DNA of 64,000 bases, taken from assembly GCF_001661915.1 (NCBI RefSeq), contig NZ_LYWY01000019.1, positions 62,001 through 126,000 on the forward strand. Direction: 5' to 3'. Made by a program: the position numbers and the translations under genes. Positions 1 to 64,000 of the stretch are shown here, piece after piece; the first letter of the stretch is position 1; each line of letters begins with the position of its first letter. The notes below the pieces were generated by a model that made no database searches, was not told where the DNA came from, and saw only the letters and a list, made by a program, of their open reading frames with translations. This stretch comes from Croceicoccus pelagius. Lineage in GTDB: Bacteria > Pseudomonadota > Alphaproteobacteria > Sphingomonadales > Sphingomonadaceae.

Positions 1-257
1 TCGTCACCGACCAGGCGAAGCTGATCCGAATGCCGCTATCGTCGCTTCGCGTCATCGGTCGCGGCTCGGCAGGCGTACGTCTGTTCGACGTTGCCAAGGG
101 TGAACATGTCGTGGGCTGCGCCCGCATTGACGAGGAAGAAGCACCCGAGAACGAGGCCGAGGAAGCGATCGTCGAGGAAATCCTTGGCCGTGATGCGGAC
201 GAGACGACACCCCAGACCACGCAGGACCGCGACGACCCGCCACCGACCGAGGCCTGA
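1..257 (+). CDS. gyrA: DNA gyrase subunit A, C-terminal end (partial)
   Basis: The reading frame is open from the left edge to a TGA at 255-257, and only about 84 residues are visible. The residues VTDQAKLIRMPLSSLRVIGR, followed by a segment with GVRLFDVAKGE, match the last beta-propeller blade of the GyrA C-terminal domain, which wraps DNA around the gyrase tetramer. An acidic tail rich in Glu and Asp (from about nt 130) follows, as is common for GyrA. The N-terminal catalytic part lies outside the window. ParC is less likely because ParC tails lack this acidic extension; confidence is lowered only by the small visible portion. Confidence 0.85.
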   Translation, partial: VTDQAKLIRMPLSSLRVIGRGSAGVRLFDVAKGEHVVGCARIDEEEAPENEAEEAIVEEILGRDADETTPQTTQDRDDPPPTEA

Positions 258-260
258 TAT

Positions 261-986
261 TCAGGCTGCGGCGTCGCGTCGCAGCCTGCTGACGACACCC
301 GTAGCGATCAGGAGCTGGCCCGCGTAATAGAGCGGCCACACCAGCTTCAACGCGATCGGGTTGTCGTGGTGGATTGGGCCAAGCGTTGCGAACAGCAGAA
401 GGTCCGACACTACGAACAGGATTGCCCCGACGCCGACGCGGTAGCGCGAAAAGCGGCTGGTCCAGGCCATGGCGGCCATGATCGCAAGCAGCAGCGAGAA
501 GCCGGTCGCGAGCAGCCGCCCTTCTTCGCCGCGAAGCAGGAACCAGCTGATAATCGGCACAGCGATGACGAGCACGAGGGCGAGCACCTTCTGCGACCCG
601 ACCGTGTGATCGCGCCGGTTGCGGGCATAGAGCCAGATACCAAGCAGCAGCGAAAAGCCCATCAGGGTCGCCGCGCTGGCGTACTGAAGCTCGGAAAACA
701 TGTCCGACACGCCCGCGATCAGCAACAGGCCGGTGAGCGCGTGTCCGTCGGGACCGAGGTGGCGCTGAAACGCATAGAGCGCGAGCAGGACGAGCGGCAG
801 CCCCTTCCATACGACCTTGAAAAGGCCGGGAATCATGTGGCTATCCTCGAAGAACCACCACGCCACCGCGACGATAATGCTGGCGAGCAACCACGGCCGC
901 CTTTGTGCCAATGCGCGTCTCACGACCTTTGTCTTGTGCTCCCCTGCGCCGACCAGTCGGCTTTCGATGTCTCTTTGCATTTGCAT
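261..986 (-). CDS. YhhN (TMEM86) family membrane protein
   Basis: 241 residues with about eight hydrophobic segments and little else. The pattern of short loops, a central LLIAGVSDMFSE-type stretch and a C-terminal PLYYAGQLLIATGVV segment fits the YhhN/TMEM86 family, whose animal members hydrolyse lysoplasmalogen; the bacterial role is not settled. The open frame extends upstream to 1145 but would then overlap trmFO on the other strand. The first sensible start is the ATG at 984-986 (a second ATG lies at 978-980). Its 3' end faces gyrA with only three bases between the stops, so the genes are convergent. Confidence 0.75.
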   Translation of the reverse strand: MQMQRDIESRLVGAGEHKTKVVRRALAQRRPWLLASIIVAVAWWFFEDSHMIPGLFKVVWKGLPLVLLALYAFQRHLGPDGHALTGLLLIAGVSDMFSELQYASAATLMGFSLLLGIWLYARNRRDHTVGSQKVLALVLVIAVPIISWFLLRGEEGRLLATGFSLLLAIMAAMAWTSRFSRYRVGVGAILFVVSDLLLFATLGPIHHDNPIALKLVWPLYYAGQLLIATGVVSRLRRDAAA

Positions 987-1016
987 TACCCGATAGGCAA
1001 TCGCTAACCCGCGCAC

Positions 1017-2393
1017 ATGACACACCAGGTCCATATCATCGGCGGCGGTCTCGCAGGCAGCGAGGCGGCCTGGCAGCTTGCGAACCGCGGCGTGAAAGTG
1101 CGCCTGTCCGAAATGCGCGGCGGCGGCGACACGACGCCTGCCCACCAGGGCGACGGGCTCGCTGAACTCGTCTGTTCGAACTCGTTCCGGTCAGACGACG
1201 ACACTGCGAACGCAGTCGGTCTGCTCCATTACGAGATGCGCCAGTGTAATTCGCTGATCATGAAGGCGGCCGAGGTCGCGCAAGTCCCGGCAGGATCGGC
1301 GCTCGCCGTCGACCGCGACGTGTTCTCCGAAAATGTCGAGAAGGCACTCTCTGAACACCCCAACGTGGAGATCGTGCGCGAACGCATTGATGCCTTACCG
1401 AACGAGGGTACAACCATCGTCGCCACCGGTCCGCTGACCGCGGCATCGCTCGCCCGGTCGATCGGCACCGCGACCGGCGCAGACAGCCTCGCCTTCTTCG
1501 ATGCCATCGCGCCCATCGTCTATCGCGACTCCATCGACATGGACATCTGCTGGATCCAGTCGCGCTGGAACAAGCGGACCGAGGCCTCTAATGAAGAAGG
1601 GGACTACATCAACTGCCCGATGACAAAGGAGCAGTATCTCGCCTTCTGGCAAGGGCTGATGGATGGCGAGAAGACCGAGTTCAAGGAATGGGAAGCCGAC
1701 ACGCCCTACTTCGACGGTTGCATGCCGATCGAGGTCATGGCCTCACGCGGCGTCGAAACCCTGCGTTTTGGCCCGATGAAGCCAGTGGGGCTGGACAATC
1801 CGCATGACGTGACGCCCGAATTTCCGCAGGGCCGATGGCCCTATGCCGTGGTGCAGCTGCGGCAGGACAACAAGCTGGGCACGCTGTGGAACATGGTCGG
1901 CTTCCAGACCAAACTGAAGCACCGCGCGCAGGTCGAACTGTTCCGCACGATTCCGGGCCTTGAGAACGCGGAATTCGCGCGACTTGGCGGTCTGCACCGC
2001 AACACGTTCCTCAATTCACCGACGCTATTGGATCGCCAGCTCCGCCTGAAAAGCGCGCCGCACGTGCGGTTCGCAGGCCAGATCACGGGCTGCGAAGGCT
2101 ATGTCGAAAGCTCTGCTATCGGGATGCTGGCAGGAATGATGACCGCGACCGAACTGGCCGGCCACGACTGGACGCCCCTGCCGCGCACGACGGCGTTAGG
2201 CGCGCTGCTCTCGCACATCACCGGCGATGCCGAGGCGGATAGCTACCAGCCTATGAACGTGAACTTCGGTCTTTTCCCGATGCCCGATGACGACAGCATC
2301 AAGAAAAAGCAGCGCAAGGCCTATTATACCGAGCGGGCAAAGCGCGACATGGCCGAATGGCTGGGAGCGGCGCGGATTACCGAGCCGGCCTGA
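1017..2393 (+). CDS. trmFO: Methylenetetrahydrofolate--tRNA-(uracil-5-)-methyltransferase TrmFO
   Basis: Folate- and FAD-dependent enzyme that makes 5-methyluridine at position 54 of the tRNA T-loop. The 458-residue product has the usual family length. It begins with an N-terminal dinucleotide-binding [11 protein letters not shown] motif and carries the CSNSFRS stretch typical of TrmFO near residue 53. The C-terminal part contains [14 protein letters not shown], the second FAD-contact region shared with GidA/MnmG. MnmG itself is longer (about 620 residues), so TrmFO is the better call. It is divergent from the YhhN gene (about 30 bases between starts) and convergent with the EF-hand gene (6 bases between stops). 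Confidence 0.95.
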
Positions 2394-2399
2394 CCCAGC

Positions 2400-2870
2400 T
2401 CAACACCGGCACTTCGACGCAGGCCGCGCTTTCTTCTTCGGCGCGGTCGTCGCGTATTCCGCAGGGGTCAGACGACCGTCCTTGTCCGCATCCGCGCCGT
2501 CAAAGCGGTTCACGGTCGTCACGGCCCATTCCTCGAACGTCAGCAGGTTGTTACCATCGACGTCGAGCTTGCGGAAAGCGCTTACCCGCGTCGAAAGCAT
2601 TTCGTTACGCGTGATGATAAGATCGCGATTGATGTCATAACGGGCAAACCGGCGCTGCTCGTCATCCATCTTGATCGCGGTGGGTAGCCTGGGCCCCTGT
2701 ATTGCGCCGACATCCGCGGACGGCAGAGCCTCCGGCTCCCGAACCTGCGGCGCGGCATCCATGTCAGGCGGGGGAAGCCCATCTACCTCGATGGCCCTGC
2801 CCTGCCACCAGAACAGCCCCATGGCGACGAGCATCAGGGCGCCCAGCGCGCCCACGACCATGCGATTCAT
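2400..2870 (-). CDS. Membrane-anchored EF-hand protein
   Basis: 156 residues. An N-terminal hydrophobic segment (about residues 5-22) without a clear cleavage site suggests a signal anchor with the rest in the periplasm. A Pro/Ala-rich linker follows. Three EF-hand loops then show Ca-ligand spacing: residues 79-90 (DINRDLIITRNE), 103-114 (DVDGNNLLTFEE) and 127-138 (DADKDGRLTPAE), each with Asp at position 1 and Glu at 12. The tail is basic with two cysteines (CRC). Calcium binding is inferred from the loops; the cellular role is unknown. Confidence 0.85.
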   Translation of the reverse strand: MNRMVVGALGALMLVAMGLFWWQGRAIEVDGLPPPDMDAAPQVREPEALPSADVGAIQGPRLPTAIKMDDEQRRFARYDINRDLIITRNEMLSTRVSAFRKLDVDGNNLLTFEEWAVTTVNRFDGADADKDGRLTPAEYATTAPKKKARPASKCRC

Positions 2871-2940
2871 AATTGCGACCCTCCTGCAGGTAAGGACCCT
2901 AACGGACTGACCGTGCGAGAAAAGTTAGCAATTCAAACTA

Positions 2941-3627
2941 TCACCGACCAAGCAGCCCGATGCGCAAGGCCACGGCCAGATCGCCCGGCCCGCCGATGCG
3001 CCGCCCTTCGGCAAGTGCCCGCTGCGTTTGTGCGTCCAGAACTGCGATAGGCCGCATGGATTTCGGGCACTTGCCCGACGGCTTGGTCGCGGATGCTAAC
3101 AGGGCATCGACTCGCCCGCGCTCGGTCTCATCCGAAAGATTCATCGCGATGTCGGCCAGCGCCCAGCGATGCGCCGCCGCCCGCGCGGCATCCGCGCCTG
3201 ACAGCCTGCCCAGCGCCGAAATAGCGTCTTCCCGCGCACCGGCCAGCGAGGCGAATGCCGCAGCATCGAGAGGCGGTTCGCCGATCATCGCCTCCCAGCC
3301 ATCGGCAAGTCCGGCAAGCGCGCTCCGCTCTTCCCCCCAGTCAGAAAGGGCCGCCAGCAGAGGTTCACCAGCAGGCCAGTCCTCTACCGGTCGGTGCAAT
3401 GTTTCCCGCCACCAGGCGAGCCGCATCTGCGCCAGCATCGGTTCGCGTGCCGTCGCCACGATTTGCGCGAATCGGCGATCAAGCATGAAGAACCCAGTCC
3501 ACAATTGTCGCGCTGCAGCCGGCGCATAGGCAATCGCGAGCCGGATCGGCGGCAAAAGCTGCTCTTCTGCCTCCTCCCAAAAGGCCTGCAAGTCAGAGTC
3601 ATGGGTCACTAACGTCTCGCTAACCAC
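2941..3627 (-). CDS. Squalene/phytoene-synthase-fold protein, probably non-catalytic
   Basis: 228 residues related to the trans-isoprenyl diphosphate synthase head-to-head family: the segments RQLWTGFFMLDRRFAQIV and MLAQMRLAWWRETLHRP are recognisable. True phytoene or squalene synthases are about 280-300 residues and carry two DxxxD magnesium motifs; I cannot find either here. It therefore resembles the NDUFAF6-type branch (a mitochondrial complex I assembly factor) more than a carotenoid enzyme. The start is uncertain: GTG at 3625-3627, with another in-frame GTG at 3607-3609. It is transcribed away from the Tad-like genes. Confidence 0.65.
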   Translation of the reverse strand: MVSETLVTHDSDLQAFWEEAEEQLLPPIRLAIAYAPAAARQLWTGFFMLDRRFAQIVATAREPMLAQMRLAWWRETLHRPVEDWPAGEPLLAALSDWGEERSALAGLADGWEAMIGEPPLDAAAFASLAGAREDAISALGRLSGADAARAAAHRWALADIAMNLSDETERGRVDALLASATKPSGKCPKSMRPIAVLDAQTQRALAEGRRIGGPGDLAVALRIGLLGR

Positions 3628-3737
3628 ATCTGTTTAAGCTCCGATTACCAGAGTTTACGTAATCTCAACCTGTGTGCCCGATCTCTGTCGTGCGCATCGC
3701 ACGGTCAGGGCGCAGATTTTTGCATGGGAGCCATTTG

Positions 3738-5219
3738 ATGATCCTTCGCCGTTCGGCCAAGAGCGCTTGCCGCTTCTTCAAGCGTTTTCGCCGGGAAACC
3801 AGCGCCAACGCCCTTATCCTGACAGCATTCGGGATGCCGATGGTGATCGGCGGTGGCGGTTTTGCCATCGATTTCGCGCAGTACTACCTGTGGAAACGCG
3901 AACTGCAATATGCCGCAGACCAGGCAGCAATGGCCGCTGCGTGGGAGCTGGCGGAAAATCCCAACAGCACTGAATGGGCCGCACGTGGTCTCACCGAGTT
4001 CAACGCAAACGAGGCGGTAACCGCGGATTTCAACGGCGCACCGACAATCGTGAAGTCGCACTATGCCGGTGTCTTGAACAACGCGGTAACGGTGAATGCA
4101 TCGGCCACCAAGCGCCTGCCTTTCACCAGCTATTTCACGAAGAACGACACGACGGTGTCGGTCATGTCGCAAGCCGCCTTCACGGGCGGCGCCACTGTCA
4201 GCAATTGTCTTATTTCGCTGGAAGAAGGCGATTCCGACGCAATCCGCCTCAACGGTGACGCGCTCTTCACCGCCGGGTGCGGCATCATGGCGATGTCGAA
4301 TTCAAAGCGCCTGTGCGTCACTTCGTTCAACGAGGCAGGTGAATGCGTTACAAAGGATGACGGAACCAGCGGGTGGGAGGGCCGCGACGCAATTGTCGTA
4401 AACGGTCAGCCAACCATCGATGCCGGTTCGATCACGTCGGCCGGCACCATCGACGACCAGCTCAACTACATGACTGACGACATCATCCTTGAAAACGTTC
4501 CACAAGACCAGCTTGTGGACCCGTTCAAGGACGTCGTCGCGCCGGTCGATCTCGTTTCGAACGAGGGCAGCTATACGTGCAAGGCGACCGGTAAGGGCAA
4601 GAATAGCGGCGAAACCGTCGAACTGGGCATCGCCAGGCCCGGCATCTATGACCGGGGTCTTACCGTCGCCTGCGACACCACCTTTCAGGCTGGTATCTAT
4701 GTCATCAATGGCGGTACGCTGAAGATCAATGGCGATCACCGCGTCATCGGCAACGACATCATGTTCGTACTGACCGGGGGAGCCCAACTCGCGTTGGGAG
4801 GCACGGCTCAAACCAATTTGGACAATACCGTTGATGTCGCCGTCGACGGAACGGAAATCAACCTCCAGGGGATCACGTACGATACCCTGATGACCTATCC
4901 GGGAATGACCGACGAATGGGCCAAGGCCATGATGGGCATGCTCATCTTCGAAGATCCCGATTCCGAAGGTGCCAACCCGTCAGGCGAAGGTAACGGGCAC
5001 CTCTTCGCTGGCACGAGCAACACGTGGATCAGCGGTTCGGTCTATCTGCCGAAAAGTTCGATCACCATGGCCGGCACGGCGCAAGTCGCGAACATGTGCC
5101 TGATGATCGTTGCCAACAAGGTCACACTCACCGGTACGACGGACATGACCGAGTTCTGCCCGGAAGGTGAAAGCCACGAAACCTCGGTGATCTACGGCAC
5201 CGTCAAGCTGATTGCGTGA
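3738..5219 (+). CDS. TadG-like pilus-assembly/envelope protein
   Basis: 493 residues from the ATG at 3738, chosen because GGGAG lies about 7 bases upstream; the open frame extends further 5' but without a site. The N-terminus has a basic stretch and then a hydrophobic segment (about residues 25-48) followed by FAQYYLWKRELQYAADQAAMAAA, the pattern of TadE/TadG-type proteins. The large exported part is rich in Gly, Thr and Asn with repeated short beta-strand-like segments (for example GIYVINGGTLKINGDHRV), suggesting a beta-helix-like domain, and has several cysteines. It is first of three co-directional pseudopilin-like genes; no secretion ATPase or Flp gene is nearby. Confidence 0.75.
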   Translation: MILRRSAKSACRFFKRFRRETSANALILTAFGMPMVIGGGGFAIDFAQYYLWKRELQYAADQAAMAAAWELAENPNSTEWAARGLTEFNANEAVTADFNGAPTIVKSHYAGVLNNAVTVNASATKRLPFTSYFTKNDTTVSVMSQAAFTGGATVSNCLISLEEGDSDAIRLNGDALFTAGCGIMAMSNSKRLCVTSFNEAGECVTKDDGTSGWEGRDAIVVNGQPTIDAGSITSAGTIDDQLNYMTDDIILENVPQDQLVDPFKDVVAPVDLVSNEGSYTCKATGKGKNSGETVELGIARPGIYDRGLTVACDTTFQAGIYVINGGTLKINGDHRVIGNDIMFVLTGGAQLALGGTAQTNLDNTVDVAVDGTEINLQGITYDTLMTYPGMTDEWAKAMMGMLIFEDPDSEGANPSGEGNGHLFAGTSNTWISGSVYLPKSSITMAGTAQVANMCLMIVANKVTLTGTTDMTEFCPEGESHETSVIYGTVKLIA

Positions 5220-5228
5220 GGAAGGATC

Positions 5229-5720
5229 ATGCTTAGGATCCTTCGAAAATTCCACCGAGATCAGGCTGGCTCGACCCTGATTGAAACGGCATTCGTTGCC
5301 CCGGCACTCATCGCGATGACGCTCGGCGGCGTGGAGATCAGCGCAATGGTCGCGCGGCAAACAGAGATGCAGTCCGTCGCCGCAAACGGCATGGAGATCA
5401 TCCTTGCCGCCGCGCCTGAAAACGACGCGGATGTCGAAAGGACAATTTCGGAACTGAAGGAATATCTCGCAGAGGCCGGCGACCTGACTGTCGTCGAAAC
5501 CGGCGCCCAGATCGAGGCAGGCCAGGTTAGCGTCTACAAGCGCTGGCGCTGCGGCAACAACTCGACGCGCCAAGCGACCGAAGGTTGCGCCAATACTTCA
5601 CAGACAGAAAGCGCCTTTCTGGTCATCTACATGAAGGACACGTACTCGCCCATCTGGACGAATTACGGGATCGGCCAGAATCTGACTTTCGAAGTCAAGC
5701 GATCGATACAGATCGGATGA
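5229..5720 (+). CDS. TadE-like pseudopilin protein
   Basis: 163 residues starting 9 bases after the TadG-like gene. The N-terminus (about residues 9-40) has the TadE signature: a basic stretch, FHRDQAGSTLIETAFVAPAL with the conserved Glu, and a hydrophobic helix that is both export signal and membrane anchor. The exported part contains a Cys pair (CGNNST...EGC) that could form a disulfide. TadE-type proteins are processed by a prepilin peptidase in Tad systems. It overlaps the next gene by four bases (ATGA), so the two are probably translated together. Confidence 0.8.
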   Translation: MLRILRKFHRDQAGSTLIETAFVAPALIAMTLGGVEISAMVARQTEMQSVAANGMEIILAAAPENDADVERTISELKEYLAEAGDLTVVETGAQIEAGQVSVYKRWRCGNNSTRQATEGCANTSQTESAFLVIYMKDTYSPIWTNYGIGQNLTFEVKRSIQIG

Positions 5721-6220
5721 GAGCCATGACGAACCCATTCGCAAAGTTTCGCCGGGACGAAGCGGGAAGCACCATCATAGAGATGGCCGTGCTTTTGCCG
5801 GTCCTGATCACCATGCTGATCGGTGTGTTCCAGGCGGGGATGTATCTCCAAGCGCAGAACGCTGTACGCGGCGTCGCGGGCGAGATGAGCCGATTCATGG
5901 CCGTCGAAGCGCAGAAGGGGAATGGTTTTTCGGACGAGGATATCGAGCTGAAGGCGATGGCCGTCGCGGTGTCGGCGCCCTACCTGCTTCACTCCGAAGG
6001 ATTGCAGGTCTTTATCGAGAACGAAGAGACGCAGAGCATGGACCGGGTCCGCAGGATCGATGTTCGCATGAAATACAAGGTGCCGAACCTGCTCGGCTTT
6101 ACCGACGTACCTTTGTTGAACCTGGACTACACTCGCTCAGTGTTCATTCCCGGTGCCGATCTTCCCGATCCAGACCCTGTGGATCCGGGTACCGTCGAAG
6201 AACCGGTCTTCGGCACCTGA
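5717..6220 (+). CDS. TadE-like pseudopilin protein
   Basis: 167 residues from the ATG at 5717, which overlaps the previous stop (ATGA); a second ATG at 5726 with GAG just upstream is an equally possible start. The N-terminus reads FRRDEAGSTIIEMAVLLPVL, the TadE pattern with its Glu, followed by one hydrophobic helix. The exported part ends in a Pro/Asp-rich tail (DLPDPDPVDPG). It is last in the three-gene set and is followed by a strong terminator hairpin at 6245. The three together suggest an envelope or adhesion structure built with Tad-like minor subunits whose core machinery is encoded elsewhere. Confidence 0.8.
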   Translation: MRAMTNPFAKFRRDEAGSTIIEMAVLLPVLITMLIGVFQAGMYLQAQNAVRGVAGEMSRFMAVEAQKGNGFSDEDIELKAMAVAVSAPYLLHSEGLQVFIENEETQSMDRVRRIDVRMKYKVPNLLGFTDVPLLNLDYTRSVFIPGADLPDPDPVDPGTVEEPVFGT

Positions 6221-6244
6221 TCCGCTCGATCAAGCACAAAAGAA

Positions 6245-6275
6245 AAGGGCCGGCTGCGAAGCCGGCCCTTTCTGT
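6245..6275. terminator. Bidirectional intrinsic terminator
   Basis: Perfect 11-base stem (AAGGGCCGGCT / AGCCGGCCCTT) with a GCGA tetraloop, an A-run on the left and a T-rich run on the right. It lies between the convergent ends of the TadE-like gene and pdhB and can serve both strands. Confidence 0.85.
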
Positions 6276-6293
6276 TTGGCGGTTCGCTGGCCG

Positions 6294-7661
6294 TCAGTCG
6301 ACGTAACAAACCTTCTTCACCGCCTCGATAATGCGCGGCGTATCGATCAGCGCCGCCTTTTCGAGGTTCGCCGCATAGGGCAGCGGAACGTCGGCATTGG
6401 TCACGCGGATCACCGGCGCGTCGAGATCGTCGAAGCCTTCCTCCATGCAGACCGCAGAGATTTCGCTGGCGATCGAACAGGTCGGCCAGCCTTCTTCGGC
6501 GACGACCAGGCGGTTGGTCTTTTTGAGGCTCGCCAAAACAGTGCCGGTGTCTAGCGGGCGCAGCGTGCGCAAGTCGATGACTTCGGCCTCGATCCCTTCA
6601 CCCGCCAGCCTCTCGGCTGCTTCGAGAGCGAGGCCGACGCCGATCGAGTAGGACACGATCGTCACGTCCGAACCTTCGCGCACGATGCGTGCCTTGCCGA
6701 TCGGCAGGACGAAATCGTCCATGTCCGGCACATCGAAGCTCTTGCCGTACATCAGCTCGTTTTCGAGGAAGACGACCGGGTCCTCGCTGCGGATCGCGGC
6801 CTTCAGCAGGCCCTTGCCGTCCGCTGCGTCATAAGGCGCGATGACGACGAGTCCGGGGACGCTGGCGTACCACGGGCCGTAGTTTTGCGAGTGCTGCGCC
6901 GCGACGCGGCTGGCCGCGCCGTTAGGGCCGCGGAATACGACCGGACAACGCATCTGGCCGCCCGACATGTAGTTCGTCTTGGCCGCCGAGTTGATGATGT
7001 GGTCGATCGCCTGCATGGCGAAGTTGAACGTCATGAATTCGACGATCGGACGCAGACCGCCCATCGCCGCACCCGTTCCGATACCGGCAAAGCCGTATTC
7101 GGTGATCGGCGTATCGATGACGCGCTTGGCACCGAATTCTTCGAGCAAGCCCTGGGTCACCTTGTAGGCACCCTGGTACTCGGCGACTTCCTCGCCCATC
7201 ACGAAGACGCGGTCGTCGGCGCGCATTTCCTCGGCCATCGCGTCGCGCAGTGCTTCGCGGACCGTGGTGGAGACCATCCTGGTCCCTTCCGGCAGGTCCG
7301 GATCGCGGGCGATCTGGACCTTTGCGGTCGCGGGCTTCGCAGGCTCGGTCGGTGCTTCTTCCTTGGCTTCGGCAGGTTCGCTGGCCGAAGGCATCGGGGC
7401 CGGGGCCGCGACATCGGAACCGTCACCGTCGAGAACGGCGATCACGGTGCCGACCTTCACGTTTTCGGTCCCCTCGGCGACCATGATCTTTCCGACAGTC
7501 CCTTCGTCGATGGATTCGAATTCCATCGTTGCCTTGTCGGTCTCGATCTCGGCGATGATGTCGCCGGGAGAAATCTCGTCGCCTTCCTTGACCAGCCACT
7601 TGGCGAGAGTGCCCTCCTCCATCGTCGGGGAGAGCGCGGGCATCTTGAGTTCGACAGCCAT
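6294..7661 (-). CDS. pdhB: Pyruvate dehydrogenase E1 component subunit beta with N-terminal lipoyl domain
   Basis: 455 residues. Residues 1-80 form a biotinyl/lipoyl domain with [12 protein letters not shown], the lipoylation site being Lys43; an Ala/Pro/Glu-rich linker follows (about 85-125), then the E1-beta transketolase-like domain ([18 protein letters not shown] onward) that completes the thiamine diphosphate site and binds the E2 core. A lipoyl domain fused to E1-beta is a known alphaproteobacterial arrangement. The ATG overlaps the pdhA stop by one base (TGATG), so the two are coupled. The enzyme converts pyruvate to acetyl-CoA with E2 and E3, which are not in the window. Confidence 0.95.
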
Positions 7662-8746
7662 CAGTAGGTTTCCACCAGCACGTCGGTGTAGAGTTCGGAC
7701 AATTCCGGTTCGGGCGAGGTTTCGGCAAAGTCAGCAGCTTCCCCGACCTGTGCGCGAATATCCTTCTCAAGCTCCTTGAGCTTTGCCTCGTCGATGCCGC
7801 GCTTGATCAGCTCGGCCTTGGCTGCCTCGATCGGATCATGCTTGTCGCGCATTTCCTTGACCTCGTCACGGCTGCGATACTTGGCCGGGTCCGACATGGA
7901 GTGACCGCGATAGCGATAGGTGTTGAGCTCCATCAGCACCGGACCGCCGCCGCCGCGCACGTGTTCGAGCGCGATTTCGGCCGCACCGCGCACGGCAAGC
8001 ACATCCATCCCGTCGACATCCATGCCCGGAATACGGAACGCAGTACCGCGACGGTGGAACTCGGTCTCTGCGCTGGAACGCGCGGTGCTGGTACCCATGG
8101 CGTACTGGTTGTTTTCTATCACGAAAATGATCGGCAGGTTCCACAGAGCCGCCATATTGAAGCTCTCGTAGACCTGGCCCTGGTTGGCTGCACCGTCACC
8201 GAAGTAGGCCATGCAGACGCCGCCGTCGTCACGGTACTTGTGTGCGAAGGCAAGGCCCGCGCCCAGCGAGACCTGCGCGCCGACAATGCCGTGGCCGCCA
8301 TAAAAGGCGTGTTCGGTGCTGAACATGTGCATCGAACCGCCCTTGCCGCGCGAAATGCCGGCTTCGCGGCCGGTCAGTTCCGCCATGATGACCTTAGGGT
8401 CGATGCCGTAGGCCAGCATGTGGCCGTGATCGCGATAGCCGGTGATGACCGAGTCCTTGCCCTCTGCAAGGGCCGACTGCAGACCGACGGCTACAGCTTC
8501 CTGACCGATGTACAGGTGGCAAAAGCCACCGATGAGGCCGAGACCGTAAAGCTGGCCCGCACGCTCTTCAAAGCGGCGTATCAGCAGCATCTGACGGTAG
8601 AACTCCATGAGCTCGTCGTCGTTCGCCTTGTAGCTGCCCTGCTTGTTATATTTTTCCTGCAGGGACCGCAGGGCGAATTCGGGGTCGTCTGTGGGAGACG
8701 TTACCGCAGCTGCCTGGCTGCCGCCTTTCGCTTTCCTCGTAGCCAA
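7661..8746 (-). CDS. pdhA: Pyruvate dehydrogenase E1 component subunit alpha
   Basis: 361 residues, normal for the alphaproteobacterial alpha subunit. The thiamine diphosphate-binding motif runs from GDGAANQGQ (residues 183-191) to ENN (211-213). The phosphorylation-loop equivalent ([15 protein letters not shown]) is also clear. It decarboxylates pyruvate and passes the acetyl group to lipoyl domains. It lies upstream of and overlaps pdhB by one base; an FtsB-like gene is about 170 bases further upstream on the same strand, an order common in this group. Confidence 0.97.
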
Positions 8747-8916
8747 TCGATGTACCTCTGTTCTTACGTTACGCGCGAGGGAGGGAGGTGCGCACGTTCA
8801 TCCGTCGTATAGGATTGAGAGACCCCGACGCACAAGACCACGAACTGATTTAACCGATTTGGAAAAGGGCCACTCGCCGTGCGACAAAACCGATTGGTCG
8901 CCGGGCGATAAAGCGA

Positions 8917-9264
8917 TCAATCGTCGCGCGACAAAACCACTTCGTCCTGGTGTGCGACATTCAGGTTGCTGCGCAGCAATTCGCCGACGAGATCGGGATC
9001 GGCGTTGGCTGGATCGAGCAGTTCAACGCGATTGGCGATCCGATCACGCTCTGCCTGCAGGTCGGCCAGTTCCTTCTCGCGCTGATCGAGCATCCGCGCA
9101 GACTCGCTCCACGCGCGGACGCCGGTCGGGCCGACGAGCATGAGAGCGCCAAGGAAAATCAGCGAAGCAACCGCAGCGACCCGCCCGAAGCGCCGCTTCG
9201 GCAGGTGCGGCCGTGCTGCCACCTTGCGGCGCCGACCGAGCGATGTGAGGTTGTTCGAGGACAT
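8917..9264 (-). CDS. FtsB/DivIC-like septum formation initiator
   Basis: 115 residues from the ATG at 9262-9264; the frame extends 12 codons further but this start gives the usual N-terminus. There is a basic cytoplasmic N-terminus, one membrane segment (about residues 29-48, VAAVASLIFLGALMLVG) and then a coiled coil (EKELADLQAERDRIANRVELL) ending in a short LRSNLNVAHQDEVVL region. This is the FtsB/DivIC layout: a bitopic division protein whose periplasmic coiled coil pairs with FtsL. It sits upstream of pdhA as in related genomes. Family assignment is by layout and not by long identity. Confidence 0.75.
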   Translation of the reverse strand: MSSNNLTSLGRRRKVAARPHLPKRRFGRVAAVASLIFLGALMLVGPTGVRAWSESARMLDQREKELADLQAERDRIANRVELLDPANADPDLVGELLRSNLNVAHQDEVVLSRDD

Positions 9265-9540
9265 AGGGTTACCAGAATCACAACCACGCCCGGCCCGCAA
9301 GCGGGAAACTGCGCTTTTGCGCCGAATGGTGGATAAGTTTCGCCGAACGAGTTGCCTGCCTCCGGCTCAGCCAAGAGTACTGTTCGCCGCAAACCGGTTT
9401 CATTTGATACGGATTTGTGATCTTTGCGCGCGTGGTCGCCCCCGACCGTGCCTCATGGCCCGGTCTTCGCGACCAATTTCAACCCCCGCCCGCGGTCCCT
9501 CCCGCGGCCACCGAAAACGCATGCTCGCGGAGACTTTTCC

Positions 9541-11706
9541 TTGTACAAACCGGTTCTGCTGATCGGCACGGCGCTTTGCGTCGCAAGCCTAGGCGCCTGC
9601 ACCACCACGACGGACACGACCATGGCCACCGCGACTGAAACGACCGCGATCCCCCAGGGCACCGGCATCTTCGCCGACGCCTCGCCCCTGCCCTTCCACG
9701 CCCCTGATTTCAGCCGGATCGCCGATGCCGATTTCAAACCCGCGATTGAGCAGGGCATGGCGATCCAGCGCGCTGAATGGACCGCGATCGCCAACGACCC
9801 GGCGGCGCCCACCTTCGACAATACGATCGTCGCGCTGGAAAAAACCGGCCGCATGCTGGACCGCACCCGCTCGGTCTTCTCGGTCAAGACAGGCACAGTG
9901 ACGAACGACACCCTTGACGCCATCGATGCCGAACTGTCGCCCAAGCTGGCAGCACATAGCGACGCGCTTTACCTCAACGAAGCGATCTTCCAGCGTGTGC
10001 AGACCGTCTATGACGCGCGCGCCTCGATGGACCTGACCGGAGAGGACAAGGCTCTGCTTGAGCGCACTTACGAGGACTTCGTCCACGCCGGTGCCAAGCT
10101 GTCGCCGGACGCCAAAGCCCAGCTTCGCGAGATCAACACGACACTGTCCTCGCTCAGCACGAAGTTCTCGCAGACGCTGACCGAAGCGGACAAGCATCAA
10201 GCTCTCGTCGTTGCGGACCGCGCCGCGCTTGCCGGTCTCAGCGAAGCCGAAATCGCCGCAGCCGCACAGGCCGCGCACGAACGCGGGCTGGACGGCAAGG
10301 AGATCATTACACTCCAGAACACGACACAGCAGCCCAAGCTCGACTCTCTGACCAATCGCGACACCCGCCGCGAACTGTTCGAGAAAAGCTGGAACCGCAC
10401 GTCCGACGGCAGCGCTACCGATACGCGCGGGATCATCAAGCAGCTTGCCACCCTGCGTGCAAAGAAGGCCGCGCTGTTCGGCGAGCCTGACTTTGCAAGC
10501 TACCAGATGTACGACCGCATGGCCGGCGATCCGCAGACCGCGATCGAGTTCATGAAGGGTCTTGCCGGTCCGACGGCGGCAGCACAGCTTCGCGAAGCCG
10601 CCGCGATCAACGAAGAGATCGCTGCCGAGGGCAAGAACTTCTCGGTCGAACCCTACGACTGGGACTTCTACGCACAGAAGGTCCGCGCCAAGAAGTTCGA
10701 TATCGATGCAGGCCAGATCAAGCCCTACTTCCAGGTCGACCGCGTGCTGGAAGACGGCGTGTTCTACGCCGCCAACAAGCTCTACGGTCTGACCTTCAAG
10801 AAGCGCGACGACATCCCGACCTGGCACTCGACCGTGTCGGTCTATACCGTTTTCGACAAGGACGGCTCGGAACTTGCGCTATTCTATTTCGACCCGTTCA
10901 AGCGCGACAACAAGCGCGGCGGCGCATGGATGTCGAGCTTTGTGTCGCAGTCGCACCTCTTTGGCGAGAAGCCGGTCATCTACAACGTGCTCAACATCGC
11001 ACCGCCCGCCGCCGGCGAACCGGCGCTGGCAACGTTCGATGACGTGACAACGATGTTCCATGAATTCGGTCACGCCCTTCACGGCATGTTCGCGGACCAG
11101 AAGTACCCCTCGCTTTCGGGCACGGCTGTTGCGCGCGACTTCGTCGAATACCCGTCGCAGGCGAACGAGAAGTGGGCGGAGGAGCCGACTGTTCTCGCAA
11201 ACTATGCCAAGCACTATGAGACCGGCGCGGCGATGCCCGCAGACCTGCTGACAAAGGTGCAGGAATCGCAGACATTCAATCAGGGCTACGCTCTGGGCGA
11301 AACGCTGGCGGCGGCTATGCTCGACATGAACTGGCATACCCTGCCCGACGGCAAGGTACCCGAAGACGTCAACGGCTTCGAGGCGGCGGCACTGGAAGCG
11401 AATCCGCTGCACACAGACCTCGTTCCGCCGCGCTATCGCACCAGCTACTTCCGCCACATCTGGTCGGGCGGCTACTCGGCCGGATACTACGCCTATCTCT
11501 GGACCGAAATGCTCTCGGCCGACACGGGCGAGTGGTTCGACGAGAACGGGGGCATGACTCGCGCCAACGGCGACCACTTCCGCGCGACGATACTGTCGCG
11601 CGGCGGCACCGTCGATTACGGCGAGGCTTTCCGCGCCATGACCGGCAAGGACCCCGAAGTCGAACCGATGCTGCGCCAGCGCGGCCTGCTCGACGAAGCA
11701 AACTGA
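9541..11706 (+). CDS. M3-family metallopeptidase (peptidyl-dipeptidase Dcp-like), predicted lipoprotein
   Basis: 721 residues from a TTG at 9541, chosen because GGAGA lies about 8 bases upstream and because the product then starts with a clean lipoprotein signal: a hydrophobic stretch ending LGAC, the lipobox Cys at about residue 20. An ATG-type start further upstream would bury this signal. The catalytic motif HEFGH is at residues 507-511, with the downstream M3 segment RDFVEYPSQANEKW. Most Dcp/OpdA enzymes are cytoplasmic; this one is probably anchored in the envelope and would degrade oligopeptides there. It is followed by a terminator. Confidence 0.88.
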   Translation: MYKPVLLIGTALCVASLGACTTTTDTTMATATETTAIPQGTGIFADASPLPFHAPDFSRIADADFKPAIEQGMAIQRAEWTAIANDPAAPTFDNTIVALEKTGRMLDRTRSVFSVKTGTVTNDTLDAIDAELSPKLAAHSDALYLNEAIFQRVQTVYDARASMDLTGEDKALLERTYEDFVHAGAKLSPDAKAQLREINTTLSSLSTKFSQTLTEADKHQALVVADRAALAGLSEAEIAAAAQAAHERGLDGKEIITLQNTTQQPKLDSLTNRDTRRELFEKSWNRTSDGSATDTRGIIKQLATLRAKKAALFGEPDFASYQMYDRMAGDPQTAIEFMKGLAGPTAAAQLREAAAINEEIAAEGKNFSVEPYDWDFYAQKVRAKKFDIDAGQIKPYFQVDRVLEDGVFYAANKLYGLTFKKRDDIPTWHSTVSVYTVFDKDGSELALFYFDPFKRDNKRGGAWMSSFVSQSHLFGEKPVIYNVLNIAPPAAGEPALATFDDVTTMFHEFGHALHGMFADQKYPSLSGTAVARDFVEYPSQANEKWAEEPTVLANYAKHYETGAAMPADLLTKVQESQTFNQGYALGETLAAAMLDMNWHTLPDGKVPEDVNGFEAAALEANPLHTDLVPPRYRTSYFRHIWSGGYSAGYYAYLWTEMLSADTGEWFDENGGMTRANGDHFRATILSRGGTVDYGEAFRAMTGKDPEVEPMLRQRGLLDEAN

Positions 11707-11713
11707 TCAGGCA

Positions 11714-11746
11714 GGGCGGTCCGGCGTTCTGGCCGGACCGCCCTTC
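11714..11746. terminator. Intrinsic terminator between convergent genes
   Basis: 11-base perfect stem GGGCGGTCCGG / CCGGACCGCCC with an 8-base loop, followed by TTCCCCT. It lies between the M3 peptidase stop and the end of the NTF2-like gene on the opposite strand. Confidence 0.8.
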
Positions 11747-11749
11747 CCC

Positions 11750-12208
11750 TCAGTAATCCATGCGGGCCGATCCGGGTTCGCGCGGAGTGGCGAGCGGATT
11801 GTCGAACAGGGCCCGCTCGGCCAGCGCGGTGTCGAAGAAGGCATGCATCTCGATGATCTTGCCATCCTTGAACCGGAAAATCTCGCAATAGGTCTGGTCG
11901 TACAGGTCGCCGCCCTTGGTCGGCCCGCCGCCCTCCATGATTGCGACGACGCGCTCGTCATCGGCGCACATGACCTTCCAGCGCCGGGCAAAAGCAATCC
12001 CTTCTGGCACCAGTGCGCCATGAACTTTCTCGGCGATCAGGTCGTCGGTGACCATCGCCTTGCCCTCGAGCCGGCCCGATGCAGGTGTCGTGCCAAGCAT
12101 GTGGACCACGATATCGTCGTGATACATCGCCTCCGCCTCGGCCCATTCGCCGTCGTGCATGTGCTGGAAATAGCGGTTCAGCAGGTCGATGTTCTCCTGT
12201 CGTGACAT
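11750..12208 (-). CDS. NTF2-fold (SnoaL-like) protein
   Basis: 152 residues. The pattern is that of the SnoaL/NTF2 cone fold: an N-terminal helix NIDLLNRYFQHMHDGEWAEA, MYHDDIVVHM, and C-terminal strands with YCEIFRFKDGKIIEMHAFFD. Such proteins act as small hydrolases or isomerases, or as the beta subunit of aromatic-ring dioxygenases. It starts 4 bases after the Rieske oxygenase stop, on the same strand, so the two are surely co-transcribed. A partner or downstream-enzyme role for the oxygenase is inferred, not shown. Confidence 0.8.
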   Translation of the reverse strand: MSRQENIDLLNRYFQHMHDGEWAEAEAMYHDDIVVHMLGTTPASGRLEGKAMVTDDLIAEKVHGALVPEGIAFARRWKVMCADDERVVAIMEGGGPTKGGDLYDQTYCEIFRFKDGKIIEMHAFFDTALAERALFDNPLATPREPGSARMDY

Positions 12209-12212
12209 TGTC

Positions 12213-13559
12213 TTATTCCTTTACCTTACCGCCACTTGTCGGCTGTTCCTCGACCGGATTGTCAGACATCAGGTCGGCCAGCGATGCACCGTTGATGAGG
12301 GCATCGATGTTGCGATGGAAATGCTCCAGCCGGCGCTCGTCACTGCTCAGGATCGGCACGTCGAACCCTTTGGAGTGCATGCCTTTCTGGACGTGTTCGA
12401 CAAGATCGACATCCTGCCCCAACACCTGGTTCACAACGGGGTGCGAGCGCACGCCCCATTCCAGCACGTCACCCACTTCCTGTTCGCCGCCACGCACGAC
12501 CTTGTGCTCGTAGGGGGCGACCTTTTCGCCTTCCTGCAGGGGCGCGCACATGATGAAGTCGAAATACATCTTCTCGGGATCGCCGCTTGGATGCGGGCGA
12601 TAGCGCATGGCGACGTAGAACTCGGGGAAGAGGTTGAAGTGCAGGCTGGGGAACAACATGAAATGATAGGCGTCGCTCAGTTGCCCGTCGCTAAGGCTGG
12701 CATAAGGAAAGACGCTACCTTCCTGCCGGCTGCGCTTGGCCTCCTGTACCGCGCGGCGCACGTCGGTCGCCGTTCCGGGGAAAGTCACAGGATCGATGCC
12801 GCTTGCTTCGAGCAGAGCCTCCAGCGCGGGATTCAGCTTGTCCTGCTCGGGGAACAGGGCGCTTGGGCTGCCGTACTCGTTGTACATGAAGCTGTGAATG
12901 CCCTGCAGCGCGATCGGCGCATCCTCGTTGCCCCAGGCCAGAATTTCGGGATGCAGCGACTGGAAGTGATAGCTTTCGTTAAAGGCATCGAAAGTCGTCT
13001 TCCAGTTACAACCGAACTCGAACGTCTTGTAATCGACGATAGTCGCCCGCTCCATCCGATAGCCTTCAAGCCGTTGGGCAACCGGGCCAAGAAACTCGCG
13101 CAGCGGTACAGCCTCGTCATCGAGTGTGAACCAGATCCAGCCGGCGAAGCTCTCGGTCCTGAAGCCGCGCAGCGATGTGCAGGCCGGGTCGTCGATCTTC
13201 GCCGGATCGAACCGCTCGCGATAAGGCACATGGCCCAGCTTTCCGTCCAGATCGTAGACCCAGCCATGAAAGGCGCAGGTGAAATTCTTTGCGTAGGCCG
13301 GACCGTCGGGGCCCAGCAGAAGCCGGTTTCCGCGATGGCGGCACACGTTGTAGAAACCGCGGACACTGTCGTCGTCGCGCCGCACGAAAAGCAGGCTTTC
13401 CGGCCCCAGAGAATGGATGAAGACGTCGCCGCCTTGCGGCAGGTCCTCCTCACGCGGGCCCATGTGCCAGGTGCGCGTCCATACCGCGTCCCACTCTGCC
13501 TGCGCCCGCTCCTGCGACCAGTACCATGCAGGATCGATCCTGAAGCTGCCGTCACTCAC
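12213..13559 (-). CDS. Rieske non-heme iron oxygenase, alpha subunit
   Basis: 448 residues. The Rieske [2Fe-2S] ligands are Cys73-x-His75 (CRHRGN) and Cys95-x2-His98 (CAFHGW). The catalytic domain has the mononuclear iron site in NESYHFQSLHP (His198 and His203). This is the ring-hydroxylating dioxygenase alpha-subunit layout, which needs a reductase and sometimes a ferredoxin from elsewhere. The substrate cannot be read from the sequence; aromatic acids, sterols or quaternary amines are all possible. The only neighbour is the NTF2-fold gene just downstream. Confidence 0.9.
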   Translation of the reverse strand: MSDGSFRIDPAWYWSQERAQAEWDAVWTRTWHMGPREEDLPQGGDVFIHSLGPESLLFVRRDDDSVRGFYNVCRHRGNRLLLGPDGPAYAKNFTCAFHGWVYDLDGKLGHVPYRERFDPAKIDDPACTSLRGFRTESFAGWIWFTLDDEAVPLREFLGPVAQRLEGYRMERATIVDYKTFEFGCNWKTTFDAFNESYHFQSLHPEILAWGNEDAPIALQGIHSFMYNEYGSPSALFPEQDKLNPALEALLEASGIDPVTFPGTATDVRRAVQEAKRSRQEGSVFPYASLSDGQLSDAYHFMLFPSLHFNLFPEFYVAMRYRPHPSGDPEKMYFDFIMCAPLQEGEKVAPYEHKVVRGGEQEVGDVLEWGVRSHPVVNQVLGQDVDLVEHVQKGMHSKGFDVPILSSDERRLEHFHRNIDALINGASLADLMSDNPVEEQPTSGGKVKE

Positions 13560-13746
13560 CGCTCTCTCCCGCTATCGTCCGTTGTGGGCGAAGCTAGGGT
13601 ATGATCGGGCGCGGACTGAAGTACCCTTAGTGATAGGGGCGTGCCAAACTCACCTGGTGCGGTTTTTTGATTGGGAAATGCCTGGCTCGCACCTATCGCG
13701 GGCACAGACTGGCAACCTACCGCCGCTCCCAGCGTTATGAGATGAC

Positions 13747-14604
13747 ATGATCAACAGCCTCAAAGTCCTGCCGCAATATCTGATGCCCAAACAGGGGCTG
13801 ACCACGTTCGCGGGACGCGTGGCCGGCGCGCGGGGCGGGTCCATGACGACGAAACTGATCCGCTGGTTCGTGGCAAAGTACGGCGTCGACATGAGCGAGG
13901 CCGTGAACCCCGATATCGCCAGCTATGTGACGTTCAACGACTTCTTCACCCGCCCGCTAAGGGCCGGTGCAAGGCCGCTGGCGTCTGCCGATTTCGTATG
14001 CCCGGTCGACGGCGCGATCAGCCAGTTTGGCCGGATAGACGATGGCCAGATCCTGCAGGCGAAGGGACATCACTTCACGACAACCGAACTTGTGGGCGGC
14101 GATGCAAAGCTTGCCGGCAATTTCCGGCACGGCTGCTTTGCCAACCTCTACCTGTCACCCAAGGACTATCACCGGCTGCACATGCCTTGCGACGGTACAT
14201 TGATCCGCATGATCTACGTGCCAGGCGCGCTGTTCTCGGTAAATCCGACGACCGCGCGGGGCGTACCAAACCTGTTCGCCCGTAACGAACGTGTCGTCTG
14301 CGTTTTCGATTCCGCGACCTATGGCACTTTCGTCATGGTCCTAGTCGGCGCGACCATCGTCGGCAGCATGGCGACCGTCTGGCACGGGGTCGTCAATGCG
14401 AAGCGCAGCGGCAGGATCTCGGAATGGACGTACGAAGGGCAGGACATCGTTCTGAAGCAGGGTGAGGAAATGGGCCGCTTCCTGCTGGGCTCGACGATCG
14501 TGATGCTTTTCGAAAAGGACACGATTGCGTTCAACGATGACTGGGCTCCGGAGCGTCCGGTCCGCCTTGGCGAGACGATGGGAAATCGCCCTCCACACGC
14601 GTGA
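13747..14604 (+). CDS. psd: Phosphatidylserine decarboxylase proenzyme
   Basis: 285 residues, the long membrane-associated type. It makes phosphatidylethanolamine from phosphatidylserine. The self-cleavage and pyruvoyl-forming site LGST is at residues 247-250 (cleavage between Gly248 and Ser249), with the proteolysis triad partners Asp88 (CPVDGAIS) and His145 (YHRLHMP) in place. The gene overlaps the following deacetylase-fold gene (TGATG), so the two are translationally coupled. Confidence 0.96.
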
Positions 14605-15500
14605 TGCTGCACGTCGTCCATCATCCCGCTTACGCGATCGCGCGGGAAAGCGCTGGCACCTTTCCCCACGACAAGTATGCGCTGGTCATGCGTGCCCTCA
14701 ACGAAAGCGGTGCGCCGCTGACCGTGCACGAACCTGAAATGATGCCGCGCGAGTGGCTGGAGGCCGTCCACGACCCGCAATATGTCGAGGAAGTCCTCAC
14801 CTGCACAGTCCCCGCCGCCAAGCAGCGCCGGATCGGTTTTGAGATCGACCAGCGCGTCTCGCACCGCTCGCAGCTATCGCCCGGTGGAACCTGGCTGGCC
14901 GCCAAACTCGCCCAGAAACACGGATTTGCCGCGAACAGCGCTGGCGGTAGCCACCATGCGCAAGCCGAAAGCGGCGCCGGGTATTGCGTCTTCAACGACC
15001 TTGCCCTCGCGGCGCACAGGCTGGTCGCAGAAGGGGACGCAGCGCGCGTCCTCATCCTCGATCTCGACGTCCATCAGGGTGACGGGACCGCCGCCCTGAC
15101 CGCGGGGCGCGATGACATATTCACCCTCTCGTTGCATGCGGAGAAAAACTTCCCGACGCGCAAGGCGCAATCGACGCTCGACATAGCCCTGCCCGACGCG
15201 ACGGGCGATGGCGATTACCTTGCTGCCCTGTCGGATGCCCTGCCCCAGGTTCTTGACCGCTTTGCTCCCGATCTCATCCTTTTACAGGCAGGTGTTGATG
15301 CGCATGGCGATGACAAACTGGGCCGGCTTTCGCTCACCGATGATGGTCTCGACCTGCGTGACCGGTTCGTCGCCCGGGAAGCGCGAATGCGGGGCATTCC
15401 CATGGCAAGCACTCTCGGCGGCGGCTACGGTAACGACCGAGTAGCGCTTGCCGTGCGCCATGCCAGAACGATGCTGACGCTGGCTGACGCCTGGAAATGA
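14604..15500 (+). CDS. Histone deacetylase superfamily protein
   Basis: 298 residues from the ATG at 14604, which shares its A with the psd stop; a GTG at 14601 is an alternative. Arginase/deacetylase fold: paired active-site histidines in [11 protein letters not shown], the zinc-binding [12 protein letters not shown], and [15 protein letters not shown]. Bacterial members deacetylate acetoin-utilisation proteins, polyamines or other amides; the substrate is not predictable here. Coupling to psd is common in this group. Confidence 0.9.
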
Positions 15501-15546
15501 TCGACGAGGCCGATGCGCCGAAACGATCGCACCGCGGCCTGAGCTG

Positions 15547-16812
15547 TCAGGTCGCCAGCTCGAGTACGCAATCCAGCAGAAGTTGCACACCGCGTTCGAT
15601 ATCGGACCAATGAGTCCACTCATCGGGCGCGTGGCTGATGCCGCCGACCGACGGCACGAAGAACATGCCCGCCCTCACGTGGTTGCAGAAGAACTGCACG
15701 TCATGCCCCGCACCCGATGGCATGATGCGATAGGAAAAGCCCCGCGCCTTCGCCTTTTCCTCCATCAGCGCCATAAGGCCGGTGTCGCAATGCGCAGGCT
15801 GGAGCCAGCTCATCTGCTCGTACGCGAAATGCAGCTTGTGACGGCGCGCAATGGACGACAGCACTCTTTCGCAAGCAGCAGCCAGATCGGTCATCACGGC
15901 TTCATCAAGGTCTCTACCGACGATCGTGAAGTCGACCTGACCGGGCACCGTGTGCGGAAAGCCCGGCTTGCAGGCCACGTGGCCGATCGTGATGCGGCTC
16001 TTGTCGGTGCCGTGTTCGTCGATGATGCGGCGAATTTCGTGAGCGAAATCGACCATGCCCATCAGCGCATCGGATCGCATATCCATCGGCGCGGTGCCGG
16101 CATGGTCCGCCTTGCCGATCAGGCGGCAGTTCCACTTGAAGACGCCGGAAATACCCTCGACGATGCCGATGGTCGTCTTTTCCATGTCAAGAACAGGGCC
16201 CTGTTCCACATGAATTTCGAGGAAGGCGTGGATTTCCTCGGGCCGGCGATAGGCGTGGAGTGCGCCGTATGGGTCAAGCCCTGCCGCGCTCATCGCGTCC
16301 TTGAGGGCATAGCCGTGTTCGTCCCGCGCCATGTCCAGCCAGCCGCGCGTCAGCTTGCCTGTCATCGCCTGTGCGCCCAGCATACCGCCAAAGCGCCCTT
16401 CTTCCTCGCTCGTCGCGATCACCTCGATGGGAATAGCTGGCTCGATCCCGGCATCCTTCATCGCTCGTACGACTTCCATGCCGGCTACCACGCCCAGCAC
16501 ACCGTCGAAAATGCCGCCGGCGGGCACGGAATCGAGATGACTGGCGATGAGGATTGCCGGACCTTCCGCGGGGCCGAAGCGGCCGATGACGTTCCCCGCC
16601 CCGTCCATGCGGTGATCCATGCCCAGTTCACCGAACCGTTCGCGCAGCCAGTTACGCGCCGCCATGTCCTCTTCGCTGAAGCCCTGGCGATAGACGCCAC
16701 GGTCTTCTTCGTTAAAGCCGAAACGCGCTATGGCGTTGATGTCGCTCTCGATCCTGTCGATATCGATTGCGGGGGCGGATATCTGTCCGAGCGTATTTCC
16801 TGCAATTATCAT
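15547..16812 (-). CDS. M20-family amidohydrolase of the N-carbamoyl-amino acid / allantoate hydrolase type
   Basis: 421 residues from the ATG at 16810-16812; the frame is open further upstream but that part is not conserved-looking. Di-zinc ligands fit the family: His92 (SHLDSV), Asp103 (GIFDG), Glu137-139 (SEEEGRFGG), His201 (EIHVEQGP) and His394 (ISHAPDEW), with SGAGHD at 367-371. HAGTAPM is the dimerisation-domain substrate contact. Such enzymes split the carbamoyl group from N-carbamoyl amino acids, beta-ureidopropionate or allantoate. It is divergent from the symporter/carbamoyltransferase operon (about 220 bases between starts), which makes a ureido compound a likely shared substrate; this is inference. 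Confidence 0.88.
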   Translation of the reverse strand: MIIAGNTLGQISAPAIDIDRIESDINAIARFGFNEEDRGVYRQGFSEEDMAARNWLRERFGELGMDHRMDGAGNVIGRFGPAEGPAILIASHLDSVPAGGIFDGVLGVVAGMEVVRAMKDAGIEPAIPIEVIATSEEEGRFGGMLGAQAMTGKLTRGWLDMARDEHGYALKDAMSAAGLDPYGALHAYRRPEEIHAFLEIHVEQGPVLDMEKTTIGIVEGISGVFKWNCRLIGKADHAGTAPMDMRSDALMGMVDFAHEIRRIIDEHGTDKSRITIGHVACKPGFPHTVPGQVDFTIVGRDLDEAVMTDLAAACERVLSSIARRHKLHFAYEQMSWLQPAHCDTGLMALMEEKAKARGFSYRIMPSGAGHDVQFFCNHVRAGMFFVPSVGGISHAPDEWTHWSDIERGVQLLLDCVLELAT

Positions 16813-17034
16813 GGGCCGACCATAGGCGTGCCTGTTGCCCCCAGACAAGGCGCACTCGTCCGCCAGGCTACGAAACCAGCCACCTGCACTTCCAAATGAG
16901 CGGTTCCATTTCCGGACCCGATTTGTTAGCCGCCGTATCAAGAGCACGGGGTAGGACCGAACCGGTCGCTTAACGGACAAGGATTTATCCGACAGCAAGA
17001 CAGCGCGCATCACCACGGGCCAGGGCAAGCCCAA

Positions 17035-17484
17035 ATGCTTGATTTTGCCCGCTTCCCAGAGAAGCATGCCGTTGCCCGTGCAAGATCGGTTCTGGCGTTT
17101 CTGGCAATCCTGATCACGACGATTGCGCCCGCTGCCGCTTTTGCCTCACCTCCGACTTTCAGCCCCGACATGGCGCTCGCCAGCGATAGCGGACAAGTCG
17201 ATGTCCAGTGGCAGGCCGATGGCGAAGTCACCTTGACGATGAGCGAAACTTCGCGCGGGACGAAGCTTGTCTACAAGGGAACAGACTCCCGGATCTTCCT
17301 GTCAGGCCTGCGCGATGGCGATTACGAGCTGCGCCTTGCGGGCGAAGACGGGTCCCTGTCGGAACCTGTGGTCGTCGAGGTTCGACCTCAGTCTCTCTCG
17401 AGGGCGTTGTTTCTGGTGCTCATCGGAGCATTGGTAACGCTGGGCATCGTCATCGTGGTCTTGCGGGGCGCGCGCCATGGTTGA
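17035..17484 (+). CDS. Small exported protein with C-terminal membrane anchor
   Basis: 149 residues, no family recognised. There is an N-terminal signal (hydrophobic residues 19-38 ending AAAFA), a 75-residue exported part that looks all-beta and fibronectin-III-like (GQVDVQWQADGEVTLTMS, then SGLRDGDYELRLAGEDG), and one C-terminal membrane segment (about 123-143) with a short basic tail. The 3' end overlaps the symporter start by 8 bases, so it is likely made in fixed ratio with the transporter. A periplasmic accessory or substrate-capturing role is inferred from this coupling only. Confidence 0.75.
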   Translation: MLDFARFPEKHAVARARSVLAFLAILITTIAPAAAFASPPTFSPDMALASDSGQVDVQWQADGEVTLTMSETSRGTKLVYKGTDSRIFLSGLRDGDYELRLAGEDGSLSEPVVVEVRPQSLSRALFLVLIGALVTLGIVIVVLRGARHG

Positions 17485-18901
17485 GAGCAAGGTGTTTCTC
17501 GACCCCACATTGGGCTGGATACTGCTAGCGGCCTTCTCGGCCCTGTGGATCGGCCTCGGTATCTATTGGGGCAAGCGCAACAAGAGCTTTGAGGATCACG
17601 CTCTCGCCGGGCGTAATGTCGGATTGGCTCTGGGCACCGCGACGGCGGCGGCGACGTGGATCACGTCGAATACGACGATGTTGGCTCCGCAGTTCGCGCT
17701 GCAACTCGGCGTGTGGGGCATGCTGGCCTACTCCACTGCGGCTTTCGGACTGATCCTTTTCGCGCCGATGGCAAAACGCATCCGGCAACTGATGCCGCAC
17801 GGCTATACCAGCGGCGACTTCTTCCGGCTGCGCTACGGACGTGTCGCGTGGGCGATCTTCCTCGTCTTCACGCTGTTCTATTCGCTCACATGGCTGGTCA
17901 GCATGGCGATGGCGGGCGGCATCCTGCTCGAGGCATTGGCCGGGATCGACTACGCGTGGGGGATGAGTGTGATCCTTGCGGTCTGCGTCATCTACACGAT
18001 GCGCGGCGGACTTGCCGCCGTAATCGGGACCGACTTCATCCAGTCGCTTGTCATCATAGTCGGCATCTGCGTCACCGGTTTCGCCGTACTGCAAAATGTC
18101 TCTGTTTCCGAGATCCACGCCAATCTCACGGCGACGAAGCCCGCGCTTCTCGACGTCCTGTTCCCGGCCGCGGTCATGGCGATCTTCAACAACCTGTTGT
18201 TCGGTCTAGGCGAGGTTTTTCACAACAACGTGTGGTGGAGCCGCGCCTTTGCCTTCCGCGACGGCGTTGCGTCGAAAGCCTTTCTCATGGGCGGGCTTGT
18301 CTGGCTGCCGATACCGGTCGCCGCAGGCTTCATCGCGCTGGCATCGGGCGCGCTGGGCGTCGCGGTGCCCAGCGCGGACATGGTCGGCCCGCTGGTCGTT
18401 GCCGAAGTACTGGGAAGCGCGGGCGCGATCGCGATCTTCATCGTCGTGTTCTGTTCGCTCGCATCCAGCATCGACAGTCTGCTTGCCGCGACATCGGACC
18501 TTGTCACCGAAGATATTTGGCGTCGCCTGCTGCATCCTTCTTCGAGTGCGGAGAGCCTGAAGCGCACAGCGCAGTTTGTGACTCTTGGCCTTGGCGTGCT
18601 GACGTGGCTCGTCTGCCTGCCGCGCATCGGCACATTGGCAACGGTGCTGTTCTTCGCAGGACCGCTCGTCGGATCGATGATCTGGCCGATCGTCACGGGG
18701 CTTTACTGGCGCAGCGCCAATACCGTCGGCGCCGTCGGTGCAATGTTGCTGGGCGCAGGTATCGGGCTCTACTGCTATTTTTCGATCGGCTGGTACGTTG
18801 CCACACTGATCGCCACCGCCGTCTCAATGGTCTGGACGCTGGGTGCCTGCGGCTTTGCCAAGGGTCGCTTCGACTGGACCGTCCTCAAGGAAGCCGCATG
18901 A
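17477..18901 (+). CDS. Sodium:solute symporter (SSS family)
   Basis: 474 residues with about 12-13 membrane helices. N-terminal GRNVGLALGTATAAATWITSN matches the SSS helix 1 region that carries the sodium and substrate sites. The family imports proline, pantothenate, urea, acetate and other solutes with Na+; the substrate here is unknown. It overlaps the upstream small anchored protein by 8 bases and the downstream 40-residue microprotein by 4 (ATGA), and so sits inside a tightly coupled operon. Confidence 0.9.
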   Translation: MVESKVFLDPTLGWILLAAFSALWIGLGIYWGKRNKSFEDHALAGRNVGLALGTATAAATWITSNTTMLAPQFALQLGVWGMLAYSTAAFGLILFAPMAKRIRQLMPHGYTSGDFFRLRYGRVAWAIFLVFTLFYSLTWLVSMAMAGGILLEALAGIDYAWGMSVILAVCVIYTMRGGLAAVIGTDFIQSLVIIVGICVTGFAVLQNVSVSEIHANLTATKPALLDVLFPAAVMAIFNNLLFGLGEVFHNNVWWSRAFAFRDGVASKAFLMGGLVWLPIPVAAGFIALASGALGVAVPSADMVGPLVVAEVLGSAGAIAIFIVVFCSLASSIDSLLAATSDLVTEDIWRRLLHPSSSAESLKRTAQFVTLGLGVLTWLVCLPRIGTLATVLFFAGPLVGSMIWPIVTGLYWRSANTVGAVGAMLLGAGIGLYCYFSIGWYVATLIATAVSMVWTLGACGFAKGRFDWTVLKEAA

Positions 18902-19020
18902 CCTTTAGCGAAGGATTCCTCTCCGTTCTGATCTACGGATCGCTAATCTGGTGCGGCCTTTCCGCGCTCGGTCTTGCCGCGATGCTGATCCGTGACGGCA
19001 AGTCGGGAGAGATCTGGTGA
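18898..19020 (+). CDS. 40-residue single-pass membrane microprotein
   Basis: The ATG at 18898-18900 overlaps the symporter stop (ATGA), and the TGA at 19018-19020 overlaps the GTG start of the carbamoyltransferase gene (GTGA). The product MTFSEGFLSVLIYGSLIWCG continues into one hydrophobic helix (residues 7-31) and ends with a short charged tail DGKSGEIW. Overlap on both sides, a sensible amphipathic layout and its position after an SSS transporter argue for a real gene, analogous to the small accessory subunits known for some symporters. No function is shown. Confidence 0.7.
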   Translation: MTFSEGFLSVLIYGSLIWCGLSALGLAAMLIRDGKSGEIW

Positions 19021-20108
19021 TACGCCCCGCAAGCCAGGTCGAACACGTCGCGGACCCGCTGCGAAAGGCAGGGCGGATGGGCAATTGCCCCGATCCGCAG
19101 ACATTCCTCGACATGAGCCCGAAGCTTGATCTCGAACAGCTGGACCGGCTGCACGACACGTCGGTCCTGTCGTCATCGCAGTTCGACCTGCCTCTGATGC
19201 GCGAACTCATGAAGCTTGCCGCCTACATGCAACTCCGCAAGTTCGAGGCCGGCCGCGCGCTGGAAGACAAGATTCTTGCTGCGGCCTTCTTCGAACCCAG
19301 CACGCGAACGCGCCTCAGTTTCGAAAGCGCGATGCTCCACGTCGGAGGCAAGACGCTGTCGGTGGCCGATGCCAAGACGACCGGCGTCGCCAAGGGCGAA
19401 TCGATGCGCGACATCGGGCAGATGTTCAATTCCTATGCCGATGTCGTCGTGGTCCGGCATACCGAGCAGTCGAGCCTGCAGGACTTGGCCGAATACCTGC
19501 GTATCCCGCTGATCAATGGCGGCAACGGGTCGGACGAGCATCCGACACAGGCGCTGGCCGACTGGTATGCGTTATGCAAGTGGCGGCCGGAACTGGCGTT
19601 CGGCAAACTGCCGGACAAATTCCGTCTCAACATCGGGATCATCGGCACGCCGGGTAACATGCGTACGGTCAAGAGCTTCCTGTCCCTCGCGCTGAATTTT
19701 CATGAGAACATCAATCACATCACCATCTTTTCGGAAATGGCGGACCCCCTGGGCGATGAAATCCGCGAGATGACGAATAACAGCCCTATCGGCATCGATT
19801 TCAGCCGCAACCTGCAGCAGAGCCTTGAGTATCTCGACGTCATCTACATGAACGCCATCGCCTTCCTCGGTGACGGATACCGCTTCTTCGGTGAGGCGTT
19901 CTCGCTCTCGAAGAAAAGCCAGCTGAAGCCCGACACCGTCATCCTGCACCCGCTGGCGCGTGGTGAAGAGCTTTCGACCGATTTGGACGAGACGCAGCAC
20001 AATCTCTACTTCAACCAGGCGGACGGTGCGGTCTGGCTGCGACAGGCGCTCCTGCTGGCCATATTTGGCCGCGTGCGCCACGTGGTCCCCCGCGAATTCA
20101 TCGCCTGA
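19017..20108 (+). CDS. Aspartate-carbamoyltransferase homologue with altered second-substrate site
   Basis: 363 residues from the coupled GTG at 19017 (the ATG at 19077 is an alternative). All carbamoyl-phosphate ligands of aspartate carbamoyltransferases are present: STRTR (95-99), Lys126, Arg147, HPTQ (175-178), Arg216 and the HPLAR loop (311-315). At the position of E. coli Arg229-x-Gln231, which bind aspartate, this protein has Ala280 and Ala282 within IYMNAIAFLGDG, and Pro of the LPR loop is Ala. It also carries an N-terminal extension of about 35 residues. It lies between a symporter and an asparagine-synthetase-like gene, not beside pyrC. A plain PyrB role is therefore doubtful; another amine acceptor is inferred. 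Confidence 0.85.
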   Translation: MIRPASQVEHVADPLRKAGRMGNCPDPQTFLDMSPKLDLEQLDRLHDTSVLSSSQFDLPLMRELMKLAAYMQLRKFEAGRALEDKILAAAFFEPSTRTRLSFESAMLHVGGKTLSVADAKTTGVAKGESMRDIGQMFNSYADVVVVRHTEQSSLQDLAEYLRIPLINGGNGSDEHPTQALADWYALCKWRPELAFGKLPDKFRLNIGIIGTPGNMRTVKSFLSLALNFHENINHITIFSEMADPLGDEIREMTNNSPIGIDFSRNLQQSLEYLDVIYMNAIAFLGDGYRFFGEAFSLSKKSQLKPDTVILHPLARGEELSTDLDETQHNLYFNQADGAVWLRQALLLAIFGRVRHVVPREFIA

Positions 20109-20163
20109 TCTCTGCAAGACCAACGGGCGACAGTCCCGGTCGACGAAAAGGAAATACCGACCC

Positions 20164-22101
20164 ATGTGTGGCATCGCCGGGCTGTGGAGCCCCCACTACG
20201 ACGATCAGACAAAAGCCCATACCGAGAAGATGGCGGACACGCTCTACCATCGCGGGCCCGACGGACGCGGCTTCCTGCACGATCCCGAAAACGGCCTCGC
20301 CATGATCCACACGCGCCTATCGATCATCGGCCTCAACAGCGGCACGCAGCCAATCCACGGCCGCGAGGATGACGGCACGGCGCACCTGAAATTGACGGTC
20401 AACGGCGAATTCTACGACTACAAGCGCATCAGGGGCCTGCTGCGCACCGACGGCTACTGGTTCAACACGCGATCCGATTCAGAAATCGCGATGAAGCTTT
20501 ACGACAAGCACGGGCTGGACTTCGTCCACCATTTGCGCGGCGAGTTCGCCTTCGCGCTGTTCGACGAGGCGAAGCAGCAGCTTATCATCGTTCGCGACCG
20601 TTTCGGCATCCGCCCGCTCTATTATCACAAGGGTGACAAGGGCTTCTTCTGGGCGAGCGAGATCAAGGCCATGCTCGCCCACCCCGACGTGCCGCGCAAT
20701 GTGTGTCCCAAGGCCCAGCTTCACCAGATGATGCAGGTCATGGTGCCAGGCATGACCCTGTTCGAGGACATCCACGCGCTGAAGCCCGGTCACATGCTGA
20801 TCGTGAGCCGAAAGGGTGATGATTTCGAGGTTGAAGAGCGCCGCTACTGGGATGCTGAATTCCCGCTGGACGGCCAGCATGACGACTTGTCCGATGAAGA
20901 GCACATCGAGAACGTGCGCCGCGCGCTGGTAGAGTCGATCACCCTGCGGCTGGAGGCAGACGTTCCGGTTGCCTGCTATCTTTCAGGCGGGATCGACAGC
21001 TGCTCTATCATCGGCATGGCCGCCGCGATCCAGCAGTCGCCGGTCAAGGCCTTCACCATCAGTTTCGACGACGACCGTTATGACGAAGCCCACATCGCGA
21101 CCGAGATGGCCGAGATGGTCGGCGCGGACCAGGACATCCTGAAACTGAAGGCGACCGACCTTTACGGCGAGAACTTCGAGAAGGCGGTCTATTACTCCGA
21201 ACGCACGTTCTACAACACGCTGGGCGTCGCCAAGATGTTGATGAGCGAACACGTGCGAAAGGTCGGCTACAAGGTCGTCATCACCGGCGAAGGCAGCGAC
21301 GAACTGTTCGGCGGCTATGCCCAGTTCAAGGCCGACTACTTCCTGCACGATCCCGCCTATGCCCAAACCGCGGCGGGCGAGGACATGAAGAAGCGCAACG
21401 CGATCTTCTCAGGCTCGGTCCTGGCCGAAAAGCAGATCAGCCACCCCGCATTCGAGGAAGTCATGGGCTTTACGCCCAGCTGGATCCAGCCGTGGATGCT
21501 GGTGCTCGAACGGGTGAAGCCGCTGTTGTCTGACGAGTTCAAGGCAAGGCTGGGCGACTACGATCCGGTGGCGGCCATCGCCTACAGCCTCGATCGTTCG
21601 ATGCTCGACGGGCGTCACGTGCTCGACAAGGTGCAGTATTCGTGGATCAAGACGATGCTGGAGGGCCAGATCCTCAACTGGGGCGGCGACCGTGTCGATA
21701 TGGCCAACAGCCTCGAAAGCCGGCCGGCCTTTCTCGACCATCACGTCGCCGAACTCGCCCTACGCATCCCGCCCCATGTCCGCATCCGCGACGGGATCGA
21801 AAAATGGGTCGTTCGAGAAGCAATGAAGCACGTCCTTCCCGAAGTTCTCTACAAGCGCGAGAAATTCGCATTTATGGCGCCGCCTGCACACACCGACGCC
21901 GAGAAGACAGCCGAGATCAACAAGCTGATCGAAAAGTGGCTTTCAAGCGAGGAGATCGCCGAGCACGGCATTTTTGACGAAGCCAAGCTGCGCCAGTCCA
22001 TTGAAGATTACCGCAAGAGCGACGACCACGCGCAAAACACGCGCAAGGACATCATCCTGAACCACGCCATCGCGCTGCACGCGATCGACGAATTGCTCTA
22101 G
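20164..22101 (+). CDS. Glutamine-dependent asparagine synthetase-like amidotransferase
   Basis: 645 residues from the ATG at 20164, which places the Ntn-type nucleophile Cys at residue 2 (MCGIAGLW); a longer open frame upstream would hide it. The N-terminal glutaminase domain contains YHRGPDG and VRDRFGIRPLYY. The C-terminal synthetase domain has the ATP-binding PP-loop SGGIDS at 274-279 and GEGSDELFGGY. AsnB enzymes adenylate a carboxylate and amidate it with ammonia from glutamine; relatives also build beta-lactams and modified peptides. It follows the carbamoyltransferase homologue by 55 bases and may act on its product. True asparagine synthesis cannot be excluded. Confidence 0.88.
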   Translation: MCGIAGLWSPHYDDQTKAHTEKMADTLYHRGPDGRGFLHDPENGLAMIHTRLSIIGLNSGTQPIHGREDDGTAHLKLTVNGEFYDYKRIRGLLRTDGYWFNTRSDSEIAMKLYDKHGLDFVHHLRGEFAFALFDEAKQQLIIVRDRFGIRPLYYHKGDKGFFWASEIKAMLAHPDVPRNVCPKAQLHQMMQVMVPGMTLFEDIHALKPGHMLIVSRKGDDFEVEERRYWDAEFPLDGQHDDLSDEEHIENVRRALVESITLRLEADVPVACYLSGGIDSCSIIGMAAAIQQSPVKAFTISFDDDRYDEAHIATEMAEMVGADQDILKLKATDLYGENFEKAVYYSERTFYNTLGVAKMLMSEHVRKVGYKVVITGEGSDELFGGYAQFKADYFLHDPAYAQTAAGEDMKKRNAIFSGSVLAEKQISHPAFEEVMGFTPSWIQPWMLVLERVKPLLSDEFKARLGDYDPVAAIAYSLDRSMLDGRHVLDKVQYSWIKTMLEGQILNWGGDRVDMANSLESRPAFLDHHVAELALRIPPHVRIRDGIEKWVVREAMKHVLPEVLYKREKFAFMAPPAHTDAEKTAEINKLIEKWLSSEEIAEHGIFDEAKLRQSIEDYRKSDDHAQNTRKDIILNHAIALHAIDELL

Positions 22102-22370
22102 CAAAGGCGGGACAAGTTCCAGGCGGCAATTATCGGTAACGAAGTGAGGCGCACAGAATGCGAGTGCTCCCAGAATGCGGTAGTTCAAAACGTATTGCGC
22201 CATCCCAAAGGCCGATTTCCGAACTTGGGAGAGGGCATGGGCCGTAAAGTTCGAAGATACCGAACAGAATTTGGATCTGAACCAAAGGGGAATGCCTGCT
22301 CTATCATTGCCACTGGCGGGTACAGACGCCTAGAAGTGGCATCCACAGGTTCAGGCAATTCAGGCAGATC

Positions 22371-22709
22371 ATGGCCCGTAAACGTTCAAAGCATGACATC
22401 GACGAAGACTGGGATCGAGAGGAGAACGTCCCGGAGGCTTCAGTGCCATGCTGGCTGTGTGGCCGGCCAACTGGTACCACGATAGTATGGCATCATCCCG
22501 TGCCAAAGAGCCGGGGTGGGCGCGAGGTCGTGCCGATGCACCCCATCTGCCAGCAAACGCTGATCAACAATTTCACAAATTCCGAACTTCAGCGTTACGG
22601 AATGGATGTTGAAAGCCTTCTTGCCCTCCCTCCGGTTCGCAAGTTCGTCGACTGGGTGGCGAACAAGGACCCGGACTTCAATGCGCCAATTGCCAAGAAG
22701 AAGCGCTGA
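22371..22709 (+). CDS. Small HNH-type zinc protein
   Basis: 112 residues; AGGC lies 7 bases before the ATG. Cys27-x2-Cys30 (CWLCG), then WHHPVPKSRGG (His41-His42) and MHPIC (His57, Cys60) reproduce the zinc-finger/beta-beta-alpha layout of HNH proteins. The usual second CxxC-H becomes His-x2-Cys-Gln, so one metal-site residue differs from typical nucleases. The N-terminus is basic and acidic in alternation; the C-terminus is basic (IAKKKR). Similar short HNH proteins occur in alphaproteobacterial chromosomes outside mobile elements; function is not shown. It stands alone with about 270 and 300 bases of non-coding sequence on its sides. Confidence 0.75.
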   Translation: MARKRSKHDIDEDWDREENVPEASVPCWLCGRPTGTTIVWHHPVPKSRGGREVVPMHPICQQTLINNFTNSELQRYGMDVESLLALPPVRKFVDWVANKDPDFNAPIAKKKR

Positions 22710-22936
22710 TCGAATTGGTTGCCGACACAGTTTCTAACAGCGGCAAAGCTACAAAAGGTCTCGTGGCACCCGACTAATTCTGCTGCCAGCAAGTGGGGAT
22801 GCATTCCGGCATGAAACACTGTCGGTTCGTCCCTGCATTTCCGTGCGATCGGAACTGTTCGGGGGACGATGCTTTGGTTTGATGAACCAGACTGCAAACC
22901 ACTGCTCCCCTCGGACTTCGCAGCGATCGGTCGGTA

Positions 22937-22957
22937 TTCTGCCTCACGCGGGCAGAA
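22937..22957. other. Inverted repeat upstream of the aldehyde dehydrogenase
   Basis: Perfect 7-base inverted repeat TTCTGCC / GGCAGAA around a 7-base centre, about 50 bases before the start of the dehydrogenase gene. It could be a regulator site or a leader hairpin. Otherwise the 296 bases between the HNH gene and the dehydrogenase show nothing recognisable. Confidence 0.3.
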
Positions 22958-23005
22958 CGCGATCTGTCATGCCACGGGGGCAGGTGCGACCGATAGGATC
23001 AGAAA

Positions 23006-24385
23006 ATGGCAGACAAGCATCTCACCACCACGAACCCTCTGACCGAAGAGGTCATCGCGACTTACCCCTATATGACAGACGACGAAGCGGACGCGGTTGT
23101 CCAGACCAGCCACGATGCATTCCGGGAATGGCGACTTCGCGATCTGGATGATCGCGCCGCCGTTATAGCGGCCATTGGTGCAAAACTGCGCGAAAAGAAG
23201 GAAGAATTCGCTCAGCTTATGACCCGCGAGGTCGGCAAGCTCATCGGCGACAGCCGCGACGAGATCGAGCTTTGCGCGGCCATCTGCGATTACACCGCTG
23301 AACACGGCCCCAAGGTGCTGGCCGACGAAGAACGCGAAGTGGACGGCGCGAATGCCTTCGTCGCGCATGCGCCGGTCGGCGTCATATACGGCATCCAGCC
23401 ATGGAATTTTCCTGCCTATCAGGCAGTGCGTTATTCTATTTCCAGCCTGATGGCCGGTAACGGCGTTCTGCTGAAGCACGCCGAGAACTGCACCGGAAGC
23501 GGGGTATTTCTGCGCGATATCTATGAGGAAGCGGGCCTGCCAAAGGGGCTGTTCGGCGTTCTCTTCATTACGCACGATCAGTCCGATCGGGTCATCGAAC
23601 ACGATCTGGTCCGCGGCGTGACCATGACGGGTAGCGACAAGGCCGGTCGTCACATTGCCGCGAAGGCTGGTGCAGTAGTAAAAAAGACGGTCCTCGAACT
23701 TGGCTCGAATGACGCATACCTCGTTCTCGATGATGCAGACCTAGACGTTGCCGTGAAAACCTGCGTTGCCGGCAGGATCTACAACAATGGACAGACCTGT
23801 GTGAATGCGAAGCGCTTCATCGTAACCGAGACGAACTACGACGCATTTGTCAAAGCCTATTCTGAACAGTTCGAAGCGATAAAGGTCGGCGATCCGACCG
23901 AAGAAGACACCCAGCTGGGCCCAATGGTCAGCAAGCCGCAGCGAGAGAAGCTTCACAAGCAAGTTGAAGAAAGTGTCGCCAAGGGCGCACGCCTTGTCAC
24001 TGGCGGCAAGATCCCCGACCGGGCTGGCTGGTTCTATCCCCCGACCGTTCTTGCCGATGTAACGCCCGGTCAGCCAGCCTATGAGGATGAACTGTTCGGC
24101 CCTGCTGCCTCGATCATCAAGGCGAAGGATGATGATGACGCGATGCGGATCGCCAACAGCAGCCGGTATGGGCTTGGCGGCGGTATCTTCAGCAAGGATG
24201 TCGAGCGCGCCAAAAGGCTCGCGGCTGAACACTTCGACACCGGCATGGTGTTCATCAACAGCTTCGACGTCGCATCGCCCAGCCTTCCGTTCGGCGGCGT
24301 AAAGGATTCAGGATACGGTCGCGAGCATGGCCCCGAAGGCCTGAAGGAATTCGTGAACGCCAAGGCGATCAAGATCGCGGCCTGA
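23006..24385 (+). CDS. NAD(P)-dependent aldehyde dehydrogenase (succinate-semialdehyde dehydrogenase type)
   Basis: 459 residues; AGGA lies 6 bases before the ATG. ALDH fold with IQPWNFPAYQ, the glutamate motif LELGSND (Glu general base) and the catalytic cysteine in NNGQTCVNAKR. Length and sequence resemble the short succinate-semialdehyde/YneI (Sad) branch, which lacks an N-terminal extension. It oxidises an aldehyde, probably a small dicarboxylate semialdehyde, to the acid. It is followed 42 bases later by an Old Yellow Enzyme gene on the same strand. Confidence 0.9.
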   Translation: MADKHLTTTNPLTEEVIATYPYMTDDEADAVVQTSHDAFREWRLRDLDDRAAVIAAIGAKLREKKEEFAQLMTREVGKLIGDSRDEIELCAAICDYTAEHGPKVLADEEREVDGANAFVAHAPVGVIYGIQPWNFPAYQAVRYSISSLMAGNGVLLKHAENCTGSGVFLRDIYEEAGLPKGLFGVLFITHDQSDRVIEHDLVRGVTMTGSDKAGRHIAAKAGAVVKKTVLELGSNDAYLVLDDADLDVAVKTCVAGRIYNNGQTCVNAKRFIVTETNYDAFVKAYSEQFEAIKVGDPTEEDTQLGPMVSKPQREKLHKQVEESVAKGARLVTGGKIPDRAGWFYPPTVLADVTPGQPAYEDELFGPAASIIKAKDDDDAMRIANSSRYGLGGGIFSKDVERAKRLAAEHFDTGMVFINSFDVASPSLPFGGVKDSGYGREHGPEGLKEFVNAKAIKIAA

Positions 24386-24427
24386 TTTCCTTTCGCGCTT
24401 TTCCTATTTTTTTCAGGACTATTTTCG

Positions 24428-25522
24428 ATGAGTGATACCGATATTCTTTTCAAACCCCTGAGTGTGGGGGCAATTGAAATACCCAATCGCGTTCTCATGG
24501 CTCCGCTGACCCGCAACCGCGCTCTGGCTGACGGAACACCGCAAGAGATGGCGGCAACCTATTATCGTCAACGTGCATCTGCCGGTCTGATCGTTTCTGA
24601 GGCAACGCAGATTTCGGCGATGGGCAAAGGCTACAAGGACACGCCCGGCATCTACACCGATAGCCACGTGGCAGGTTGGAAGCCGGTGGTCGAAGCCGTC
24701 CATGCCGCTGGCGGGCGCATATTCTGCCAGCTGTGGCACGTCGGGCGGATCAGCCATGTATCTTTGCTTCCGGATGGCGCGCAGCCCTTTTCATCCAGCG
24801 CTGTCACTGCCCAAACCCAGACGTTCACCGAGAACGGGTTTGAAAACACGTCCGATCCGGTCGCGATGACCGCCGACGACATCGCTGCGACGCTGGACGA
24901 TTATGAACACGCTGCAAAATGCGCGCTTGCCGCCGGATTCGACGGGGTAGAGGTCCATTCGGCGAATGGGTACCTGCTCGACCAGTTCTTGCAGGACGGC
25001 GTGAACAAGCGCGCCGACCAGTACGGCGGTTCGGTAGAAAATCGCCTGCGTCTTCTGCGCGAAGTTCTCGACCGGGTCTGTTCAGTCGTCCCGGCGGAGC
25101 GGGTCGGCGTTCGCCTGTCGCCACTAGGCCAGGCCAACGACATCTCCGACAGCGATCCTGAGACTACGTTCAGCGCTGCATATCGCATGCTTAGCGAACG
25201 CAAGCTGGCTTATCTCCACGTCGTCGAGGAGTTCTACGGACAGGACACCAGCGACGCCGATCGCTCCCTTCTACAGCGGCTTCGTGCACTCTACGAAGGG
25301 GTCTACATTGGCAACGGTGGATACGATGGCGCACGTGCGGCGAAAGCCATTGCTAAGGGCCATGCCGATGCAATCACGTTCGGCAGGCCATTCATCGCAA
25401 ATCCCGACCTGCCCGAGCGTTTGCGTATCGGAGCTGAATTGAACGATCCTGATGAGGATACGTTCTACGGCGGCGACGAGAACGGCTATACCGACTACCC
25501 GTTCCTGAATCCGATGCACTGA
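24428..25522 (+). CDS. Old Yellow Enzyme family ene-reductase (NemA-like)
   Basis: 364 residues, TIM-barrel flavoprotein with FMN. Family motifs: IPNRVLMAPLTRNRA at the N-terminus, QLWHVGRISH, VEVHSANGYLLDQFLQDGVN with the substrate-binding His-x2-Asn pair, and GNGGYDGARAAKAI at the phosphate-binding end. It reduces activated double bonds, nitro compounds or N-ethylmaleimide with NAD(P)H. Together with the upstream aldehyde dehydrogenase it may form a detoxification pair for reactive carbonyls. Confidence 0.92.
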   Translation: MSDTDILFKPLSVGAIEIPNRVLMAPLTRNRALADGTPQEMAATYYRQRASAGLIVSEATQISAMGKGYKDTPGIYTDSHVAGWKPVVEAVHAAGGRIFCQLWHVGRISHVSLLPDGAQPFSSSAVTAQTQTFTENGFENTSDPVAMTADDIAATLDDYEHAAKCALAAGFDGVEVHSANGYLLDQFLQDGVNKRADQYGGSVENRLRLLREVLDRVCSVVPAERVGVRLSPLGQANDISDSDPETTFSAAYRMLSERKLAYLHVVEEFYGQDTSDADRSLLQRLRALYEGVYIGNGGYDGARAAKAIAKGHADAITFGRPFIANPDLPERLRIGAELNDPDEDTFYGGDENGYTDYPFLNPMH

Positions 25523-25532
25523 ATATTGATCA

Positions 25533-25568
25533 GCAAGCCGGGTCGGGCGCAGGTCCGATCCGGCTTGC
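25533..25568 (+). terminator. Hairpin after the ene-reductase gene (probable terminator)
   Basis: 14-base stem with one G-T pair (GCAAGCCGGGTCGG / CCGATCCGGCTTGC) and an 8-base loop, starting 10 bases after the stop codon. There is no T-run after it, so termination may need Rho or the element may instead protect the transcript end. Confidence 0.55.
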
Positions 25569-25964
25569 GCCCTCCACGGAAGCAGTTCCTAGTCAAGTCA
25601 GACATCGTCCGAAGCTAATAGCCTCGTCAAGGGCTGTAAGGAGAGCGATGTGCCCCACAAATAGCGGTGAACCGAAACCAGAGACATTGCAATGTTGGTT
25701 TCGCCACGGACCCTAGCGCGGAAAAAACCGCTCGTCCGTCGCTGGCGAATATCGCAGCCACTCCATTGTAAGGTGCAAATCACCAGAGGCTCTTCTTGCT
25801 CAAGCGAAATTTAACATCACGCTTGCGAAAGAAATTCCGTCTTTCAGGGTGTTCTGTCGCTTTTTCAGCATTGGAAAGCGGACATTTCGCAGACGGTCAC
25901 AATCTTGTTCTCAGACGCGCATCACCTAGGATTTGGTGAATGCGAGATCGGGGAAATCTGCTGA
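25569..25964. other. Non-coding stretch before tRNA-Arg
   Basis: About 400 bases with lower GC than the neighbours and several stop codons in every frame. A 61-codon open frame on the minus strand (25598-25783) has no ribosome site and unlikely composition. No integrase, direct repeat or RNA gene was recognised here. Confidence 0.5.
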
Positions 25965-26041
25965 TGGTGCGCCCGACAGGATTCGAACCTGTGGCCCCCA
26001 GATTAGGAATCTGATGCTCTATCCTGCTGAGCTACGGGCGC
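25965..26041 (-). tRNA. tRNA-Arg (anticodon CCU)
   Basis: On the minus strand a 77-base cloverleaf including the encoded CCA: acceptor GCGCCCG pairing with CGGGCGC, D-arm GCTC/GAGC, anticodon stem TCAGA/TCTGG with loop TTCCTAA (anticodon CCT), T-arm ACAGG-TTCGAAT-CCTGT, and discriminator A. The discriminator and CCA end lie at 25965-25968. Confidence 0.95.
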
Positions 26042-26094
26042 ACTCACGGGTCATTTATAAGCGGCTTGCCACAATGACAATGCGTTAAGTGCCG

Positions 26095-26116
26095 TGACCG
26101 CGTTGCTACGCGGTCA
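26095..26116 (-). terminator. Hairpin overlapping the DUF1178 stop codon
   Basis: Perfect 8-base stem TGACCGCG / CGCGGTCA with a 6-base loop; its first bases on the minus strand are the stop codon of the DUF1178 gene. No clear T-run follows. It may terminate the nitrilase/DUF1178 transcript ahead of the tRNA gene. Confidence 0.4.
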
Positions 26117-26605
26117 GTTGACGATGTCCGGCGGGGCGACGGGAAACGGCAGGGGCGCGATCTCAACGCCTTCTTCGAGCAGTTCCTCGACTTCCTCGCC
26201 CGTGGCTTCGCCATGGATGGCCTCTGCCTCACGCTCGCCGTAATGCATCGCGCGGGCTTCGTCGGCGAAGTCGCCGCCGACCCAGCGCGACTTTTCGAGC
26301 GCTTCTTTCTGCAAAGCGGCAAGCTTGACCAGGGCCTCCCGCATTTTTGGGGTCACGTTGGCCACAGACGCCGTGGGCACAAGCTCACCTTCGGCAGGCA
26401 TATCGACCCGGACCTCGTGCGAAGGCACCTGATTACCCTTGCGCCCGACGGATGGCGCCATGACGGCCTTCTCGATGTCCGGCGATCCGCATTCCGGGCA
26501 GACAAGCAGCCCTCCGTCCTTCTGACGCGCATAGTCGTCCGAGGAACGGAACCAGGCTTCAAACCGGTGGCCGTTTGGCTGGCAGGAGAGGTCAAATACG
26601 ATCAT
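26114..26605 (-). CDS. DUF1178 family protein
   Basis: 163 residues. The N-terminus MIVFDLSCQPNGHRFEAWF, followed by CPECGSPDIEKAVMAPSVG, is the DUF1178 signature. Cys-x2-Cys could be half of a zinc site. The C-terminal half is acidic and helical. Its start overlaps the nitrilase gene stop by four bases, so the two are coupled. Function of the family is unknown. Confidence 0.85.
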   Translation of the reverse strand: MIVFDLSCQPNGHRFEAWFRSSDDYARQKDGGLLVCPECGSPDIEKAVMAPSVGRKGNQVPSHEVRVDMPAEGELVPTASVANVTPKMREALVKLAALQKEALEKSRWVGGDFADEARAMHYGEREAEAIHGEATGEEVEELLEEGVEIAPLPFPVAPPDIVN

Positions 26606-27438
26606 TGCGCCTGCGAATTAGGGATTTTCCGGCGATTGGCAAGACTGGGAAGCTGACGGCGCACTTCCTCGATACGCGCGTGATCTATTTCGGCGAACCC
26701 GATACCGGATGCTTCACCCATGTCGAGCAGGACTTCGCCCCAAGGGTCGACGACGAGGCTGTGACCGTAGGTCTGGCGCCCGTCCTCATGTGTGCCGACC
26801 TGGGCGGTTGCGATCATGTAGGCGCTGGCCTCGATCGCGCGGGCGCGGATGAGGACTTCCCAATGCGCCTTGCCGGTGGGAACCGTGAAAGCGGCCGGCA
26901 AGGCAATCGCGTCGCAGCGCGCATTGCCGAGCGACTCGAACAGCGCGGGAAAGCGAAGGTCGTAACAGATGGCAAGGCCGAGGCAGCCGAGCGGGCTTTC
27001 GGCAGTGACCACCGCATCCCCCGCCGCATAGGCATTGGATTCGCGCCAGCTTTCGCCCGTCGCCAGATCGACGTCGAACATGTGCATCTTGTCGTAGTGC
27101 GCGACCACGCCGCCATCGGCATCGATCAGAAAAGAGCGGTTCGCCCACTTGCCATCCTCGCGCTCAACAGCGAGCGAGCCGAGCGCGACCCAGATGCCGT
27201 GCGCCTTGGCCGCGGCGCGCACTTGCCGCAGGACCGTATTTTCAGCTTCAGGCACGATGTGAACCCGCGCCCTCGCCCTGTCGCGGTCGAGCAGGCCCGA
27301 CATCTCCGGCGTGAAAAGCATCTTCGCCTCGCCTGCCGCTGCTTCGGCAATTGCGGCCTCGATCGCCTTGGCATTGGCATCGGGGTCGATCCCGGTCGTC
27401 GACTGAAAAAGGGCAATGCGGGTCACGGTTACGCTCAC
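26602..27438 (-). CDS. Carbon-nitrogen hydrolase (Nit1/NIT-type amidase)
   Basis: 278 residues of the nitrilase superfamily with the catalytic triad Glu45 (FTPEMSG), Lys117 (HYDKMHMFDVDL) and Cys158 (AICYDLRFP). The KMHMFDVDL stretch and length fit the Nit branch, whose characterised members hydrolyse deaminated glutathione or omega-amidated keto acids. It sits between a glutaredoxin gene and DUF1178 on the minus strand, 7 bases after the glutaredoxin stop; proximity to glutaredoxin fits a glutathione-repair role, by inference. Confidence 0.88.
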   Translation of the reverse strand: MSVTVTRIALFQSTTGIDPDANAKAIEAAIAEAAAGEAKMLFTPEMSGLLDRDRARARVHIVPEAENTVLRQVRAAAKAHGIWVALGSLAVEREDGKWANRSFLIDADGGVVAHYDKMHMFDVDLATGESWRESNAYAAGDAVVTAESPLGCLGLAICYDLRFPALFESLGNARCDAIALPAAFTVPTGKAHWEVLIRARAIEASAYMIATAQVGTHEDGRQTYGHSLVVDPWGEVLLDMGEASGIGFAEIDHARIEEVRRQLPSLANRRKIPNSQAQ

Positions 27439-27445
27439 GCCGCGA

Positions 27446-27718
27446 TCAGAGACCCAGCATCGGGTCTAGTTTGCCCGAACGCTCAAGCGCGGCAAGTTCA
27501 TCGCTGCCGCCGACGGCTTCGTCGTCGATGAATATCTGCGGCACGGTGCGGGCGCCCGGTTTGCGCTCAACCATCTCGGCACGCTTTTTGCTGTCCATCG
27601 TCACGTCGTATTCGGTGAACTCGATGTCTTTCGACTTCAACAGGGCGATCGCGCGGTGGCAGTAAGGGCAGCCAAACTGGGTGTAGATCTCGACCTTCGG
27701 CTTGTTGTCTTCGGACAC
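27446..27718 (-). CDS. grxC: Glutaredoxin 3
   Basis: 90 residues from a GTG at 27716-27718, chosen because AAAGGAAA sits about 6 bases upstream and the length is then typical; the frame extends further but into unrelated leader sequence of the divergent heat-shock gene. Active site CPYC at residues 17-20, then TVPQIFI with the cis-Pro, and GGSDELAALERSGKL for glutathione binding. It reduces disulfides with glutathione. Confidence 0.93.
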   Translation of the reverse strand: MSEDNKPKVEIYTQFGCPYCHRAIALLKSKDIEFTEYDVTMDSKKRAEMVERKPGARTVPQIFIDDEAVGGSDELAALERSGKLDPMLGL

Positions 27719-27761
27719 GCAATTTCCTTTCGATAACGACGCTACTGCCTGCCAATGGGGA

Positions 27762-27791
27762 CTTGAAGCAGGCATTTCGACTACCCAGATG
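27762..27791 (+). promoter_or_regulatory. Possible heat-shock (RpoH) promoter
   Basis: CTTGAAG at 27762-27768 and CCCAGAT at 27784-27790 with a 15-base spacer resemble a sigma-32 promoter (CTTGAAA, then CCCAT-like). It lies about 120 bases before the small heat-shock gene, leaving a long leader for the proposed thermometer. Confidence 0.45.
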
Positions 27792-27799
27792 TGTGTCGG

Positions 27800-27908
27800 T
27801 ACCGCATGCCGCAAGGGTGCGATGCCAATATCGAATGCGGGTAAGCCCGGCGCCCTTTGGGCCGGACCATCGCCTGCAGTGAATTGCTTCTTGAGGAGGA
27901 TTTGCAAG
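27800..27908 (+). promoter_or_regulatory. ROSE-like RNA thermometer in the hsp20 leader
   Basis: The leader can form at least three hairpins: TACCGCAT (27800) with ATGCGGGTA (27835), CCGGCGCCC with GGGCCGG around 27848-27864, and a terminal one in which TTGCTTCTT (27884-27892) pairs with the ribosome site GAGGAGGA (27893-27900). The UUGCU-to-Shine-Dalgarno pairing directly before the start is the hallmark of ROSE elements in alphaproteobacterial small heat-shock genes. Heating would melt it and free the site. Confidence 0.6.
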
Positions 27909-28382
27909 ATGAACCGTTTTGATTTTACCCCCTATCGCCGCACCACCGTCGGTTTCGACCGCCTTTTCGACTTGCTCGAAAACAATGCGCGGATGAATTC
28001 GGGCGACAACTATCCGCCCTTCAACATAGAGCGCCGTGGCGAAGACAACTATCGCATCACACTCGCCCTCGCCGGCTTCAAGCCCGAGGATATCGAGATC
28101 ACCGCGCAGCAGAACCTGCTGACCGTGCAGGGCCGCAAGGCCGAGGAATCCCAGAAAGGCGAATTCCTTCATGTCGGCATCGCACAGCGCGGGTTTGAGC
28201 GCCGCTTCGAACTGGCCGATTTCGTCCTGGTGAAGGACGCGAAACTGGCTGACGGCCTGCTCGTGATCGACCTCGAACGCGAAGTGCCCGAAGCGATGAA
28301 GCCGAAAAAGATCGCAATCAATGGCGCCAAGCAGCTTTCCGTCGTCGAAAACGAAGGCAATGGCGAAGACAAGGCCGCTTAG
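27909..28382 (+). CDS. Small heat-shock protein (Hsp20/IbpA family)
   Basis: 157 residues from the ATG at 27909, behind GAGGAGGA. An alpha-crystallin domain spans about residues 35-130: YPPFNIERRGEDNYRITLAL, LAGFKPEDIEI, FERRFELADFV and ADGLLVIDLERE. Such proteins hold unfolding proteins for DnaK and ClpB. The leader has a possible RpoH promoter and ROSE-like thermometer, and a strong terminator follows. Confidence 0.93.
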   Translation: MNRFDFTPYRRTTVGFDRLFDLLENNARMNSGDNYPPFNIERRGEDNYRITLALAGFKPEDIEITAQQNLLTVQGRKAEESQKGEFLHVGIAQRGFERRFELADFVLVKDAKLADGLLVIDLEREVPEAMKPKKIAINGAKQLSVVENEGNGEDKAA

Positions 28383-28398
28383 CCTGCGGTAAACACAT

Positions 28399-28439
28399 AA
28401 AAAAGGGCGCGTCCGGCAATTTCGGGCGCGCCTTTTTTA
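28399..28439 (+). terminator. Intrinsic terminator after hsp20
   Basis: AAAAAAGG and CCTTTTTT flank a GC-rich stem (GCGCGTCCG with CGGGCGCGC, one bulged G) and end in a six-T run. It has A-runs on the left, so it could also act on the minus strand. Confidence 0.85.
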
Positions 28440-28466
28440 GTATGATTTGCTTATTTTATGTAATTT

Positions 28467-28490
28467 GGGGGTGAGCCGAAGCCCACCCCC
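28467..28490. other. Strong hairpin in a C-rich non-coding stretch
   Basis: GGGGGTG-A-GC / GC-C-CACCCCC with a CGAA tetraloop. The following 90 bases contain three more runs of four to six C. It lies between the hsp20 terminator and the end of the Crp/Fnr gene. It could be a 3' structure of the minus-strand transcript or part of a small RNA. Confidence 0.35.
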
Positions 28491-28579
28491 GCGACGTCAC
28501 CGCCGCGTTGCCCCCCTGGAATGACCATCCGGGTCGCAGAAAGATAGTCACCCCCGGGAAGCAAACCCTTATAACATTT

Positions 28580-29281
28580 CTAACATTCTTCCGCGATATC
28601 GATTAGCGCATTTCTGTCAACAATTGTTACTTTTCCCTGATTCAGGGCCACAATGTTGCAATCTACCCACGCCGACAGCTGCCGATTGATCTGCTCGCGG
28701 CTCATACCAGCGAAGTTGCCCAACTCACCTTGACTAAGCGCAAGCTTGAGCTGGCTGCCGCCATTTTTATCCCCCTCGCCGATCATCAGGCGCAGCAGAA
28801 AACGCGCAAGCCGCGGCCCCGAGGTATAGGCACGCTCGGCCTCGATCGTGAGGTTTGTCTGGCGAAGGCGTCGGGCCAGCGCGCGCATGACACGCAGCGC
28901 CATCGCGGGTTGTTCGATCATCGCCGTCTCGAACGCCGGACGGTCGAGGCGCAGCGCTTCACAATCGGTGAAGGCATGAACACTTGCGGTGCGGTCGCCG
29001 CCGTCGATCATCGCGATCTCACCCAGGATCTCGCCGGCTTCGGCATAGTCGAGCACGATCTCGCGCCCGTTGGCGGCAATCACGCTGACGCGGGCGACAC
29101 CCGATACAAGAATGAAGAGCGCATCGCCCTCCTCTCCCTGCGAGAGAATTTCGGCACCCGCCAGGAATCTGCGGGGCTTCGCGCGGGCGAGAATATGGCT
29201 GAGTTCTTCGGCTGTGCAGTCCGCAAACAGACTTCCTGCCGGCAGCAAGCCGAGCAGTTCACTCGTGTCCACAGACGACAT
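28580..29281 (-). CDS. Crp/Fnr family transcription regulator
   Basis: 233 residues from the ATG at 29279-29281 (MSSVDTSELL); the frame is open further but that part is unlike the family. The N-terminal cyclic-nucleotide-binding-like beta-roll covers about 15-125, with GEILGEIAMIDGGDRTASV at the phosphate-cassette position. The C-terminal winged helix has LSQGELGNFAGMSREQINRQ. No four-cysteine motif for an Fnr iron-sulfur cluster is present, so it is not an oxygen-sensing Fnr. Target genes unknown. Confidence 0.88.
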   Translation of the reverse strand: MSSVDTSELLGLLPAGSLFADCTAEELSHILARAKPRRFLAGAEILSQGEEGDALFILVSGVARVSVIAANGREIVLDYAEAGEILGEIAMIDGGDRTASVHAFTDCEALRLDRPAFETAMIEQPAMALRVMRALARRLRQTNLTIEAERAYTSGPRLARFLLRLMIGEGDKNGGSQLKLALSQGELGNFAGMSREQINRQLSAWVDCNIVALNQGKVTIVDRNALIDIAEEC

Positions 29282-29427
29282 GATACCTACGACAGCCTCG
29301 CCTCGGCGCGCCGTCCAGGCCACCATCGCCCGGATAAAACGACCCGCAACGCTTAACATTAGTTAAACGTTGTAATTTGCTATCGTTCGGGAACGGGGCT
29401 TTGACAACCCCTTTCCCTGTATCAGCA

Positions 29428-31071
<1,644 letters not shown>

Positions 31072-31175
31072 TTAATCAATAAGGGTGCATCGCCGCAAGC
31101 AATGCGAGCACCGGTTTACACAAATAGATGACATTTTTTCGCGCGGCCACCCGGCCACGCGACGGCATGCGTGCC

Positions 31176-31562
31176 TTATTCGCCGACTGCGCCCGCAAGC
31201 GGATCGTCGTTGGCGGGCGCTTCGGCAGGAACCGGAGCAGCCGTATCGGCCGGAGCAGCAGCAGGCGCGCCCAGCGGATCGACGTCGGCAGGAATCGAAC
31301 GGTCGAGCGAGGTATCGACCTTGCTGCCCGAAGTGGTGCTCACCGAAACGGCAGCAAGCGCGATCGAGAGAATCACGAACAGCGTCGCAAGAATCGTCGT
31401 CGCACGCGTCAGGAAGTCAGCCGCGCCGCGCGCCGACATCAGACCCGACGGGCTGCCGCCAACGCCGAGGCCGCCGCCTTCGGAACGCTGCATGAGGACA
31501 ACCGCCACGAGCCCAGCGCCGACAAGCGCCTGGACTACGGTCAGGAACAGAAAAAGCGACAT
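31176..31562 (-). CDS. secG: Preprotein translocase subunit SecG
   Basis: 128 residues with two membrane helices (about 2-22 and 52-75) joined by the SecG loop QRSEGGGLGVGGSPSGLMS and the following FLTRATTILA segment. It stimulates SecYEG translocation. The C-terminal Ala/Pro-rich tail (about 50 residues) is longer than in enterobacteria but common in sphingomonads. Between tpiA and pyrG, all on the minus strand. Confidence 0.95.
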   Translation of the reverse strand: MSLFLFLTVVQALVGAGLVAVVLMQRSEGGGLGVGGSPSGLMSARGAADFLTRATTILATLFVILSIALAAVSVSTTSGSKVDTSLDRSIPADVDPLGAPAAAPADTAAPVPAEAPANDDPLAGAVGE

Positions 31563-31656
31563 GACCTGCTAAACTTCCGTCTGGTATCTCTTGAAATCGT
31601 CGCCGCCCTTAGCGCCATGGCCAGCGCGGCGCAAGGACCGCGACGGTCAGCCGATA

Positions 31657-32400
31657 TCAGTCCTGCTCGGCCGCAGCTGCAATGATGGGAACGAAACCGT
31701 CCGCGGTAAGGCTTGCCCCGCCCACCAGCGCGCCGCCGACTTCGGCAACGGCGAGCAGTTCTTCGGCATTCTCGCCCTTAACCGAACCACCGTAAAGGAT
31801 ACGCACGTCCGCGCCTTCCTCTGCGTACTTGTCGGTCAGCACCGCGCGCAGGCGCTTGTGCATGGCGGCAACGTCGGAAACCTGCGGGACGCGGCCTGTG
31901 CCGATCGCCCAGATGGGTTCGTAGGCGACCGAGAGGCGCTGTGCCGTTTCGGGAAGCGACGCTGCCAGCTGGCGCGCGACGACTTCCTCGGCCTCGCCCG
32001 AATCGCGCTCGGCTTCCGATTCGCCGACACAAAGAATGACGCCCATGTCTACGGCCTGCGCGGCTTCGGCCTTGGCCTTTACCTGCTCGTTCGTTTCATG
32101 GTGGTCTGCGCGGCGTTCGGAGTGGCCCACAATCACGAAGTCGGCCCCGGCCTCACGCAGCATCGGTGCCGAAAGGTCACCGGTGTGCGCGCCTTTTTCC
32201 GCGTGGTGGCAATTCTGGGCACCAACGCCGATGCCGGTCGAGCTTTCGCGCATGGCGGCGATGAGCGTTACCGGCGGTGCTATGGCGACCTCGACCTTGG
32301 GCAAGCGTTGCGCCGCGCGATCGATCGCACGTGCTTCCGACAAGGCGGCACGCATGCCGTTCATCTTCCAATTGCCGACGATGTAGTAGCGTTGGCTCAT
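31657..32400 (-). CDS. tpiA: Triosephosphate isomerase
   Basis: 247 residues from the ATG at 32398-32400 (MSQRYYIVGNWKMNG). Catalytic residues visible: Lys in NWKMNG, His in VGHSERR, Glu in AYEPIWAIGTG, and the phosphate loop ILYGGSVKGEN. It interconverts dihydroxyacetone phosphate and glyceraldehyde 3-phosphate. It is divergent from ppiD with about 190 bases between starts. Confidence 0.97.
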   Translation of the reverse strand: MSQRYYIVGNWKMNGMRAALSEARAIDRAAQRLPKVEVAIAPPVTLIAAMRESSTGIGVGAQNCHHAEKGAHTGDLSAPMLREAGADFVIVGHSERRADHHETNEQVKAKAEAAQAVDMGVILCVGESEAERDSGEAEEVVARQLAASLPETAQRLSVAYEPIWAIGTGRVPQVSDVAAMHKRLRAVLTDKYAEEGADVRILYGGSVKGENAEELLAVAEVGGALVGGASLTADGFVPIIAAAAEQD

Positions 32401-32591
32401 GAGCCCCTTGTCCTGCCCTGCCCTGTTAACCGAAAAGATGCGAAGTGCGCGGCGGCTAGCCGAACCCGTCCACCGTGTCAAAGCACGAGACGCCGATTGG
32501 TTGCAGGCTTGCCTTTAGCCGTTTAGAGCGGCGCGCAAACGGGCATTCCCGGCAGGACCGCCCCACTTGAATTTTGACAGGCCGGAAAGAC

Positions 32592-34523
32592 ATGATCCAG
32601 GGTTTTCGCAAGCTTTTCCAATCACCTATCGGCCTCGCGGTCACCTTGGGCTTTGTCGGGCTGATCGCCCTTGCCTTTGCCAGCGCAGACATCACCGGTT
32701 CCGGTTTCGGCGGCATCGCGGGCGGCGAACGCGTGGCGACCGTGGGTGACGAACGGATTTCCACAAGTACCTACCGGGAAACGCTAAATGGCGCGTTTGA
32801 ACGGGCTCGGGGCGAGAATCCGGGCCTGACATGGAAGGAATTTCTCGACGGCGGTGCCACGGACGGCGTGCTTGACCAGATGACCGAACGTCTCGCCGTC
32901 TTCGCTTTCGCCAAAGAGCACGGCATCCGCATCGGCGATTCGCTGGTCGGCAGCGAACTGGCACAGATTCCGGCGTTCCAGGGCCCCGACGGCCAGTTCA
33001 GTCAGGAAATGTACCAGGCGGCGCTGCAACAGCGCGGTCTTTCGGAAAAGCTGGTTCGCGAAGACTTAGAGCAAGGTCTGGCCGCGCGCATGATGCTGAT
33101 CCCCGCCCAGATCGGCACGCAGTTTCCCGAGAAGATGGCCCGCCAGTATGCGCGCCTTCTGAACGAGACGCGCCACGGTTCGGTGGCCTTCGTGCCTTCC
33201 TCGATCTTCGCATCCGATATCAAGGTGACCGACGACCAGTTGAAGAGCTATCTCGCCACCAACCGCAGCCGCTATTCGCTGCCTGAACGCCGGACAGTCC
33301 GCTATGCGATCATCGATCGCAGCGGCGTTGCCGACATTGCCGCGACCGATGCTGATGTCGCTGCTTATTATGAAAGCAACAAGGACGAGTTCGCCGGATC
33401 GGAAAAGCGCGTCATGACACAGCTCGTCATGCCGACCGAAGCTGCGGCCAACGCCGTGCTGTCCGAACTTGCAAATCCCTCGCGCATGGCGGCAGTTGCA
33501 CGCGAAAAGGGTCTGTCGACGACACAAGTTTCGGTCGAAAGCCGTTCAGACCTGTCAGCCAAGACTTCGCCCGCCGTAACGCAGGCCGTCTATGACGCGG
33601 CCGAAGGCAAGATCGCAGGGCCGGTTCGCGGACCGCTCGGCTGGTATCTGATGCGCGTCGATTCGATCACGCGCACCGAAGACCGCTCGATTGCCGAAGT
33701 GCGGGGCGAAATCGCCGCCATCGTTACCGAGGAAAAGCGCCGCACGGCGCTCGCCGAACGTGCGTCGGAAGCGGAAAACCAGCTCAACAGCGGTGCCAGC
33801 CTGCAAGAAGTCGCCAAGTCGCTTGACGCCGAAGTTAAGACGACCGGTGCGCTTCTCGAAAACGGTCAACCGTTCGATCAGGCTTCGGCGGACGTGCCCG
33901 CACAGGTTCTGCGTGTCGTACAAAACGTTTTTGCAATGGATTCGGGCAGCGACGCTCAGATCGCCATCGCTGCCGACGGCGAATCCTACATCCTCTACGA
34001 ACCGGGCAAGATCACCGCGTCGGCACCGCCGCCATTCGACCAGATCAAGCCCGCGCTCGAAGCCGCCTATAAGCAGGAGCAGGGCTCGAAAAAGGCCAGC
34101 GCAGCGGCGGACAAGGTGCTCGCCGCGATCCGCAAGGGACAGACCCCGGCGGAGGCGATGAAGCTGATCGGCAAAACCACGCCGCCCGTCAGCCCCGTCG
34201 ACATGAGCCGCCAGGAACTGGTCGGCGCACAGCAGCAGGTTCCTCCGCCGCTAGCGCTCATGTTCTCGATGGCCAAGGGTTCGACCAAGAAGCTGGAAGC
34301 ACCGCAGAAGGCAGGCTGGTTCATCGTCGATCTCGACAGGATCGAGACTAAGGACATCGGTGACAACGATCCGCTGGTGGCCGCAACCGTTCGTCAGCTT
34401 GGCCCGGCCATGGGCGGCGAGATGGGCGAGCAGCTCACCCGCGCGATCCAGGCTGATGTCGGTGTGACGAAGAACCAGACCGCGATCGATGCGGTCGTGG
34501 CCCAGCTTACCGGCAACCGCTGA
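32592..34523 (+). CDS. ppiD: Membrane-anchored peptidyl-prolyl isomerase/chaperone PpiD
   Basis: 643 residues from the ATG at 32592, with GGAAAG just upstream; a TTG six codons earlier is less likely. One N-terminal membrane helix (about 14-36) anchors the protein at the Sec exit. A SurA-like chaperone region (FLDGGATDGVLDQMTERLAVF and onward) follows, then a parvulin-type domain in the middle (KRVMTQLVMPTEAAANAVL to GPLGWYLMRVDSI), and a long helical C-terminal part. It heads the trp operon in the same direction. Confidence 0.9.
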   Translation: MIQGFRKLFQSPIGLAVTLGFVGLIALAFASADITGSGFGGIAGGERVATVGDERISTSTYRETLNGAFERARGENPGLTWKEFLDGGATDGVLDQMTERLAVFAFAKEHGIRIGDSLVGSELAQIPAFQGPDGQFSQEMYQAALQQRGLSEKLVREDLEQGLAARMMLIPAQIGTQFPEKMARQYARLLNETRHGSVAFVPSSIFASDIKVTDDQLKSYLATNRSRYSLPERRTVRYAIIDRSGVADIAATDADVAAYYESNKDEFAGSEKRVMTQLVMPTEAAANAVLSELANPSRMAAVAREKGLSTTQVSVESRSDLSAKTSPAVTQAVYDAAEGKIAGPVRGPLGWYLMRVDSITRTEDRSIAEVRGEIAAIVTEEKRRTALAERASEAENQLNSGASLQEVAKSLDAEVKTTGALLENGQPFDQASADVPAQVLRVVQNVFAMDSGSDAQIAIAADGESYILYEPGKITASAPPPFDQIKPALEAAYKQEQGSKKASAAADKVLAAIRKGQTPAEAMKLIGKTTPPVSPVDMSRQELVGAQQQVPPPLALMFSMAKGSTKKLEAPQKAGWFIVDLDRIETKDIGDNDPLVAATVRQLGPAMGGEMGEQLTRAIQADVGVTKNQTAIDAVVAQLTGNR

Positions 34524-34530
34524 TACCGGC

Positions 34531-36075
34531 ATGGGGGCGCCGACCACCAGTGATGAGGCCACCCGCGACAGGCTGGCCGAGAGCGAACTGGCCGCAGGGC
34601 GCCCGGGCGTCGTGTGGCGCAAGGTCATTGCCGACTGCGACACACCGGTTGCCGCAGCGGTAAAACTGATCGAACCGGGCCGCGGCGATTTCCTGCTTGA
34701 ATCGGTCGAAGGCGGCGAAGTTCGCGGGCGCTACAGCCTCGTCGGGCTTGACCCCGATCTTGTCTATCGCGCCGAAGGTACAAAGGCTGAGATCAACCGC
34801 CAGTGGCGGCTTGACCGCGACGCTTTCGAGGACACGGGAAGCGATCCGCTCACTTCGCTGCGCGCGCTGGTCGAGGAATGCCGCTTCGCCATTCCCGAAG
34901 GCCTGCCGCCCGCCCTCGCCTGCCTCGTCGGTTATTTCGGATACGAAACGATCGGACTTGTCGAGACGATCTCTCGCCCGCCTGAAAATCCGCTCGACGT
35001 GCCGGACATGCTCTTCACGCGCCCTGCGCTGGTGCTGGTGTTCGACCGCCTGCAAGACGCGCTTTACTGTGTCGCGCCGGTCTGGCCGAACGACCAATCC
35101 GCGAACGATGCAATTGCCAAGGCACGCGGACGGATCGACGATTGCCTCGCGCGGCTCAGCGCGGCGCGCCTTTCTGCGCAGCCCTATCCGAACGACGTGC
35201 CCGAACCGGCGCTCAACCCGAACCTTGCGCCGGGCCGCTACCGCGAGATGGTGCTGAAGGCGAAGGACTACATCACCGCTGGCGACATATTTCAGGTCGT
35301 GCTGGCGCAGCGGTTCTCGACGCCGTTCCCGCTGCCCCCGCTCGATCTCTATCGCGCGCTGCGCCGTGTGAACCCGTCGCCGTTTCTTTATTTCCTCGAC
35401 CTGCCGGGCTTTGCGCTGACGGGGTCTAGCCCGGAAATCCTCGTGCGCGTGCGCAACGATGTGGACGGCAAGCCCGAAGTGACGATCCGCCCGATCGCCG
35501 GCACGCGTCCTCGCGGCCAAACGCCGGAAGAAGACCGCGCCAACCGCGAAAGCCTGCTCGAAGATCCCAAAGAACGGGCTGAGCACCTCATGCTTCTGGA
35601 CCTCGGCCGGAACGACGTGGGCCGCGTGGCAGAGGCCGGCACCGTGCGCGTTACCGACAGCTACACGGTCGAGAACTACAGCCACGTCATGCACATTGTC
35701 TCGAACGTAGTCGGCGCGCTCGATCCCGCGCGCGACGCGATCGATGCTCTGTTCGCAGGCTTTCCCGCAGGCACCGTCAGCGGCGCTCCCAAAGTACGCG
35801 CCTGTCAGATCATCGCCGAGCTGGAGCCGGAAACCCGCGGAGCCTACGCGGGCGGCGTCGGCTATTTCTCGCCCGACGGTTCGGTCGACAGCTGCATCGT
35901 TCTGCGAACGGCGCTGGTAAAAGACGGCACGATGCACGTGCAGGCCGGCGCCGGTATCGTCGCGGACAGCGATCCCGATTACGAACAGCGCGAGTGCGAG
36001 GCGAAGGCCGGCGCGCTCGTCGCCGCCGCGCGAGAGGCGCTTCGCGTCGCGCGAGAGCCGGGTTACGGCCAGTAG
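34531..36075 (+). CDS. trpE: Anthranilate synthase component I
   Basis: 514 residues from the ATG at 34531, 7 bases after the ppiD stop. The chorismate-binding fold includes GDIFQVVLAQRFS, the tryptophan-site LLES element near the N-terminus, PIAGTRPRG, and GLAGRGYAGGVGYFSPDG-like AYAGGVGYFSPDG with the catalytic Glu/His region NYSHVMHIVS. It turns chorismate into anthranilate using ammonia from TrpG. Co-transcribed with the genes that follow. Confidence 0.96.
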   Translation: MGAPTTSDEATRDRLAESELAAGRPGVVWRKVIADCDTPVAAAVKLIEPGRGDFLLESVEGGEVRGRYSLVGLDPDLVYRAEGTKAEINRQWRLDRDAFEDTGSDPLTSLRALVEECRFAIPEGLPPALACLVGYFGYETIGLVETISRPPENPLDVPDMLFTRPALVLVFDRLQDALYCVAPVWPNDQSANDAIAKARGRIDDCLARLSAARLSAQPYPNDVPEPALNPNLAPGRYREMVLKAKDYITAGDIFQVVLAQRFSTPFPLPPLDLYRALRRVNPSPFLYFLDLPGFALTGSSPEILVRVRNDVDGKPEVTIRPIAGTRPRGQTPEEDRANRESLLEDPKERAEHLMLLDLGRNDVGRVAEAGTVRVTDSYTVENYSHVMHIVSNVVGALDPARDAIDALFAGFPAGTVSGAPKVRACQIIAELEPETRGAYAGGVGYFSPDGSVDSCIVLRTALVKDGTMHVQAGAGIVADSDPDYEQRECEAKAGALVAAAREALRVAREPGYGQ

Positions 36076-36079
36076 AATC

Positions 36080-37048
36080 ATGACGGATATGACCGAACGA
36101 CGCACTCTCTACCCGGAAATCGAGCCTTACGAGAGCGGCTGGCTGGACGTGGGCGAAGGCCATTCGCTCTATTACGAGCGTGTCGGCACGCCCGGCGCAA
36201 AGCCTGCGGTATTCCTTCACGGCGGCCCCGGCGGCGGCATGTCGCCCAGCCATCGCCGCCAGTGGAACCCGGCGCGCTATGACGTGCTGCTGTTCGACCA
36301 GCGCGGTTGCGGCAAGTCGAAGCTGTTTGCCGAGATCGAGAACAACGATACCTGGCGCATAGTCGCCGATATCGAACGTTTGCGCGAAATGTGCGGGCAC
36401 GAGGCATGGCAGGCGTTCGGCGGCAGCTGGGGCTCCACCCTCGCGCTTGCCTATGCCCAGACTCATCCTGACCGCGTGACCGAGCTTGTCCTGCGCGGCA
36501 TTTTCCTTGCCCGCGAGAAAGAGGACGAATGGCTCTACGGCCGCGGCGCCAGCGAGATTATGCCCGAACAGTGGGACGCCTTCACCGGCCTCATCCCCCA
36601 AGACGAACGCGGCGATCTGGTCACCGCCTACGAACGCCGCCTCAACAGCGACGACGAGGCCGTGGCACTTGCCGCGGCGCGCGAATGGTCGCTTTGGGAA
36701 GCCAATGTCGCGACCCTGCTGCCCAATCCGGAGCTTCTTGAAGAGTTCGCCGATCCGTCGAAGGCGCTGCCATTCGCGCGCATCTGCGTGCGGTTCTTTC
36801 GCGACAGGTTCTACCTCGAGGAAGGCCAGCTGCTCGCCAATATCGACCGCATCCGCCATATCCCGACCGTGATGGTTCAGGGCCGCTACGACATCTGCAC
36901 CCCGCCGACTTCGGCGTGGGAAGTGAAGAAAGCATGGCCCGAAGCCGAATTATGGATTGTCCCTGATGCCGGTCACTCAGCGAGCGAGCCGGGCATCATC
37001 GACGGTCTCGTCCGCGCGACGGACAAGTTTGCCGGGGGCGATGCATGA
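36080..37048 (+). CDS. pip: Proline iminopeptidase (alpha/beta hydrolase, S33)
   Basis: 322 residues. Signature of the S33 family: [10 protein letters not shown] oxyanion loop (47-56), FDQRGCGKS, nucleophile Ser116 in GGSWGS, Asp in GRYDICTP and His in DAGHSAS. It removes N-terminal proline from peptides. It lies between trpE and trpG, 4 bases after the first and overlapping the second by 4 (ATGA), an unusual insertion in a tryptophan operon. Confidence 0.93.
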
Positions 37049-37644
37049 TCCTCGTCATCGACAATTACGACAGCTTCACCTGGAACCTCGTCCACTACCT
37101 GATGGAAATGGGCGTCAAGGTCGAAGTCGTACGCAATGACGCCATGACTGCGGCGGAGGCAATCGCCACGGGCGCGGAGGGATTCCTGCTCTCGCCCGGT
37201 CCCTGCACCCCGAACGAGGCCGGTATCAGCCTCGATCTTGTCGGAGCCTGCGCCGATGCGGGCAAGCCGCTGCTTGGCGTGTGCCTAGGCCACCAGTCGA
37301 TTGGCCAGTATTTCGGCGGAAAGGTCGTTCAGGGCGGCTTGATGCATGGCAAGACCAGCCCGGTCGATCATGACAACACCGGCGTTTTCGAAGGCATTCC
37401 GTCTCCCTATCTCGCCACGCGCTATCACTCGCTGGTGGTTGAGGACATTCCCGCCAGCCTGCTGGTAAACGCGACAACACCGCGCCCCGGCGAAGACGGC
37501 ACACATGCAATGGGCTTCCGCCATGCCGATTTGCCGATCCACGGCGTCCAGTTCCATCCGGAAAGCATCGCGACAGAGCATGGCCATGCGCTGCTCGCGA
37601 ACTTCCTGAAGATCTGCGGCGTCGAGCCGAAGTTGCCCGCATGA
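37045..37644 (+). CDS. trpG: Anthranilate synthase component II (glutamine amidotransferase)
   Basis: 199 residues, class I glutaminase. Nucleophile Cys in [12 protein letters not shown], and the His/Glu pair at [13 protein letters not shown]. The N-terminus [18 protein letters not shown] is typical. It may also serve para-aminobenzoate synthase (PabA role), as in many bacteria. It overlaps pip and trpD by four bases each. Confidence 0.95.
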
Positions 37645-38606
37645 GCTACTCGATCGCAGAAACCGAGGCGCTGTTTGGCCAGATGCTCGACGGGCAGATG
37701 ACCGACGATGCCATCGCCGACCTGCTGGTCGAAATGGCCGAGCGCGGCGAAACGGCAGAAGAAATCGCCGGAGCCGTGCGTGCGATGCGGGCGCGGATGC
37801 TAACGATTGCCGCCCCCCAAAACGCCATCGACGTATGCGGCACCGGCGGCGACGGACAGCACAGCCTGAACGTCTCGACCGCGGTTGCGCTTGTCGTCGC
37901 GGCTTGCGGCGTGCCGGTCGCGAAGCACGGCAATCGGGCAGCTTCCAGCAAGGCGGGCGGTGCAGATACGCTGGAAACGCTCGGCCTCGACCTCGCACGC
38001 GCGGGGATCAAAGCGGAAGAGACACTGCCTGATCTGGGCATCGCGTTTCTCTTCGCACAGTCGCACCACCCGGCGCTCGCCCGCATCGCCCCCATCCGCA
38101 AGTCACTCGGACGGCGCACAATTTTCAACCTGACCGGACCGCTCGCCAATCCGGCGAACGTGAAGCGTCAGCTCGTCGGCGTCGCTAGTCCCGACCTCGT
38201 GCCGCTCTATGCAGAGGCGATGCGCCTCCTCGGGACCGAGCGGGCGCTGGTCGTCTCGGGCATGGAAGGCCTCGACGAGATGTCGATTGCAGGTCCGACG
38301 CGGATCGAAGGCATCGGCCTTGATGTACCTTGCGAATTATCGCCAAGCGATGCTGGCCTTGCCACGCATTCGCTAGATGCGATCAAGGGCGGTGATCCCG
38401 AATACAACGCAAATGCGCTGCGCCGCCTGCTGATGGGAGATACCGGCGCCTATCGCGATGCGGTCGTCCTCAATTCCGCTGCCGCCCTGTGGCTGGCCGG
38501 AGATGCGTACGACCTTGCATCAGGAGCGGAAGAAGCGGGCGAAGTAATCGACAAAGGGCTTGCCAAGGCACTGCTCGATTGCTGGATCGCCACGGTGAAG
38601 GCATGA
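37641..38606 (+). CDS. trpD: Anthranilate phosphoribosyltransferase
   Basis: 321 residues with the PRPP-binding [16 protein letters not shown] motif, [12 protein letters not shown] for magnesium/PRPP, and [24 protein letters not shown] for anthranilate. It transfers the phosphoribosyl group to anthranilate. It overlaps trpG and trpC by four bases each (ATGA). Confidence 0.96.
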
Positions 38607-39424
38607 AGGCTGGCATGACGGCACCCAACAAACTCATCGAGATATGCGACACCAAGCGTGGTGAAGTTGCCGAGCGAAAAGCAAAGCTCTCGCTCGCCGA
38701 TCTCGAAGCCGCCGAACTCGCGCGTGAACCGGTCCGCGGGTTCGAAGCGCGACTGCGCGAGGCATCTGTAACCGGCTTCGGCCTCATCGCAGAGATCAAG
38801 CGAGCTTCTCCTTCCAAGGGATTGATCAGAGAGGATTTTAACCCTGAAAACCACGCGCGTGACTACGCCGCTGGCGGGGCAACCTGTCTCTCGGTCCTCA
38901 CCGACGCGCCCTATTTTCAGGGGCATGAAGATTACCTGCTAGCCGCCCGCAAGGCTTGTACGCTGCCGGTGCTACGCAAGGATTTCATGATCGATCCCTG
39001 GCAGGTCGCCGAAGCCCGTTCGATCGGGGCAGACGCGATCCTGATCATTGTCGCAGCACTGGAAGACACGCAGATGGCCGAGATCGAAGCTGCGGCCATC
39101 GAACGTGGTATGGACGTTTTGGTCGAAGTCCACGACGAGATCGAGATGGAACGCGCCGCGCGGCTCAAATCGCGCCTCATCGGCGTCAACAACCGTGATC
39201 TTCGCACCTTCGTCACCGATCTCGCCAATACCGAGCGGCTCGCCCCCCTTGCCCCCAAAGGCTCGTTGCTGGTTGGTGAGAGCGGCATCGACAATCACGC
39301 GGATTGCGAGCGTTTGGCCGCCCACGGCGTCCGCACGTTCCTCGTCGGGGAAAGCCTGATGCGGCAAGCTGATCTCGAAAGCGCGACACGGGCACTACTG
39401 ACGGGCGAAGCTGACGCTGTATGA
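38603..39424 (+). CDS. trpC: Indole-3-glycerol-phosphate synthase
   Basis: 273 residues from the ATG at 38603 overlapping the trpD stop; an ATG at 38615 is an alternative. TIM-barrel motifs: [15 protein letters not shown] with the catalytic Lys, FFxG-type [32 protein letters not shown] and GESGI. It is the monofunctional form; trpF is not fused. It overlaps moaC by four bases. Confidence 0.96.
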
Positions 39425-39912
39425 GCAGACTGAGCCATCTCGACGAGGACGGCGCGGCCCGCATGGTCGATGTGGGCGCAAAGCAAGTCACACGCCGGAT
39501 GGCGGTCGCGACCGGCCGGATCAAGATGTCGACCGAGGCGCTTACCGCCATTCGCGACGGGCTTGTCAGGAAAGGCGACGTCCTCGCCACGGCGCGGATC
39601 GCGGGCATCATGGCGGCAAAACGGACGGGAGACCTCATTCCGCTTTGCCACCCGCTCGGCCTCGACAGTGTGTCGATCGATTTCGCTTTCGAAGACGGGG
39701 CAATCAGCGCCACCGCGACCGCTGCGCTTTCGGCCAGGACAGGTGTCGAAATGGAAGCTATTACAGCGACTTCCGTGGCACTTCTCACAATCTATGACAT
39801 GGCCAAGGCGGTCGACAAAGCGATGGTGATCAGCGACATTCGGCTGGTCGCCAAGGACGGCGGCAAGTCGGGCCGCTGGCGTGCTCCGGGTTTCGAGGGA
39901 CTGGAACCTTGA
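39421..39912 (+). CDS. moaC: Cyclic pyranopterin monophosphate synthase MoaC
   Basis: 163 residues, family length. It contains [18 protein letters not shown], the catalytic segment [13 protein letters not shown] and the ending [17 protein letters not shown]. It acts with MoaA to form cyclic pyranopterin monophosphate, the first molybdenum-cofactor intermediate. Coupled to trpC and moeA by overlapping stops and starts. Confidence 0.97.
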
Positions 39913-41096
39913 AGCCACTCCTCGCGCTGGAAGAGGCGCAGGAACGGCTCCTCGCGCTGGCAACGCCGGGTGGGATCGAGACGGTTCCGGTCGGAGAAGC
40001 GCTCGACCGCTACCTTGCCGTACCTCTCCACGCTCGCCGCACGCAGCCTGCCCACCCGCTCTCCGCCATGGATGGCTGGGCCGTAAAGCAGACGGACATG
40101 CCCGGTCCCTGGAAAGTGACCGGTGAAAGCGCGGCCGGCCACCCCGCCACGATCGCCATCGGGCCTAAAGAGGCTATCCGTATTTCGACCGGCGCGATCC
40201 TGCCCGAAGGCGCGGACATGGTGGTCCTGCAGGAGGACTGTGAGTTCGATGGGGGGGCCCTGACATTCCACGGCGATCCTCCCCGCCCGCTCGGGCGACA
40301 CGTGCGGCCTCGCGGGCAGGACTTCGAAGAGGGAGACGCGATTCTCGGCGATGGCGCGAAGGTGACACCGGCAACTCTCGCCCTGGCCATCAGTAGTGGC
40401 CACCCCGAAATACCGGTGTTCCGCAAGCCCCGCGTCGTCGTAGTCGATAGCGGCGACGAACTGGTAAAGGCCGGAGAGCCCCTTTCCGAAGGCCAGATCC
40501 CGGCAAGCAACGGTCCGATGCTCTGCGCGATGCTGGCGCGATTGCCGTGCGAAGTTACGCTGGCAGGTCCGGTTGCCGATGATATCGATGCCATCGTTGC
40601 CACTCTCGACAGCGCGAAAGACGCCGATCTCATCTTGACAAGCGGAGGAGCCTCGGTCGGCGATCATGACCTCATGCGCCCGGCACTGGAGAAGGTCGGC
40701 GCCGACATCGACTTCTGGCAGGTCGCCATGAAACCCGGCAAGCCGATCATGGTCGGCCAGCGCGGGCAGCAGACGATCATAGGCTTGCCCGGCAATCCGG
40801 TTTCGAGCTTCGTGACAGCGAACCTGTTCGCCCTACCTTACGTTCGGGCTTTGCTGGGCGCTCGCGCACCGCTCCCCCATTTCTCTTCCGCGAGAACGCT
40901 CTCCGACCTTCCGTCCACCGGGAAGCGGGCAGAATTCCTGAGAGCCGTACACAAAGCAGATGGTGTCGAACTCATCACATTGCAGGACAGCGGTGCGCTA
41001 TTGCCCTTGGCGAGCGCCGATGCCCTGATCTTCCGCCCACCGTTCAGCGAGACTGCCCTCGCGGGAAGCGAAATTCGATTTATCCGGATCGGATAA
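39909..41096 (+). CDS. moeA: Molybdopterin molybdenumtransferase MoeA
   Basis: 395 residues starting at a TTG (39909-39911) that overlaps the moaC stop (TTGA). Motifs: [40 protein letters not shown] and [10 protein letters not shown] followed by [10 protein letters not shown]. It inserts molybdate into adenylated molybdopterin. The rare TTG start in a coupled position probably lowers its output relative to moaC. Confidence 0.95.
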
Positions 41097-41133
41097 GTCG
41101 CACGCTTGACGGGACTAACTTTGTTTTCTAATT

Positions 41134-41148
41134 GTTCCTTATTCGTTC
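41134..41148 (+). promoter_or_regulatory. LexA-binding SOS box
   Basis: GTTC-CTTATTC-GTTC, an exact match to the alphaproteobacterial LexA box GTTC-N7-GTTC, 30 bases before the lexA start. It implies autoregulation of lexA by its own product. Confidence 0.85.
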
Positions 41149-41178
41149 ACAGTTGAACGGCGGATAAGGGATCAGGTC

Positions 41179-41862
41179 ATGCTCACCCGCAAGCAACACG
41201 AATTGCTCCTGTTCATTCAGCGCAGGCTCGAGGAATCGGGCATCTCTCCCTCGTTTGAGGAGATGAAGGAAGCGCTCGATCTCAAGTCGAAGTCGGGCGT
41301 GCACCGGCTGATTTCTGCGCTTGAGGAGCGCGGCTTCATCCGCCGCCTGCCCAACCGGGCCCGCGCGCTGGAAATCCTGCGTCAGCCTGATGACGTCAGC
41401 GGTTCCGCTCGTCCGGCTCCGTCGAACGTCGTCGAAATGCCGCAAGCGAAGACGCCGCCTGCGCCTGCTCCGGCCAACGACGTGATCGAAATCCCGCTCC
41501 ACGGCCGCATTGCTGCCGGTGTCCCGATCGAGGCGATGGAAGATACGCAGACCCTTCCGGTTCCGGCAGCACTGCTGGGTTCGGGTGAGCACTATGCCCT
41601 CGAAGTCTCGGGCGACTCGATGGTCGAGGCCGGTATTTTTGACGGGGACTTCGCGCTGGTTCGCAAGACCGACGTGGCCCGCGACGGTGAAATCATCGTG
41701 GCGCTTGTCCGCGGCGAGGAAGCGACTTTGAAGTATCTGCACCGCGAGGGTGGCATGATCAGGCTCGATCCGGCGAACTCGGCCTACGAACCGCAGGTTT
41801 ATGCCGCCAATGAGGTCCAGGTTCAGGGTCGCCTTGCCGGTCTCCTGCGCCGCTATCACTGA
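41179..41862 (+). CDS. lexA: LexA repressor
   Basis: 227 residues. The N-terminal winged helix (1-65, [19 protein letters not shown]) is followed by a Pro/Ala-rich linker and the S24 self-cleaving domain. Cleavage site Ala113-Gly114 (GRIAAGVPI), Ser147 in GDSMVEAGI and Lys185 in EATLKYL. RecA-stimulated self-cleavage derepresses SOS genes. Its own promoter carries an SOS box. It is convergent with comEC, 15 bases between stops. Confidence 0.97.
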
Positions 41863-41877
41863 AACGCGACGCCCTTA

Positions 41878-44049
41878 CTACCAACCATGGGCGTCCCCGG
41901 CGGGGCGTACGTAGCTGACCACTCGCGCATCGATATCGATCGCCGCCCCGCCTCTTCGCGACAACATTCTTCCATCGAGCATGAGCCACTTCGGCTCACA
42001 CAAGTGGGGAAGCGCGTTCTCAGCGATCACGATGTCGCTTTGGACGCAGGCCTGCCGCAATTCATCCGGGTCAGCGTGGACACGCCCTCTACCGATCAGA
42101 ATTTGCACATCTTGACCACCTCCGGCCTCGATACTGCAAAACGCGTCGTTGCACCGCGCTCCGGGGAAGTCGATCAACGTAAGGCTGCTCGCGAAGCTTC
42201 CCCCACTGTCGTCTGTCGCCAAACCGACGAGTTCGCCGATCCGTTCGCTTTCGAAGTTTTCCGGCCCGCGTAACCAGTACGTATTTCCCCCGGAGTTGAG
42301 CGCAAGCTGTCTACCACTTCCCGAGACAATCAGATCGGGAGGCGAAAGCGAGAGCAGCGCGAGGATACCGAGTACCATACCCGGAACACCAAGCAGCCGC
42401 GATCTCCCAGTCCAGAGCGCAAGCCAGGTTCCACTCGCTGCGATGGTGAAAACCAGCCAGAGGGGCACCAGAGGCGAGATCTTGACGGCTCGCGGTGCTG
42501 ATGATGTCGTATGGGCAATGTCGAGCAGCCAGCCGGTAGCCGTCCCACACAGCGACCACAACGGGTCCGACAGACCTAGGGGCTCCAGCACCAGGCAGAT
42601 GCCGATGAGCGGCATGACGACCATCGTTGTGAGCGGGATTACGAACAGGTTGGCCGCTGCGCTATACAGGCCGGCCTTGTGGAAGTGCATCAAGACCAGC
42701 GGTAAAAGGCTCACTTCGATGACAAGGCCGGTCAAGAACAGCATCCACCCGTGACGCAAGGCGCGCACGGGCAACGAGAATTGGCGCGTTGCCGCCCTGA
42801 ACCGCACGACCTGCGCGCTGTTGTGAAGGGCGACGATCGCGATCACCGCCGCGAAACTCAGCTGGAAACTGGCTCCGACGACAGCTTCCGGCCAGAACAG
42901 CATAACGACGATCGCCGCAATCGCCACAAGCCGCATGGAAAGAGCCTGCCTTCCCAGCGCCATCGCCGCGAGCACCAAAATCGCCGCAATGCACGCTCGA
43001 ATTGTCGGCAAGGCCGCACCGGTAAGCAAGGTATAGCCGATCCCCGCAAAAGCGCCCGCAACTGCCGCCACGAACGGCAAGGGAACCCGTAGCGCCAGCG
43101 CTGGCCACAAGGCGAGTAGCCGTAGGCTCACGAACCATACGATCGCGATGACCGCCCCGACGTGAAGACCGCTGATCGACAGCAGGTGCGCCATGCCGGA
43201 GTTGCGCATTGCCTCCGCGTCGGCATCCGGAATTGCCCATCGCTCACCCGTCACGAGCGTTGCGGCGATGCCTGCCGCACCCGCGTCATCGATTCGGTCG
43301 AGGACGAGTTTATGCAGGTCCGCCTGGACGTCGCTTGTCTCGCGGCTCCTCGCGCCCTCGAAAACCTCGAATTCCGACATGACCGACCCGGTGGCGGATA
43401 TTCCGTCAAACCATGCCGCCTGTGCGTAATCGTAAAGCCCCGGTGCAACCGCTCGGGATGGCGGCATCAGGCGCAGGCGCGCCCTCACGAGCGCCCCCGG
43501 GCCAAGTTCGGGAAGGTCGAATTCTTCCGACAAGGTCACGCGTGCCCTGATCGTTTCTCCGGTCGCGTCGCGCGTTGCCAAAAGAAGTCGCGCACTTCTG
43601 CCTCGGGACGCTTCCTCGCGCTCGATCACACGGACGGTCATTTCGGCGACTACCGGCCTTCCGATCCCCGGCGTACCGACAAGCGTGGATCGCCCCCACG
43701 CGATCATCAGGCCCGCCGCCATCATCAGTACCAGCGAGACCACAGCCCCCCGGACAAACGGATAGGTTTCGTCGTCCAGAAACAGCAGGACCAGCGCCGC
43801 CGACAGCCCGCAAAGTCCTAGAAAAACTAGCCATTCGCCCGGCGACGGAAGGCCGAACCAGACCAGAATGCCGACCAGCATGGCAACCGCCAGCCAAGGC
43901 ATCTTTTCGAACTGGCGCATCACGAGTGCGGTTTCGACCCAACGGAGGCTGGACAAATCGCGCAACCTTCCCCATTGCCGCACCTGCGAAGGTGGCGGGG
44001 CCCGATCTGGCGCCCCATCCGCGACCGGAACGGCGACATCACCCGTCAT
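41878..44049 (-). CDS. comEC: ComEC/Rec2-family membrane protein
   Basis: 723 residues from the ATG at 44047-44049; GGGGGA lies about 10 bases upstream, and earlier in-frame starts overlap gltX's leader. An N-terminal DUF4131-like region with about three helices precedes the competence domain with [20 protein letters not shown], which is the ComEC signature, and around nine helices in total. The C-terminal region (about 590-723) sits where other ComEC proteins carry a metallo-beta-lactamase domain but has no HxHxDH motif. DNA-uptake channel role inferred from family. Confidence 0.9.
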
Positions 44050-44109
44050 GTCTTGCCGTTCCCCCGTCAGCGGCCCCTCCCGGACATTATTGAAAGGAAA
44101 CAAGGCAAT

Positions 44110-45609
44110 ATGGCAAGCGGTTCGGCAGCGAAAGGCAACGGCGCTAACGACGCCCATCGCCCGGTTGTCACCCGTTTTGCGCCTTCTCCCACAGGATTCC
44201 TGCACATCGGCGGCGCACGCACGGCGCTGTTCAACTGGCTATATGCACGTCATTTCGGCGGCAAGGCACTGCTGCGGATCGAGGATACCGATCGCGCCCG
44301 CTCCACCCAGGAAGCGATCGACGCCATTCTCGACGGCCTTAACTGGCTCGGCTTCGACTATGACGAGGCACCGGTTTTCCAGTCCGCGCAGGCGGAGCGT
44401 CATGCCGAAGTCGCGCACAAGTTGCTCGACGCAGGTTTTGCCTACAAGTGCTTTGCCACGGCTGAAGAGCTTGAAGCGATGCGGGCAGAGCAACGCGCGA
44501 ACAAGCAGCCGATGCGCTATGACGGCCGCTGGCGCGATCGCGATCCGGCGGAGGCTCCCGAAGGGGCGCCCTATGTCGTCCGCCTCAAGACGCCTACTAG
44601 CGGCGAGACCGTGATCGAGGATGCCGTTCAGGGCCGCGTGAAGGTCAAAAACGTCGAGATCGACGATTACATCCTGCTGCGTTCGGACGGCACGCCGACC
44701 TATATGCTGGCGGTCGTCGTCGACGATCACGACATGGGCGTGACCCACGTCATCCGCGGGGACGATCACCTGAACAACGCTTTCCGGCAGTTGCCGATCT
44801 ATAAGGCGATGCAGGAGATCGAGGGCGGCTGGGAAGAGCCGGTCTATGCCCACATCCCGCTGATCCACGGGGCCGACGGTGCCAAGCTTTCGAAGAGGCA
44901 CGGCGCGATGGGCGTCGACGCCTACCGTGACGAGCTTGGCCTGCTGCCCGAAGCGGTTGTGAACTACCTCTTGCGGCTTGGCTGGGGCCACGGAGACCAG
45001 GAATTCTTCACTATCGACGAAGCAATCGAGGTTTTCGACTTGCCTGCAGTGGGCAAGAGCGCGTCTCGTTTCGACTTCAAGAAGCTGGCCAGCATGAACG
45101 GGCAGTACATTCGCGAAGCCGACGATGCTCGTCTGGCGCAGCTTACCGCACCGCGCATCGCCAAGCTGGAACCGGCTTTCGGTGCAGACAAGCACATCGC
45201 GCTGCTGACCCAAGCGATGCCTTCGCTGAAGGCACGCGCCAAGGATCTCGACGAGTTGGCGGCAGGCGCCCTGTTTCTTTTCCGTCAGCGTCCGCTTCCC
45301 ATGGACGAAAAGGCGGAAAAGCTTCTCACCGAGGATGCCCGCGCGTTGCTCGGTAAAATCTCCGAAAAGTTGAAAGCTGGTTCAGATTGGACTAGCGAGC
45401 AGCTCGAAACGGAACTCAAGGCAATGGCGGAAGAGCGCGAACTCGGGCTCGGCAAGCTGGCACAGCCGCTTCGTGCGGCGCTGACCGGCCAAGCAACATC
45501 GCCGGGAATTTTCGACGTGCTCGTTCTTCTTGGACGCGAAGAGAGTCTGGCGCGTATAGACGCACAGGCAACCGACGCGGCAAAGGCGGACGGCGCGGTG
45601 GCCAATTAA
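44110..45609 (+). CDS. gltX: Glutamate--tRNA ligase
   Basis: 499 residues from the ATG at 44110 (AAGG just upstream). Class I signature [26 protein letters not shown], and the KMSKS-equivalent AKLSKRHG. The C-terminal helical anticodon-binding region is complete. It charges tRNA-Glu (and possibly tRNA-Gln in bacteria that use GatCAB). It is divergent from comEC and followed by gltA. Confidence 0.96.
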
Positions 45610-45627
45610 CGTAATGGAGGCAGAGTA

Positions 45628-46914
45628 GTGGCTGACAACATGGCGAAGCTGAACGCCGGGGGCGGCGAATACGAATTTCCCGTCAAGAGCGGAACGATCG
45701 GCCCCGATGTCGTCGACATCGGCAAGCTTTACGGCAAGTCGGGTATGTTCACATACGACCCGGGCTTCACCTCGACGGCGAGCTGCGATTCCGGTCTGAC
45801 CTACATCGACGGCGAAGAAGGCGTCCTTCTCCACCGCGGTTATCCGATTGGCCAGCTGGCTGAAAACTCAAGCTTCATGGAAGTGGCCTATCTCCTGCTG
45901 AACGGCGAACTGCCCAGCCAGGACGAATACGAAAACTTCACCTACACGATCAGCCGTCACACCATGCTGCATGATCAGCTGCGCGGCTTCTACCAGGGCT
46001 TCCGCCGCGATGCCCACCCGATGGCCATCATGTGCGGCGTCGTCGGTGCGCTTTCGGCGTTTTATCACGACAGCACCGACATCGCGGACCCTGAACATCG
46101 CAAGATCAGTTCGCACCGCCTGATCGCCAAGATGCCGACGATCGCGGCCATGGCCTACAAGTACTCAATCGGTCAGCCCTTCCTCTATCCGGACAACTCG
46201 CTGAGCTACACCGGCAACTTCCTGCGCATGACCTTCGGCGTGCCGGCGGAAGAATACGAGGTGATCCCGGCCGTCGAGAAGGCAATGGACCGTATCTTCA
46301 TCCTTCACGCCGACCACGAACAGAACGCCTCGACGTCGACCGTGCGTCTGGCAGGGTCCTCGGGCGCGAACCCGTTCGCCTGCATCGCGGCCGGCATTGC
46401 CTGCCTCTGGGGGCCGGCACACGGCGGCGCGAACGAAGCGGCTCTCAATATGCTTCAGGAAATCGGCCGTCCGGAGCGCATCCCCGAGTACATCGCACGT
46501 GCGAAGAACAAGGACGATCCGTTCCGCCTGATGGGCTTCGGCCACCGCGTCTACAAGAACTACGACCCGCGCGCGACCGTCATGCAGAAGACCGTCCGCG
46601 AGGTGTTCGACGCGCTCAAGGTCAACGACCCGGTCTTCGAAGTCGCGCTTCAGCTGGAAGAAATGGCTCTCAACGACGACTACTTCGTCGAAAAGAAGCT
46701 CTTCCCGAACGTCGATTTCTACTCGGGCGTCATCCTTTCGGCGATCGGCTTCCCGACCACGATGTTCACCGCGCTCTTCGCCCTTGCCCGCACCGTCGGC
46801 TGGGTCGCGCAGTGGAACGAGATGATCTCCGATCCCGCCCAGCGCATCGGTCGTCCGCGTCAGCTCTATACCGGCCCGACGCAGCGCGACTACGTGCCGT
46901 TCGACAAGCGCTGA
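45628..46914 (+). CDS. gltA: Citrate synthase
   Basis: 428 residues from a GTG at 45628 preceded by TGGAGG. The hexameric Gram-negative type is indicated by length and by the catalytic residues: His in [12 protein letters not shown], His in [15 protein letters not shown] and Asp in FPNVDFYSG. It condenses oxaloacetate and acetyl-CoA. The gap to gltX is only 18 bases. Confidence 0.98.
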
Positions 46915-46940
46915 ACGGCTGACAGGTAAGGATCAAGGCG

Positions 46941-47144
46941 ATGCCGAAATTCCTCATCAGGATCTTAGGCATCGCCCTTTTTCTTTCCGGAATGCTCTGG
47001 ACGCTCCAGGGCTTGGGCCTCGTCATGTGGCCCGCCGAAAGCTTCATGCTCGGCGAAAGGGAATGGGCCACTTACGGCCTGATTGCCGCTGGCGCCGGAT
47101 TGCTGCTGATCTGGCTGACCCGCAACCGCGGGCAAAAAGACTAG
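46941..47144 (+). CDS. Small two-helix membrane protein
   Basis: 67 residues: basic N-terminus, hydrophobic helix 4-28, a short loop AESFMLGEREWATY, a second helix 44-61 and a charged tail RNRGQKD. AAGG precedes the ATG by 9 bases. It follows gltA by 26 bases and is probably co-transcribed. Its stop codon overlaps that of the opposite-strand kinase-like gene in the palindrome CTAG. No family or function recognised. Confidence 0.7.
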   Translation: MPKFLIRILGIALFLSGMLWTLQGLGLVMWPAESFMLGEREWATYGLIAAGAGLLLIWLTRNRGQKD

Positions 47145-48484
47145 GCCGAGGGCAGCGTCAGGGTGAAGCGGTTGCCGCCCCCCTCGTCCGCCGAACCTTC
47201 AAGGTCGCCGCCCATCGCACGCGCAAGCATCAGCGCGATGTAGAGGCCGAGACCGCTTCCGCCATCGCCGCTGCGGCCAAGCCGTTCGAACTTGTCGAAC
47301 ATGCGGATAAATTCCTCGGCCGACAGGCTCTCGCCATCGTCCGTGACCGAAACGACCACGTTCACGCCGCTGCGCATGATATCGACCAGGATGCGCCCGC
47401 CTTCGGGGCCATAGCTGATCGCGTTGCCGACGATGTTGAGGAGTATCTGCGTCACCCGCTTGCGATCCGCCATGGCAACCGCATCGCTGTTCGACACGTC
47501 GAACGTCACCGAACGGGCATCGGCGCGAACCTGAAGCAAGCGGCAGACGATTTCCGCAATGTCCGACACTGCGACGGGTTCTGCATGGATCGCGATAGTA
47601 CCGTGCTCGATTGCCTCCGCATCGCCCAAATCATCGGCCAGTTCGCCGAGGTGACGGCCGGCATTGACCATATCGAGCGCATACTCACGGTATTCCGCCG
47701 GTAACGGACCTGCCAGCCTGTCGCGGATCGCCTCGGCCTGACGAATGATCCGTGCCACCGGATTGCGCATGGCCGGCGCAAGTTCCTCACCCAGCAGGTT
47801 CGGCGGAAGGAGATCCGTTTCCTCGGTCTCGTACTCGTTCTCGCCAACCGGGCGAAGCAGGAGCTGAAAACCCACGTTGGCCGAAGCGAGCAGCAAGTGC
47901 CATTCGCGCGGAGACCCGGCGATCCGCACGGTCATCCCGCTCCGCGCCTGCCAGATCGGCGGCGTTCCGGTGTCGTGAGCCGAAAAGTCGAAAAGTCCGG
48001 TCCAGTGCTGCCCGCGCATCGTACGCGCTTGTCCGACGAGGGGGGCCAGATCAGCGACCTGGCTCTCGACCGCGAGAACGCGCTGGCCTTCGTCAAGCCA
48101 GACGACACCTTCGGCCAGCAGGTTCTCGACCGCAAGGCGCGTCGCCTCTCCGTTGCTGGTGCCGGTTCCGTGGCTCGATCGGTGCCAGTCCGAAAGGCGG
48201 ATCGCGCACCCTTCGCCATCGGGCTCGACCTCGGCCCAGCCTTCAAGGCTGCCCTCGCTATGACGCATGACCAGCGGACGGCCCAGCTTCATGCCGAAAC
48301 TGCGTGACTTGCGAACCAGTTCAAGCAGTCCGGGCGCTGCGATCAATCCGGGAATTTCGCCGCCGCAGGCCAGCTGCATGTCGGCCAGCGGACCATCCGC
48401 AGCAACGAGACGGTCCGCCGCATCGCTGCGCGCGACCAGCGGTTCTACCGCTGCCGTCTCGGTGATGGCTTCAGCCCCTGACAT
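47141..48484 (-). CDS. Histidine-kinase-like protein lacking the phosphoacceptor histidine
   Basis: 447 residues. Residues 1-225 hold a PAS-like sensor region without membrane helices. The dimerisation helix has LAPAMRNPVARIIRQAEAIR where kinases have HELRTPL: the His position is Pro237. The ATPase domain looks intact: N-box LLNIVGNAIS (Asn350/354), DDGES (382-386) and GGSGLGLYIA (409-417). It may bind ATP and signal without phosphotransfer, or act as a phosphatase or scaffold. It overlaps the upstream unknown gene by 14 bases. Confidence 0.8.
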   Translation of the reverse strand: MSGAEAITETAAVEPLVARSDAADRLVAADGPLADMQLACGGEIPGLIAAPGLLELVRKSRSFGMKLGRPLVMRHSEGSLEGWAEVEPDGEGCAIRLSDWHRSSHGTGTSNGEATRLAVENLLAEGVVWLDEGQRVLAVESQVADLAPLVGQARTMRGQHWTGLFDFSAHDTGTPPIWQARSGMTVRIAGSPREWHLLLASANVGFQLLLRPVGENEYETEETDLLPPNLLGEELAPAMRNPVARIIRQAEAIRDRLAGPLPAEYREYALDMVNAGRHLGELADDLGDAEAIEHGTIAIHAEPVAVSDIAEIVCRLLQVRADARSVTFDVSNSDAVAMADRKRVTQILLNIVGNAISYGPEGGRILVDIMRSGVNVVVSVTDDGESLSAEEFIRMFDKFERLGRSGDGGSGLGLYIALMLARAMGGDLEGSADEGGGNRFTLTLPSA

Positions 48485-49433
48485 CGTCCGATACCCCTTG
48501 CCCGGTCAGCAGAGCACGGGCGTCGCCGCCCTGCAAGCGTCCGAAACCTTCGGGAAGCGTGATCTCGGGGTGGATGGCGTAGAACTCGCGCTCGATCTCG
48601 CGGTCGCCAAGGCCTGCTGCGCGCAGCGACAGGGCAAGGCGCGCAAGCTGGCTCTCGCTCGTCGCGACGGCCACGGTGTCACGGGAATCGCCCGTTGCCG
48701 CGGCCAGCGCCGACAGAAACACCGGAACGCCTGCATGGGTGATCGAAAGCGCAGCAAATGCCCCTGCCCCCAAAGCCCCGACAAGCCGGTTGGCCAGCGA
48801 GATGCGGCATTGAGACTCGTCGTAGCCTTCCCGGATCGCGTGTTCGGTGTTCCGCGCATGTGCTTCATAGGCAAGATCGCCCGCAACCGCGTGGCGCAGC
48901 GTTTCGAGCAGCGAATGCAACACTTCGGCTGGAAGTTCGTTCACCGGCAGGCTCATGCGCTGCTGATGCCGGGCAAAGGCTGCCTGCGACGTCAGAAGGT
49001 CCATCGCGAGGGCCGAACTGGTCGGATCGTCCGCCCCGATCAGCGCCTGAAGCAGGGGCGAAAGCGCGGGATCGACACCTGCACGGCGCTGCATCGATTC
49101 TGTAAGTTGCCATTCTAGGGCAATCGAATGGAGGTGATCGACGATGACAGGCTCATCGATCAGGGCGCCCGAAAGCGGCTCCGTAATCGAGTTGGCCCAT
49201 CCGCGCGGATCGCGTTCGCCTGCCGCCTGCGCCAGCTTGTAGCCGACCTGTCGGGCCAGATCCTCGGCCATTGCGCGCACACGAGCGACAATCGCATCGC
49301 TGAACATGGAACGGTCCTCGGTCGCGATAAGCTGACGCAAGACGACGCCCCGCGCGCCGAGAACGCGGTCTCCCCGCTTCAGCTCAACCCGCATAACTGA
49401 TTGCAGGCCCGTGGCCTTTTCCAGTTCACCCAT
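48471..49433 (-). CDS. Unknown helical protein upstream of the kinase-like gene
   Basis: 320 residues, cytoplasmic, rich in Ala, Leu, Arg and Glu and probably all-helical; no signal or membrane segment. Stretches such as VVLRQLIATEDRSMFSDAIVARVRAMAEDLARQV suggest bundled helices. No family recognised; related DUF2336-like sensor-associated proteins have a similar look but I could not confirm this. Overlap with the kinase-like gene (14 bases) suggests a partner or regulator of it. Confidence 0.7.
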   Translation of the reverse strand: MGELEKATGLQSVMRVELKRGDRVLGARGVVLRQLIATEDRSMFSDAIVARVRAMAEDLARQVGYKLAQAAGERDPRGWANSITEPLSGALIDEPVIVDHLHSIALEWQLTESMQRRAGVDPALSPLLQALIGADDPTSSALAMDLLTSQAAFARHQQRMSLPVNELPAEVLHSLLETLRHAVAGDLAYEAHARNTEHAIREGYDESQCRISLANRLVGALGAGAFAALSITHAGVPVFLSALAAATGDSRDTVAVATSESQLARLALSLRAAGLGDREIEREFYAIHPEITLPEGFGRLQGGDARALLTGQGVSDDVRG

Positions 49434-49467
49434 GCGAACGGACTAACACCCCATGGTTAAAGCCGCG

Positions 49468-50751
49468 TTATCTTGTCACCTGATTCGCGCGGAATGTCAC
49501 AAATGCCGCCCACCCGGCCATGACAGCCATAGACACTGCCATGACGATCGGTGTCGTCCAACCGGCAATGACGGCCAGCCCCAGTACGACACACTGTGTC
49601 ACCCGGTCCTCGAAGAAGGGCCGCGCATGGGGAACGGGAAACAGGACCGCGCCCAGACGGACTAAACAGACGAAAACGGTCGATGCGAACCACGGGCCCA
49701 GTGCCCCGAGCCGCTCACCTTCGATAGATCCGGTGAGCGCCAGGGCGAGAACAACGAATAACAGCAGGTCGATTGCGAGATGCACGATAGTCGGCCTGCG
49801 GTCGGGCATAGCGGCGTCGATCCTGCCCTGCCGCTCCGCCTTGTCGAGAATGATCGCGCAGCGCACCACCAGCCACGTGGCCGCGATGGAGAAGAAGGCA
49901 GCCGCGAACATGGCGAAGCCCGCAAAGGCAACAGCGGCTGCCGCTGGCAGGATCGCTGCCCACCATACGAGGATGGCCGACCGGTCCGCCTCGAACAGGC
50001 GATTGCCGAATTTCCCGACGATCAGGCCCGCAAGCTTTGCACCTGGCGTCTTGCCATGCGCTTCGGCAAGGCTGAGGCGAAGACGATGCGCCTCGATCGC
50101 CTGCCCCTCACTCTCGCTGCGCACGATGACCCACCGCCTGTCGGGAAGTGCCTGCGGATCGACGGCGCGTTGCGTGACGCCTGCCATCAACGCAATGCGC
50201 AGCAGCGAGGAGGCAACGTCGCAATCGCGCGGCAACTGACGTAACCGCTCGGCCAAGGCACCGGGAATGACGAGAATACCGCCCCAGGCAAGTTCCGCAT
50301 CGATCCGCTCGAACCCTGCCTCAAGCCCCTCCTCCACCGGAAGCGTCGCGATGCCGGACTGCTTCAGGAGCGGAACCGCCAGTACCGGATCGGCCAGCAG
50401 CGCATCGCCGAACACGACCAGTTCGTCTGCTGCCGTGACTTCGGAACAGAGCGCGGGCGCATCGGCGATGACCCGTGCCTCCAGCTTCATCTCGCTCGCC
50501 AAGGCAACGACATCGTCGAGGCCGACCGTGCGCCTGTCGGCGAGCAGTAGGATCCGCTGCGCACCCGTTGCTTCGGCCAGTTCCAGCTGACGCTCGACAA
50601 CGGTCTCGCCGCCTACGCGCAGGCCGGCACGTGTCAGCAGGCCGTCGACGGCCAGCGGCTCCAGCATGGAAAGTACGGCAATTCGCAAGTTTCGTGGCCC
50701 CTGTGCCGCCGGATCAGTCCGGGCAGCTCGTTCGCGATCAAGTTCCAGCAC
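49468..50751 (-). CDS. Nucleotidyltransferase-like protein with C-terminal membrane domain
   Basis: 427 residues. The N-terminal 240 residues resemble a sugar-nucleotide-type transferase fold (VGGETVVERQLELAEATGAQ, then VVFGDALLADP) but the usual GxGTRL signature is absent. From about residue 265 to the end there are six or so membrane helices. The architecture recalls bifunctional cytidylyltransferase/CDP-alcohol phosphotransferases, without their DG(x)2AR motif that I could see. Possibly lipid or polysaccharide precursor synthesis. It is the first gene of a three-gene minus-strand operon. Confidence 0.6.
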   Translation of the reverse strand: MLELDRERAARTDPAAQGPRNLRIAVLSMLEPLAVDGLLTRAGLRVGGETVVERQLELAEATGAQRILLLADRRTVGLDDVVALASEMKLEARVIADAPALCSEVTAADELVVFGDALLADPVLAVPLLKQSGIATLPVEEGLEAGFERIDAELAWGGILVIPGALAERLRQLPRDCDVASSLLRIALMAGVTQRAVDPQALPDRRWVIVRSESEGQAIEAHRLRLSLAEAHGKTPGAKLAGLIVGKFGNRLFEADRSAILVWWAAILPAAAAVAFAGFAMFAAAFFSIAATWLVVRCAIILDKAERQGRIDAAMPDRRPTIVHLAIDLLLFVVLALALTGSIEGERLGALGPWFASTVFVCLVRLGAVLFPVPHARPFFEDRVTQCVVLGLAVIAGWTTPIVMAVSMAVMAGWAAFVTFRANQVTR

Positions 50752-50890
50752 GGTTCATGGATCGCCCTGCGCCACTCTGCAAGATGGCGCTGCCGGATTG
50801 TCCTTAACCCTTGGAAATCCGTGGATGAGGCCGGGGAAAACGGAAGATTTCTCACGTGCGCGCGCGTTCATTCGGTGTTAGTCATGCGCC

Positions 50891-53800
50891 ATGACAAAGC
50901 AGCGGAACATCGTCGCCTTCGGCGGACAAGGCAGCGAAGAAGAATTCGTGGAAACGACGGGTGCGGAAACCGCGCCTGCCGAAGAAGAGTACACGGCGAG
51001 CGAGGACTGGTACGAAGAACCGGTGCGAAGCCGCAATCTCTCGTGGCTCGTCCCGACGCTCGGTATCGTGGCGCTGTTCGCTTGGACCGCGTTCTTTGCC
51101 TGGGCCAACCAGGCTTCGCTGCTCTCTGGCCCCATACCGGCCGAATGGACCGCCCTGCTCGCGCAGTGGGCCATGCCCGCCGCTCTTGTCGTCACGCTCT
51201 GGATGCTGGCCATGCGCCACAGCAGGGTCGAGGCCGGACGCTTCGCCGATGCCGCCGCCAGCCTTCGCGCAGAATCCGCCGCGCTCGAAGATCGTCTCGG
51301 CCACGTGAACTCGGAACTGAGCATCGCGCGCGAGTTCATCATCGCGCAGGGCCGCGACCTCGAGGCGCTCGGCCGCATCGCCAGCGAACGCCTCGGCGAA
51401 AGCGCGAACAAGCTGGAGGCGCTGATCTCGGATAATTCCGAACGCGTCGATCGCCTCCAGACCGTGAGCACCGCTGCGCTGGAAAACATGGAAAAGCTGC
51501 GCGGCCAGCTTCCCGTCGTCACCAATGCGACGCGCGACCTCACCAACAACATCGGCCAGGCAGGCCAGGGCGCGAGCATGCAGCTTGAACGCCTGTCCGA
51601 AGGCTTCGACAAGATCGGCGAGGCGGGCGAGGCGAGCACGCTGAAGATCGACGCGATGCGCGAACGCGTGAACGATGTTCTGGGCGAGTTCAATCGCTGT
51701 TCCGAACAACTCGGCCAGATCGCCAGGGATCGCTTCGAGGCGCTCGACGCCGAGGGCGCGGCCCTTCGCGAACGTATGGACGAGCAGGAAATCGCCGCAC
51801 TCGCCGCCGTGCGAAAGCGTGCGGACGATCTTGAAGGCATGCTGGAAAGCATTCGAGCCAAGCTCTCCGATGCCGAGGGCTTTGCGCTCAAGTCCTTGCG
51901 TGAACGTCTCTCGACGCTTGGGGCCGACGCCGACAATCTCGGCGAGCGCCTGAAGAGTGGCGAAGCGGCTGCCATGGATGGCTGGCGCGACCGGCTTGCC
52001 GTTATCGAGAGCGATACCCGCGCGCTGTTTGTCCAGCTCGACAACAATTCCGCCGAGGCGCTGGACGCTGCCGGTGCCCGGGTGGCCGCGCTGTCCTCGG
52101 AAATCAGCCGCCTCCACGGCGACCTGCGCCGCCAAGGCGAAACTCTCGATACCCAGATCGAGGAACGCTACGCGAAGAGCGAAGATGCCAATCGCGGGCT
52201 GGCAGAGCGTCTCTCCGCCCTCGTCGCGGGGCTCGACAGCGAGATCGAGGCCCGCCGCGTCCGCGGCGCGCAATCGAGCCGTGCGCTGGTCGAGGAACTT
52301 GCAACGACTTTCGCGCAGCTCGACGCCGGCATTGAGGACCGCGTCGCCCGTGGCGAAGAAACAAGCCGCGTTCTGACCGAAAAGATCGGCGAGGCCCTCG
52401 CCCATCTCGATGCGCAAATCGACGCGCGTGCCGAGATCAGCGAGCAGAAAAGCAAGGCGTTGGCCGCGCGCGTCGCTTCGTCGCTTGCCTCGCTGGACGA
52501 GGAAATCGCCCAGCGCGCCCAGCGCGGCGAAGAAGCAGGCCGCGCAATGACGAGCGGCGTTTCGACCGCCCTCACCTCGCTCGACAGCGAGATCGAGGTC
52601 CGCGAGGAACGCGGTCGCGAAGCCGCTTCGCTCATGTCCGAAAGCCTGCGCACCGCGCTCGACGCACTCGATAGCGAAATCGCACGCCGCCGCGCTCACA
52701 GTCGCGAAGCCGCGCGCGAACTGGCCGAAGGTTACGCCGACGAACTGGCCGAACTCGACCGCCAGCTTACCGAACGCCGCGAACGTCACGAGGAAGCGGG
52801 CCGCGACCTGTCGAACAAGCTGCTGGACCTGCTGGTCCAGTTCGACGGCGAATTCGAGACACGCCGCGCCCGTCATCTCGAAGCGACCGAAGCACTTGGC
52901 CGCCATGCCCAGCGCATCGCCGACCAGCTTGGCGACTATGGTTCACGCATGGACGCCGCCGCGGGACAGGGCCGCGAGGCGGAGCAGGCCATCGTCAACG
53001 GCCTCAACCTCCTGTCCGAAAAGCTTGCCGCAAGCCGCGATGCGCTGACCGGCACGGACAGTGCCATCCTTGGCCTGACCGACAGTTCGGTGCGCCTGCT
53101 CGAACTGATCGAGGCAAGCTCGCGCCACACGCGCGAAGCACTACCCGGCGCGCTGTCCGAAGCAGAAGGGCGACTCGACGACGTGTCCGGCCGGATCGAG
53201 GCCATGCGCCTCATGCTCAGCCAGGCTGGCGAACGGGGCGAAGAACTGGGCCGCGCCGTCGACACAACGCGCGAGGCCACCCGCTCCGCCCTTGCCGAAA
53301 TTGAAGGCCTGCACGACACGCTGCACGAACGTGGTTCGGCGCATGCCACGCAGCTTGGCGACTTGCGAGAAACGCTGTCGCAGGCACGCAAGGACAGCGA
53401 AGCGATGGCGACTGCCGCCGAGGCGACGCTCAACGGAGCAATCGCGCGCCTTGCCGAAGCGAGCCGCGAAGCCGTTGCCAACATCGAGGGTACGTCGTCC
53501 GAAGCCGTCCGCTCGATTGCCGAGAAGCTGGCCAAGGAAAGCGGCATCGTCGTCACCGAGGCCCTGCGCGAAAGCACGAGCGACGCGCTCGAAGGGCTCG
53601 ACACCGCCGTCAGCAAGGCGACCGAAGCCGCGCGCGAAGCCGCAGCGGAACTGCGCGAGCAGCTTGGCCGTGTCGACGAGATCACGGGGCACCTCGAAGC
53701 CCGCATCGTCGCTGCGCGTCAGCGCGCCGAAGAGGACATCGACGATCACTTTGCGCGCCGCGTCTCCCAGATCACCGAATCGCTCAACTCGACCGCAATC

Positions 53801-54115
53801 GACATCGACAAGGTTCTATCGGCCGAAGTCAGCGAAGCCTCATGGCAGGCTTATCTGAAAGGCGAGCGCGGCATCTTCACCCGCCGCGCGGTGCGCCTGA
53901 TCGATTCCGGCGACGCCAGGCAGATCGTCGAGCACTACGAGGCAGAGGAAGAGTTCCGCGAGCACGTAAACCGCTACATCCACGACTTCGAAGGCATGCT
54001 GCGCAACCTGCTCGCCACCCGCGAAGGCAACTCGCTGGCGGTAACGGTGCTGTCGTCGGATATGGGCAAACTCTACGTCGCGCTGGCGCAGGCGATCGAA
54101 CGCTTGCGCCGCTAA
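50891..54115 (+). CDS. Large coiled-coil membrane protein with eight 29-residue repeats
   Basis: 1074 residues. A short acidic cytoplasmic N-terminus (1-47) is followed by two membrane helices (about 50-70 and 85-107), then about 870 residues of nearly continuous helix rich in Ala, Glu, Arg and Leu, and a conserved-looking C-terminal region (about 975-1074, WQAYLKGERGIFTRRAVRLI to the end). The layout matches polarity/scaffold proteins of the TipN kind in Caulobacter, but identity is not shown. An internal tandem repeat occupies residues 448-679. Confidence 0.75.
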   Translation: MTKQRNIVAFGGQGSEEEFVETTGAETAPAEEEYTASEDWYEEPVRSRNLSWLVPTLGIVALFAWTAFFAWANQASLLSGPIPAEWTALLAQWAMPAALVVTLWMLAMRHSRVEAGRFADAAASLRAESAALEDRLGHVNSELSIAREFIIAQGRDLEALGRIASERLGESANKLEALISDNSERVDRLQTVSTAALENMEKLRGQLPVVTNATRDLTNNIGQAGQGASMQLERLSEGFDKIGEAGEASTLKIDAMRERVNDVLGEFNRCSEQLGQIARDRFEALDAEGAALRERMDEQEIAALAAVRKRADDLEGMLESIRAKLSDAEGFALKSLRERLSTLGADADNLGERLKSGEAAAMDGWRDRLAVIESDTRALFVQLDNNSAEALDAAGARVAALSSEISRLHGDLRRQGETLDTQIEERYAKSEDANRGLAERLSALVAGLDSEIEARRVRGAQSSRALVEELATTFAQLDAGIEDRVARGEETSRVLTEKIGEALAHLDAQIDARAEISEQKSKALAARVASSLASLDEEIAQRAQRGEEAGRAMTSGVSTALTSLDSEIEVREERGREAASLMSESLRTALDALDSEIARRRAHSREAARELAEGYADELAELDRQLTERRERHEEAGRDLSNKLLDLLVQFDGEFETRRARHLEATEALGRHAQRIADQLGDYGSRMDAAAGQGREAEQAIVNGLNLLSEKLAASRDALTGTDSAILGLTDSSVRLLELIEASSRHTREALPGALSEAEGRLDDVSGRIEAMRLMLSQAGERGEELGRAVDTTREATRSALAEIEGLHDTLHERGSAHATQLGDLRETLSQARKDSEAMATAAEATLNGAIARLAEASREAVANIEGTSSEAVRSIAEKLAKESGIVVTEALRESTSDALEGLDTAVSKATEAAREAAAELREQLGRVDEITGHLEARIVAARQRAEEDIDDHFARRVSQITESLNSTAIDIDKVLSAEVSEASWQAYLKGERGIFTRRAVRLIDSGDARQIVEHYEAEEEFREHVNRYIHDFEGMLRNLLATREGNSLAVTVLSSDMGKLYVALAQAIERLRR
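52232..52927 (+). repeat. Eight tandem 29-residue coding repeats in the coiled-coil protein
   Basis: Eight units of 87 bases, each starting Leu/Phe-Asp (LDSEIEARR, LDAGIEDRV, LDAQIDARA, LDEEIAQRA, LDSEIEVRE, LDSEIARRR, LDRQLTERR, FDGEFETRR), in phase from residue 448 to 679. Units are diverged in DNA. Twenty-nine residues over eight helical turns suits a straight to slightly right-handed coil. Confidence 0.8.
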
Positions 54116-54125
54116 GCGCGGGCGT

Positions 54126-54440
54126 TCAGTCTTTCGCGGTTTCGCGCATCCAGATCTGCTCTTCCACGATCTCCTTCGGAGGGTGGATAAAGTTCAGATC
54201 GGCGACGGTGATCCAGCCATTGACGTAATTGGCGTAAAAGAGCGCACAAAGGATCGCAGCAAGGATCGTCGCGCGGATGGCGACGCGACCCGGGCGAAAA
54301 TTGCTAGGCGCGGAATCGGCCTGCCCGGGGACAAGTTCCTCTCCGGCTTCGCGGTGGGTGCGAATGCCGAAGGGCATGACAATGAACGCGCTCATCACCC
54401 AGAAAAGCAGGTAGATCGCAAGGACCGAGGTCCACTGCAT
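54126..54440 (-). CDS. DUF1467 family membrane protein
   Basis: 104 residues, two membrane helices (about 6-26 and 55-75) with the conserved MPFGIRTHREAGEE segment between them and a C-terminal FIHPPKEIVEEQIW. This is the DUF1467 pattern found next to RNase J and complex I genes in alphaproteobacteria. It begins 12 bases after the RNase J stop. Function unknown. Confidence 0.88.
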   Translation of the reverse strand: MQWTSVLAIYLLFWVMSAFIVMPFGIRTHREAGEELVPGQADSAPSNFRPGRVAIRATILAAILCALFYANYVNGWITVADLNFIHPPKEIVEEQIWMRETAKD

Positions 54441-54451
54441 CGCTTAAACTC

Positions 54452-56101
54452 CTAGTCGAAATCCTGCACGGTCACTTGCGGGTTTTTGCCCGACCAGCGC
54501 CGCGCCGCTCGGCGAACGGCGAGCCGGACCGCTTCGTGAATCGCATCGCGGTCCTTCGTACGCCCGCCCTTCAGCCTCTTGACCGCCTTGGACAAGTCGT
54601 CCTGCGCCTCTGCGATGAAATCCGCCTCATCCTCGTCCAACGGCAGGCCGATGGGCAGGATGATCGGGTCCGCTTTCGACGCTACCGGAGGGAGGGTCAC
54701 CACGATGTGACCGTTCTGCGAAAGCCGGCGCCTCTCGACGATCGTCTCCCCATCGGCAGGCACGATAATGTCACCGTCAAGGACAAGGCGACCCGTACGG
54801 GTTTCACCGATCTTGCCTGGCTTGCCCGGGGCGAGACGGACGATATCGCCGTTCTTCTGAAACACGCGCGACGGAATGCCAGCCTCTGCGCCGACCTTCA
54901 CCTGCTCACGCATGTGCCTAATTTCGCCATGAACCGGCACGAGCACTTCGGGCCGCAGCCACGAATAGAGTGCTTCGAGTTCGGGCCGGCCGGGATGCCC
55001 GGAGACGTGGATCAGCTCCTGCCGGTCGGTCACGATCTTGATCTCCCGGTCGGCGAGCTGGTTCATGATACGCCCGATCTGAAGCTCGTTGCCCGGAATC
55101 TGACGGCTCGAGAACAGCACAACGTCGCCCTTGTCGAGTTCAAGAGGATGCGATTCCGAGGCAATACGGGCGAGCGCTGCGCGAGGCTCGCCCTGGCCGC
55201 CGGTGGCGATGATCAGGATATCGCCGCGTGGCAGGCGCATGGCGGTGTCGAAATCGACCGTCTCGGGAAAGTTCTGCAGATAGCCATTGTCCTTGGCCAC
55301 CGTAATAATCCGGTCAAGCGAACGACCTGCGACACAAAGCTGGCGGCCCGTTTCCTTGGCGACCTGCCCAAGAGTCTGCAGACGCGCGACGTTCGATGCG
55401 AACGTGGTTACGAGAACCCGTTTGCCGTGATGGCGAGCGATTTCGGCATCGAGCGCCAGCCTGACAGCCCCTTCCGAACCTGACGGTTCGGGATTGAAGA
55501 CGTTGGTGGAGTCGCAGACGAGAGCAAGTATTCCCCCGTCGCCGATTTCGGTCAGTTCCTCGGGGGTGCTCGGCTCGCCGATCTGCGGATCGTCGTCCAG
55601 CTTCCAGTCGCCCGTGTGGAAGACGCGCCCGTAAGGCGTGTCGATCAGCACCGCGTTGCCCTCTGCGATCGAGTGGGCGAGCGGGACGTACCGGACTTTG
55701 AAGGGCCCTTCACCGCCGGGCGCGAACTCGTCGAGATGATCGATGATGTGGAGTTCGACCGTCTCGGTCAGGTCCGCCTCTTCCAGCTTGCGCAGGACCA
55801 ATTCGGCCGTGAACGGCGTCGCGTAAAGCGGCACGCCGAGGTCGGCGGCGAAGTATGGAATCGCGCCGATGTGGTCTTCGTGAGCATGGGTGAGCACGAT
55901 GCCGAGCAGGTCGTCACAACGCTCCTCGATGAATTCGAGATCGGCGAAGACAAGGTCAACGCCCGGATAGCCGGGATCGGCAAAGCTCATGCCAAGGTCG
56001 ACCATCAGCCATTTCCCGTCCGCCCCGTAAAGGTTGACGTTCATGCCGATCTCGCCCGACCCGCCGAGCGCGAGGAAAAGCAGTTCTTTTTCTGGAGTCA
56101 T
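54452..56101 (-). CDS. rnj: Ribonuclease J
   Basis: 549 residues. Metallo-beta-lactamase/beta-CASP nuclease with GGSGEIGMN at the start, the zinc motif [10 protein letters not shown], and the beta-CASP elements HTGDWKLD and SGHPGRPE. It acts as 5'-3' exonuclease and endonuclease in RNA maturation. It overlaps the coaX stop by four bases and belongs to the long nuo operon. Confidence 0.95.
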
Positions 56102-56886
56102 CGCCCGCGTGTAGAGGCTCTTTCGGCGAGAATAGCCAGTCCCTTTAATGTGAGGTCGACATCAATCTCGTCGAAAGCATCGGTATGCCTGTCAAACAGG
56201 AGCGCGAGGCCGCCCGTCGCGATGACCTTTGCCGGGCGCCCAATCTCTGCCTTGAGACGAGACACGAGGCCTTCGATCATGGCGATGTAACCCCAGAAAA
56301 CACCGATATGCATCTGCGCCTCGGTGTTGCGACCGATCAGCGTCTGGGTGCCCGTCGGTGCCTCGATCGCTATACGGGGCAGCTTGGCGGCAGCATTCAC
56401 CAGCGCGTCGAGCGAAAGGTTGATGCCGGGTGCGATGATGCCGCCCTTGTAGGCACCGTTGAAATCGACCACGTCGAAAGTCGTCGCCGTGCCGAAATCG
56501 ATGACGATCAGGTCCTCGGGATGTCCATCGTGCGCTGCGATCGTGTTTACTGCACGGTCCGCACCCAGCGAGGCCGGTTCATCGACGTCGATTGCGATGC
56601 CCCAATCGGCCCCGGTCTCACCTGCGAAAATCGGCGGCTTGCCGAAGTACTTTTCGCCCAGCACCTGAAGATTGTGCCGCGCGCGCGGAACGACGGTCGA
56701 GACAATGACGTTGTCGACAACTTCAAAGGTCAACCCTTCGAGCGTAAAGAGCTGCATCAGCCAAACGGCATATTCGTCAGCGGTACGGCGTGCATCGGTC
56801 GCGATCCGCCAGCGCGTACGCACCTCGCGGCCTTCCATCAGCGCGAAGACGATATTGGTATTTCCGACGTCGCACGCCAGCAGCAT
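56098..56886 (-). CDS. coaX: Type III pantothenate kinase
   Basis: 262 residues from the ATG at 56884-56886 ([16 protein letters not shown], the P-loop-like DxGNT motif). [10 protein letters not shown] and AGADRAVN-like GADRAVNTI motifs match CoaX. It phosphorylates pantothenate, the first step to coenzyme A, and unlike PanK I it is not inhibited by CoA. It starts one base after the birA stop. Confidence 0.94.
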
Positions 56887-56887
56887 C

Positions 56888-57628
56888 TCAGGCTCCCTCT
56901 TCGCCGATGAGCGAAACTTCGCCCGCGTGGATGACACGCACAGTGCCATTGGCCAAGCGCATCATCAGAGCGCCGTCCTGGTCTATTCCGGCGAAAGTGC
57001 CGTCCTCGATCGTATCGGTCACACCGACATAGCGCAACGGCGCGCCGATGTGCGGGCCGCGGATCGTCCAGCGCGATATCGTCTCGCCAAGGCCGGATTT
57101 GCGCCAGCTCGAAAGCTCCGCAGCCATACGGCGTGTAAGCTCTTCGGCAAAATCGTCGCGGTCGACGGACAAACCGTGAGACGCGATTGCCGCCGCCACG
57201 CGATCAGCCAAATCGGGCGCATACGCGAGGTTCACCCCGATCCCGATCACGACTGCATCACCCGCGCGTTCCAAAAGGATTCCCGCCAGCTTCGCCCCGT
57301 CGAGCAGAACGTCGTTCGGCCACTTGAGCAGGAGCCCCTGCGCCCGGCCGAGAAATTTCGATATCGCCTCGTAAACTGCGACACCGGCTACGAGGGCCAG
57401 CGTTTGCGGAGCCGGATCGGAACTTCGCAAATACACCAGCGTCGAGCCCATGAAATTGCCCGCGCCGTCGGACCATTCGCGGCCAAGTCTGCCCCTGCCC
57501 TCGCTTTGCCGATCGGCGACCAGCCATGTACCTTCTTCCGCCGCTTCACCCGAGGCGAGGCGGCGGAGAAGTTCCGCATTGGTCGAGCCGATCTGCCCGA
57601 CCGTTTCGATGCGATGGCCGCTGGTCAT
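56888..57628 (-). CDS. birA: Biotin--[acetyl-CoA-carboxylase] ligase
   Basis: 246 residues, catalytic form without an N-terminal DNA-binding helix-turn-helix, so it is not the BirA repressor type. Biotin-binding [19 protein letters not shown] and [10 protein letters not shown] are present. It attaches biotin to the AccB carrier protein. Its start is 12 bases after the nuoN stop, within the operon. Confidence 0.93.
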
Positions 57629-57640
57629 GCGGCGCCCCCC

Positions 57641-59122
57641 TTAGCCTGCGAAGTAGAGGGCGGCCGATGCCTTGTCGGCAAGGTCGCCCAGCCAAGGCGT
57701 GAGGAGGTACCCGAGCGGCGAGATGAACAGGCTGGCGATCAGCAGGACGACCTTGTGCGCTAGTGCATCGACACCGCTTTCACCGTCTCGCGCGACCACG
57801 TTCGCCGGTTCGTCGAAAAACACGATCTTCACGACCTTAAGGTAGTAGAAAGCGCCAATCACCGAGGCTGCGATACCGATGGCCGCCAGCGCGACGAGGT
57901 CGGCGTTCACCGCGGCCTGGAAGACCACGAACTTGCCCCAGAAGCCGAACAGCGGCGGAATACCGGCAAGGCTGAACATGACCGCAGCAAGCGCCCATGC
58001 CAGCGCCGGACGTGTGCGCGAAAGACCTGCCATATCGGCAATCGCCTCAACCGGGCGGCCTTCGGCATCGCGCAGCAAGAGCACGACGACAAACCCAGCA
58101 ACGCTCATCGCGACGTAGATCGCGAGGTAGACGAGCATGGCAGATGCACCTTCCTGCGTCGCGGCTGCAAGGCCGATCAGCAGGAAGCCGACGTTGTTGA
58201 TAGACGAATAGGCGAGCAGGCGTTTAATGTTCGACTGACCGATCGCACCCAGCGCACCGACCACAATCGAGGCCAGCGAGACGAAGATCACGATCTGCTG
58301 CCACGCATCGACTTGCGTACCGAAAGCACCCAGCGCAACGCGCATGGTGAGCGCGAGGGCGGCGACCTTCGGCGCGGTGGCGAAGAAGGTCGTTACCGGC
58401 GTCGGCGCACCTTCGTAAACGTCGGGCGTCCACATGTGGAACGGCACGGCGCTTATCTTGAAGGCCAGACCCGCGAGCACGAAGATCAGGCCGACGAGAG
58501 CGCCGGTTGCCAGCGTCCCGTCCATCGCCAGCGCGACGGCAGCAAAGTTGGTCGAGCCGGTGAAACCGTAAGTCAGGCTCATGCCGAACAGGATGATGCC
58601 CGATGCCAGCGCGCCCAGCACGAAGTACTTGAGACCCGCTTCGGCCGAACGCTCGTCATCCCGCAGGAACGAGGCCAGTACGTAGGCGGCAAGGCTGTTC
58701 AGTTCGAGACCGATGTAGAGCGACAGGAAGTCGGTCGCCGAAACCATCATGTTCATGCCGAGGACAGCGAACAGGACGAGGATCGGGTATTCGGCCCGCA
58801 TCGCACCAACGCGATCGAAAAAGCGCGGCGCGACGATGAGCGAGGCGATGCCCGAGGCGTAGATAAGCAGCTTGGCAAAGGCCGAGAAGGCGTCAGCCGT
58901 GTACTGGCCCGAGAACGCTACGCGCTCCGGTCCCATCAGACCGCCGCACAGCGCGGGCGCGGCGATGAAGGCGCAGGCGACCAGCGCGGCAACCGCGACG
59001 ATCGAGATCAGGCGCGATGACTTGTCGCCCATCCACGCTGCCGCGAGCAGCAGGACGAGGCCGACGACGGTCAGCAGTTCCTCCGCGGCGATCAGCGCCA
59101 GCGACTGGGAGAAATCGGTCAT
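57641..59122 (-). CDS. nuoN: NADH-quinone oxidoreductase subunit N
   Basis: 493 residues, about 14 membrane helices of the antiporter-like (Mrp) type. AGLAFKISAVPFHMWTPDVYEG with the key helix-7/8 Lys and His region is diagnostic, as is SNIKRLLAYSSINNVGF. Proton-pumping arm of complex I. It overlaps the nuoM stop by four bases. Confidence 0.96.
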   Translation of the reverse strand: MTDFSQSLALIAAEELLTVVGLVLLLAAAWMGDKSSRLISIVAVAALVACAFIAAPALCGGLMGPERVAFSGQYTADAFSAFAKLLIYASGIASLIVAPRFFDRVGAMRAEYPILVLFAVLGMNMMVSATDFLSLYIGLELNSLAAYVLASFLRDDERSAEAGLKYFVLGALASGIILFGMSLTYGFTGSTNFAAVALAMDGTLATGALVGLIFVLAGLAFKISAVPFHMWTPDVYEGAPTPVTTFFATAPKVAALALTMRVALGAFGTQVDAWQQIVIFVSLASIVVGALGAIGQSNIKRLLAYSSINNVGFLLIGLAAATQEGASAMLVYLAIYVAMSVAGFVVVLLLRDAEGRPVEAIADMAGLSRTRPALAWALAAVMFSLAGIPPLFGFWGKFVVFQAAVNADLVALAAIGIAASVIGAFYYLKVVKIVFFDEPANVVARDGESGVDALAHKVVLLIASLFISPLGYLLTPWLGDLADKASAALYFAG

Positions 59123-60669
59123 TGGTGCGACCCTCCTTCCGCAGCGGCTTCTTCGCCGTGATGTTCCGCAGCAGCCTCCGGATTGGGTTCGGACAAGTGC
59201 GCGTCACCGGCCGGTGCCGCAGCCTCGAGCCGCTGGTCCAGCCATTCGATGTCGGCGCGCATCGGTGCGAGGAAGCTTTCTGGATAGACACCCATCCACA
59301 GCACTGCGGCTGCGAGCGGAAGCATCATAGCCCATTCGCGCTTGTCGAGATCGGGCATGGCGGCGGCATCGGCGTTCTTCTGTTCGCCAAAGGCCACGCG
59401 GCGGTAGAGGTAGAGCATGTAGGCAGCGCCAAGGATGATGCCGGTCGTGCCGATCAGCGCGACCCAGCTGGAAATCTGGTAGACGCCCGCAAGCGACAGG
59501 AATTCGCCGACAAAGCCGCTGGTGCCCGGAAGGCCGATCGAGGCCATGGTGAACAGCAGGAAGAACAGCGAATACTTCGGCATGTTGATCGCAAGGCCGC
59601 CGTAACGGTCGATTTCGCGGGTGTGCAGGCGGTCATAAATGACGCCGACGGCAAGGAACAGCGCACCCGAAACGAGCCCGTGGCTCAACATCACGATCAT
59701 CGAGCCTTCGAGGCCCTGCACGTTGAAGCTGAACAGCGCCATGCACACGATCGCCATGTGGGCGACCGACGAATAAGCGATCAGCTTCTTCATGTCGTGC
59801 TGAACCAACGCGACGAGCGAGGTGTATACCACCGCAATCATCGACATGGTAAACACGACCCATGCAAGGTTCGCCGAAGCCTCGGGGAACATCGGCAGGC
59901 TGAACCGGATGAAACCGTAGCCGCCCATCTTCAGCAGAACGCCAGCAAGGATGACCGAACCTGCGGTCGGGGCCTGGACGTGCGCGTCGGGCAGCCACGT
60001 GTGAACCGGCCACATCGGCATCTTTACGGCGAAGCTGGCGAAGAAAGCGAGCCACAGCCAGTTCTGGGCCCCTGCGGGGAAGTCGGTCGCCATCAGAGTT
60101 GGAATGTCGGTCGTGCCCGCTTCGCGAACCATCCAGAACATCGCGATCAGCATCAGGACCGAACCGATCAGCGTGTAGAGGAAGAACTTGTACGATGCGT
60201 AGATGCGATTGTCGCCGCCCCAGATCCCGATGATCAGGTACATCGGGATCAGGCCCGCTTCAAAGAAGATGTAGAACAGGAACAGGTCCTGCGCTGCGAA
60301 AACGCCGATCATCAGCGTTTCCATCATCAGGAAGGCGGCCATGTATTCGCCGACCCGCTTGGTCACCGAATTCCAGCTGGCGCCGATGCAGATCGGCATG
60401 AGGAAAACCGACAGCATGATCAGCATCAGCGCGATGCCGTCGATGCCCAGCGCGTAGGAGAAGCCGGCAAAAAGCTCTGCCCGTTCAACGAACTGCCACT
60501 GCGCGCCGCCAATGTCGTAGCTGGCCCATAGGACCACGCCCAGTGCCAGATCGACCAGTGTCGCGACGAGCGCGACCATGCGCGCCGTCTGGGCCGGAAC
60601 GAAGAAACAGATGGCAGCACCGACCAGCGGTACCAGCAGCATCAGCGAGAGGATCGGAAAGCCGTCCAT
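59119..60669 (-). CDS. nuoM: NADH-quinone oxidoreductase subunit M
   Basis: 516 residues, about 14 helices. FFASFAVKMPMWPVHTWLPDAHVQAPT and the essential acidic residue in helix 5 (FFEAGLIPMYLIIG) mark NuoM. Proton-channel subunit of complex I. The tail carries a His-rich, acidic stretch (EHHGEEAAAEGGSHQ). It begins 21 bases after nuoL. Confidence 0.97.
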   Translation of the reverse strand: MDGFPILSLMLLVPLVGAAICFFVPAQTARMVALVATLVDLALGVVLWASYDIGGAQWQFVERAELFAGFSYALGIDGIALMLIMLSVFLMPICIGASWNSVTKRVGEYMAAFLMMETLMIGVFAAQDLFLFYIFFEAGLIPMYLIIGIWGGDNRIYASYKFFLYTLIGSVLMLIAMFWMVREAGTTDIPTLMATDFPAGAQNWLWLAFFASFAVKMPMWPVHTWLPDAHVQAPTAGSVILAGVLLKMGGYGFIRFSLPMFPEASANLAWVVFTMSMIAVVYTSLVALVQHDMKKLIAYSSVAHMAIVCMALFSFNVQGLEGSMIVMLSHGLVSGALFLAVGVIYDRLHTREIDRYGGLAINMPKYSLFFLLFTMASIGLPGTSGFVGEFLSLAGVYQISSWVALIGTTGIILGAAYMLYLYRRVAFGEQKNADAAAMPDLDKREWAMMLPLAAAVLWMGVYPESFLAPMRADIEWLDQRLEAAAPAGDAHLSEPNPEAAAEHHGEEAAAEGGSHQ

Positions 60670-60690
60670 GTCTTTAAACCTGCCCCGCCC

Positions 60691-62679
60691 TTATCGAACC
60701 ATGATCCAGCTGATCGCGGCGAGCAGCCCGAGCAGCATGACCAGCGCGTAGCTGTAGAGATAACCGGTCTGCACTTTCTGCGCGTAGCGAGACCCCTGTG
60801 CGACGACCCATGCGGCACCATCCGGGCCGAACCGGTCGATCGTGCCGACATCGCCCCATTTCCAGAACTTGCGGCCAAGCCAGAAGGCCGGCTTCACGAA
60901 GATCACGTTGTAGAGCTCGTCGAAGTACCACTTGTTCTTGAGGAACGTGTAGATCCCGCCGAACATGCCCACGAAACGGGCCGGAGCGTCCGGATCGCGG
61001 ATGTAGTTATTCCAAGCGATCAGCAGGCCGATCAGCATGACGGCACCTGGCGCGATCTTCACCCATGTGGGCACGTTGTGCATCGCGTGGATCAGATGCT
61101 CGTTATAGAAGATCGAGCCGTTCCAGAATTCCGCGCTGTCGAGGAACGAGTGACTCCAGATCGCGCCCGCGAAAACTGCGCCGAGAGAAAGGATCACCAG
61201 CGGGGTCAGCATGACCCACGGGCTTTCGTGCGGATGATAGCCGCCGGTCGTATCGGCGCCCGCCTCTTCCGGCGTCTTGTGGACGGTGTGCTGGATATGC
61301 TCGCTCTCGATCCAGCGCGGCTTGCCCCAGAAGGTGAGGAACATCAGGCGCCACGAATAGAAACTGGTCAGCAACGCGGCGACAATGCCCATCACGAAGG
61401 CGAACTGGCCCATCTCGCTGCCGCTGGCAAAGGCACTCTCAAGGATTGCGTCCTTCGAGTAGAAGCCTGCGAAACCGATATGCAGGAACCAGATGCCGAC
61501 GCCGGTGATCGCCAGCGTACCCGCCATCATAGCCCAGAACGTGATCGGGATCTGCTTACGCAAGCCGCCATAGTAACGCATGTCCTGTTCGTGGTGCATC
61601 GCGTGGATGACCGAGCCTGCGCCCAGGAACAGCAGTGCCTTGAAGAAGGCGTGCGTGAACAGGTGGAACATCGCCGCGCCATATGCGCCGACGCCTGCTG
61701 CAAAGAACATATAGCCCAGCTGCGAACAGGTCGAATAGGCAATTACGCGTTTGATGTCAGTCTGCGTCGTGCCGATCGTGGCGGCAAAGAAGCAGGTCGC
61801 TGCACCGATGAAGGTGACGAATGTCAGCGCAGTCTGGCTGGTCTCGAACAGAGGCGAGAGGCGGCAGACCATGAACACGCCAGCGGTGACCATGGTTGCC
61901 GCATGGATGAGCGCGGAAACAGGCGTCGGGCCTTCCATTGCGTCAGGCAACCAGGTGTGGAGGCCAAGCTGGGCCGACTTACCCATCGCGCCGATGAACA
62001 GCAGCAGACACAGCACCGTCATTGTATCGACGCGCATGCCGAGGAATCCGATCGTGCTGCCCGCCATTTCGGGCGCGCGGTCGAGGATTTCGGGGATCGA
62101 AGTCGTGCCAAACACGAGGAACACGCCGAAGATGCCCATCATGAAGCCGAGATCGCCCACGCGGTTGACAACGAAGGCCTTGATCGCGGCGGCGCTGGCG
62201 CTGGGCTTCTTGAACCAGAAACCGATCAGGAGGTACGAGGCAAGGCCCACGCCTTCCCAACCGAAGAACATCTGGACGAGATTGTCGGCCGTCACGAGCA
62301 TCAGCATCGCGAAAGTAAACAGCGACAGGTAGGCGAAGAAGCGCGGTTGGTCCGGATCCTCGTCCATGTAGCCCCACGAATAGAGGTGGACGAGTGCCGA
62401 GACGCTGGTGATGACGACGAGCATGACCGCGGTCAGCGTGTCGACGCGCAGCGACCAGTCGAAGTTCATGCCGCCCGACTGCACCCACTTGAGCACGGGA
62501 TCGACATAGGCAGTTTCCGAGCCCGTCATGAAGCCGAGGAAGATCGGCCACGACAGTGCGCAGGAAAGGAACAACGCACCGGTCGTCACGATCTTGGCCG
62601 GCATATTGCCGATCATTCGATTGCCGAGACCGGCAATGATGGCCGCCAGTAGGGGCGCGAAGACGATGATCTCGATCAC
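60691..62679 (-). CDS. nuoL: NADH-quinone oxidoreductase subunit L
   Basis: 662 residues. Antiporter-like subunit with [16 protein letters not shown] and the [21 protein letters not shown] segment, and the long C-terminal helix region that runs along the membrane arm. Largest proton-pumping subunit. Starts 5 bases after the nuoK stop. Confidence 0.97.
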
Positions 62680-62684
62680 TTGGA

Positions 62685-62990
62685 TCAGCCCCTCATGCGA
62701 TGGATGTCGTCAACCGCGATAGTACCGCGGCCACGGAAGTAGATGACAAGAATGGCAAGCCCGATCGCGGCCTCGCCTGCTGCGACGGTCAGCACGAACA
62801 TGGCAAAGACCTGCCCGACGAGATCGCCGAGAAAGGCGCTGAAGGCGACGAGGTTGAGGTTCACCGAAAGCAGGATCAGTTCGATCGCCATCAGGATGAC
62901 GATGACGTTCTTGCGGTTGAGGAAGATCCCCAGCACGCCCAGCACGAACAGGATCGAGCTGACGACGACATAGTGTTCGATACCGATCAC
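62685..62990 (-). CDS. nuoK: NADH-quinone oxidoreductase subunit K
   Basis: 101 residues, three membrane helices. [19 protein letters not shown] and [17 protein letters not shown] carry the conserved membrane glutamates of NuoK. Overlaps the nuoJ stop by four bases (ATGA). Confidence 0.97.
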
Positions 62991-63604
62991 AGCGTGATCC
63001 CCTTGCCCACTTCGGGCTTCACGTTGACCGTCGCGTCTTCGGCGCGGCGCTTGTTCTGCTTCGAAACGTTCTGACCGCGCGTGTCGGTGCGTTCACGATG
63101 CGTGAGCACGATCGCGCCGATCATGGCGACCAGCAGGACCAGGCCAGCGGCCTCGAACAGGAACAGGTATTCGCCGTAGAGCAGCGCACCGATGCTATCG
63201 ATGTTCGAACGGCCCGCGATGACGCCGGCAGTGCCGTCCGCCTCGCCCAGCTTAAGCGCGCCGGCACGATACGCACCGAAGCCCAGCACGAGTTCGGCCA
63301 GCAGGATCACGGCGAGCAGGATGCCTAGCGGGAAGTTCTTCACGAAGCCTGCGCGAAGTTCGGCAAAGTCGATGTCGAGCATCATGACCACGAAAAGGAA
63401 CAGCACCGCGACCGCGCCGACGTATACGATGACGAGCAGCATCGCGATGAACTCGGCGCCGACGAGAACCATGAGGCCCGCCGCGTTGAAGAACGCGAGG
63501 ATCAGCCAGAGCACCGAGTGGACCGGGTTCCGGCTCATGATGACCAGCACGGCGCTGGCGATCAGGAGCACTGCGAAGAGATAGAAGGCGATGATATGGA
63601 TCAT
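62987..63604 (-). CDS. nuoJ: NADH-quinone oxidoreductase subunit J
   Basis: 205 residues, five helices. The conserved stretch [20 protein letters not shown] and [18 protein letters not shown] with the pi-bulge region identify NuoJ. The C-terminus is a basic, charged tail. It starts 24 bases after nuoI. Confidence 0.97.
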
Positions 63605-63628
63605 GGATAATGTCCCTGCGCGCGGCCC

Positions 63629-64000
<372 letters not shown>

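Follow-up and report, generated by a model that had tools for sequence, protein, structure and literature searches.

A conserved carbamoyltransferase–amidotransferase operon of Croceicoccus pelagius and its possible role in the synthesis of N-carbamoyl-glutamine amide

The window, a stretch of 64,000 nucleotides from Croceicoccus pelagius (contig NZ_LYWY01000019.1), harbors between positions 15547 and 22101 the six genes that a first-pass annotation had described there, and all six are present at these positions:

15547..16812, minus strand: M20-family N-carbamoyl amidohydrolase (profile matches to NF006771 and TIGR01879)
16813..17034, no strand: intergenic region of 222 bases between the divergent M20 and small-protein genes, presumed from its position to be the promoter region
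17035..17484, plus strand: small exported membrane protein (signal peptide, Ig/FN3-like domain, C-terminal membrane helix)
17477..18901, plus strand: SSS sodium:solute symporter (PF00474)
18898..19020, plus strand: 40-residue single-helix membrane protein (m40), between symporter and transferase
19017..20108, plus strand: carbamoyltransferase homologue (ATC) of the aspartate/ornithine type, ATCase branch (active-site comparison, tree)
20164..22101, plus strand: AsnB-like glutamine-dependent amidotransferase (ASN; family models, active-site motifs)

The operon runs in the order small protein–SSS–m40–ATC–ASN, and the coordinates bear out the described overlaps between successive genes (8, 4 and 4 bases) and the 55-base gap before the ligase. 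No sigma-70-like site lies within the divergent intergenic region; the single site found in 16800–22300 is inside ASN, with 1.4 expected, and a recognisable promoter was rejected. A riboswitch was also rejected since Rfam gave no match in 12000–24000, divergent region included, and no salt-responsive element was recognised at the locus. Plasmid origin was set aside because no plasmid match appeared at E 1e-60.

The ATC is the third carbamoyltransferase of the genome, beside argF and a canonical pyrB (397 bits against the NF002032 cut-off of 263) that is overlapped by a dihydroorotase-like frame, a name read from the sequence without family search. The gene is thus not the only carbamoyltransferase available for pyrimidine synthesis, a case that the first-pass annotation had named as refuting its idea, and a second pyrimidine route was rejected given the canonical pyrB. 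The window ATC falls below both aspartate carbamoyltransferase cut-offs (173.9 vs. 236.95 and 170.7 vs. 263 bits), as does the operon enzyme of locus L071 (190.1 and 190.4 bits against the same values). Residues were compared over 56 rows of operon ATCs, the window included, and numbered after aspartate carbamoyltransferase. The carbamoyl-phosphate site (SxRT, HPxQ and the beta-4 arginine) is retained, with equivalents of S52, T53, R54, T55, R105, H134 and Q137 in 56/56 rows, and the alpha-carboxyl anchors R167 and K84 are kept as well (56/56 rows, and 49/49 in a smaller alignment). These features are common to PyrB, with which the operon ATC shares 26–31% identity. Unlike PyrB, the operon enzymes lack the RxQxER motif of the 240s loop: R229 is replaced by alanine in 44 rows and by serine in 12, Q231 by alanine in all 56, and the position of E233 is a gap in every row; additionally, HPLP has become HPLA. 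R229 and Q231 of this motif hold the beta-carboxylate of aspartate (residue roles from PMC4581275). Because R167 and K84 are kept while R229 and Q231 are lost, the acceptor would be an alpha-amino acid without a beta-carboxylate. The missed cut-offs and the lost anchors of the aspartate side chain support the proposal, made in the first-pass annotation, of a pathway for a ureido compound that is distinct from the synthesis of pyrimidines. The signatures of ornithine carbamoyltransferase (DxxxSMG loop, HCLP) and of DPTCase/DBTCase (HDLP, RWQ loop) were not found, the corresponding positions reading NxIA and HPLA. Ureidoglycine transcarbamylase (UGTCase) is likewise an ATCase-branch enzyme with a changed acceptor site (PMC4581275), but its partner genes are others and its H(T/S)LP motif reads HPLA in 56/56 operon rows, a comparison made by published signature and not by alignment. 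In the tree, the operon ATCs form one clade apart from PyrB; by sequence, the operon ATC is a new carbamoyltransferase subfamily of the ATCase branch.

The AsnB-like ligase lies above the TIGR01536 asparagine synthase cut-off (411 vs. 267 bits) and equivalents of Cys1 (glutaminase), SGGID, GEGSDE (ATP) and K449 are found in 43/43 ASN rows; cyclisation of the lasso or beta-lactam type was rejected since the glutaminase cysteine is retained. In the loop that we take to be the acceptor side of the ligase, the TTIRAS of E. coli AsnB is replaced by YNTLGVAK in 42 of 43 rows and by a version with A for G in the remaining one. ASN is far under the TIGR03104 (NAGGN amidotransferase) cut-off of 570 bits, with 280.7 bits for the window and 306.8 for L071, and NAGGN synthesis by the operon was rejected on this ground. 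Ectothiorhodospira marismortui, which also carries the operon, encodes a separate NAGGN amidotransferase (L167, 985 bits in TIGR03104), and the NAGGN amidotransferases encoded in two of the carrier genomes are distinct from the operon ASN.

From a set of 22 carriers besides G398, stretches of 19 were analysed and G910 (L092), whose contig stops before ASN, was added, while G1211, on a contig of 3.4 kb, entered the ATC comparison only and G1187 was not included. The order small–SSS–m40–ATC–ASN occurs in 26 of the 27 named loci, Nitrosomonas included, and the 27th matches it until its contig end. M20 is close to the operon in 23 of the 27, downstream of it and on the other strand; the divergent upstream position given in the first-pass annotation was seen in the window alone. 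Stretches from the class to which Nitrosomonas belongs show the order (small)–M20–X–(SSS)–ATC–ASN in 28/28 cases, on a fitting strand and with M20 inside the operon, X being in these gammaproteobacterial operons an isochorismatase-like hydrolase. M20, X, ATC and ASN co-occur in 27/27 stretches, and the symporter and the small protein co-vary, being found in the same 15 of 27. When the flanks of 12 of the 27 named loci were compared (frames of 90 aa or more), the families recurring in at least 3 of the 12 were the operon genes, M20 and frames antisense to M20 only. Since the order is kept in the named loci and their flanks otherwise have only operon and M20 families in common, the cluster goes beyond chance. 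The proposed search for this gene order in relatives thus finds it in sphingomonads and in distant lineages alike, and the other refuting outcome named in the first-pass annotation, a lack of conserved neighbours in relatives, does not hold. ATC and ASN of the window are 43–51% identical to those of three gammaproteobacterial loci, and sphingomonad and Nitrosomonas rows group together in both trees. One explanation of the locus would be a chance assembly of housekeeping genes, namely a diverged aspartate carbamoyltransferase for pyrimidines next to an ordinary asparagine synthetase. Both enzymes do fall in those broad families and the ligase passes its cut-off, but with pyrB and argF already in the genome, R229, Q231 and E233 lost in every row, a ligase acceptor-side loop unlike that of E. 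coli AsnB in 43/43 rows and a gene order kept across distant lineages, this explanation is highly improbable.

The best PDB relatives of the symporter are DUR3 urea symporters (E 1e-30), and it is proposed to import the ureido amide. The small protein shows a signal peptide (by eye), an Ig/FN3-like beta domain and a C-terminal membrane helix; its structure model has a mean pLDDT of 93.5, and a fold search returned FN3/Ig-like PDB matches, all weak and none under E 0.001. Neither Pfam nor NCBIfam gave a family for it at E 0.001, DUF5305 matching weakly at E 0.04, and it is proposed to be an accessory subunit of the symporter. Similarity search found it in 26/27 named loci and 15/27 stretches, whereas a heuristic based on hydrophobic ends picked it up in no more than 25 of 42 loci. 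Judged by its length and hydrophobicity, a short hydrophobic frame stands at the m40 position in 27/27 named loci and in 14 of the 15 stretches that carry SSS, and tblastn shows similarity to m40 in 27/27 named loci. In the genus of E. marismortui, no symporter was found beside the operon in any of 10 stretches of 18–19 kb each.

The M20 protein belongs to the hydantoinase/carbamoylase family TIGR01879 (334.6 bits, cut-off 204) and scores above the cut-off of the NF006771 subfamily, named allantoate amidohydrolase (491 vs. 399 bits); invariant polar residues over 42 rows include H92, D103, E138, H201 and H394. It is proposed to act in recycling by taking off the carbamoyl group. X of the gammaproteobacterial operons is a cysteine hydrolase of PF00857, the family that also holds biuret hydrolase, RutB and N-carbamoylsarcosine amidase; biuret hydrolase is its nearest NCBIfam model, but X reaches only 87 bits against a cut-off of 370, and the window genome is without X. 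Indeed, X was not found in 8 of the 11 sphingomonad carriers searched, this genome among them, and the other three have weak relatives only (24–36% identity). Nitrosomonas showed no X and, at E 1e-10, no M20 match, the latter in a search without positive control. The locus could alternatively be catabolic, with the symporter importing an allantoin- or urea-like compound, M20 acting as allantoate amidohydrolase, X as a ureido hydrolase and the transferase running in reverse, like UGTCase, to give carbamoyl phosphate. The M20 subfamily name, the DUR3 relatives of the symporter and the proximity of X to biuret hydrolase, though far under its cut-off, fit such a role. Nevertheless, an amidotransferase consuming ATP and glutamine would have no place in it and is the constant partner in 27/27 stretches, no allantoin-pathway family is common to at least 3 of the 12 compared flanks, the UGTCase motif is absent from all 56 rows and the importer does not adjoin the operon in the E. 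marismortui genus, all of which renders a catabolic locus rather unlikely.

Synthesis of N-carbamoyl-glutamine amide (CGA) needs one carbamoyltransferase and one glutamine-dependent amidotransferase. CGA is the product expected from the gene set, and the operon is present in E. marismortui DSM 4180 (G1197), a carrier that points to CGA where the first-pass annotation had named no product. This purple sulfur bacterium is named in a passage of PMC1224877 as the source of CGA, a salt protectant described in 1991 as cited there, and the review PMC3857566 places it in one organism only, as a minor solute. The solute is known in this species, while the openly available passages that mention CGA name no genes for it. 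By PF02729, the E. marismortui genome has one argF, one pyrB and, as sole further carbamoyltransferase, the operon enzyme. The operon gene is found in 10/10 genomes of the genus and CGA is reported from one organism, so the link between CGA and operon is one at the genus level.

Gene content, order, co-variation, active-site residues and the occurrence of the operon in a CGA-producing species make it fairly probable that the transferase and the AsnB-like ligase make CGA, that X and M20 undo it and that the symporter imports it. In a first step, the ATC-like enzyme would move the carbamoyl group of carbamoyl phosphate onto the alpha-amino group of L-glutamine, an acceptor inferred from the link to one producer species; in a second, the AsnB-like enzyme would convert the alpha-carboxylate of N-carbamoyl-glutamine into an amide at the expense of ATP and another glutamine, yielding an uncharged solute. 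Once the solute is no longer needed, the isochorismatase-like amidase X and M20 would dismantle CGA in gammaproteobacteria, and M20 with a further, hypothetical amidase would do so in sphingomonads. The SSS symporter, with the FN3-like small protein and m40 as accessory parts, may re-import CGA or a relative of it. It is also possible, but unlikely, that the same two steps lead to another N-carbamoyl amino-acid amide or ureido product (from a different acceptor amino acid, or serving as a signal, an antimetabolite or a piece of a natural product), in which case CGA of E. marismortui would come from elsewhere or CGA would be made in the gammaproteobacterial branch alone. The evidence from the acceptor pocket is limited to the loss of R229 and Q231, the branches differ near this pocket (YmNaIA..GDGYR in sphingomonads and Nitrosomonas, YIN.IAWvgd in gammaproteobacteria) and the window ATC is 43–48% identical to the three gammaproteobacterial ATCs. 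On the other hand, both branches have the same operon with the same invariant motifs in ATC and ASN, and beyond argF and pyrB the operon enzyme alone makes up the E. marismortui PF02729 set. As a point against the CGA reading, the product might differ between lineages because the stretches of the E. marismortui genus are without the symporter and the ATC and ASN identities stay at 43–51%.

The asnO-ngg-aminopeptidase operon for NAGGN in Pseudomonas aeruginosa (PA3459–PA3461, with the divergent MarR-type regulator PA3458; PMC8070244) offers a parallel: an enzyme of the AsnB type adds an amide to a glutamine residue that is N-blocked, the gene of a hydrolase stands alongside and the regulator is of the MarR type. 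It differs in having the GNAT-type Ngg where the present operon has a carbamoyltransferase, and the symporter, M20 and X are additional here. In 14 of the 28 stretches from the class of Nitrosomonas, including 9 of 10 from the E. marismortui genus, the operon has a MarR-family gene next to it, a neighbour that was given no weight in judging the readings. No MarR gene was found in the 27 named loci, so regulation there differs or sits elsewhere.

Tentatively, and at somewhat less than even chance, CGA or a close ureido amide would be an osmolyte across sphingomonads (marine, as we presume from the species names of the carriers), a nitrifier and many gammaproteobacteria, made through a new transcarbamylase and exchanged between cells or scavenged by a symporter dedicated to it, together with two small accessory membrane proteins; Ectothiorhodospira would make it without an adjoining importer, controlled by a regulator of the MarR type as in the NAGGN operon. 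If this is true, one locus would supply genes for the biosynthesis, breakdown and uptake of CGA, the transcarbamylase superfamily would gain a new acceptor specificity and current annotations as 'aspartate carbamoyltransferase' and 'asparagine synthase' could in part be corrected. An osmolyte of one species would then become searchable in sphingomonads, gammaproteobacteria and an ammonia oxidiser.

The locus is real, and the six genes that the first-pass annotation had placed in the window were confirmed as follows:

16812-15547, minus strand: M20 amidase of the hydantoinase/carbamoylase group (N-carbamoyl amidohydrolase; M20)
17035-17484, plus strand: small exported protein
17477-18901, plus strand: sodium:solute symporter (SSS)
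18898-19020, plus strand: 40-residue membrane protein
19017-20108, plus strand: aspartate/ornithine carbamoyltransferase homologue (ATC)
20164-22101, plus strand: AsnB-like ligase (ASN)

The plus-strand genes form an operon with successive overlaps of 8, 4 and 4 bases and then a 55-base gap before ASN. Beyond its 3' end (22371-22709) lies a 112-residue frame containing WLCGRP...WHHPVPKSRGG that resembles a small HNH-type protein and gave zero matches in a Pfam search; on the other side, 14601-15500 encodes a histone-deacetylase-family protein (PF00850, 200 bits) directly downstream of a gene that we would name phosphatidylserine-decarboxylase-like.

A scan of genome contigs gave 27 named loci carrying the operon. 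One of them comes from Nitrosomonas aestuarii (64% identity), the other 26 from sphingomonads or alphaproteobacterial bins; the closest relatives of the window are Croceicoccus (95%). The order small protein-SSS-40-residue protein-ATC-ASN, for which the first-pass annotation had proposed a search in other genomes, was found in 26 of the 27, the exception (L027) starting within the symporter gene, while the contigs of L015 and L030 end within ASN. An M20 orthologue is present in 23 of the 27 stretches, always downstream and on the opposite strand, a count limited by L015, L026 and L030, which end inside the operon or at most 2.6 kb past it; in N. aestuarii, searched without a positive control, M20 was found neither in the stretch nor in the genome at E 1e-10. 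In the flanks of 12 of the 27 loci, the only families common to at least three were those of the operon, M20 and frames antisense to M20. The distribution of the operon is patchy: carriers make up 11 of 298 genomes in the family sample (among them five of the seven listed genomes of the window's genus), 1 of 200 in the sample of the order that contains Nitrosomonas (the Nitrosomonas centre genome itself) and 23 of 369, centre counted, in its class, which we take to be Gammaproteobacteria in GTDB (gamma). The phylum sample (limit E 1e-60) had the operon enzyme in 2 of 398 genomes, window genome counted, and met no gamma carrier, though 21 of 22 would pass that limit.

The gamma form was read in stretches from 19 of the 22 other class carriers plus eight more from the genus Ectothiorhodospira, 27 in total, or 28 with the addition of L092. 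M20, ATC and ASN occur in 27/27 together with X, a cysteine hydrolase with an isochorismatase domain (PF00857; two members score 102-130 bits) that is closest to biuret hydrolase with a score far under its cut-off. In all 28 the genes present lie on one strand in the order small protein-M20-X-SSS-ATC-ASN. X was not found in the Nitrosomonas genome, and among 11 sphingomonad carriers, window genome included, eight had no match and three had weak relatives (24-36% identity). Of the 27 stretches, 15 have both the symporter and the small protein, and the other 12 have neither; since the two co-vary, the small protein is likely a symporter partner. Because 10 of the 12 stretches that lack the symporter within the sequence read come from one genus, independent losses or gains number fewer than 12. 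The model of the small protein (mean pLDDT 93.5) shows a beta domain and a C-terminal helix, with weak FN3/Ig-like structure matches, and DUR3 urea symporters rank first among the solved-structure relatives of the symporter. Additionally, a short hydrophobic frame stands at the place of the 40-residue protein in 27/27 named loci and 14 of the 15 symporter-bearing stretches.

The window genome has three carbamoyltransferases by PF02729, namely argF (L001), pyrB (L002) and the ATC. L002 is a canonical pyrB (397 bits against a cut-off of 263, 312 against 236.95), overlapped by a frame that we read as dihydroorotase-like, and the ATC falls below both aspartate carbamoyltransferase cut-offs. In a tree of 65 rows (56 operon ATC, five PyrB including that of E. 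coli, four ArgF), the operon ATC form a single clade with support 100/100 on a long branch apart from the others, the program warning that placement of the long reference rows is uncertain. The ATC as the pyrimidine enzyme is thus out, in support of the non-pyrimidine pathway of the first-pass annotation.

Residues of the 56 operon ATC, window included (49 rows in a smaller comparison), were compared with E. coli PyrB. S52, T53, R54, T55, R56, K84, R105, H134, Q137 and R167 are retained in 56/56, whereas S80 is replaced by G, R229 by A (44) or S (12), Q231 by A and E233 by a gap (the last two in 56/56). According to PMC4581275, R229 and Q231 anchor the aspartate beta-carboxyl in ATCase, R167 and K84 help to position the alpha-carboxyl, the RxQxER motif is present in all known ATCases and HxLP marks all known transcarbamylases; the operon ATC depart from the latter with HPLA in 56/56, alanine replacing proline. 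The operon ATC lack the motifs that mark OTCase, UGTCase, DPTCase and DBTCase. With R229 and Q231 lost and R167 and K84 kept, the acceptor, judged from these residues, should be an alpha-amino acid without the side-chain acid of aspartate. In ASN, Cys1, SGGID and GEGSDE are retained in 43/43 rows, and YNTLGVAK (42/43) takes the position of TTIRAS of E. coli AsnB, a loop that is presumably the acceptor-handling part. In the gamma contig L070 (963-2877 and 6363-7351), ASN and M20 are each split in two adjoining pieces, as if by assembly frameshifts.

Photosynthetic reaction centres occur in 2 of the 23 class carriers, one being Ectothiorhodospira marismortui DSM 4180, which carries the operon and whose genus has the ATC gene in 10/10 genomes. 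In one of these (G1250, matching Ectothiorhodospira BSL-9) the frame is broken into two overlapping minus-strand pieces in differing frames (L145, 10394-10711 and 9651-10400) near a G run, a frameshift or sequencing error. E. marismortui is the source organism of the salt protectant N-carbamoyl-glutamine amide (CGA) according to PMC1224877; CGA is called a minor solute of one organism only in PMC3857566, in contrast to a statement in another paper that it is present in other purple sulfur bacteria. The literature searched, from which subscription papers were mostly absent, named no genes for CGA in the text available and gave nothing relevant on this gene set. The PF02729 carbamoyltransferases of E. 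marismortui are the operon ATC, one argF and one pyrB only. Its genome has several AsnB-like ligases, so the ligase alone proves nothing and the ATC-ASN pair is what counts. One of them is a canonical amidotransferase of NAGGN, the N-acetylglutaminylglutamine amide osmolyte (L167, 778-2550, 985 bits), and E. marismortui may produce both amide osmolytes.

A MarR-family gene adjoins the operon in 14 of the 28 gamma stretches (9 of the 10 from this genus), just upstream on the operon strand in 11 (L069, L073, L080, L138-L145), upstream on the opposite strand in L087 and downstream in L076 and L078. All four tested exceed the cut-off for PF01047 or PF12802, and an NCBIfam search reached no equivalog; in the 27 named loci none was found at E 1e-3. 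MarR proteins are common, so this adjacency is a parallel with the NAGGN operon, not proof. The latter has the MarR-type regulator PA3458 (PMC8070244).

By family chemistry, carbamoyl phosphate and L-glutamine would give N-carbamoyl-glutamine, whose alpha-carboxylate would be amidated using glutamine and ATP, yielding a product uncharged as NAGGN is; under falling salt, X would act as the deamidating and M20 as the decarbamoylating enzyme. The ureido-compound pathway of the first-pass annotation is supported and can be sharpened: the operon is a candidate for the biosynthesis, recycling and uptake of CGA.
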